Shown piece after piece: positions 1-33,101 of a stretch of DNA of 33,101 bases. The stretch lies in contig QHYH01000149.1 in NCBI GenBank assembly GCA_003223215.1, positions 1 through 33,101 of the forward strand, read 5' to 3'. The notes beneath the pieces are model-generated. The model was given only the letters and a program-made list of their open reading frames with translations. It had not been told where the DNA came from and made no database searches. Each line of letters opens with the position of its first letter. Position 1 is the stretch's first letter. A program made the translations under genes and the position numbers. Origin of the DNA: Acidobacteriota bacterium (lineage in GTDB: Bacteria > Acidobacteriota > Terriglobia > Acidiferrales > UBA7541).

Positions 1-357
1 GAGGCTGGGCGTCATTTGCCCGCTTTCGATCCTCGACAGATAGGAGCGCGAGACCTTCGACCGCGACTGCAGTTGGCTCTGGGTCATCGAGCGCGATTCG
101 CGCAATTGGCGAATCCGCTGCCCGATGTTCTCCACGGTTTGCTGGTTGACAAGCTTCTGCGAAGCGGGCTCAGCCGCAGCCTCCTCAGCCGGCTCGGGCG
201 GAGGAATCAGGAACTCCAGGCGCTGAGGTAACGCGCGCACGCAGCGCCGGCAGTTCCCCGTACGCGTTCGGTACTGTACAAGTCCACACGTCTTGCAACG
301 GATCACTTCCCGGTCCATATCGAGCGTGTTCTCGTCATTATTTATTTGTGCCGACAC
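1..357 (-). CDS. Zinc-ribbon plus XRE-type HTH regulator, 3' end cut by window edge
   Basis: Reading the minus strand from a GTG at 357 gives 119 codons open to the window edge. Residues 21-39 hold four cysteines spaced C-x2-C-x11-C-x2-C, a zinc-ribbon pattern. A Pro/Glu/Ala-rich linker follows, then from about residue 72 a classic XRE/Cro-like helix-turn-helix (VENIGQRIRQLRE, MTQSQL, SRSYLSRIESG). It is therefore very likely a DNA-binding transcription regulator; its target is not visible. The GTG is chosen because AAGGAG (363-368) lies 5 bases upstream; an in-frame ATG at 318 is the alternative but has no comparable ribosome binding site. A sigma70 promoter and a palindrome lie just upstream (451-495), suggesting autoregulation by inference. 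The C-terminus is missing from the window. Confidence 0.85.
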   Translation of the reverse strand, partial: MSAQINNDENTLDMDREVIRCKTCGLVQYRTRTGNCRRCVRALPQRLEFLIPPPEPAEEAAAEPASQKLVNQQTVENIGQRIRQLRESRSMTQSQLQSRSKVSRSYLSRIESGQMTPSL

Positions 358-450
358 CGGTACTCCTTGCTGACGTTTTTTCCGGCGTGCGGATAGGAGA
401 GGAACGTCGGAACGTTCTCACAGGGGGAAGACAATTACCAGCGCGAGGGG

Positions 451-480
451 AGTATCGTGCGAACCGTATTTTCTTGTCAA
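451..480 (-). promoter_or_regulatory. Sigma70-type promoter of the zinc-ribbon/HTH gene
   Basis: On the minus strand, TTGACA (475-480) is followed after 18 bases by GATACT (451-456). The predicted transcript start is near 444, giving a leader of roughly 85 bases before the GTG at 357. The -35 is a perfect consensus match. Confidence 0.65.
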
Positions 481-481
481 G

Positions 482-495
482 AGTACTTTGGTACT
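482..495. promoter_or_regulatory. Palindrome AGTAC-TTTG-GTACT, operator candidate
   Basis: The sequence AGTACTTTGGTACT is a perfect 5-bp inverted repeat around TTTG. It sits immediately upstream of the -35 box of the regulator promoter. The same core AGTACTTTG recurs inside another promoter at 31020-31048 in this window. Binding by the adjacent HTH protein is an inference from position only. Confidence 0.45.
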
Positions 496-611
496 TTCTG
501 CCACTTCCGTTTGCGCCCCCTATTCGCTGTCCTTTCGTCCAGCCTCTCTTTCTGTTCCCCGTGTTCCCCCCCAAACGCCCGCGACTAATCCGGAGCGAGC
601 GCTTGGGTTTG

Positions 612-902
612 CGTGTGATACCTCCCCTTTCTTGACGGCAACGGCCGAGCTGCACGCCTCATGTCGCGCGCCATGCTGTCCGGCGGCTCTGGATAAGGGA
701 GGTGTTCGGTCAGTTGCCCGCGGACTGGCGCGAAATGTCGAAAGCGTACAAGAAGCATCGAGCCGTTGCGACGCCCCCGCGGAACGATCTTGACGGTCGC
801 GGCAACCTTAGCGAAGAAGTGCTGACCGAGTCTGCCAGATACTTTTTGAGCGTGTGCATCGATCAGGTCGCGTCGGTCCCATCCTCAGACGAGTTGGTGT
901 AG
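612..902 (+). pseudogene. Fic-domain protein remnant with several frameshifts
   Basis: Three reading frames must be joined to recover a Fic family protein. Frame one (622-696) gives LPFLDGNGRAARLMSRAML, the Fic motif HPFxxGNGR with His changed to Leu, and then stops at TAA 694. Frame two (683-793) gives ALDKGGVRSVARGLARNVES. Frame three (to 902) gives PPRNDLDGRGNLSEE followed by YFLSVCIDQV, the typical region C-terminal to the Fic core. Intact Fic enzymes transfer AMP or other phosphate groups to protein hydroxyls through the motif His. The His loss, at least two frameshifts, and the absence of recognisable N- and C-terminal parts show this copy is dead. No insertion element is visible at the break points. 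Confidence 0.8.
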
Positions 903-1043
903 AATGCACGCCGCCAGGGAGCTCCTCGAGACCTACCCAAATCTATTGCGAACACGGCCTCCAGGAGGTTCCTCCGCTCGACCATCGAGTGGCTCGCAGG
1001 TTCTCCGCGAACTGGGCTTCCATGCGACTGAGGAGAGATTTCC

Positions 1044-4000
1044 ATGTACGACGAGCAGACAACAATGAATCCGGCAACAAAAATGCGGCAGCGGCTGAGG
1101 AAGTGCGTACTGCTGGCACTCGTTTTGCCAGGCGTGTCCCCGATCAGCCGCGCGCAATCGCCGAAACCTCTGCTTCTGCGAGATCCTGCGGTGAGCAAGT
1201 CCCAGGTCGCGTTCAGCTACGCGGGCAGCATCTGGGTGGTGAACCGCGACGGCGGCAACGTTCGCCGCTTGACCGGCGGCGGGCACGAGGAGAAACCTTC
1301 GTTCTCGCCTGACGGCTCGCAAATCGCGTTCACGGGCGATTACGACGGGACCCACGGAGTGTATGTGGTTTCCGCTGCAGGAGGCGAGCCTCGCCGTCTC
1401 ACTTATCACCCCGCTGACGGAGATGTTCATGGATGGACACCCGACGGAAAGCGGATTCTGTTCAGCTCATTCCGAACCGCATTCGCGGGCGGCGTAATTC
1501 AGCTTTTTACCGTTCCCCTGGAGGGCGGTTTTGCAACCCAGGTTCCCCTGGTGAGAGCTGCGGAAGGCTCCTTTTCTCCCGACGGCGCGCGCATCGCTTA
1601 CGTGCCCAACCTGCAATGGCAGCGGGCCTGGAAGCGTTATCGCGGCGGGCAAACCAAGCCGATCTGGATCGCTAGCCTTGCCGACTCCAGCATTCAAGCA
1701 AAGATACCGCGGGATGATTCCAATGACTTCAATCCCATGTGGGTCGGCGGCACAATTTATTTCCTTTCAGACCGCAATGGCCCGGTGACTCTTTTCTCCT
1801 ACGATTTCAAGTCGCAGCAGGTGAGACAAATTGTTAAAAACGATGGATTCGATATCAAGTCTGCCTCCGCAACGGCTGACGCCATTGTCTACGAGCAGTT
1901 CGGATCGCTGCATTTGCTGGACCTGAACTCCGGAAACGACCGCGCACTGAATATCCAGCCGGTAGCCGATCTCGCAGAAGTCCGCCCGCACTTCCTGAAA
2001 ATCGAGCCGAGGAGAATCCGCTCCGCGGACATTTCTCCTACAGGCGCTCGCGCGGTGTTCGGCGTGCGGGGGGAGATTTTGACCGTGCCTGCCGAGAAGG
2101 GCGACATCCGCAATTTGACCAACACCACGGCCGTGGTGGAGCGCGATCCCGCGTGGTCGCCTGATGGAAAATCGATTGCGTATCTTTCCGATGAGTCCGG
2201 AGAATACGCGCTGCACATCCGCGAGCAGAGCGGCTTCGGGGCGGTTCGCAAAATCAATCTCGGCAATCCCCCGACTTTTTATTATTCGCCGACGTGGTCG
2301 CCTGACTCCAAGAAAATCGGCTACACCGACAAGCGGCTGAATTATTGGTACGTGGACCTCGATAAAAAAACGCCAGTGAAAGTGGATACCGACATGTACA
2401 CCGATCCCGCGCACAGCCTGCTAATGGTTTGGTCGCCTGACAGCCGCTGGATCGCCTACACGAAACAGTTGACGAGCCATCTGCACGCGGTATTTGCCTA
2501 CTCGCTCGAACAGGCCAAGAGCTATCAGCTCACCGACGGAATGAGCGACGCGCTCTATCCTGCATTCGACAAGGAAGGCAAATATCTGTATTTCACTGCC
2601 AGCACGGACGCCGCGCTGAACACCGGATGGCTAGACATGACCAGCCTCGAACGCCCGGTCACGCGAAATACCTACGTCATTGTTTTAAAGAAGGATCTTG
2701 CTTCGCCGCTGGCGCCGGAGAGCGATGAAGAAAAGGCCAAGGAAGCGGAGAAGGGCGGCAAAGACCAGAAAGGCGACGCGGATAAAGACAAGGAAAAAGA
2801 CAAATCAAAAGAGGAAAAACCGGTTAACGTTGAGATCGATCTCGAGGGAATCAGCCAACGCATTCTGGCCCTGCCCATTCCCGCGCGCAATTATGATGGA
2901 CTTCTTGCCGGAAAGGCCGGCGTCCTATTCCTGGGCGAGGCGCCGCAAGTCGATCCCATCGACTTTGACGATGGCGGGCCGACGACAAAAATCCATAAGT
3001 TCGACGTGAAAACGCGCAAGACGGAGCAGATTCTCGATGGTGTGACCAGCTTTGACGTGTCTTTTAATGGCGAGAAGATGCTGTACGCCAAGCAGAACCA
3101 GTGGTTCATTACCGCGGCGGAGAAGCCCGCCGAAGGACCTCCGCAGCCGAGCCAAGGCGGGCCGCTCAGGCTCGACTCTATGGAGATTTATGTCGATCCA
3201 CGCGCCGAGTGGAAGCACATGTACGACCAGGTGTGGCGCGACGAACGGGACTTTCTTTACGATCCTGGCCTGCACGGGCTTAACCTGGAATCCGTCCAGA
3301 AGAAATACGAACCATTCCTCGACAACATTGCGACGCGTGATGATTTGAATTATTTGTTCACGGAGATGCTGGGGAACATCACCATTGGCCATATGTTCGT
3401 CGGGGGAGGCGATGTTCCGGAACCCAAGCATGTCAAAACGGGACTTCTTGGCGCGGACTACTCCGTTGAGAACGGCCGCTACCGCTTTACCCACATCTAT
3501 GACGGCGAGAACTGGAATCCCAAGCTTCGCGCGCCGCTCACGCAGCCCGGCGTGAACGTGCATGCGGGAGACTACTTGCTCGCCGTCAACGGCCGGGACG
3601 TTCGCCCGCCAGCCGATGTTTACAGCTTCTTCGAAGAAACTGCCGGCAAACAGGTGGTGCTGAAAGTTGGCCCTAATCCCGACGGTAGCGGGTCGCGCGA
3701 AGTGACCGTCGTTCCGGTGGACGACGAATCCTCGCTGCGAAATTATGCGTGGATTGAAGGCAATCGTCGCAGAGTGGACGAGTTAACCGGCGGCCGCGTG
3801 GCGTACGTCTACTTGCCGGATACCTACGCGGGCGGCTACACCAACTTCAATCGCTACTACTTCGCGCAGGTCGGCAAAGACGCGGCCGTCATCGATGAAC
3901 GCTACAACGGAGGCGGAGACATCGCGGACTACATCATTGATTATCTGCGACGGCCGCTGCTGAGTTACTGGAACATGCGTGAAGGCAAAGACATCACCAC

Positions 4001-4415
4001 GCCCCTCGAGGCAATTTTTGGACCCAAAGTGATGATTATTAACGAAATGGCGGGTTCGGGCGGCGACGCTTTGCCCTGGATGTTCCGCAAGACCGGCATT
4101 GGTCCGCTGGTGGGTAAGCGCACGTGGGGCGGATTAGTTGGGCATTACACCAATCCCGCCGATTTACTGGATGGCGGCTTTACCGGAACGCCCGACCTGG
4201 CTTTCTACAACCCCAATGGAACCTGGGACGTGGAAAACCACGGCGTGCCACCCGATGTCGAAACGGAATTGGATCCGCAGGCCGCGCGTGCGGGACATGA
4301 CTCGCAATTGGAAAGGGCCGTCGAGGTGGTGATGGATTTGTTGAAGAAGAATCCGCCTCCTCCGGCACCGCACCATCCAGCATTTCCGAACTATCAGAAA
4401 GCCGGCGCAAACTAG
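1044..4415 (+). CDS. Secreted tricorn-like S41-family protease with beta-propeller and PDZ domain
   Basis: A 1123-residue protein resembling tricorn core proteases. A basic N-terminus and hydrophobic stretch (about residues 14-37, ending at SRAQS) look like an export signal. Residues about 45-520 form WD40/PD40-type propeller repeats (WSPDGKSIAYLSD and variants). A Lys/Glu/Asp-rich linker spans about 555-592. A PDZ-like domain covers about 831-892, then the S41 catalytic core. NEMAGSGGD places the likely nucleophile at Ser1005; His783 and Glu1064 (VENHG) match the tricorn His and Glu. The position before His783 is Gly, where archaeal tricorn has Ser. The probable role is degradation of peptides in the periplasm. 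The ATG follows AGGAGA (1031-1036) by 7 bases; a second in-frame ATG eight codons later is possible. Confidence 0.9.
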   Translation: MYDEQTTMNPATKMRQRLRKCVLLALVLPGVSPISRAQSPKPLLLRDPAVSKSQVAFSYAGSIWVVNRDGGNVRRLTGGGHEEKPSFSPDGSQIAFTGDYDGTHGVYVVSAAGGEPRRLTYHPADGDVHGWTPDGKRILFSSFRTAFAGGVIQLFTVPLEGGFATQVPLVRAAEGSFSPDGARIAYVPNLQWQRAWKRYRGGQTKPIWIASLADSSIQAKIPRDDSNDFNPMWVGGTIYFLSDRNGPVTLFSYDFKSQQVRQIVKNDGFDIKSASATADAIVYEQFGSLHLLDLNSGNDRALNIQPVADLAEVRPHFLKIEPRRIRSADISPTGARAVFGVRGEILTVPAEKGDIRNLTNTTAVVERDPAWSPDGKSIAYLSDESGEYALHIREQSGFGAVRKINLGNPPTFYYSPTWSPDSKKIGYTDKRLNYWYVDLDKKTPVKVDTDMYTDPAHSLLMVWSPDSRWIAYTKQLTSHLHAVFAYSLEQAKSYQLTDGMSDALYPAFDKEGKYLYFTASTDAALNTGWLDMTSLERPVTRNTYVIVLKKDLASPLAPESDEEKAKEAEKGGKDQKGDADKDKEKDKSKEEKPVNVEIDLEGISQRILALPIPARNYDGLLAGKAGVLFLGEAPQVDPIDFDDGGPTTKIHKFDVKTRKTEQILDGVTSFDVSFNGEKMLYAKQNQWFITAAEKPAEGPPQPSQGGPLRLDSMEIYVDPRAEWKHMYDQVWRDERDFLYDPGLHGLNLESVQKKYEPFLDNIATRDDLNYLFTEMLGNITIGHMFVGGGDVPEPKHVKTGLLGADYSVENGRYRFTHIYDGENWNPKLRAPLTQPGVNVHAGDYLLAVNGRDVRPPADVYSFFEETAGKQVVLKVGPNPDGSGSREVTVVPVDDESSLRNYAWIEGNRRRVDELTGGRVAYVYLPDTYAGGYTNFNRYYFAQVGKDAAVIDERYNGGGDIADYIIDYLRRPLLSYWNMREGKDITTPLEAIFGPKVMIINEMAGSGGDALPWMFRKTGIGPLVGKRTWGGLVGHYTNPADLLDGGFTGTPDLAFYNPNGTWDVENHGVPPDVETELDPQAARAGHDSQLERAVEVVMDLLKKNPPPPAPHHPAFPNYQKAGAN

Positions 4416-4489
4416 TGTCCTCTGAGAGTTCGTTCGTGACCTTACGGGGACGCGCTAAAGCGCGGGCCTAAAGCACCGTAGGACACTAG
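4412..4489. repeat. MITE/REP-like element bounded by a 10-bp perfect inverted repeat
   Basis: CTAGTGTCCT (4412-4421) and its exact reverse complement AGGACACTAG (4480-4489) enclose 58 bases. The interior contains CGCGCTAAAGCGCG (4451-4464), a 5-bp hairpin with a TAAA loop. The tricorn stop codon TAG (4413-4415) lies inside the left arm. The element fills most of the gap between two converging genes and may end transcripts from both, although there is no clear T-run. Confidence 0.6.
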
Positions 4490-4512
4490 CCCCGACCCAC
4501 TGCGGAAACTGT

Positions 4513-6969
4513 TCACAAAAGACTGAGCGGATCCATGTCCACAAGCACGGCGGTTTGAGGAATCTCCTTCCTGTCGCAAAACGCCAGCGCGCCGCCGAGA
4601 AGCTTCGTCAGCACGGAGCGCTTCTGAGACTTCAGCAGAAATTGGAAGCGGTGTTCGCTTTTCAGCCGGGGGAGCGGTGCGGCTGCCGGTCCGAGAATGC
4701 GGACCTTCTCTCCGTCATGCGGCGAGAAATACTCGGAGAGTTGACGCGACCAGCCGATGACCCGTTCTAGGCTGGTGTCCCGAACAATGACGTTCGCCAA
4801 CGAAGCGAATGGCGGGTAAGCCATCATGCGGCGGAAGTGCAATTCCTGCTCGAAAAAAGAAGTGTAGTCCTGTTTGACGGCGTCCTGGATCGCGTAATGC
4901 CCGGGATAAAAGGTCTGGATGAGCACGCGGCCGGCGAGTTCCCCACGGCCCGCGCGGCCGGCCACTTGAGTGAGCAACTGAAAAGTGCGCTCGGCAGCGC
5001 GAAAATCCGGCAAGCTGAGCGCGGAGTCGGCGCTGACCACGCCGACCAGGGTCACGCGCTGAAAATCGTGCCCTTTGGCGAGCATTTGCGTGCCGACGAG
5101 AATATCCAGCGCGCCGCCGACAAACGCTCCGAGCGTTTCCTGGTACTGGCGCTTGGTTCGCGCGGTGTCGCGGTCCAGCCGCGCGATGCGGGCGCCCGGA
5201 AATTCCTTGCGCAGGCGTTCTTCCAGGTGCTCCGAGCCCTCGCCAAAAAAATAGATGTATTTCGACTGGCACTTGGGACAGTGTTTCGGGACCGCCTGAA
5301 TGGAACCGCAGTAATGACATTCGAGGCGGTTGCGCTGCTTGTGATGCGTCATGGAAATGCTGCAATTGACGCATTCGACCGAAGCGCCACAGCTCCGACA
5401 CAGCACTGACCAGGAGTATCCGCGGCGGTTAATCAGCACGAGCGCTTGTGTTCCGTTCGAAAGACATTCCTGAATGCCTGCATGCAATTTCGAGGAAATG
5501 GGACTTGTCTGATGCGTCTGTCGAAATTCTTCGCGCAGGTCCACAATTTCTACACCCGCAAGAGAGCGGTCTGCGACGCGGGAAGAGAGCGTCAATAATT
5601 CGTATTTGCCGTTGCCCGCGTGATAATAGCTCTCCATCGACGGGGTTGCGGAACCCAGCAGCGCTACGGCATTTTCCATCTTCGCGCGCACGATGGCCAC
5701 ATCCCGTCCGTGATAGCGAGGTGTGTCTTCCTGCTTGTAGCTCGTCTCCTGCTCTTCGTCGACGATAATCAGCCCGACGTTTTCAAGCGGAGCAAAGATT
5801 GCGGACCGCGTACCGACAACGACACGCGCGTCACCCATTCGGACACGCCACCATTCGCGCGCTCGTTCCGCATCGCTCATCGCGGAATGCAATACCGCAA
5901 CGCCTTCGAAACGCGCGCCAAACCACGAGCGGCATTGCCGGCCAATCCAGAGCGTCAAAGCGATTTCTGGCACGAGGACGATGGCAGTTTTCCCGCGCGC
6001 GAGCGTATCCTGCACGGCGCGCAGATACACTTCTGTCTTACCGCTTCCGGTGACGCCGTGAAGCAACTGCGTGCCAAAAGCGCACAGTTCGAAACGCGCG
6101 CGGATCGCTTTTAGGGCGGCCTCCTGCTCGGCATTGAGCTCGTGAGCCGGCCGCGTGTAGCCAGCGTCGAAGGGATCCTCGGCAGGATCCAGCGGTTCTT
6201 CCCAGCTCTCGAGCAAGCCGTCGCGCAGCATCCGCTCGATCAAAGATCGTGCGACATTCGCAAGCCGCAAAAGTTGCGGCAAGGGAAGCGGACCACGCTC
6301 GGTTTCGAGCAACACGCGAATCCTTTCTTCTTTTTCCCCTAGCGGTTTATCCGCGTCGCGGCCAATGGGCGCCGCCTTCCATGCGACGATGCGCTGCGTC
6401 TTTCGCTTTCTTGTCCGCATGCTCTCGCAAATTTCGATGAGGCCGAGACGCTCGAGTTTTTGCAGGGATGAAACCTCGGGCCCTAACTTCTCCCGCGTTT
6501 TCACGTGAATTGCGCCTTTCTTCTCTTTCAGCATCGCAAGAAACGCGATCTCGGCCTCCACCAGGCCGTGCGACAGCTCGCCGCCACTCAAACTTTCCGA
6601 TGCCGCGCGTCCAGCCTCGGTCAAGACGATTTGCCGCTGCGATTTCAATTCGGTGAGTGGAGGGGTCATGGCCCGAACGACGTCGCCGATGGGTGCGAGG
6701 TAGTAGTGGGCGATCCAGTTTGCCAGTTCAATGAGTTTCGGCGTAAGAGCAGGAAAAATATCGAGCACGCGCGCGATTTCCCGAACCTTTGCGTCTTCAG
6801 GAGCGTTTTCGGCGAATTCCACGACAACGCCGACAAGCGACTTCGTGCGAAAAGGCACAAGGACGCGACTGCCGGGCTTTACAGTGCCGCGCATGGTCTC
6901 CGGCACGGCGTAGGTGAAAGTCGTTCGCAACGGCAGGGGCAAGGCCACGTTGCACAGGGAACAATTCAT
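4513..6969 (-). CDS. priA: Primosomal protein N' (replication restart helicase PriA)
   Basis: PriA is the 3'-to-5' superfamily 2 DNA helicase that reloads the replisome at stalled forks. The N-terminal DNA-binding part begins VALPLPLRTTFTYAVP. Walker A is GVTGSGKTE (about residues 306-314). The Walker B box reads DEEQ (about 404), where most PriA proteins have DEEH. Eight cysteines in four CxxC-type pairs (CRSC, CVNC, CHYC, CPKC; about 523-570) form the zinc-binding strand-separation module. GTQMLAKGHDF and QVAGRAGR are helicase motifs V and VI. The ATG at 6969 is used; a TTG at 7014 would add 15 residues after a G-rich stretch, and the choice is not certain. It is the last gene of the minus-strand run. 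The 110 bases upstream, to the EamA gene, may hold its own promoter, but I see no clear one. Confidence 0.95.
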   Translation of the reverse strand: MNCSLCNVALPLPLRTTFTYAVPETMRGTVKPGSRVLVPFRTKSLVGVVVEFAENAPEDAKVREIARVLDIFPALTPKLIELANWIAHYYLAPIGDVVRAMTPPLTELKSQRQIVLTEAGRAASESLSGGELSHGLVEAEIAFLAMLKEKKGAIHVKTREKLGPEVSSLQKLERLGLIEICESMRTRKRKTQRIVAWKAAPIGRDADKPLGEKEERIRVLLETERGPLPLPQLLRLANVARSLIERMLRDGLLESWEEPLDPAEDPFDAGYTRPAHELNAEQEAALKAIRARFELCAFGTQLLHGVTGSGKTEVYLRAVQDTLARGKTAIVLVPEIALTLWIGRQCRSWFGARFEGVAVLHSAMSDAERAREWWRVRMGDARVVVGTRSAIFAPLENVGLIIVDEEQETSYKQEDTPRYHGRDVAIVRAKMENAVALLGSATPSMESYYHAGNGKYELLTLSSRVADRSLAGVEIVDLREEFRQTHQTSPISSKLHAGIQECLSNGTQALVLINRRGYSWSVLCRSCGASVECVNCSISMTHHKQRNRLECHYCGSIQAVPKHCPKCQSKYIYFFGEGSEHLEERLRKEFPGARIARLDRDTARTKRQYQETLGAFVGGALDILVGTQMLAKGHDFQRVTLVGVVSADSALSLPDFRAAERTFQLLTQVAGRAGRGELAGRVLIQTFYPGHYAIQDAVKQDYTSFFEQELHFRRMMAYPPFASLANVIVRDTSLERVIGWSRQLSEYFSPHDGEKVRILGPAAAPLPRLKSEHRFQFLLKSQKRSVLTKLLGGALAFCDRKEIPQTAVLVDMDPLSLL

Positions 6970-7125
6970 CGCGCCAAGTAGTGTATCAGCGGGGCGTGGT
7001 GGCAGGACTCTCAAGCCCCCAAGTTGTAAGTTTTAGGCGAAAATCGGATTTTTGGTGTCGACCCTGATGTGCCGAAGGCAATCTGCGTGTCCTTCCCGGT
7101 GTCATTTGTTGTCGTTACGCGACGG

Positions 7126-7998
7126 CTAGGTGCTGATCAGGACGATGCCGCCAAAGATCGTGGCGATTCCAGCCCATTGCCACCGCGAAATGTGCTCGCG
7201 CAGAAAAATGGCCGCAAGGCCCACGGTAACGGCTCCATAGAGCGAACCAAGGACGCTGATGACCGCCACGTGTTCCATTTGCATGCCGCGATTGCTCAAT
7301 ACAAAGGCCAGCGTATCAAACGTGCCCATGCCGAGAGCCATCCAACGCACACTGCCGCGAGGAAGATGCATAGGTTCGGCTGCGGATAAAATCACAGCGG
7401 CCGTCAAGAGGGAGCTAGTCAGGCGAATCATCCATACGGCTTGTACGGCGCCCACGCGGGGAACGATGCGAATTCCAAGCAGCCAAAACAAAAATCCGAA
7501 TCCGACGGCGGCCACGATGGCCAGGCCAATGCCGCGCGTATTGGCGTTCGTAGGCTGTCGAGAATTCTCGTCGGGGAGGTGTTCTCCGCCCGCAACAACC
7601 GCCACGCCAAACAATATAAGCGCCACGCCAACCGAGCGCGCGGGCGAAAGGTGATCTCCACTGAGCCAGGAAAGAGTCAGCGTCAAGGCGGGATAACTCG
7701 CGGAGAGAGGAGCAACCACGGCCATCTTCCCGATTTCAAAGGAGCGATACAGGGAAAGCGTGGCACAGGCGTTGAGAAGGCCGGCGAGCAATCCCCAGGC
7801 CCACGGCTGCCATCCCGAACCGTCGGCCAGGTGCCCCCAGCCGCCGAACCACCGCATGGAGACGGTAAGGAGCAGAAACCCGGTAAACTGCATGTAAAAC
7901 ATGGTGCGGAGCGTGCCGATGCGGTGCGTGGAGAAGCGCGCCACGAAGTCAGCGCCGCCCCAGGTTAGTGCGGTTACCAACCCCAGCAGGATGCCCAT
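7126..7998 (-). CDS. EamA/DMT-family transporter
   Basis: A 290-residue, strongly hydrophobic protein with about ten predicted membrane helices in two similar halves, starting MGILLGLVTALTWGGADFVA and ending in a typical EamA helix (WAGIATIFGGIVLI). Helix-end motifs such as APLSASYPALT in half one and SVLGSLYGAVTV in half two fit the drug/metabolite transporter superfamily. Members export or import small metabolites across the inner membrane; the substrate cannot be read from the sequence. Its ATG starts 6 bases after the uracil-DNA glycosylase stop codon, so the two are surely co-transcribed. Length is normal for the family. Confidence 0.9.
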   Translation of the reverse strand: MGILLGLVTALTWGGADFVARFSTHRIGTLRTMFYMQFTGFLLLTVSMRWFGGWGHLADGSGWQPWAWGLLAGLLNACATLSLYRSFEIGKMAVVAPLSASYPALTLTLSWLSGDHLSPARSVGVALILFGVAVVAGGEHLPDENSRQPTNANTRGIGLAIVAAVGFGFLFWLLGIRIVPRVGAVQAVWMIRLTSSLLTAAVILSAAEPMHLPRGSVRWMALGMGTFDTLAFVLSNRGMQMEHVAVISVLGSLYGAVTVGLAAIFLREHISRWQWAGIATIFGGIVLIST

Positions 7999-8004
7999 GA
8001 TGGC

Positions 8005-8889
8005 CTAAGCAGGCTTGCCTTTTCTTGCTTGGAGACCGAGGACCGCCATCACTTTTTGGAGATCCTTCCAGACTTCGCCCTTGGCGTTGGGGTTGCGCAG
8101 GAGGTACGCAGGATGGTAGGTGGCCATCAATTTGCTTCCTCGATAGTCGAGCCATTGGCCGCGGAACTGGGAAATCCCGCGGTTGGTTCTCAGCAGCGTT
8201 TTCGCTGCGACGGCGCCCAGGCAAACAATGACTTTGGGCGAGATGACTTCCAGTTGCCGGAGTAAGAAAGGCGAGCAGGTGCTGACCTCGTCGTCTTCGG
8301 GCGTGCGATTCTCCGGCGGGCGGCATTTCACCACGTTGCAAATGTAAACGTCTTGGCGCTCAAGTCCCATGGCTTCGATCATCTGCGTGAGAAGTTTGCC
8401 GGCGCGCCCTACAAACGGAAGTCCTTGTGCATCTTCGTCCGCGCCCGGCCCCTCTCCGACGAAGACCAGTTCGGCTTTGGGACTGCCGTCGCCAAACACG
8501 ATTGTGTGGCGGTGCTTATAAAGCTTGCAACGGGTGCACTCGCCCAAATCCTCGCGAATGCGCAAAAGCGTGTCGCCCACGATTTTGTCGGCGGCGTCGA
8601 ACAGAGAAGGTCCCGGCGCAGCGGGTAAAGGCACGGGCGGCATTTTCGAAGGCGCGGTAGAAACAACCTTTTGCAACCCGGGCCTGCGAGGGATTTTCGG
8701 CAAAGTGGGCTCCTGGTAGGCGATTTCGGCCGGGCGCATTGCATTGTCCAAAGATTCCACCGGCTTTTCTTGTTCGAAGAGGGCTTCCCGGCGGCGATCT
8801 CGGTAAAAGAAGCGGATGCCCAGATCTTCATAGAAAGCCAACCGCCCTGCTACTTTTTTCTTAAGATTTTCTGTGATTTGCCCGGGCAT
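8005..8889 (-). CDS. Family 4 uracil-DNA glycosylase with Fe-S cluster
   Basis: Residues about 105-290 match family 4 uracil-DNA glycosylases, which excise uracil from DNA to start base excision repair. The water-activating motif GEGPGADED is at about 145-153, followed by [12 protein letters not shown]. The second active-site motif HPAYLLRNP has its His at 259. Four cysteines at 118, 121, 189 and 205 have the spacing of the 4Fe-4S ligands of this family. About 105 residues of charged and Pro-rich N-terminal extension precede the core, longer than in the compact thermophile enzymes. It sits 5 bases after coaBC and 6 bases before the transporter gene, inside the long operon. Confidence 0.92.
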
Positions 8890-8894
8890 GGAGA

Positions 8895-10130
8895 TCAGAC
8901 GTTCGACTGCCGGGCGGCCGGAGAGTGGAGCGCCGCGCGCAAGCGGACGACCTCGTCCAGGATGCGCTGAGCCACCTCGCTCTTGGGCATTTTGGGTAGA
9001 GCGAGATCCCGGCCGTCGCGGGAGAAGAGCGTGACCACATTGGTGTCGCGGTCGAAGCCCGCGCCTTCGGCGGTGACATCATTCGCCACGATCAAATCGG
9101 CATTCTTCGAAACGAGCTTTTTCCGCGCATTCTCCGCCACGTGATCGGTTTCCGCCGCGAAACCGACAACAATCTTTTGGCCCTTGTGCTTTGCCACTTC
9201 GGCGAGGATGTCGGCGGTCGGTTCTAGAGAAATAGCCAGCGGCGCATGGCCTTTCTTGATTTTCTCCGCGCGAAGCTCAGCAGGCCGGTAGTCCGAGACG
9301 GCTGCCGCAAGGATGGCAATCGAAGCCTCGGAAAAACGATCCCCGACAGCCCGACGCATCTCCTCCGCGGTGCGGACGTCTACACGTTCCGCTCCCGCGG
9401 GGGTTTCCAGCATCACGGGTCCGCTGATCAAAATCACTCTTGCGCCGCGCTTCGCCGCAGCGTCGGCAACCGCGTAACCCATCTTGCCGGACGAGCGATT
9501 GGTGATGTAGCGAACCGGATCGAGGTCTTCGCAAGTCGGACCGGCGGAAACGAGAACGGTTTCCCCTTCCAGGTCCCGTTGCACTCGAGTGACTTCGTGC
9601 ACCACGCCAAGAATGTTTTCCAGGCCGGCAAGGCGGCCCGGCCCGGTCATGCCACAGGCAAGGTAGCCCTCATCCGGTTGCACGATTTTCACGCCGCGCG
9701 CAAGCAGCGTTCCCACATTTTCCTGAGTGGCGGCGTGATTCCACATGTTCACATTCATGGCCGGAGCGACCACGACCGGAGCCGTACAAGCCAGATAGAG
9801 GGTGGTGAGAAAATCGTCCGCAACGCCATGCGCGAATTTGGCAATGATGTCCGCCGTAGCCGGGGCTACCAAAAGAAGGTCGGTGCGCTGCGCCACCGCA
9901 ATGTGTTCAATGGCGCTTTCGAGATTGGCGCCTCCGCCGGAGGAATCACCGAAAAGATCGGTAATTACTTTTTGTCCGGTCAGTGCGGCAAAAGTAAGCG
10001 GGGTTACGAATTCCCGGGCAGCGCGCGTCATCACCACGGAGATGCTGTGACCCTCTTGTTGCAGCTGGCGCACGAGTTCGGCGGCCTTGTACGCCGCGAC
10101 CCCGCCGGTGACACCCAATGTGATGCGCAT
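8895..10130 (-). CDS. coaBC: Bifunctional phosphopantothenoylcysteine decarboxylase / phosphopantothenate-cysteine ligase
   Basis: This enzyme carries out the second and third steps of coenzyme A synthesis in the cytoplasm. The N-terminal CoaC half is an FMN-dependent decarboxylase: GVTGGVAAYKAAEL at the start, catalytic His76 (EHIAVA), the PAMNVNMW motif (about 123-130) and Cys159 in the flexible lid (ACGMTGPGRL). The CoaB half from about residue 187 has VSAGPTCEDLDPVRYITN and SSGKMGYA, the nucleotide-binding region of the ligase, and a KKGHAP segment further on. Its 411 residues fit the family. It lies 20 bases downstream of rpoZ, an order also seen in Bacillus (gmk-rpoZ-coaBC-priA). Confidence 0.97.
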   Translation of the reverse strand: MRITLGVTGGVAAYKAAELVRQLQQEGHSISVVMTRAAREFVTPLTFAALTGQKVITDLFGDSSGGGANLESAIEHIAVAQRTDLLLVAPATADIIAKFAHGVADDFLTTLYLACTAPVVVAPAMNVNMWNHAATQENVGTLLARGVKIVQPDEGYLACGMTGPGRLAGLENILGVVHEVTRVQRDLEGETVLVSAGPTCEDLDPVRYITNRSSGKMGYAVADAAAKRGARVILISGPVMLETPAGAERVDVRTAEEMRRAVGDRFSEASIAILAAAVSDYRPAELRAEKIKKGHAPLAISLEPTADILAEVAKHKGQKIVVGFAAETDHVAENARKKLVSKNADLIVANDVTAEGAGFDRDTNVVTLFSRDGRDLALPKMPKSEVAQRILDEVVRLRAALHSPAARQSNV

Positions 10131-10150
10131 TTCCGCCTTCCCGCTAGCCG

Positions 10151-10378
10151 CTACTTCTTTCGCTTGTTGCCGTCCTTGTCTTCGTCGACGGAATTCGCCT
10201 CGGGAACATCAAATTCGAGCAAACCCTGCTCCAATTCCTCGCAAGCGACCCGCGTGGCTTTCTGTGTCCTGGGGTTTTCAATCAACGGGGGCGCGCCCGC
10301 CATAATCTGCCGCGCACGCCTGGCCGCAAGCACCACGTAGGCAAACTGGCTCTCCGGAGCTTTTGTCTGCACGGTCAT
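10151..10378 (-). CDS. rpoZ: RNA polymerase omega subunit
   Basis: A 75-residue protein with the omega core FAYVVLAARRARQI followed by the TRVACEELEQGLLEF helix. Omega binds the beta' C-terminus and helps assemble RNA polymerase. The ATG at 10378 overlaps the gmk stop codon by one base (TGATG), so translation is probably coupled; GGAGG lies 9 bases upstream within gmk. The C-terminal tail is short, charged and Lys-rich. The gene between gmk and coaBC is in its classical position, which supports the call despite its small size. Confidence 0.93.
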   Translation of the reverse strand: MTVQTKAPESQFAYVVLAARRARQIMAGAPPLIENPRTQKATRVACEELEQGLLEFDVPEANSVDEDKDGNKRKK

Positions 10379-11016
10379 CAATTCTTTCCTCCAAACGATG
10401 CCAGAAGTTTCTGCACTCGGTCCCGGCGGCGGGTACTGCTGCAGCGCAAAGCGGTCACAATCGCCTGCGCCTCGCGTCCCGCGCGCTCCACGTCATCATT
10501 TACCACGCAGAAATCATAATACTTGCCAAAAGCGGCGATTTCATCCCGCGCCTTGGCAAGCCGCCGCGCCATCTCTTCATCGGAATCCTGCCCGCGGCCG
10601 CGCAACCGGCGCTCCAGCTCTTCCCTCGAAGGCGGCAAGATGAAGATCGCCACCGACTCGGGAAGCTTTTCCTTGACCTGCGCCGCTCCTTGAACGTCGA
10701 TCTCCAGCACGAGGTCGAGCCCTCGTTTGCGCGATTCCTCCAGCCACTTTTTCGGCGTCCCGTAGGAATACTTTCCAAAGACCCGGGCATATTCGAAGAA
10801 CTCGCCCCGCGCCACCATGGCTTCGAATTCCGCCTCGGAAACAAAATCATAGCATTTCCCGCTTGACTCAGTCGCGCGGCGCGGCCTGGTAGTACAGGAG
10901 ATCGAAGGCATGGTGCCGGGCAGCTCGAGAATCTTTTGCACCAAGGTCGATTTTCCAGAGCCCGAAGGCCCCGAGACAATCAACACCAGCGGCACGTTGC
11001 CTGTCTCCGCGCTCAT
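10378..11016 (-). CDS. gmk: Guanylate kinase
   Basis: Catalyses ATP-dependent phosphorylation of GMP to GDP in the cytoplasm. The P-loop GPSGSGKST is at residues 16-24. The GMP-binding part includes SCTTRPRR, EFEAMVARGEFFEYA and YGTPKKW. LDLVLEIDVQGAAQVK is the strand next to the active site, and the lid region has RLRGRGQDSDEEMARR. At 212 residues it is of normal length. The first four bases overlap the yicC stop region (ATGA), and its own stop overlaps the rpoZ start, so all three are translationally linked. Confidence 0.97.
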   Translation of the reverse strand: MSAETGNVPLVLIVSGPSGSGKSTLVQKILELPGTMPSISCTTRPRRATESSGKCYDFVSEAEFEAMVARGEFFEYARVFGKYSYGTPKKWLEESRKRGLDLVLEIDVQGAAQVKEKLPESVAIFILPPSREELERRLRGRGQDSDEEMARRLAKARDEIAAFGKYYDFCVVNDDVERAGREAQAIVTALRCSSTRRRDRVQKLLASFGGKN

Positions 11017-11951
11017 TCGATGTTCTGTACCTGTTCGCGCAGTTTTTCGATCTCCGCCTTGATCTCCAGGGCCAATCCGGTAATCGCCAGGGCTTCGCTT
11101 TCCACGCCGGGCGTCTTCGAAAGCATAGTGTTGGCCTCGCGGTGCATCTCCTGTAGCAGAAAATCCAGCTTCTTGCCAAGCTCGCCCGCGCCATCCAGTA
11201 ACTTCGTGAACTGCTGCAGGTGGCTGCGCAGGCGGTCCAATTCTTCGCTGATATCGCTGCGTTCAGCAAGCAGAGCCGCCTCCTGCGCCAGACGCGCCTG
11301 ATCGATGGTGGTTCCGCTGAGCAATTCCTTGAGACGGGTTTCGAGACGCCGCGCAAAGGCCGGACGCAGCGAGGCGGCCAGCCCGCTCACCTGCTCGACC
11401 TGTCCTGCGATGCGCGCCAAGCGGTCACGCAGTTCGGCGACCAGATGCTTGCCTTCCGCCCGGCGCATCTCATCCAATTTCGAGAGGGCTTCACGCAGAC
11501 AGATTTCGAGCGCCTTCCCCAGCTTTTCCTGGGTGTCCGCGTCCTCCGGGACGGCGCCGTTGACTCCGGCGATGACACCCGGAAGGCGCAGCAAGGAGAC
11601 CACGTCCATTTTTCCAGCCGCCCGCGTTCCACGCATGAGCGACTCCGCTGCGCGCAGATAAGCCTGCGCAAGTTCCTTATTGACCTGAACGGGCGCAGCC
11701 GTTCCCGGTTCCGCGTTGACGTAGATTTCCAGATGACCGCGATGAATGCGCTCGCGCACGATTTGGCGCAATCGCAAGTCATAAAGATCAAAACCTTCCG
11801 GTAAGCGCATCTTCAAATCAAGAAACCGGTGGTTCACGCTTTTGACCGTCACGCGAACCGCCCAGCCATGCTTTTCGTGGCGCGCCTGCGCGTAGCCGGT
11901 CATGGACAGGCACTCGGGATGCTTCGCATTGGTTGTGTGCTTTTCGCTCAT
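11013..11951 (-). CDS. yicC: YicC/YloC-family endoribonuclease
   Basis: A 312-residue protein with the family signature SMTGYAQA near residue 16, SVNHRFLDLKMRLPE in the YicC N-terminal domain, and the C-terminal end AEIEKLREQVQNIE typical of the family. YicC-type proteins are reported to be endoribonucleases affecting small RNA turnover; the role here is by homology. The stop overlaps the gmk start by four bases and its own start overlaps the upstream ABC exporter stop by four bases, placing it firmly in the operon. The neighbouring yicC-gmk pair is widespread in bacteria. Confidence 0.93.
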   Translation of the reverse strand: MSEKHTTNAKHPECLSMTGYAQARHEKHGWAVRVTVKSVNHRFLDLKMRLPEGFDLYDLRLRQIVRERIHRGHLEIYVNAEPGTAAPVQVNKELAQAYLRAAESLMRGTRAAGKMDVVSLLRLPGVIAGVNGAVPEDADTQEKLGKALEICLREALSKLDEMRRAEGKHLVAELRDRLARIAGQVEQVSGLAASLRPAFARRLETRLKELLSGTTIDQARLAQEAALLAERSDISEELDRLRSHLQQFTKLLDGAGELGKKLDFLLQEMHREANTMLSKTPGVESEALAITGLALEIKAEIEKLREQVQNIE

Positions 11952-13834
11952 GAGGGGTTCTGCGGGGATTCCAAGTTGGCGGGTGCCGCTTGGGCGGGGG
12001 TGAGCATGTCGTCATCGGCAAACTGCAGGTCGTGCAGCCGCGCGTAGGTGCCGCCGCGGGCGATCAATTCATTGTGCGTGCCGCTTTCGCGAATTTGGCC
12101 GTCCTCCAGCACGAGGATCTTGTCGGCGCGCCGGATGGTCGCCAGGCGGTGCGCAATGACAAAGGTGGTTCGCCCCACCATCAAATTCGCGAGGGCTTTT
12201 TGCACGTAGAGCTCGGATTCCGTATCAAGCTCCGAAGTGGCCTCGTCGAGAATAAGAATCGGCGAATCCTTCAGAATGGCCCGCGCGATGGCGATCCGTT
12301 GGCGTTGCCCGCCGCTAAGCCGCGTTCCGCGTTCTCCAATGACAGTATTGTAGCCGTTTGGCAGCGCCAGGATGAAATCCTCGGCCAGCGCGGCTTGTGC
12401 GGCGGCAATGACTCGTTCTTTGGGAACGTTGGTGAGTCCGTAACAAATGTTGTTCCACACGGTGTCGTAAAAGAGGATGTTTTCCTGGGTGACCATCGAG
12501 ATTTGCTCACGCAACGACTTGATGGTGACGTCGCGGATATTCACGCCGTCAATCCGAATGTCGCCGGCGGTGGCCTCGTGAAACCGCGGCAATAGGTTCA
12601 CCAGCGTGGTCTTCCCAGCCCCGCTCGAGCCCACCAGAGCGATTACTTCTCCGCACCGCGCCTGGAATTGAATACTTTCCAAAACTGCACCCGATTCGCT
12701 GTCGTAGGCGAAGCCGACATTTTCGAAAATGATCTCGCGCGAGAAGAGCGGGAGCGGCTTCGCGCCCGGCACCTCGCTTACCTCTTCCTGCCGGTCGAGA
12801 TAAGTAAATACTTTCGCGCTGGCACCCAAGGCGGCTTGAAACTGCTGGTAAATGTAGCCAATGCGCTTGAGGGGCATGTAGGAATTGAACATGGCGTAGA
12901 TGAAGGCGAGAAAGACGCCGGAGGTCATCAGGCCGTGCTTGATCTCGTCTCGCGCATATAACAACAGCAACGGAATAATGATGGCCCCGAGCAGATCCAT
13001 CAGTGGTCCCGTGGCCGCTGCGGCTCGCACCCAGCGCATGTTTTCCCGCAAAAGCCTGCGGGCTGCCTCGCGGAACTTCTTGCTTTCAAATTCCTCCATG
13101 CCGAACGCCTTAACCACACGGTTTCCGCTGACGGTTTCCTGAAGAATCTGGCTTAAGTCCCCGAGGCGCGTTTGGCTGTTTTCTGAAGAGCGCCGAATTT
13201 TTCCGCCGAATTTGTTGACCGGCAGGACAACCAAAGGAAGCAAAACCGCGGCGCCAAGCGCCATCTTCCAATTGAGGTACACCATCATGCCAACAAAGAC
13301 CACAAAGGTGAAGCCTTTCTGAAATATGTCTGCCAGATAATCGCTGAGCACAAGGCGGGCTCTCTCCACGTCGTTAATCACGGTAGAGATGACCCGGCCG
13401 GTGGGATGGTGTTGAAAAAAGCCAATGGGCTGACGAATCAGCCGCGCATAGACCTGGTTTCGCAGATCGGTGACCGCCGCCTGTCCAACGTGCTGGATCT
13501 GCGTGGCCCCCAGGTACTCCGCGAGAGCCTTCGAGAAGAAAAGAACAATGAGCGAGATGGAAAAGATTGGCCAAACGTTGTGGAAGGGCGGCTGCGGGAA
13601 GAAATCATTCAGGTAAATGACCCGGCGAGTTCCGGGTATGGTACCAAGCGGTAAAAGGGAGCTCGTGGCTGCTGGGTTCAGGACAAAATCCAGCGCCAAT
13701 TTGACCATCAACGCCACTAAGCCTTCCGCGACCGCCACGAAGGCGACCAAAAGAATTCCCAGCGCTAGCCGGATAGAATAAGGCCGCACATAGCCGAGCA
13801 AGCGCTTCAATTGTGGCGGCAACGACCAAGCCAC
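11948..13834 (-). CDS. msbA: ABC exporter with fused membrane and ATPase domains, probable lipid A flippase (MsbA-like)
   Basis: A 628-residue half-transporter with six predicted membrane helices in about residues 20-310 and an ATP-binding domain after about 370. The Walker A box GSSGAGKTT is at about 401-409, the signature LSGGQRQR at about 506-513, and Walker B with its catalytic Glu is LILILDEATSELD-like. The H-loop (VIAHRLATI) follows. The architecture matches MsbA-type lipid exporters; the role in moving lipid A-core across the inner membrane is inferred partly from the nearby lptC/A and lptB genes. The start is GTG at 13834 after a run of G residues. A promoter candidate lies 30-60 bases upstream, so it may head a sub-operon with yicC to priA. 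Confidence 0.88.
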   Translation of the reverse strand: MAWSLPPQLKRLLGYVRPYSIRLALGILLVAFVAVAEGLVALMVKLALDFVLNPAATSSLLPLGTIPGTRRVIYLNDFFPQPPFHNVWPIFSISLIVLFFSKALAEYLGATQIQHVGQAAVTDLRNQVYARLIRQPIGFFQHHPTGRVISTVINDVERARLVLSDYLADIFQKGFTFVVFVGMMVYLNWKMALGAAVLLPLVVLPVNKFGGKIRRSSENSQTRLGDLSQILQETVSGNRVVKAFGMEEFESKKFREAARRLLRENMRWVRAAAATGPLMDLLGAIIIPLLLLYARDEIKHGLMTSGVFLAFIYAMFNSYMPLKRIGYIYQQFQAALGASAKVFTYLDRQEEVSEVPGAKPLPLFSREIIFENVGFAYDSESGAVLESIQFQARCGEVIALVGSSGAGKTTLVNLLPRFHEATAGDIRIDGVNIRDVTIKSLREQISMVTQENILFYDTVWNNICYGLTNVPKERVIAAAQAALAEDFILALPNGYNTVIGERGTRLSGGQRQRIAIARAILKDSPILILDEATSELDTESELYVQKALANLMVGRTTFVIAHRLATIRRADKILVLEDGQIRESGTHNELIARGGTYARLHDLQFADDDMLTPAQAAPANLESPQNPS

Positions 13835-13864
13835 CTTTAGCCCCCTTTGCGTTTCTCTCCAGTT

Positions 13865-13893
13865 ACGCTATTCGCGGCGCAGAAGCATGTCAA
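13865..13893 (-). promoter_or_regulatory. Possible internal promoter ahead of the ABC exporter
   Basis: In the 111-base gap between rapZ and the exporter, the minus strand carries TTGACA (13888-13893) and, 17 bases on, TAGCGT (13865-13870). The -35 is perfect and the -10 is weak. The gap is much larger than any other in this run of genes, which supports a fresh start of transcription here. Confidence 0.4.
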
Positions 13894-13945
13894 GTTTCCC
13901 TGGCGCGCGAGGCGCGCGGAGGAAGCGGCGAACGCAGGGCTCCGG

Positions 13946-14827
13946 CTACTTTTCGATGTCGCGGTGCACGACCTTCGCCGAATAGCCACGCTTCCTGAGC
14001 GCCTTTTCAACCGATTCCGCCAGCATCACCGAGCGATGTTTCCCCCCAGTGCATCCGAAAGCAATGGTCAGATAGCTCTTGCCCTCGCGAATGTAATGCG
14101 GAATCAAATAGGTCAGCAGGCTTTCGATGCGGCGCAAAAATTCGCCGGTTTGCGGGAAGGAGCGGATGTATTGGCGGACTTTTGGGTCCGTGCCATTGTA
14201 CGGGCGCAAGCGCGGAACAAAATGCGGGTTGGGCAGGAAGCGCACATCAAAGACCAGATCCGCATCGGAAGGCACGCCGTAGCGATAGCCGAAGCTGACC
14301 ACCGATACCAGCAACGGGCGCGTGTCCGGATTTTTGAAGCGGGTGGTCACAAAATGACGAAGCTCGTGCACATTGAACTGTGTGGAATCGATGACCACAT
14401 CTGCCAGTTTTCGTATAGGCTCCATCAGCGCGCGTTCATGGCCTAAACTTTCGCGCACGGAGTAATTCTTTCCGAGGGGATGCGGTCGACGCGTCTCGCT
14501 GTAACGCCTAAGCAGCGCATCTTCGTTCGCCTCGATAAAGACCAGGGTGATGGGATGATCTCGTTTGAGGTGTTTCAGCAGCGCCGGCAACTTTTCGAGT
14601 TGCAAGCCCTCGCGCGCATCCACAAGCAATGCCGCGCGCGCAAAGTCGCCTTCGCCGGCCGCATGAAGTTCCGCAAAGATAGGGATGAGGTCAACCGGAA
14701 GGTTGTCCACACAATAGAAGCCCATGTCCTCGAAAGCGCGGAGCACGGTGCTTTTTCCTGAGCCGGAGAGCCCAGTGAGGATGACGAGTTGCCGCGTGTC
14801 CCGTCGGGTTCGCGTGGGCGGCTTCAC
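13946..14827 (-). CDS. rapZ: RNase adapter protein RapZ (P-loop ATPase, YvcJ family)
   Basis: A 293-residue protein. The P-loop GLSGSGKST is at residues 19-27, followed by AFEDMGFYCVDNLP, the family's hallmark. The C-terminal domain has SFGYRYGVP, DVRFLPNPHF and GCTGGKHRSV, the conserved pocket that binds glucosamine-6-phosphate in E. coli RapZ. In E. coli RapZ controls GlmZ/GlmS and hence cell-wall amino sugar supply; whether it has an RNA partner here is unknown. The start is GTG at 14827, only 11 bases after the rpoN stop, as in the lpt-rpoN locus of proteobacteria, but the hpf and ptsN genes that usually lie between are absent. Confidence 0.95.
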   Translation of the reverse strand: MKPPTRTRRDTRQLVILTGLSGSGKSTVLRAFEDMGFYCVDNLPVDLIPIFAELHAAGEGDFARAALLVDAREGLQLEKLPALLKHLKRDHPITLVFIEANEDALLRRYSETRRPHPLGKNYSVRESLGHERALMEPIRKLADVVIDSTQFNVHELRHFVTTRFKNPDTRPLLVSVVSFGYRYGVPSDADLVFDVRFLPNPHFVPRLRPYNGTDPKVRQYIRSFPQTGEFLRRIESLLTYLIPHYIREGKSYLTIAFGCTGGKHRSVMLAESVEKALRKRGYSAKVVHRDIEK

Positions 14828-14838
14828 AGGCGAGCGGC

Positions 14839-16281
14839 TCAGCTTTTTACACGACGCTGATGAGTGCTGGGGATGCGCATATCCTCGCGGTATTTCGCCA
14901 CCGTGCGCCGAGTGACGTGGATTCCGGCATCATCCAGCTTCTTGGCGATTTGCTCGTCGGTAAGCGGCTTCGAGGAATCCTCTTCCTCGATCATTTTCTT
15001 GACCAGCCGCTTCAACGTCAGCAGCGACATGTCGCCGCCTTCCGGCCCGTTCACCGATTCGCTGAAGAACGAGCGAAGCTCCAGAACGCCTTGCGGCGTG
15101 TGCGCGTATTTGCTGGCTACGGCGCGGCTTACCGTGGAGGGGTGCACGCCGACTTCCTCCGCCACTTCCTTGATCATCATGGGCTTGAGCGCGTCAGGAC
15201 CTTGATCCAGAAATTCGCCTTGCCGCGCAATAATGGACTGGCACACGCGCAGAATGGTGTGCTTGCGCTGCTCGATGTTTTTCATCAGCTGCACGGCGGC
15301 GGTAAAGCGTTCCTTGACGTAGTTGCGCACATCGCGGTCGGCGGCATCCTTGACCAGCAGGCGGCGATAGGTCGGACTTAAGCGCAGCTGCGGCATGTCG
15401 TCTTCGTTAAGGTACGCCTGCCATTGGCCATCCACTCTGCGGAAGTACACATCCGGCTCGACCAGCCGCGGTTCGCTCTTGTTGTAGCGCAGCCCGGGCC
15501 GGGGATCGAGTTTCTTGATGACGTCGATCGAGCGCTTCACCACTTCCAGCGGACGGTTCAGCGCCCGCGCAATTTCTTTGAGTTGGTTGGATTGCACTTG
15601 CTTGAGATGTTCGGAAACAATTTGCTGCGCCAGAGTGTTTTGCGGATCGAACGCTTTTAATTGCAGCAACAGACACTCGCGCAAATCGCGCGCGCCTACC
15701 CCGATAGGATCGAATTCCTGAACCACCGCCAGCGCGTCGTCCAGGTCGTCCTGGGAATACTTTCCGTTTTCCGTGAGCTCTGCGGGCGAGGCCGTCAGAT
15801 AGCCGTTCTCATCCAGGTTACCGATGATGTTTTCCACGACCTGGCGGACCGCGTCGGAACAAATCGTGACGCTCAATTGCCACTGGAGATGATCGGTCAG
15901 ACCCGTCGGCGAAGAAAGGAACTTTTCGAACGAAGGCCTTTCGGAAACCTCGCGCTCCTGCGACTGGCCTCCGTCACCGCCCGTATCGAGGTATTGGTTA
16001 AAGAACGTGCCGACGTCGAACTCGTCGAAAAGATTCGGTTCCGGCTTCTCCGGAACTTTCTCGGTTTCCTCTTTTAGGAAATTTTCGTCGCTGTAATTGT
16101 CGGCCTGCGTGGGCTCTTCGCTCTGCTCCTCGAGCACCGGGTTGGCGATCATCTCCTGATTGATCATCTCCTTCAGCTCGAGCCGGTTCAGCGCCAGCAC
16201 GCTGACCATCTGCACAAGGCCGGGCGTCAGAATCTGCTTCTGCGCCACCTTGAGGTTGAGTTTGAGTCCCTGCCAAGCCAT
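14839..16281 (-). CDS. rpoN: RNA polymerase sigma-54 factor
   Basis: A 480-residue sigma-54. The N-terminal Gln/Leu-rich activator region I reads LKVAQKQILTPGLVQMVSVLALNRLEL. An acidic region II (about 50-110) follows. The core-binding domain includes PIGVGARDLRECLLLQL. The DNA-binding part includes HPSTVSRAVASKYAHTP, which recognises the -12 element, and the RpoN box RRTVAKYRE at about 459-467 for the -24 element. It directs transcription that depends on AAA+ activators. It sits between lptB and rapZ, the usual proteobacterial arrangement. The ribosome binding site is weak (purine-rich GAAGAGACGAG). Confidence 0.97.
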   Translation of the reverse strand: MAWQGLKLNLKVAQKQILTPGLVQMVSVLALNRLELKEMINQEMIANPVLEEQSEEPTQADNYSDENFLKEETEKVPEKPEPNLFDEFDVGTFFNQYLDTGGDGGQSQEREVSERPSFEKFLSSPTGLTDHLQWQLSVTICSDAVRQVVENIIGNLDENGYLTASPAELTENGKYSQDDLDDALAVVQEFDPIGVGARDLRECLLLQLKAFDPQNTLAQQIVSEHLKQVQSNQLKEIARALNRPLEVVKRSIDVIKKLDPRPGLRYNKSEPRLVEPDVYFRRVDGQWQAYLNEDDMPQLRLSPTYRRLLVKDAADRDVRNYVKERFTAAVQLMKNIEQRKHTILRVCQSIIARQGEFLDQGPDALKPMMIKEVAEEVGVHPSTVSRAVASKYAHTPQGVLELRSFFSESVNGPEGGDMSLLTLKRLVKKMIEEEDSSKPLTDEQIAKKLDDAGIHVTRRTVAKYREDMRIPSTHQRRVKS

Positions 16282-16310
16282 CTATGCGCTCGTCTCTTCG
16301 TTCGCTCGAG

Positions 16311-17036
16311 TCAGTTGAGCCGGAAATGATCACCGAGATAGACGCGCCGAACTTCGGGATCGGCGCTGAGCTCTTCGGGGCGACCTTTCCTGAATATTTT
16401 CCCACTTTTCAGGATGTATGCGTGATCGGTTACGCTAAGAGTTTCGCGGACGTTATGATCGGTAATCAGCACGCCAATCCCCGACTTAGCCAAATCCCGG
16501 ATAATTTCCTGGAGGTCCTTTACCGTAAGAGGGTCGATCCCCGAAAACGGTTCGTCAAGAAGAATAAAAGAAGGCTGCAGCGTGAGGGAACGGGCAATTT
16601 CGAGCCGGCGGCGTTCCCCGCCCGAAAGTGTGTAGGCTTTACTCATCCTGACCGTTTCGAGCCCCACTTGCACGAGCAACTCCTCCAGCCGATCGCGCTG
16701 CTGCTCCGGCGTAAGCGGGAGAGTTTCCAGCACCGCGAGCAAATTCTCTTCACTGGTAAGTTGCCGAAATACCGAGGGTTCCTGGGGAAGATAGCTGATT
16801 CCACTGCGGGCCCTAAGATACATGGGCAAGTCGGTGATTTCGTCGCCGTTCAGCAGCACGCGGCCGGAGTCGGGCCGGGCGAGACCGACGAGAATGTAGA
16901 ACGTTGTCGTCTTTCCTGCGCCGTTCGGGCCGAGCAGCCCGACCACTTCACCCTGACCGATCTCCAGTTCGACGTCGTCAACGACTTTGCGGCCACGGTA
17001 AGACTTGCTTAACTCGAGGGCCTGGAGCTTCAGCAT
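16311..17036 (-). CDS. lptB: LPS export ABC transporter ATP-binding protein LptB
   Basis: A 241-residue ABC ATPase. The Walker A box GPNGAGKTT is at 36-44, TTFYILVGL follows as in LptB, the Q-loop is YLPQEPSVF, the signature [15 protein letters not shown], and Walker [13 protein letters not shown]. Spelling around the signature and the [19 protein letters not shown] segment match LptB rather than general amino-acid transporters. LptB powers extraction of LPS from the inner membrane with LptF/LptG, which are not in this window. The ATG begins 6 bases after the lptC/lptA stop, with GAGG in the gap, and 29 bases separate it from rpoN. Confidence 0.95.
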
Positions 17037-17042
17037 ACCTCG

Positions 17043-19433
17043 TCATTTCTCGACTCGGTGCTTCGTCAACGTCCGCGAACCTTTTTCTGAGTCCACAATG
17101 ATCGTATCATCCGCTAAAAAGAAGGTCAATTGACGGCCACTTGTAGTTCCTTCCGACGCGTCAAATATCGTGGGATTTCCGCCGGTCATAACCAATTTTC
17201 CGTCAATGGCCGTGTATTCCCCTCGCTCCGCTGTAGCTCTCCTGGTTCCCTGCTCCACCATCACCCCGCCGGTAGCGACGGCGCGGCTGATTTGTTGCGC
17301 ACCCGCCGTCGCCGAAGCTGCGGCTCCGCCGGGAGCGGTAGGGGCTTTTTCGCTGCGCGTAAAATACAGGTCCATTTGCGGTGCTCGAATTCCTTGCTCG
17401 GAGGACTGCGCGACCACGTCCTTTCCCAGGTGCGCCCGGTTTTCCGCGTCGTTATAAGTCAACGTGCCGGCGGTGATGTGCCAGAGCTTTACCTTGTTGG
17501 GCGCTCTGTCGTGAACCGTCAACGCCCGGGCCGGGGTTATTCCCGTTCCCGGGCTCTGCGGAAATACCGCGCGAACATTTCCTGAAGCATTCAGGGTCTT
17601 CGCATCGCGGAGCAATTCGATCGAGTCCGCTTCCAACACCGAATCGCCTTGCCACAACCGCGCGTGGCCCATATAAAGGGCCCTGCCGGTCTTGGAGTTC
17701 GCGCGCAGCGTGTCCGCCGAGATATTTGCCGGCATGGCCGCCAGCTGCAGGCTTGTGCCGTTCGCCGCAAAGTCGCTCGACTGTACGCCGCCCTCCGCAC
17801 GGATCTCCCCCGAGCTTTGCACAAAGGTAAGGCGCGCCGCCCGCGTTTCCGTGGTCGCATCACGCACGAGCGCGTTCCCCGCGAGCGTAGCCGTTTGCGC
17901 GGACCGCACAAACACAACGTGGTCCCCTTGGGCGCTTCGGTCGCCTTCCTTAAGCCTCACCTCTCCATGCAGTTCGATTTGCGACCAGCCGCCACTCCCC
18001 AGCAACTGCGCGCTCCCATCCTGAGCAGTTGCCGTCTCGGCCGGCTTGCCCGGCAACGCTCGATCTGTCACCACGTGGCCCGAAGCAACAAGTTGATTTG
18101 CTCTTCCGTTCGCGCCGAACGTGAGCTCCAGCTTGTCGGCGGTTAGTTTTGTTCGCGCTGGTCCAGCTTCTGCCGGAGAAGCTGACCTAGCTAGCTGTGG
18201 CCCTGGGTCCGTCCATTCCAATGTGCCCCGCGCCAGGGTTTCCGCTCGTTCCAGGGCGCTGCCCTCACCCTTGTTTCGCTCGGCAAATTGCACAAGCAGC
18301 GCACTGGTTTCGAGCGTTCTCGATTCGCCCGTTTTCTCCATCTTTGACTTCAGCTGCACGTCCCCCCGCAGATTCAATTCCTTGATCTCGTTGCGTCGCG
18401 GCCGCAGTTCCATCGAGGCATTGTCCGCGATGAAATCATCCGCATCGTTTCCGTTCTCTCGAGAACCTTTGACGCCGCCTGCGGCTTCCATTCTTGTCAG
18501 CCATCCCTCGGGTGTGAAACTGGCGGTAAAGGTTTTCCCGGTCAAATGTATGCTGTCATCCTTTTCATGGGAGTCCAGCTCGGGTTCTTTTCCGTCAGCG
18601 CCCGCAGTCGCGACCAGTCTTTCTGCGTGGAATGTTTTGTCGAGGGACAGCCGGATTTCCCCTGCACGTAGCCGCGCGCTCACCGTCTGCGCCTGTACCT
18701 GTCCGCGAAGATGCATCACTCGCGAGTCGCGCTCGAAATCCGCGCTGCTCGCATTCACACGAACAGGCTCAGGGACGGTCGTCCCAGAGGTCTGGCTCTT
18801 TTGCGTGGCCTTGCCAGGGACCAACAGGAAACCGACATCTCGCAACAGCCGCACCGCCCCTTCCTCCGACCGGTACTCCACGCCAATCGCATCTCCTTGT
18901 CCGTTGGGGAAAACGAATTTCACGGGCTGGTCGGACTTTGCGATTCCCGTCTGGCGATTGAACGTGACCCCGCGGGTCTCCACATGAACTTTTTCTGCGG
19001 TCGTTCCACGACTTTCTTGCGCCCGTTCAGCGACCTCGGCGCTTTCTAGCTCGAGCTGAACCTCGCCGCTGCACACGATGCTTTGTCCGTCTTTTTCGTA
19101 CTCGCAACTATGCGTGTGTATGACGTCGTGCCGCGCTCCGGTTTTTCCGAAAATCGTGATTTTGACGTCTTCCAGCAGGCTCGCGGCATTGTCTTTAAAG
19201 TTCGTCGCTTTTGACGCCTCTACCGTGAAAAGCTTTTGCGCGCCGAGGCCCTTGGAAAAGGTAAGTTTGCTCTCCTGTCGCGCGACACCTGCGGGCGCCG
19301 GCGGCGGGGCTTTCTCCTTTTCTCGGTGCGCCACCCACTTGTGGTCCAGGTACACCCCCACCGTAAGCAATGCCAGCAAGCATGCCGTGGCAGCCGACCA
19401 GCGCGCCCACCTGGCCGCTTCGCTTCGCTTCAT
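17043..19433 (-). CDS. LptC-LptA fusion-type LPS transport protein (OstA-like repeats)
   Basis: A 796-residue protein with one N-terminal membrane helix (about residues 12-30, ACLLALLTVGVYL) and a long exported part. The first ~170 residues after the helix look like LptC (SLLEDVKITIFGKTG, a CSGEVQLELE beta-strand pattern). The remainder consists of repeated OstA/LptA-like beta-jellyroll units, with phrases of the type LRGDVQLKSKM, ASGHVVTDR, LHGEVRLKEGD and ASGNVRAVF spaced 50-90 residues apart. It probably forms the periplasmic bridge carrying LPS outward. E. coli has separate LptC (about 190 aa) and LptA (about 185 aa); here one much longer protein stands in front of lptB. Extra jellyroll units may span a wide periplasm. 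The domain split is read by eye, so exact borders are uncertain. Confidence 0.85.
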   Translation of the reverse strand: MKRSEAARWARWSAATACLLALLTVGVYLDHKWVAHREKEKAPPPAPAGVARQESKLTFSKGLGAQKLFTVEASKATNFKDNAASLLEDVKITIFGKTGARHDVIHTHSCEYEKDGQSIVCSGEVQLELESAEVAERAQESRGTTAEKVHVETRGVTFNRQTGIAKSDQPVKFVFPNGQGDAIGVEYRSEEGAVRLLRDVGFLLVPGKATQKSQTSGTTVPEPVRVNASSADFERDSRVMHLRGQVQAQTVSARLRAGEIRLSLDKTFHAERLVATAGADGKEPELDSHEKDDSIHLTGKTFTASFTPEGWLTRMEAAGGVKGSRENGNDADDFIADNASMELRPRRNEIKELNLRGDVQLKSKMEKTGESRTLETSALLVQFAERNKGEGSALERAETLARGTLEWTDPGPQLARSASPAEAGPARTKLTADKLELTFGANGRANQLVASGHVVTDRALPGKPAETATAQDGSAQLLGSGGWSQIELHGEVRLKEGDRSAQGDHVVFVRSAQTATLAGNALVRDATTETRAARLTFVQSSGEIRAEGGVQSSDFAANGTSLQLAAMPANISADTLRANSKTGRALYMGHARLWQGDSVLEADSIELLRDAKTLNASGNVRAVFPQSPGTGITPARALTVHDRAPNKVKLWHITAGTLTYNDAENRAHLGKDVVAQSSEQGIRAPQMDLYFTRSEKAPTAPGGAAASATAGAQQISRAVATGGVMVEQGTRRATAERGEYTAIDGKLVMTGGNPTIFDASEGTTSGRQLTFFLADDTIIVDSEKGSRTLTKHRVEK

Positions 19434-19529
19434 GCTTTCAGTTAAGCAAAATTTCGGAGTGCTGTATACAAAGGCGCGTTATCGGGCGCGATTGCCGCTT
19501 ATCGGAGCGCTCAATGCAAGGGAGAATGC

Positions 19530-19703
19530 TTACGCTTTGCCGGCCTTCACACGCGACGCTGGCGCTGGCCGGTAGCCGGAGCACCGGCAATCGGGGTAAT
19601 TGCACTTGGCTGGGCCGGTTCTCTTACGTTGGAAAATTCCCGCATGGATGCTCTTGCCGTGACCGCATGTACACAGCTTGATCGACGTCTGGGCGCGCTT
19701 CAT
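19530..19703 (-). CDS. Small Cys/His-rich protein, probable zinc binder of unknown function
   Basis: A 57-residue basic protein with Cys11, Cys13, His15, His20, Cys34, Cys39 and Cys41 in the pattern CTCGHGKSIH then CNYPDCRCSGY. This looks like a small metal-binding module, but I do not recognise a named family. The ATG at 19703 is chosen over the upstream start at 19790 because AAGGA lies about 10 bases ahead of it, and the upstream 29 residues look non-coding. ATTGTA at 19756-19761 reads TACAAT on this strand, a possible -10 box. The gene lies 96 bases ahead of the lptC/lptA fusion on the same strand. Confidence 0.6.
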   Translation of the reverse strand: MKRAQTSIKLCTCGHGKSIHAGIFQRKRTGPAKCNYPDCRCSGYRPAPASRVKAGKA

Positions 19704-19854
19704 AACGCCAGGATTCCTTTCGTGTGGCGCGTGGGCAGAGCCGGGAGCGGACAGCATTGTACTGCGAGCCGTAGCCCGGCGTCGCGCCAAATTTGACTTG
19801 CAAAAGATCCGGTGCTTAGGGAAGGGAAGGTGGGTGGGCAGCTCGCAAAGCTAA

Positions 19855-20970
19855 CTATCCTGCTGATTCCGCAGTTGCCGTATTGGGCAGGATTCCTATA
19901 TTTGCCGCTGCCACGCTGTCGCGGTGGGTGTTTTTCACCAGATACATGGCTTCGTCAGCGAGGTGGAGCAACCCTTCCTTGGTACGCGAGTCGACCGGGT
20001 AAGATGCAACGCCAAGGCTGGGCGTCAGACGGATCTTCAGTCCTTCTTTTTCCAGCCAGACGCTCTCCCGGATCAGCTTGTGCAAGCGGCGCGCGACATT
20101 GAGCGCATTTTCCTTGGATGTTTGCGGCAGCAAGAGCACAAATTCGTCTCCGCCATACCGAAACGCAAAATCAATCAATCGGCAGTGCACCTTCAACGCG
20201 TTTCCGATTTCCGCCAGCAGGCGCGATCCCACCAGGTGCCCATGGGTATCGTTGACCATCTTGAAATGGTCCAGGTCGATGAACACCAGCGAAAACTCGT
20301 AGTTGTACCGTTGCGAGCGGTAAATCTCGGTCTCCAGGATGAAGCTCATGTGCCGCGCGTTGTAGAGCGTCGTGCAATCATCCCGGATGGTCAGGTCGTG
20401 AATTTTCTTGACGTGGCGGGCGTTTTCGAGCGCGATGGCGGCAAAATCCGAGAGCGCCTCGAGCAGTTTCAGGTCCCGCGGATCGAACCCGCCAGGCCCG
20501 ACGCAATTGATCAGCTCGATGACACCCAGGCAGGTGTCCCGAAAACGAACCGGCACGGCAACGATCGATTGCGTCTCGGTCTTGGTCTTTTCGTCAACTT
20601 TGGAGAAGAACCGCGTGTCTTTGGAGGTATCGGGCACAACCACCGTTTCGCCGTGCTGCGCCACCCAGCCGGCAATGCCTTGACCCATTTTGATGCGTAC
20701 GTCGCGCAGGGCTTGCGAGGCCTTCCCAACCGCCAGCTCGAAATACAGTTCCTGTTTTTCTTCATCGAGAAGCAGTAATGACCAGTTATCCGGGCGCAGG
20801 AATTCGTCAATCTTCTCCATGATCGTCCGGAGGACCTGGTCGAGCTGTAGTGAGGAGGTGAGCGCCTTCCCCAGTTCCTGGAAGACCGCTACCTCCCCTT
20901 TTTCACGTTCCGACGACCTCGCAACGTTGCGCCGCCGTTCTACAGCCGGAAACTGTTTTACTTCTTCCAC
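19855..20970 (-). CDS. GAF-GGDEF diguanylate cyclase
   Basis: A 371-residue cytoplasmic protein. A GAF domain covers about residues 40-185 (VLRTIMEKIDEFLRPDNW, GIAGWVAQHGETVVVPD). The GGDEF domain from about 195 to 350 has DLDHFKMVNDTHGH and the active-site motif GGDEF at 273-277. The inhibitory I-site RxxD is present as R264-D267. All catalytic residues for making cyclic di-GMP from two GTP are intact, and product inhibition is expected. The GAF domain probably senses a small ligand. It starts with GTG at 20970 right after an in-frame stop; no strong ribosome binding site is visible, so a later start cannot be excluded. It diverges from the RodZ-like gene. Confidence 0.9.
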   Translation of the reverse strand: MEEVKQFPAVERRRNVARSSEREKGEVAVFQELGKALTSSLQLDQVLRTIMEKIDEFLRPDNWSLLLLDEEKQELYFELAVGKASQALRDVRIKMGQGIAGWVAQHGETVVVPDTSKDTRFFSKVDEKTKTETQSIVAVPVRFRDTCLGVIELINCVGPGGFDPRDLKLLEALSDFAAIALENARHVKKIHDLTIRDDCTTLYNARHMSFILETEIYRSQRYNYEFSLVFIDLDHFKMVNDTHGHLVGSRLLAEIGNALKVHCRLIDFAFRYGGDEFVLLLPQTSKENALNVARRLHKLIRESVWLEKEGLKIRLTPSLGVASYPVDSRTKEGLLHLADEAMYLVKNTHRDSVAAANIGILPNTATAESAG

Positions 20971-21115
20971 GCGTCAGTGCGCCCTGCCCTTTGTGGTTTT
21001 ACAACCTTCTGTGTTTTCTATCGTGCACACTACCGTGTCCCGGCCTGCAAAAGCCAGTTCAGGTCCCCCAAACACAAATCGACCCTCCTACGCCCGAGGG
21101 CGGCGAATCCACCTC

Positions 21116-21145
21116 AGTATAGGCCCCTGTTAAAAAAAGACGCAA
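21116..21145 (-). promoter_or_regulatory. Promoter candidate of the diguanylate cyclase gene
   Basis: On the minus strand TTGCGT (21140-21145) and TATACT (21116-21121) are 18 bases apart. Transcription would begin near 21109, leaving a leader of about 140 bases with no recognisable structure. Confidence 0.45.
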
Positions 21146-21230
21146 TATGCTTGTGGTACAGGAGTGGCCATCTCGCTATCTTCGCGGGCGATTCAGGGTC
21201 TCTCTTTCCACAACCCGCCAACTCATTCAT

Positions 21231-21260
21231 TTGACAGTACCTTCTCGCCCCGCCTATAGT
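21231..21260 (+). promoter_or_regulatory. Strong sigma70-type promoter of the RodZ-like gene cluster
   Basis: TTGACA (21231-21236) and TATAGT (21255-21260) are separated by 18 bases. The predicted start near 21267 gives a leader of about 60 bases ahead of the ATG at 21328, which argues against the upstream GTG at 21274 as the translation start. Confidence 0.7.
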
Positions 21261-21327
21261 CCGTCAAGGGCTTGTGCCGCTGCCCGCCGCACGCCCACTT
21301 TTGCTCGATGAGGAACAGGTCGTTTCC

Positions 21328-22035
21328 ATGGCCAGGGGAAAATTCGGCGAACGCCTGAAGCGCGAGCGGGAACTCCGTGAAGTTTCCCTGGATGAATTAA
21401 GCAAGGCCACGCGTATCAGCAACCGCTTCCTCCTGGCTCTGGAAAACGAAGATTGGGGAAAACTCCCCGGCGGCGTTTTCGGTCATGGCTTTGTGCGCAG
21501 TATTGCGCGCTATCTCGGCCTCTCCGAGGAGGCGCTCCTCGGCGAATACGACTCGGCCCGCGCCGAGAATCTACCTTCCACCCCTCCCAAGCCGGAGCAG
21601 CCCATTCCGTCTTCCTCCCGGTGGATTCCCGCGGTCGTCTTTTTGGGGGGCCTGCTCCTGCTCGTTTTAATTTTCTATTCGGGCCGGTACGGATGGCGCC
21701 ACATCGGTGCGTATCGCGCTGCGAAGCAATCCGCGGCCGCCCCGGCTCCTTCTGCCGATGTACCCCTCGAGCTTTCCGTTTCCACCTCGGCGGCGACGCA
21801 TGTTCGTGTCATTGCGGATGACAAAGTCCTGTTGGACTCCCAGGTGTACGCCGGCGATACCCGCCATTTCACCGCGAAACGCCAGTTTGACGTCACCGCC
21901 ACGAACTCCGCGGCCGTGTTGCTGCAATTGAACGGCAGACCAATGGCGCCCCTCGGTCCGCCGGGAACCTTCGGTAGAATGGTATATACCCAGAAGGACT
22001 TGAGGCAGGCAAACGGTGGAGACTCTAAGCCCTGA
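21328..22035 (+). CDS. RodZ-like membrane protein with N-terminal helix-turn-helix and C-terminal DUF4115-type domain
   Basis: A 235-residue protein. Residues 1-65 form an XRE-type helix-turn-helix of the RodZ kind (FGERLKRERELREVSLDEL, TRISNRFLLALENEDW, LPGGVFGHGFVRSIARYLGL). One membrane helix follows at about 98-118 (PAVVFLGGLLLLVLIFYSG), then an exported beta-rich domain (about 145-220). RodZ links MreB filaments to the cell-wall machinery and helps keep rod shape; the role here is by architecture. The ATG at 21328 has AGGAACAGG just upstream; a GTG at 21274 would add 18 residues. The gene overlaps the next one by 20 bases. Confidence 0.85.
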   Translation: MARGKFGERLKRERELREVSLDELSKATRISNRFLLALENEDWGKLPGGVFGHGFVRSIARYLGLSEEALLGEYDSARAENLPSTPPKPEQPIPSSSRWIPAVVFLGGLLLLVLIFYSGRYGWRHIGAYRAAKQSAAAPAPSADVPLELSVSTSAATHVRVIADDKVLLDSQVYAGDTRHFTAKRQFDVTATNSAAVLLQLNGRPMAPLGPPGTFGRMVYTQKDLRQANGGDSKP

Positions 22036-22987
22036 AGTTGTGGAAGACCTTCGGCACGGCCGGGCCACGCGTGAACGTAAATTTGCGGTTTGCACAGGCG
22101 GCGCGCATCTCCAGCCCGCGGACCGCGCAGAGCTTCTTGCCGTTCTGGCAGGCGACACTGACGAAATGATCGCCACCCGCGCCGGTGAGGCCATCCTCTC
22201 CGCCCCGCTGGAGTCTTTTGTCGAGGCTATCAAGCGGGAAAACGCCTTGCCTGCTCTGTTTGCCTATGCCTCACGGCATCTGGCCGACAAGCCCGGCATC
22301 TCGGACGCGCTGGTCGAAAATAAGAATTGCCCTGCAGAGCTTCTCGTTCATGTCCTACGCCATCTTTCAGATGTCGCAACGCAGACCTTAGTCGAGGACC
22401 TCGACCGCGTTAGCGCATCTCCCGCGCTCGCCGCTGCTCTCGAGCATTCCCCCTCCCTGACCCCTGAACAGAAAAATCAGCTTCGCGAACTTCACGGGCC
22501 CGCCCATCCCATCGACGAGGCTGCCCTGGCCGACGCCGCTGCCGCCGCGGAACCGGACGCCGAGCGCCGGCAAACTCTCATTCAGCGCATCGCCAAAATG
22601 ACGGTTGCCCAGCGCGTGCAATATGCCATTAAGGGCGGCTCCGACGCGCGCCGCACGCTCATCCGCGACGCCAACAAGGTCGTCCAGCGCGCCGTGTTGC
22701 AGTCCCCGCGCCTGACGGATCAGGAAGTCGAAGCATTCGCCGCCATGTCCAGCCTCACCGATGAAGTTCTCCGGTTGATTGCAGGCAATCGCGCGTTTCG
22801 CAAGAACTATGTGGTTGTGCGCCATCTCATCAACAATCCCAAAACTCCTCTGGACGTAACCCTGCACATGTTGCCCATGCTGAATCCCCAAGACCTCAAG
22901 CGCCTTACAACCAATAAGAATGTTCCTGAGACGCTGCGCACAACGGCCGCGAAGCTTCAGCGTACTCGAGCCGAACAGAAAAAGTAA
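22016..22987 (+). CDS. Conserved helical-repeat protein of unknown function
   Basis: A 323-residue protein without signal peptide or membrane helix, built almost wholly of alpha-helical repeats with HEAT-like spacing. The C-terminal third carries the most regular segment: LIRDANKVVQRAVLQSPRLT, EVLRLIAGNRAFRKNYVVV and NNPKTPLDVTLHMLPMLN. Similar proteins occur in other environmental bacteria, but no function is known to me. It starts with GTG at 22016, after GAGGCAGG, within the end of the RodZ-like gene; the 20-base overlap implies coupled translation and a shared role or at least shared expression. A link to cell shape is only an inference from this pairing. Confidence 0.8.
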   Translation: METLSPEVVEDLRHGRATRERKFAVCTGGAHLQPADRAELLAVLAGDTDEMIATRAGEAILSAPLESFVEAIKRENALPALFAYASRHLADKPGISDALVENKNCPAELLVHVLRHLSDVATQTLVEDLDRVSASPALAAALEHSPSLTPEQKNQLRELHGPAHPIDEAALADAAAAAEPDAERRQTLIQRIAKMTVAQRVQYAIKGGSDARRTLIRDANKVVQRAVLQSPRLTDQEVEAFAAMSSLTDEVLRLIAGNRAFRKNYVVVRHLINNPKTPLDVTLHMLPMLNPQDLKRLTTNKNVPETLRTTAAKLQRTRAEQKK

Positions 22988-23137
22988 TTCGTACTGCATT
23001 TCTCGAGGCATCCCCGGGGCGTATTCCTTTCCACCTCGGCGGTCCACTGCTATCTTCCGCTTCTCCCCGCCGTCCATCCGAGTAGTCTCGATCACCCTCT
23101 TCGGCTTACAATCGGACAGCAATCAGGAGGCCTTCAG

Positions 23138-23647
23138 GTGTCCCTGTTCCGCGAGCTTCGCTCTCCCAGCTGCGTTTTGGTCTCGTCGCTGATCTTTCTG
23201 TTCGCCATTGCTGTCGGTTCGTTCCCGGTAAACAGCGCGAGCGGGGACGAAAGGAAATCCGTCGATCCTTGGCCCAGTTCGCAGACGCTAGAGCCTGCCA
23301 AGCTTGCCAAAATGCTCACCGACAAGTATTTGTCGGTTCCGACCGTGGTTTTTGTCGGCTTTCGTTCCCTCTATGTTGGCGGCCACGTGCCGGGCGCGGC
23401 TTTCCACGGCACCGCCTCGACCGATCAGGGCCTTGCGGAATTGCAGGCGTGGGCGGCCACAGTTCCGCGCTCGACCGATCTCGTCATCTACTGCGGCTGC
23501 TGTCCGTTCGATAAGTGCCCCAACATCCGCCCTGCGTACACCGCGATGAGCAGCATGGGCTTCAAGAAGCTCCGCGTGCTGACCATCCCGACGAGCTTCG
23601 CCGTCGATTGGGCCGGGATGGGCTACCCCATGCAGAAGGGCATGTAG
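23138..23647 (+). CDS. Exported rhodanese-like protein
   Basis: A 169-residue protein with an N-terminal hydrophobic segment (about 11-28, VLVSSLIFLFAIAVGSF), followed by a rhodanese fold: VVFVGFRSLYVGGHVPGAAF corresponds to the usual D-x-R-x5-GHIPGA stretch, and the active-site loop is CGCCPFDKCPN (Cys119, 121, 122, 127). The loop has four cysteines rather than a single one, which suggests redox or metal chemistry rather than plain sulfur transfer. The start is GTG at 23138, with AGGAGG (23125-23130) 7 bases upstream. TACAAT at 23107-23112 is a possible -10 box, but the -35 is poor, so it may also be read from the RodZ-like promoter. Confidence 0.85.
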   Translation: MSLFRELRSPSCVLVSSLIFLFAIAVGSFPVNSASGDERKSVDPWPSSQTLEPAKLAKMLTDKYLSVPTVVFVGFRSLYVGGHVPGAAFHGTASTDQGLAELQAWAATVPRSTDLVIYCGCCPFDKCPNIRPAYTAMSSMGFKKLRVLTIPTSFAVDWAGMGYPMQKGM

Positions 23648-23684
23648 CAGGCTCCATCTTCGTTTTAAACTTAGGCCTTGCCGG

Positions 23685-25532
23685 CTAAACCTCAAGCTTC
23701 GGATGCTCGAGATGAAATCCCGTGGCCTGTTGATACGCCTGCGCAAACGCCAGTAATTCCGCTTCGCCATACAACTTTCCGAGGAACGTCACGCTTGTTG
23801 GCGTTCCGGGGCCGCCGGAATTTTGAAAATCGCCGGGATCCTCCGACAGTGGCTTCGGTGCGTCCTCTCCGCGCAGCCCATTCGGCAGAATCACTGACGG
23901 GTGGCCCGTCAGGTTTGTGATCATCAGTTGTGGGCTTCCGTTCGTCGGCGCCACAATCACGTCCAGGTCTTCCAGCACTTTCGCCATCGCATCCATCAAC
24001 AGCTTGCGCGCGCGCGCCGCCTGGATATACTCCACCGCAGGGATGAACCGCGCCGCGCGAAAGGTGTTTGGCCAGTCGTAGTCTTTCTGCGAAGTCAGAA
24101 GCTTGTCTCTTCCCGTGCGCGTCAGCTCATCAAACGCGGCTGCTGCCTCTGCGGTCAGCATCACCGTAATCGCGCTGTACGGAAATTTTGGCAGCTCTAC
24201 GGGAATCAGGTTCACGCCCATCTCGCGCAGTTTCACGAGCGCCGCGTCATTGTATTTTCGGTCGTACTCCGCGCGTGCCCGCGCGAATTCTCGCCGCTTC
24301 TTTTGTTCATCGCGCTGCTTCTGCTCTTCGGGTGTCTTCGCCGGCTCCTCCTTTTCTTCTTGCGGCGGCTCGGGCTTTCGTTCGAAATCCGCCTTCAAAT
24401 AACCGACGCGCAACTTTCGCCAATCCAGATTGGCGTCCCAGTTAAAGGCTGCCGGCTGCACGGTGCGATCCTTCCCGTCTCTGCCGTAGATCGCATCGAG
24501 CACCAGCGCGCAATCTTCCACCGCCCGGCAAATTGGTCCCAGCTTGTCCATGCTCCAGGAAAGTGCCATCGCCCCCGTCCGCGGCACCAGCCCGAACGTT
24601 GGCCGCAGTCCGGTGCAGCCGCAGCGCGTCGAAGGCGACGCAATCGACCCAAGCGTCTCTGAACCGATGCTAAAGGCCACGCATCCTGCCGCCGTAGCCG
24701 AGGCGGGCCCCGCCGACGACCCGCTCGACCCCTGACTCGTGTTCCACGGATTCCGCGTCACCCCGGCAAACCACACGTCCCCCTGCGCCAGCGCTCCCAG
24801 CGTCAATTTCGCTACGAGCACCGCGCCTGCCTCATCCAGGCGCTTCACCACCGTGGCGTCCTCGTCAACCATCTGATTTTCGAATCCCCCGGCACCCCAC
24901 GTTGTGCGATAACCCTTCGTCGCCAGCAAATCTTTTGCTCCCCAAGGCAACCCGTGCAGCGGCCCGCGGTATTTTTCCGCCGCAATCTCTGCATCCGCTT
25001 TCTTCGCCTGCGCCAATGCGCGCTCTTCGGTCAGCGTCACCACAAATTTCAGCGTCGGGTCATATTTCTTCAGTCTCTGCAAATACATTTGCGTTAGCGC
25101 CGCCGACGAAACCTTCTTCGTTCGCACCAATTCTCCCAGCTCTCTCGCGCTTCGAAACGCCAAGTCCTCCAGACTCTTCGGTACTGCCGCCACGTTTGAC
25201 GCTTTCGAAATCCGCATTGCTTTACGCTCGGTTTCGAATTTCACTCCTGGCAGCACCGGGTCAAACAGCAGCGCGGGATCCACCGAATTCGGAATGTGCA
25301 GCTTGTAAACCTCTTCGTAGCCCTTGGCGTGATCGTTCAGGTCAGCGAGCATCATTTCCTTGTATTCATCCGCGATGGGCACATCCGCGATGGCCGCGGC
25401 GTTGTCGATCATCTCTTTCGTAATTTTTGCCGCGCCTTGTGCTTGCGCCTGCGCCCACAACACTCCCGGGAACAATGTTCCCGCCAAACCCATCCCGGAG
25501 CAGGTCTTCATGAAATTTCGCCGGTCCAGCAT
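23685..25532 (-). CDS. Tat-exported amidase-signature enzyme
   Basis: A 615-residue protein with a Tat-like signal (DRRNFMKTCSGMGLAG). The amidase signature triad is complete: Lys200 in WGAKDLL, cis-Ser272 in GSSGSSAG and nucleophile Ser296 in LGSIASPS, with the expected 24-residue distance between the two serines. Such enzymes hydrolyse amide bonds; the substrate cannot be predicted, and the fold is shared with GatA. About 100 extra residues precede the core, and a Glu/Lys/Pro-rich insertion (about 402-445) interrupts the C-terminal half. The ATG at 25532 is set by GGAGG 6 bases upstream; an upstream start at 25604 would bury the Tat motif. It converges with the rhodanese gene. Confidence 0.92.
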   Translation of the reverse strand: MLDRRNFMKTCSGMGLAGTLFPGVLWAQAQAQGAAKITKEMIDNAAAIADVPIADEYKEMMLADLNDHAKGYEEVYKLHIPNSVDPALLFDPVLPGVKFETERKAMRISKASNVAAVPKSLEDLAFRSARELGELVRTKKVSSAALTQMYLQRLKKYDPTLKFVVTLTEERALAQAKKADAEIAAEKYRGPLHGLPWGAKDLLATKGYRTTWGAGGFENQMVDEDATVVKRLDEAGAVLVAKLTLGALAQGDVWFAGVTRNPWNTSQGSSGSSAGPASATAAGCVAFSIGSETLGSIASPSTRCGCTGLRPTFGLVPRTGAMALSWSMDKLGPICRAVEDCALVLDAIYGRDGKDRTVQPAAFNWDANLDWRKLRVGYLKADFERKPEPPQEEKEEPAKTPEEQKQRDEQKKRREFARARAEYDRKYNDAALVKLREMGVNLIPVELPKFPYSAITVMLTAEAAAAFDELTRTGRDKLLTSQKDYDWPNTFRAARFIPAVEYIQAARARKLLMDAMAKVLEDLDVIVAPTNGSPQLMITNLTGHPSVILPNGLRGEDAPKPLSEDPGDFQNSGGPGTPTSVTFLGKLYGEAELLAFAQAYQQATGFHLEHPKLEV

Positions 25533-25640
25533 CTTTATCCTCCGCGTTAGCCACGCTTGCGAGCGCGCGTAACATACCACATGACGCGGCTGCCCACCGC
25601 CCATGGAAATGCGGGAATGACCCCGTCAGCCGCAGCGTCT

Positions 25641-25669
25641 TTGCTCAAGTGTAGGGAATCCCGTATCAT
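25641..25669 (+). promoter_or_regulatory. Promoter candidate of the secreted 177-residue protein
   Basis: TTGCTC (25641-25646), a 17-base spacer and TATCAT (25664-25669). The ATG lies at 25693, so the leader would be short, about 17 bases, holding the AAAGGAG ribosome binding site. Confidence 0.5.
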
Positions 25670-25692
25670 GCCCTTACCTTGAAAGGAGTGCG

Positions 25693-26226
25693 ATGAAACT
25701 CTTCGTAAAGGTTTTTGTATTTTTACCTCTCTTGCTCCTTGCCTCCGCTTTCCAGCCAACGCCCGCCGGCGGGCGGTCTGCCGGACAGGACCTCGTCCTC
25801 AAGGCCGCAGACATCACTCCCAAACTCTTTCCCGAACACGTCTTTTTCCGCGGTCAGGTGGCTCCGGCGCAACTCCGCAATACTGGCGGCGTGCATTTTG
25901 CCGATGACCTTTACCTTCTGGCGGGTCTCGTGGACAGCTCTGGCTACTCCACAGCCATCAAGGAGAAATACCAAGGGTATTTGCTCAGCGAGGTGAATCT
26001 GGAAATCGGCGGCCAGGCGTTGAAGCCCGGTGCTTACGGCTTCGGTTTTGTGGGTGGGAAATTCATCCTGATGGACCTGGCAGCCAATAACCTCATCGAA
26101 GCCGCCGGGCAACGCGACGCCGAAATGAAGCGCCCCGTCCCGCTTCAAGTCTTGGCCTCCGCTAACGCCGGAAGCTATCGCCTTCACGTGGGCCGCGATT
26201 ACATCGAATTCCGACGCGCCAACTGA
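25693..26226 (+). CDS. Secreted protein of unknown function
   Basis: A 177-residue protein with a clear signal peptide (basic start, then VFVFLPLLLLASAFQ, with probable cleavage near residue 19-25). The mature part has no cysteines and is predicted mixed alpha/beta: PEHVFFRGQVAPAQLRN, then LKPGAYGFGFVGGKFILMDL and a C-terminal strand pair GSYRLHVGRDYIEF. The LKPGAYGFGF phrase recalls small secreted acidobacterial beta-sandwich proteins, but I cannot assign a family. AAAGGAG lies 5 bases before the ATG. It stands alone, divergent from the amidase. Confidence 0.8.
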   Translation: MKLFVKVFVFLPLLLLASAFQPTPAGGRSAGQDLVLKAADITPKLFPEHVFFRGQVAPAQLRNTGGVHFADDLYLLAGLVDSSGYSTAIKEKYQGYLLSEVNLEIGGQALKPGAYGFGFVGGKFILMDLAANNLIEAAGQRDAEMKRPVPLQVLASANAGSYRLHVGRDYIEFRRAN

Positions 26227-26351
26227 TCCGCTAGGCCCTCGGAGGCTTGCGTACTTGAAAAGGGGCCGATTTCTTTACGTCTTCTGCTCCGGCGTAACGG
26301 CTCTCGAGCCAGCAGGGCTTGAGCCCCTCCGGCAAACTCCTTTGCCAAAGG

Positions 26352-26384
26352 AAAACCCGGGCTGATCTCTTCCTCGAGCCCGGG
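26352..26384 (-). terminator. Rho-independent terminator of the small secreted protein gene
   Basis: On the minus strand AGCCCGGG... pairs with CCCGGGCT (8-bp stem, 26356-26363 with 26377-26384, 13-base loop) and is followed by TTTTCCTTT. It lies about 50 bases after the stop codon at 26433. Confidence 0.6.
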
Positions 26385-26432
26385 CTCTCGTCCGTACGCT
26401 CAACCGGGAGCGCCCGCGGCGCTCTTCTGCCG

Positions 26433-26758
26433 CTAATCCTTGTCGTACTTCAGGCACATCTCCAATTGCCGGATCGCTTCATCGGTTGCCTTCAACGCCT
26501 CTACGCGGTGTCCTCCAAAATCATGCGCGGCGTGTTCCATATGTTCCTTGGCCTGGCGCAAGGCGGCGAGCGCCTCGCGGATTTGCGGATGAGGTTCCGC
26601 GGGAGTGCCTGCCGATGGCGTCGCGGGCAGCGCATTGGCCTCAGGAGCTGCCGGAACATTCGCCTTATGCGGCGCCGCAGGCGTCGAGGAAAAGAAAGCA
26701 AACGCTAGCCTAGAACCAAGGATCCAACTGCCAAAAGACCGAGAATTCTTACTTTCAT
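26433..26758 (-). CDS. Small secreted helical protein, signal peptide broken by a frameshift
   Basis: An ATG at 26758 with an excellent ribosome binding site (AAGGAGGAG, 26765-26773) opens MKVRILGLLAVGSLVLG, a typical signal peptide, but then meets TAG at 26705-26707. One base of shift leads into the frame LAFAFFSSTPAAPHK, which continues through an Ala/Pro-rich linker to HPQIREALAALRQAKEHME, HDFGGHRVEALKATDEAI and RQLEMCLKYDKD. The joined product would be about 108 residues: exported, Pro/Ala linker, helical hairpin. The long open frame back to 26861 without the signal peptide is less likely. Either a real one-base deletion or a sequence error. Function unknown; the His/Glu-rich helices occur in similar small proteins of soil bacteria. 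Confidence 0.65.
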
Positions 26759-26964
26759 GAACCGCTCCTCCTTGTCCGGATTTCGGCTCGGACCGCCGGG
26801 ATTTGCCCCATTCCCCGTCGGCATGACGTCGCCCATCACGACGCTGGAGGGTGACGGCCATGCTGCATCGAAGCGGAAACGCATTTCTCAGGTTGGTGGG
26901 TTCCCTGAGTTCTTTCTGTTTTAAAGCATCTTATCGGCGGAATCGGCGCGCTCCCGTGTCATCG

Positions 26965-27056
26965 CGCAGCCAGCCATAGCACTTGGCCGCTCGTCGGATT
27001 CTTGCAGCCAGCAGGCATGCGTGGTCGACGGCGGCTACGGCGAATTCGTCAAATGA
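26965..27056 (+). pseudogene. Possible C-terminal remnant of a short-chain dehydrogenase/reductase
   Basis: One plus-strand frame reads ...ALGRSSDSCSQQACVVDGGYGEFVK and stops at TGA 27054. The VVDGG ending with preceding S-S-D is the usual C-terminal end of SDR enzymes. No start, no Rossmann motif and no Tyr-x3-Lys are found upstream, so at most a fragment is left. It overlaps the end of the HxlR gene by 8 bases. SDR genes often sit beside HxlR regulators, which supports the reading, but the match is short. Confidence 0.35.
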
Positions 27057-27546
27057 GGCGTTGGTGCGCTTCACTGGGGCCGAGGGATCCGCCGCCAAGC
27101 CGCGGAATCAGTTTCGATGAGCGGTTCCAATGAGTTTGGTTCTGCTTCCAGCGCTCGCGGATCCCTTCGAGGAATTTTTGCTTGTCCTTTTCCATCAGCC
27201 GGACGAGGGCTTGGTTTTCCGTTTTCTCGTGCCGCCCGGCCCACAGCACCATTTCGGTCAGCACTGGCGCAAGATCAATCCCTTTTGGCGTCAGCCGGTA
27301 AATGAGCTTTCGCCCGTCGGAGGGATCGCTCTCGGTCCGGATGATTCCATACGCTCCGAGCTTGCGCAGCCGGTCGGCCAATATGTTCGTCGCAATTCTT
27401 TCGTGGGAGCCTAGAAATTCCTTGAACCTTTGCGACCCGAGCAACATCATGTCCCGGATGATCAGCAGCGACCAGCGGTCGCCCAGCATCTCGAGCGAAG
27501 CATTCAGCGGGCAGCCCGACCGCCACTTTGGCTTTCTCTTTGCCAT
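27049..27546 (-). CDS. HxlR-family winged-helix transcription regulator
   Basis: A 165-residue protein with the HxlR core: CPLNASLEMLGDRWSLLIIRD near residues 12-32 (with the typical single Cys12), RFKEFLGSHERIATNILADRL as the recognition region, and a wing YRLTPKGIDLAPVL. These regulators often respond to redox or aldehyde stress through the conserved Cys. It is divergent from the GyrI-like gene, 90 bases apart, with a perfect palindrome in between. No strong ribosome binding site precedes the ATG at 27546, so the message may have a very short leader. Confidence 0.93.
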   Translation of the reverse strand: MAKRKPKWRSGCPLNASLEMLGDRWSLLIIRDMMLLGSQRFKEFLGSHERIATNILADRLRKLGAYGIIRTESDPSDGRKLIYRLTPKGIDLAPVLTEMVLWAGRHEKTENQALVRLMEKDKQKFLEGIRERWKQNQTHWNRSSKLIPRLGGGSLGPSEAHQRLI

Positions 27547-27567
27547 TGTTTCACACTAGCATTTTTA

Positions 27568-27584
27568 ACTTGCATTTTGCAAGT
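27568..27584. promoter_or_regulatory. Palindromic operator candidate ACTTGCA-TTT-TGCAAGT
   Basis: A perfect 7-bp inverted repeat with a 3-base centre in the 90-base gap between the HxlR gene and the GyrI-like gene, 22 bases ahead of the HxlR ATG. A further half-site ACTTG follows at 27586-27590. Position and symmetry fit an HxlR dimer site controlling both genes; this is inferred. Confidence 0.6.
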
Positions 27585-27636
27585 GACTTGGGCACACTTA
27601 CGACGCCAGGTCTCGCCGCCGCGCCGGAGGATGCCC

Positions 27637-28152
27637 ATGACTCACGCAGCAACAAAACCATCGCAGGCCCGGCAACTCGAACCACCGCGCTTCGAAAACG
27701 GCAAAGCCTTGCTCATCGCCGGGCTGCGCAGCGATTACACCCCCGAATCCATGAACGACCTTCCCGTTCAATGGCAGCGCCTTGTCCCGCACCTCGGGAA
27801 AATCCCCGGACAGATTGGCCGCACTGCCTATGGCGTGAGCTGGTGCCCGGAGAACTCGCCGGCCATTAGCTACCTTTGCGGAGTCGAGGTCTCCGATTTC
27901 TCGAGCCTTCCCCTTGAATTCACGATTGTCAGCATCCCCGCACAACGTTACGCGGTCTTCTCTCATCGCGGGCACGTTTCCCGGATTCGCGAGACCATCG
28001 AAGCCATCGGTAGCAAGTGGTTCCCCGAATCCGTCCAGGAACCCGCACGACGATCCGGGGAAGCGCCGGATTTCTTCGAGCGCTACACCGAACAATTCGA
28101 TCCGCGCACCGGAATGGGCGGAATGGAAATCTGGATACCGGTCAAATGCTAA
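27637..28152 (+). CDS. GyrI-like small-molecule-binding protein
   Basis: A 171-residue soluble protein of the GyrI-like/AraC effector-binding fold: ALLIAGLRSDYT at the first strand, VSWCPENSPAISYLCGVEV, IPAQRYAVFSHRGHVSRI (the most conserved segment) and a C-terminal GMEIWIPV strand. Such stand-alone domains bind hydrophobic or cationic compounds and some hydrolyse them; the ligand here is unknown. The ATG at 27637 is preferred over the one at 27631 because GGAGG (27626-27630) sits 6 bases upstream. It lies divergent to HxlR across a palindrome and 9 bases before the next gene. Confidence 0.85.
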   Translation: MTHAATKPSQARQLEPPRFENGKALLIAGLRSDYTPESMNDLPVQWQRLVPHLGKIPGQIGRTAYGVSWCPENSPAISYLCGVEVSDFSSLPLEFTIVSIPAQRYAVFSHRGHVSRIRETIEAIGSKWFPESVQEPARRSGEAPDFFERYTEQFDPRTGMGGMEIWIPVKC

Positions 28153-28161
28153 GGGGATCTC

Positions 28162-28581
28162 ATGAGTTCGGGCGTTCCTATCTCTTCGCAGCCAGCGCCG
28201 CCGGTAGAGCCGCCTTCCATTCCAACAGGCGCGCGGTGGTCCGGGCGCGCCCTGGAGCGCGCTCTTCGTATTGTTCCGCCGTCTGACGGCATCACCAAAG
28301 TGATGAAGATTTCCGCCGTGCTCGTAGCAAGCGCTCGGCTCGGCCTTTTGGGAAAATCGTATTGTCGCGATCGGCATCAGCCTGCTCGTGGGCACCTTCC
28401 TCTGGGTTATTCCAGGCGCCTCGATTCTGGGAGCGAGCCGGCTGACCCGGCGGCGCCGTTGCAATCCTGCGGGAATCCGCTCCGCCAAACGCTGTTCCCG
28501 GTTTATTTTGGCGTACTCGTGTGGCTTGGACGGTATTTCCGCGAAGCCCGCTTGCGCGCGCTGCTACCCTTGCGAAGTTGA
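28162..28581 (+). CDS. Small inner-membrane protein with two compensating frameshifts
   Basis: The open frame starts with ATG after AGGGG and begins with a Pro-rich cytoplasmic segment and KVMKISAVLVAS, then loses its hydrophobic character at about 28350. Reading one base on (frame from 28352) gives ENRIVAIGISLLVGTFLWVIPGASILG, an obvious membrane helix. From about 28435 the original frame again makes sense (NPLRQTLFPVYFGVLVWLGRYF). The restored product would have about three helices. The shift points lie next to short homopolymers (TTTTGGGAAAA). It could be a damaged gene or two sequence errors. It follows the GyrI-like gene by 9 bases. Function unknown. Confidence 0.55.
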   Translation: MSSGVPISSQPAPPVEPPSIPTGARWSGRALERALRIVPPSDGITKVMKISAVLVASARLGLLGKSYCRDRHQPARGHLPLGYSRRLDSGSEPADPAAPLQSCGNPLRQTLFPVYFGVLVWLGRYFREARLRALLPLRS

Positions 28582-28591
28582 TTTGATTCCG

Positions 28592-28624
28592 TTTCAGGCT
28601 CTTGGTAAGAAAGAGAGCCTGAAA
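28592..28624 (+). other. Strong hairpin in the leader of the BNR-repeat gene
   Basis: TTTCAGGCTCT (28592-28602) and AGAGCCTGAAA (28614-28624) form a perfect 11-bp stem with an 11-base loop. No T-run follows, so it is not a standard terminator for the upstream gene. It ends 20 bases before the BNR start codon, close to the AGGAG ribosome binding site, and could act on mRNA stability or translation. Confidence 0.55.
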
Positions 28625-28643
28625 AAAGGGAGAGGAGCATTTC

Positions 28644-29831
28644 ATGAGCAAAGTTCGCGTGCTGGTGGGGACAAGGAAAGGTGCGTTCATTCTGACGGCG
28701 GACGGCAAACGCGAAAAATGGACCGTCAGCGGCCCGCATTTTGCCGGCTGGGAGATTTATCACATGAAAGGATCGCCCGCGAGTCCCAACCGCATTTACG
28801 CCTCGCAGACCAGCGGCTGGTTCGGGCAGATTATCCAACGCTCCGATGACGGTGGCAAAACTTGGATCCAGCCGGGAACACCCCCGGGCGAATCCACCAC
28901 GGGGCCGGGAGGAGCGCCCAAGGCCGAAAGCAACAAATTCGTCTACGACACTTCCGCGGAAACCGGCAAGCCCCTCACCACGCACCAATGGTACGACGGC
29001 ACGCAGCATCCGTGGGAGTTCAAGCGCGTCTGGCACATTGAACCCTCGCTCACCGAACCAGACGTCGTCTACGCCGGTGTCGAGGATGCCGCCATCTTCC
29101 GTTCGAAAGACGGCGGCAAATCCTGGCAAGAGCTTTCGGGACTTCGCGGCCACGGCACGGGTCCGCAGTGGCAGCCAGGCGCTGGTGGCATGTGTCTGCA
29201 TAGCATCCTTCACGATCCCAGCAATCCTAAGCGCATGGTCATCGCCATCTCTGCCGCGGGCGCGTTTCGAACCGACGATGGCGGCAAAACCTGGAAGCCC
29301 ATCAACAAAGGCCTGCACTCGCAATACATTCCCAATCCCACCGCCGAAGTGGGCCATTGCGTCCATCACATCGCAATGAACGGAACGCGTCCCAACGTTC
29401 TATTCATGCAAAAGCATTGGGACGTGATGCGCAGCGACGACGCGGGCGACAGCTGGAAAGAAGTCAGCGGCAATCTGCCCACCGACTTCGGCTTCGTCAT
29501 CGACGTCCACGCGCACGAACCGGAAACTATTTACGTCATTCCCATCAAGAGCGACGGCGAGCATTACGTGCATGAAGGAAAGCTGCGTGTGTATCGCAGC
29601 CGCGCCGGTGGAAACGAATGGGAGCCTCTGACCAAGGGCCTGCCGCAGAAAGATTGCTACGTCAACGTGCTGCGCGACGCCATGGCCGTCGACTCGCTGG
29701 AAAAATGCGGCGTCTATTTCGGCACCACGGGCGGGCAGGTTTATTGCTCCGCCAATGCCGGAAACAGTTGGAAGGCCATCGTGCATGATTTGCCGGCCGT
29801 CTTGTCCGTCGAGGTACAAACGCTGCGATGA
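28644..29831 (+). CDS. Cytoplasmic BNR/Asp-box beta-propeller protein (sortilin-like)
   Basis: A 395-residue protein lacking a signal peptide. Five Asp-box motifs of the form S-x-D-x-G-x-T-W are present: [40 protein letters not shown] and a weaker CSANAGNSW. This predicts a beta-propeller like those in sialidases and sortilin. Sialidase active-site arginines are not evident, so the common label exo-sialidase is not justified. The cytoplasmic location is unusual for Asp-box proteins. The ATG follows AGGAG by 8 bases. Its last four bases overlap the MoaD-like gene (ATGA), so the two products are made together; the function is unknown. Confidence 0.85.
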
Positions 29832-30145
29832 CCGGCTCGCCCACAGGCAAGATCCGAATTATCCTTCCCCCGCATTTGCGCGGGCTGGCGCACGTCAAAG
29901 GAGAGATTTCCCTAGACGTCGCCGGCCCGCCCACGGTGCGCTCCGTGCTCGACGCGCTCGAAGCCACCTATCCGATGCTGCAGGGAACCATTCGCGACCA
30001 CGTCACACAACAGCGGCGGCCGTTCTTACGCTTCTTCGCGTGCGAAGAAGATCTTTCTCACGAATCGCCGGACGCTCCCCTGCCCGACGCGGTGGTCTCC
30101 GGGAAGGAGCCGTTGCTCATTCTCGGCGCCATTGCCGGCGGCTGA
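29828..30145 (+). CDS. MoaD/ThiS-family ubiquitin-like protein ending in Gly-Gly
   Basis: A 105-residue protein with the beta-grasp pattern of Moa[13 protein letters not shown], a [16 protein letters not shown] helix, [14 protein letters not shown], and a C-terminal [10 protein letters not shown]. The terminal Gly-Gly is needed for thiocarboxylate formation in sulfur carriers or for conjugation in ubiquitin-like proteins. No ThiF/MoeB activator, MoaE or JAB protease is encoded nearby, so its pathway cannot be read from context. It overlaps the BNR-repeat gene by four bases and has no other clear partner. Confidence 0.88.
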
Positions 30146-30457
30146 CGCGAGCCGCTGCACTTTTGCCGTCGCGAAAACCTCAGGTGAAGACCCTAACCTT
30201 TTCCCTATACTTTTGGGGCCTGCGCCCTCCCTTATGCGAGAGGACGGCTGCGCTATGGCTCACAGGGCACTTGGTGAGTCTAGCTCGATCAAAGACTCGC
30301 CTGGCGAGGCCAGCGCGCCGTCCCTTACGTGTCCACCGAGGACTGGCGCGCGCCTGGCCTGGCAACGATCGCAGCTCCGGGTGAGCCAGGCGCGCGTCAG
30401 GTACCCCGGTCGCTAGCGCGCCGAACCCGGGCCCTTGTCAGAGCGTGGCATGCGGCT
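30146..30457. other. Gene-free GC-rich stretch rich in inverted repeats
   Basis: No frame here has a plausible start, ribosome binding site or protein-like composition. The stretch separates two converging genes and holds several possible stems, including GAGTCT/AGACTC near 30280 and the large hairpin at 30343-30400. It might end transcripts from both sides or hold a structured RNA; nothing matches an RNA family I can name. Confidence 0.4.
30343..30400. repeat. 16-bp stem inverted repeat
   Basis: Bases 30343-30358 (CTGGCGCGCGCCTGGC) pair with 30385-30400 over 16 positions with only one G-T pair, leaving a 26-base loop. No T-run follows on either strand. Confidence 0.6.
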
Positions 30458-30907
30458 TTAGCGCACAAACGGATAGATCTCGTCGGCGATCCAATAATTT
30501 TCGAAAAGGATTGCCAGCAGCGTACCCACGACCCAAACCGCCCAGCGTTGGCGGTTCCACGACGAAGTGCTGTTCTGAATCAGAATTTCCGTGAGATACC
30601 CCGCGCAATAGCAAAGATTCGCTAGCAGTGCCAGAACCATCATGATGCCCAGCGACTCCAGCGTCATCGCCGGTCGAAAATGCGGCCACGTTTTCGTCAC
30701 CCAATCCAGGACGACCCCAAAGAGCGCCAAGTTGTAAAGCAGCCGGCGCGGCTCCCAGAATCGCGCCGCATCTCGAAGTCCTTTCCGCGATGATCCAGCT
30801 GCCGAGACAGTGATGGAGCTGGCTTCCGATTGGCCTGTTGCTTTCCGAGCGTCCGCCGATCCGGCGGCGGGCGATCCCGGCGATCGCTGCGAGTCTTGTT
30901 TGTCCAT
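30458..30907 (-). CDS. Small inner-membrane protein of unknown function
   Basis: About 149 residues from the ATG at 30907. A hydrophilic Ser/Ala-rich start is followed by FWEPRRLLYNLALFGVVLDW (first helix), GIMMVLALLANLCYCAGYL (second) and WAVWVVGTLLAILFENYW (third). I do not recognise a named family. A start at 31009 would add 34 basic residues; the promoter at 31020-31048 would then give an almost leaderless message, so that longer form is possible. Neither start has a good ribosome binding site. It is divergent from DUF2277. Confidence 0.7.
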   Translation of the reverse strand: MDKQDSQRSPGSPAAGSADARKATGQSEASSITVSAAGSSRKGLRDAARFWEPRRLLYNLALFGVVLDWVTKTWPHFRPAMTLESLGIMMVLALLANLCYCAGYLTEILIQNSTSSWNRQRWAVWVVGTLLAILFENYWIADEIYPFVR

Positions 30908-31019
30908 GCGCCGCGTGTCGCGGAAGTGCCTTGTCCAGCTTTCGTCGGTGGGTGCTCGACGGTGGAGCGCCGGTCTTTGCACGAGAATTCTTCCGAGTTC
31001 GCGCTCCATTCCGCCACGT

Positions 31020-31048
31020 ACTCTATATTACAAAGTACTTCACGTCAA
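31020..31048 (-). promoter_or_regulatory. Promoter of the small membrane protein gene, containing AGTACTTTG
   Basis: On the minus strand TTGACG (31043-31048), 17 bases, then TAGAGT (31020-31025). The spacer contains AAGTACTTTG, the same core as in the palindrome next to the regulator promoter at 482-495, pointing to a possible shared regulator. Confidence 0.5.
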
Positions 31049-31221
31049 CTCGTTTCTCGTGCGGTCTCACTCGCTTGGTCCGCCTTGGCTGCGCGGGCAT
31101 TTTCACCAACCGTCACCAACCGGGCCGTTATCTGGGGGCTCCCGGTTTCGGCGGTATACTGAAGGGCCGAACCCCGAGCCCTTACCACTGACGGCTGACC
31201 GCCCGATACTGGAGTCGCGCC

Positions 31222-31503
31222 ATGTGCCGCAACATCAAAACGCTTTTCCATTTCGATCCGCCGGTGACGGCCGAAGAGGTGCGCGCCGCTTCCCTGCAGT
31301 TCGTCCGGAAAATCACGGGCTTCCACCACCCGTCAAAAGCCAACGAGGCCGCGTTCAACGCGGCCATTGACGAGATCGCCCGCGCCTCGGTGCGCCTGTT
31401 GCAGTCTCTAGAAACCTCCGCTCCGCGGCGCCATCGCGAAGCCGAAGCCGCCAAGGCTCGCGCCCGCGCCGCCGCGCGGTTTGGCCCCGCCGCAGCCGAC
31501 TGA
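31222..31503 (+). CDS. DUF2277 family protein
   Basis: A 93-residue soluble protein that matches DUF2277 from end to end: MCRNIKTLFHFDPPVT at the start, QFVRKITGFHHPSKANEAAF in the middle and RLLQSLETSAPRRHREAEA near the end. The family is common in actinobacteria and acidobacteria and has no known function. The invariant Cys2 and the R-K-I-x-G-F stretch are both kept. A TATACT at 31155-31160 may be a -10 box, with no good -35. It is divergent from the small membrane protein. Confidence 0.9.
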   Translation: MCRNIKTLFHFDPPVTAEEVRAASLQFVRKITGFHHPSKANEAAFNAAIDEIARASVRLLQSLETSAPRRHREAEAAKARARAAARFGPAAAD

Positions 31504-31926
31504 GGCAGTCGTAAACAGTTAGATGAGGAGAATCCTCCCGACAAGCTCGGCAGGATGCATGCCCGCCGGCAATACACGACTCGGAACGAAGTGAGGAAAT
31601 CTTCCTACTCACGAGCGGGTGATTCCGTAACGCCAAGGAAGGCGAAGAGAGCCGCATTTCAGAAGATTGCGCGCGTGAGAGTTTACTTGAAAGGTTCTGG
31701 GAAAGCAGTCCTTTTGACGGGGTTCGCGCGGTGAACCATAATGTCGCGGACCAGTCGGCAGCTCTCACATGCTGACTTTTTTAGGATACGCGTTTACGAG
31801 ACAAGGATGAGGAGCATAAGATTGGGCCACCCATGGACGTTTGCCATGATGTCTTTGTATCCGGGATTGCGGGAGAGAATTAGCCTGAGGAGCTCATCAG
31901 GGAAGTAAGCTATCGGGGAGGCGGAT
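31504..31926. other. Gene-free stretch with repeat-like sequence
   Basis: None of the frames looks like protein with a proper start. The left part (about 31530-31620) has phrases such as GGAGAATCCTCC and GACTCGGAACGAAGTGAGGAAAT, of the kind found as scattered intergenic repeats in acidobacterial genomes; this is recollection of style, not a database match. A terminator-like hairpin lies at 31754-31782, and the pirin ribosome binding site GGGGAGG at the right end. Confidence 0.4.
31754..31782 (+). terminator. Rho-independent terminator candidate
   Basis: GTCGGC (31754-31759) pairs with GCTGAC (31771-31776), including one G-T pair, with an 11-base loop, and six T residues follow directly. It would end transcription coming from the DUF2277 side. 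Confidence 0.5.
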
Positions 31927-32868
31927 ATGTCACTGCGGCCGGTGAAGAGGCTGATACGGGCGAAGCCGACGGTGGAAGGCGCGGGGGTGCACCTGCGGCG
32001 GGCGTTCGGATTCGGCAACACGAAGGAGTTCGATCCGTTCCTGCTGCTGGACGATTTTCGCAATGACGTGCCCGCGGATTATCTGGCGGGCTTTCCGTGG
32101 CATCCGCACCGCGGCATCGAGACGATTACGTATGTACTTTCCGGTACGGTGGAACACGGAGACAGCATGGGGAATCGCGGAACGATTGCCGCGGGCGACG
32201 TCCAGTGGATGACCGCGGGCGGCGGGATCATCCACCAGGAGATGCCCAAGGGCGATCCCGCCGGGCGCATGCACGGGTTTCAGTTGTGGGCGAACCTGCC
32301 CTCGGCGCTGAAGATGACGCCGCCGCGCTACCAGGAAGTGAAAGCCGTGGAGATTCCCGAGATTACTGATGACGACGGGACGCAAGTGCGCGTGGTGTGC
32401 GGGAAGTTTTGGGGCAAGACGGGGCCGGTCGAAGGCATCGCGGCGGACCCGATTTATTTGGATGTGAGTGTGCCGCCGGGGCGGCGGAAGATGCTGCCGG
32501 TGGGAGTGACACGGCACGCGTTCGCCTACGTGTTCGCGGGCACGGGGAAATTCTGCAACGCCTCAGAACCGCTGGAGGTTCCGACGGAGCCAGTGGGATG
32601 GCTGGAAACCGCGCCTCCTCCCTCGGAGGCGGACAACCGGTCCCTCGTGCTGTTCGACCGCGGCGATGAGTTGATGGTGCAGGCGGGAGAGGAAGGAATC
32701 CGCTTCCTGCTGGTGTCGGGCAAGCCGCTCGAGGAGCCGGTGGCGTGGTACGGGCCGATTGTGATGAATACGCAGGAGCAGTTGCGCGAGGCGTTCCGTG
32801 AGCTAGAGCAGGGGACGTTCCTGAAGGCGCACAAGAAGGCAGCGCCCTTCGGTTCTGCCTCAGGGTGA
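31927..32868 (+). CDS. Pirin family protein
   Basis: A 313-residue bicupin protein. The four metal ligands of pirin are all present in the N-terminal cupin: His59 and His61 (WHPHRGIET), His103 and Glu105 (GIIHQEM). RAFGFGNTKEFDPFLLLDDF and GTVEHGDSMGNRG are further pirin hallmarks. The C-terminal cupin (about 190-290) lacks ligands, as usual. Bacterial pirins bind iron; some have quercetin dioxygenase activity and others modulate metabolic enzymes. The ATG follows GGGGAGG by 5 bases. The gene stands alone between a repeat-rich gap and a transposase fragment. Confidence 0.95.
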   Translation: MSLRPVKRLIRAKPTVEGAGVHLRRAFGFGNTKEFDPFLLLDDFRNDVPADYLAGFPWHPHRGIETITYVLSGTVEHGDSMGNRGTIAAGDVQWMTAGGGIIHQEMPKGDPAGRMHGFQLWANLPSALKMTPPRYQEVKAVEIPEITDDDGTQVRVVCGKFWGKTGPVEGIAADPIYLDVSVPPGRRKMLPVGVTRHAFAYVFAGTGKFCNASEPLEVPTEPVGWLETAPPPSEADNRSLVLFDRGDELMVQAGEEGIRFLLVSGKPLEEPVAWYGPIVMNTQEQLREAFRELEQGTFLKAHKKAAPFGSASG

Positions 32869-32944
32869 ACCGGCGCGAGTAAACGCGGGAAAGAGAGCGC
32901 AGACGGAAGCCTCCCGTCACGGGCGCACATCAGATTTAGGGAAG

Positions 32945-33101
32945 TCATGCAGCCACCTGCTTTCGCTCTGAGCGGCGTTCCCAGAAATCCTGGAAGCGTC
33001 CGCTGAGCTTGCTGCAGCGCAGGGCGATGATGGCGTTGGCGCCCTTGACGGTCCAGTGCATGCCTGCCCGCTTGAGCCGCGTCCCAACTACGATTTTGCA
33101 A
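32945..33101 (-). CDS. ISKra4-type transposase, C-terminal part only (cut by window edge)
   Basis: The minus strand frame from the window edge reads VVGTRLKRAGMHWTVKGAN, then AIIALRCSKLSGRFQDFWERR, and stops at TGA 32945-32947. The GMHWTVKGANAIIALRC phrase is a strong mark of ISKra4-family transposases, where it forms the end of the DDE catalytic domain. Only about 51 residues lie in the window. The insertion sequence end should lie between 32869 and 32944, but I see no terminal inverted repeat because the other end is outside. Confidence 0.85.
   Translation of the reverse strand, partial: CKIVVGTRLKRAGMHWTVKGANAIIALRCSKLSGRFQDFWERRSERKQVAA

What the first reader, a model, noticed from the sequence alone, without database searches (positions are those of the whole stretch)
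28644..30145. Cytoplasmic BNR propeller coupled to a Gly-Gly ubiquitin-like protein
A five-Asp-box propeller without a signal peptide overlaps a MoaD/ThiS-like gene ending in AIAGG. No E1-like activator, MoaE or JAB protease is nearby, so this is not ordinary molybdopterin or thiamine synthesis. The propeller may be a partner, target or scaffold of the carrier: a possible undescribed sulfur-transfer or conjugation system. I recall such pairs in other soil bacteria but cannot verify it here.
Basis: partly seen in the sequence, partly recalled or inferred. Interest (0 to 1): 0.65.

Follow-up and report, generated by a model that had tools for sequence, protein, structure and literature searches.

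The report
Ubiquitin-like carrier paired with propeller protein
A small ubiquitin-like protein and a cytoplasmic propeller-shaped protein of unknown function are encoded side by side, and sometimes as one fused protein, in several groups of bacteria, which points to an unrecognised sulfur-transfer enzyme system.

Summary
The propeller (28644-29831) overlaps by 4 nt a ubiquitin-like carrier gene (29828-30145) ending AIAGG. The pair is not rare. In a 297-genome sample of the window's phylum, 96 of 111 propeller places (103 genomes) have a carrier on the same strand within 2.5 kb, in both gene orders. In an actinomycete-phylum sample 61 of 80 fetched propeller regions do, 11 of them as natural carrier-propeller fusions, all with GG at the junction. 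Of 127 distinct complete carriers 126 keep GG; 21 have residues after it. The carrier's nearest solved relatives are SAMP1 and the sulfur carrier CysO. MoaE is not its partner: this genome has its own MoaD-MoaE. In three genomes an E1-rhodanese gene lies 72-186 nt from the pair. The propeller belongs with PDB 3b7f, function 'Not known', and has an invariant His/Gln/Arg/Lys/Trp set. Best reading: a sulfur-carrier/acceptor pair working like MoaD-MoaE or CysO-CysM, with a propeller as new acceptor. Binding, sulfur chemistry and substrate are unshown. My searches found no paper on the pair.

The parts
28644..29831 (+). Cytoplasmic Asp-box propeller, 395 aa, 3b7f family (seven blades inferred from 3b7f)
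   Evidence: AF2 pLDDT 87.4; Foldseek 3b7f TM 0.82/0.88; VIA Z 49.1, rmsd 2.1 over 355 residues
29828..30145 (+). Ubiquitin-like (beta-grasp) carrier, 105 aa, C-terminal AIAGG
   Evidence: family profile hits CysO 3dwg E 2.9e-13 and 4n6e; AF2 pLDDT 89.0; SAMP1, CysO
29828..29831 (+). ATGA overlap of stop and start codons (translational coupling inferred)
   Evidence: the same -4 spacing in 25 of the 29 loci with a carrier among the 30 nearest
30137..30142 (+). Gly-Gly codons of the carrier tail
   Evidence: GG kept in 126 of 127 distinct complete carriers
28677..29675 (+). Span of invariant or near-invariant propeller residues K12, W130, W176, H186, S203, H241, Q256, H258, P300, R344 (candidate pocket)
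   Evidence: 107 rows, non-redundant at 85%; place at strand starts/ends read from DSSP of the model; that they form one pocket is inferred
28628..28639 (+). Shine-Dalgarno-like stretch before the propeller
   Evidence: read by eye

Best explanation
A two-protein sulfur-transfer module. Proposed steps: (1) the carrier is made next to, or as one chain with, the propeller, and where residues follow the GG a JAB-type protease trims back to GG (inferred); (2) an E1-rhodanese of MoeB/MoeZ type, usually encoded elsewhere, adenylates and thiocarboxylates the GG tail (inferred; gene adjacency shown in 3 genomes); (3) the tail docks on the cytosolic propeller, whose invariant Lys/His/Gln/Arg/Trp residues help pass the sulfur to a small-molecule or protein acceptor (inferred). 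Shown here: pairing, fusion with retained GG, folds, invariant residues, E1 adjacency. Substrate unknown.
For: Pairing in 96 of 111 places, both orders (57 downstream, 39 upstream); 61 of 80 fetched regions in the actinomycete phylum; 8 of 12 opened plasmid loci. On a quick tree of 132 propellers the states up/down/fused need only 6 changes, so the link outlasted rearrangements. No third gene recurred in a crude clustering of 20 pair loci. Fusions: 11, all with GG, linkers of about 5-25 residues. ThiF-rhodanese gene 186, 131 and 72 nt from the pair in G210, G192, G185, three families. E1 family in 80 of 80 (80 of the 92 pair genomes given) and 59 of 60 pair genomes, against 67 of 80 genomes of the window's phylum without a propeller match. 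JAB hit in 27 of 27 tested genomes with a fused or extended carrier, but in 28 of 33 with terminal GG (post hoc, one-sided p about 0.04 by hand). Precedents: MoaX fusion must be cut after GG to work (PMC4326299, abstract and outline); a JAMM enzyme cleaves a MoaD-MoaE fusion (PMC8832034, passages); one MoeZR serves MoaD and CysO (PMC3227635, passages).
Against: E1 beside the pair in only 3 genomes (G119 has one about 10 kb off; none in the flanks of the 80 actinomycete-phylum regions or the 25 named actinomycete pair loci); elsewhere the link is co-presence, with genome size and lineage as confounders. G518 has the pair but no E1 hit. 15 of 111 places and 19 of 80 regions show no carrier nearby; 51 of 51 Streptomyces loci and three Rhodobacterales plasmid loci have the propeller alone yet keep the same residues. 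One carrier (Nonomuraea, L046) lacks GG. No known carrier-dependent chemistry on an Asp-box propeller (my knowledge). No direct evidence of binding, thiocarboxylate or catalysis; no complex model was run.
Confidence: 0.5

Rival explanations
1. Non-covalent complex: the carrier is a regulatory or structural subunit whose GG tail binds in the propeller without sulfur chemistry, as sortilin and Ycf48 propellers bind peptides.
For: Fold neighbours include Ycf48 with D1 peptide and sortilin with neurotensin or progranulin peptide (titles only); GG kept even inside fusions with linkers as short as 5 residues; E1 adjacency is rare.
Against: E1-rhodanese adjacency in 3 genomes; strict GG is typical of activated carriers (general knowledge); 21 carriers have variable residues after GG, which fits trimming better than a fixed free tail.
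Confidence: 0.22
2. Protein modifier: the carrier is conjugated to targets, the propeller being substrate, adaptor or site of modification (for example the conserved Lys12).
For: SAMP1 is the closest fold; Lys12 kept in 104 of 105 rows; E1 and JAB hits in most pair genomes tested.
Against: No third gene recurs beside the pair (E2/E3 families were not searched for); the E1s beside the pair carry rhodanese domains, which points to sulfur.
Confidence: 0.14
3. Spare MoaD or ThiS for ordinary cofactor synthesis, next to the propeller by inertia.
For: Same superfamily; MoaE in 77 of 80 pair genomes given.
Against: Own MoaD-MoaE in this genome and a MoaD-MoaE fusion in G210; pair kept in 3 of 80 genomes without a MoaE match; fusion to the propeller and retention through order changes.
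Confidence: 0.03
4. The propeller is an intracellular glycosidase, as databases label it, and the carrier only affects its expression or stability.
For: Database names; GH74 propellers come next in the fold ranking.
Against: 3b7f is listed with seven blades and GH33 sialidases with six (PMC2716378, passages); no sialidase family over cut-off; a carrier fused at the N-terminus implies the cytosol (inference).
Confidence: 0.08

Closest known systems
MoaD-MoaE (molybdopterin synthase), incl. MoaX fusion
   Same: Small GG carrier beside or fused to its partner; GG at the fusion junction; E1-rhodanese activation known for it in mycobacteria
   Different: Partner is an Asp-box propeller; separate from this genome's MoaD-MoaE
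CysO-CysM with Mec and MoeZ (M. tuberculosis)
   Same: Best solved sequence relative of the carrier family (3dwg, E 2.9e-13)
   Different: Partner is not a PLP enzyme; E1 is rarely beside the pair, and JAB was not seen beside it
BexX/CysO (4n6e, Amycolatopsis)
   Same: Second-best sequence relative; carrier serving a specialised enzyme (recalled)
   Different: BexX is not a propeller (recalled; only the PDB title was seen)
SAMP1 (Haloferax)
   Same: Closest fold of the carrier model (3po0, TM 0.72/0.83)
   Different: No evidence of conjugation here
PDB 3b7f, Ralstonia eutropha BNR propeller
   Same: Same propeller family (E 3.2e-65; Z 49.1)
   Different: Structure without a known function; no carrier mentioned in the passages seen
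Ycf48/HCF136 and sortilin propellers
   Same: Asp-box propellers solved with bound peptides (titles)
   Different: Ycf48 model scores 22 bits against a cut-off of 326

Membership tests
ThiS/MoaD/CysO-type sulfur carriers | beta-grasp fold | tested here: met
   model pLDDT 89.0; SAMP1, CysO
ThiS/MoaD/CysO-type sulfur carriers | C-terminal Gly-Gly | tested here: met
   window; in relatives 126 of 127 keep GG, 94 of them strictly terminal
ThiS/MoaD/CysO-type sulfur carriers | E1 available | tested here: met
   own genome: 3 ThiF matches over cut-off, one with a rhodanese domain
ThiS/MoaD/CysO-type sulfur carriers | thiocarboxylate formed | not testable with these tools
   needs mass spectrometry
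MoaD of molybdopterin synthase | is the MoaD that goes with MoaE | tested here: not met
   MoaE lies beside another ThiS-family gene at C271
ThiS of thiamine synthesis | serves ThiG | not tested
   another ThiS hit at C99, neighbourhood not examined
GH33 sialidase | six-bladed catalytic propeller | tested here: not met
   best match by far is 3b7f, listed with 7 blades; GH33 listed with 6
GH33 sialidase | catalytic residues (Arg triad, Asp, Tyr/Glu; recalled) | tested here: inconclusive
   no coordinates to superpose; no sialidase family over cut-off
Ycf48/HCF136 | family model over cut-off | tested here: not met
   NF010237 22 bits, cut-off 326; PSII_BNR 23.6, cut-off 27
3b7f propeller family | full-length homology and fold | tested here: met

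The most novel reading that the evidence does not exclude
An unrecognised class of protein-thiocarboxylate-dependent enzyme whose sulfur-accepting subunit is a cytosolic seven-bladed Asp-box propeller, spread over several bacterial phyla, with JAB-matured fusion versions, making a sulfur metabolite or modification not yet known.
Probability: 0.4. Interest if true: 0.85.

Novelty: new variant of a known kind. Interest (0 to 1): 0.7.

Why it matters
Sulfur carriers have been understood through their partner enzymes. Here a large family of propellers, annotated as sialidases and with an orphan crystal structure, gains a likely partner and a directly testable function. If true it adds a new fold to carrier-dependent sulfur chemistry and corrects a widespread annotation.

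Tried and rejected
MoaD/MoaE service: rejected. Local operon with a third gene: none seen in an all-against-all comparison of 20 pair loci and 15 loci without adjacent carrier. That clustering was crude: its largest group was a blob of mixed reading frames that I did not take apart; other groups shared by more than a few loci were shadow frames or the Streptomyces chromosome around the lone propeller. A propeller-type carrier elsewhere in genomes with a lone propeller: in the four such regions opened (two Streptomyces, Yinghuangia, Nocardioides) and in one pair genome the spare carrier lies beside a long ORF, scanned in the two Streptomyces only and there a threonine synthase; no trans partner identified. 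Phage or defence link: one PHROG of unknown function (E 1.6e-07) and one PADLOC hit at E 0.041 for the propeller, none for the carrier. Carrier search on plasmids with the window protein alone: no match; the family profile was needed. Literature: (open-access PMC only) listed no paper on the pair that I could recognise; Iyer 2006 (PMC1779556) has no 'propeller', 'sialidase' or 'BNR' in its main text; propeller mentions in PMC1949818 and PMC1796856 concern other domains in the passages shown; PMC11895460 was seen in a listing only. One search was swamped by homocysteine papers, so trimming of QbsE and HcyS, which I recall, is not used as evidence.

Full report
Observation. The propeller is 395 aa with, by eye, four canonical and two degenerate Asp-boxes and no apparent signal peptide; the carrier is 105 aa, ends AIAGG and starts inside the propeller's stop codon (ATGA).

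What the proteins are. The propeller's one strong solved relative is 3b7f from Ralstonia eutropha (E 3.2e-65; Z 49.1, rmsd 2.1 over 355 residues). A 2009 survey of Asp-box propellers lists it with seven blades and function 'Not known' (PMC2716378, passages). The carrier model (pLDDT 89.0, low at the tail) matches SAMP1, CysO, the CysO of the BexX complex and Urm1; the family profile hits CysO at 2.9e-13. The window carrier alone has no Pfam hit; 4 of 10 family members hit ThiS.

The pair is a unit. Comparing places with a carrier profile run on the same genomes, 96 of 111 places, in 92 of 103 genomes, have a carrier on the same strand within 2.5 kb, 93 of them within 250 nt; 57 downstream and 39 upstream. 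In the 30 nearest loci, 29 have the GG carrier beside the propeller, 25 with the 4-nt overlap; in the thirtieth (G084) it lies 1.76 kb downstream. Among 80 named actinomycete loci, 25 have it: 25 of 29 outside Streptomyces and 0 of 51 in Streptomyces. In 12 of 16 matching plasmid records opened, 8 have it: upstream in Pseudomonas, Burkholderia (2), Cupriavidus, Paraburkholderia and Mitsuaria, downstream in Nonomuraea and Arthrobacter; three Rhodobacterales and one Streptomyces lack it. In a sample of the phylum of G300 (an Amycolatopsis), 80 of 296 genomes have the propeller, and 61 of 80 fetched regions have the carrier (34 downstream, 27 upstream including fusions).

Fusions. Eleven of those 61 are single chains, carrier first. 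All end the carrier part in A-I/V-S-G-G; what follows varies in length (about 5 to 25 residues; two of the eleven read by eye because the script's motif missed them) and sequence, with Ala or Ser first in 9 of 11. Over all sets, counting one duplicate locus once, 94 carriers end in GG, 21 have 1-25 variable residues after it, 11 are fused and 1 lacks GG; one further carrier is cut by a contig end. A conserved GG that need not be terminal is what one expects if a protease restores it, as shown for MoaX (PMC4326299, abstract) and for a MoaD-MoaE fusion cut by a JAMM enzyme (PMC8832034, passages). G210 in this sample carries just such a MoaD-MoaE fusion.

History. On a FastTree tree of 132 propellers the states upstream, downstream and fused change 6 times at least, 16 with 'none' included. 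Partners that stay together through order changes and fusion are very probably functionally linked. Many branches of that quick tree are weakly supported (44 of 125 inner branches starred), and near-copies inflate clustering; G084 is scored 'none' there although its carrier lies just beyond the stretch held.

Activation. The window has no E1 or JAB that I saw, but the genome has, in one cluster, a cysteine-synthase-like PLP enzyme (best model cysM, below its cut-off), a JAB, a CysO-like carrier (tail GGCCCC) and a ThiF-rhodanese protein; elsewhere a threonine synthase with its own carrier, and MoaD-MoaE. In three genomes of three families a ThiF-rhodanese gene lies beside the pair: 186 nt behind the carrier (G210), 131 nt before the propeller (G192), 72 nt away divergently (G185) (gene starts from a simple ORF caller). 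By hand, uniform placement would give about 0.02 such cases in the 140 pair genomes with E1 searches. No E1 was found in the flanks of the 80 actinomycete-phylum regions or of the 25 named actinomycete pair loci. G185 has no MoaE match. E1 matches: 80 of 80 and 59 of 60 pair genomes against 67 of 80 genomes without a propeller match; genome size and lineage confound this. One MoeZR serving two kinds of carrier has precedent (PMC3227635, passages). JAB: 55 of 60 pair genomes; 27 of 27 with fused or extended carriers (the window's genome counted here for its second carrier), 28 of 33 with terminal GG; five further genomes with extended carriers were not given to that call.

Pocket. In 107 non-redundant propellers W176, H186 and H241 are invariant, and K12, W130, S203, Q256, H258, P300 and R344 are kept in 99%; of the 16-17 rows without an adjacent carrier at most one departs at each. 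In the model these lie at the starts of inner strands or the ends of the next strand, that is, by propeller convention, on one face; this placement is inferred, as no coordinates were at hand. The chain's N-terminus, where fusions attach, appears to enter at the opposite face, so a short uncut linker should not let the GG reach the pocket: another hint of trimming, but weak.

Verdict. A carrier-acceptor pair that works like MoaD-MoaE or CysO-CysM is the best reading (0.5). Membership in the carrier superfamily is met on fold, tail and E1 availability; thiocarboxylate is untested. A non-covalent complex (0.22) and conjugation (0.14) remain. What the propeller does with the sulfur, if anything, is open.

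Noticed in passing
L180:8353-10458 (own genome, contig C243): The second propeller of this genome is the C-terminal part of a Ser/Thr-kinase-propeller chain (Pkinase E 8.4e-51), followed by a carrier ending SGG-CGSALTIF.
   Followed up: partly
L266:2688-5735 and L267:4533-6184: Own genome: cysteine-synthase-like enzyme, JAB, CysO-like carrier (GGCCCC) and ThiF-rhodanese protein in one cluster; threonine synthase with a carrier ending GGSEGC.
   Followed up: partly
G014:C155, G259:C3, G114:C19 and similar: Carrier and E1 matches in what look like the same open frames of about 485-570 aa: probable carrier-E1 fusions.
   Followed up: no
Streptomyces loci, e.g. L058, L268, L269: Lone propellers with the same conserved residues; spare carrier beside a threonine synthase in the two Streptomyces regions opened.
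   Followed up: partly
window 27052-28149: HxlR regulator and, on the other strand, a GyrI-like small-molecule binding protein upstream of the pair.
   Followed up: no
window 31222-32868: DUF2277 protein and a pirin downstream.
   Followed up: no
L014 / G084:C24: Carrier 1.76 kb downstream of the propeller on the same strand, with other sequence in between.
   Followed up: partly
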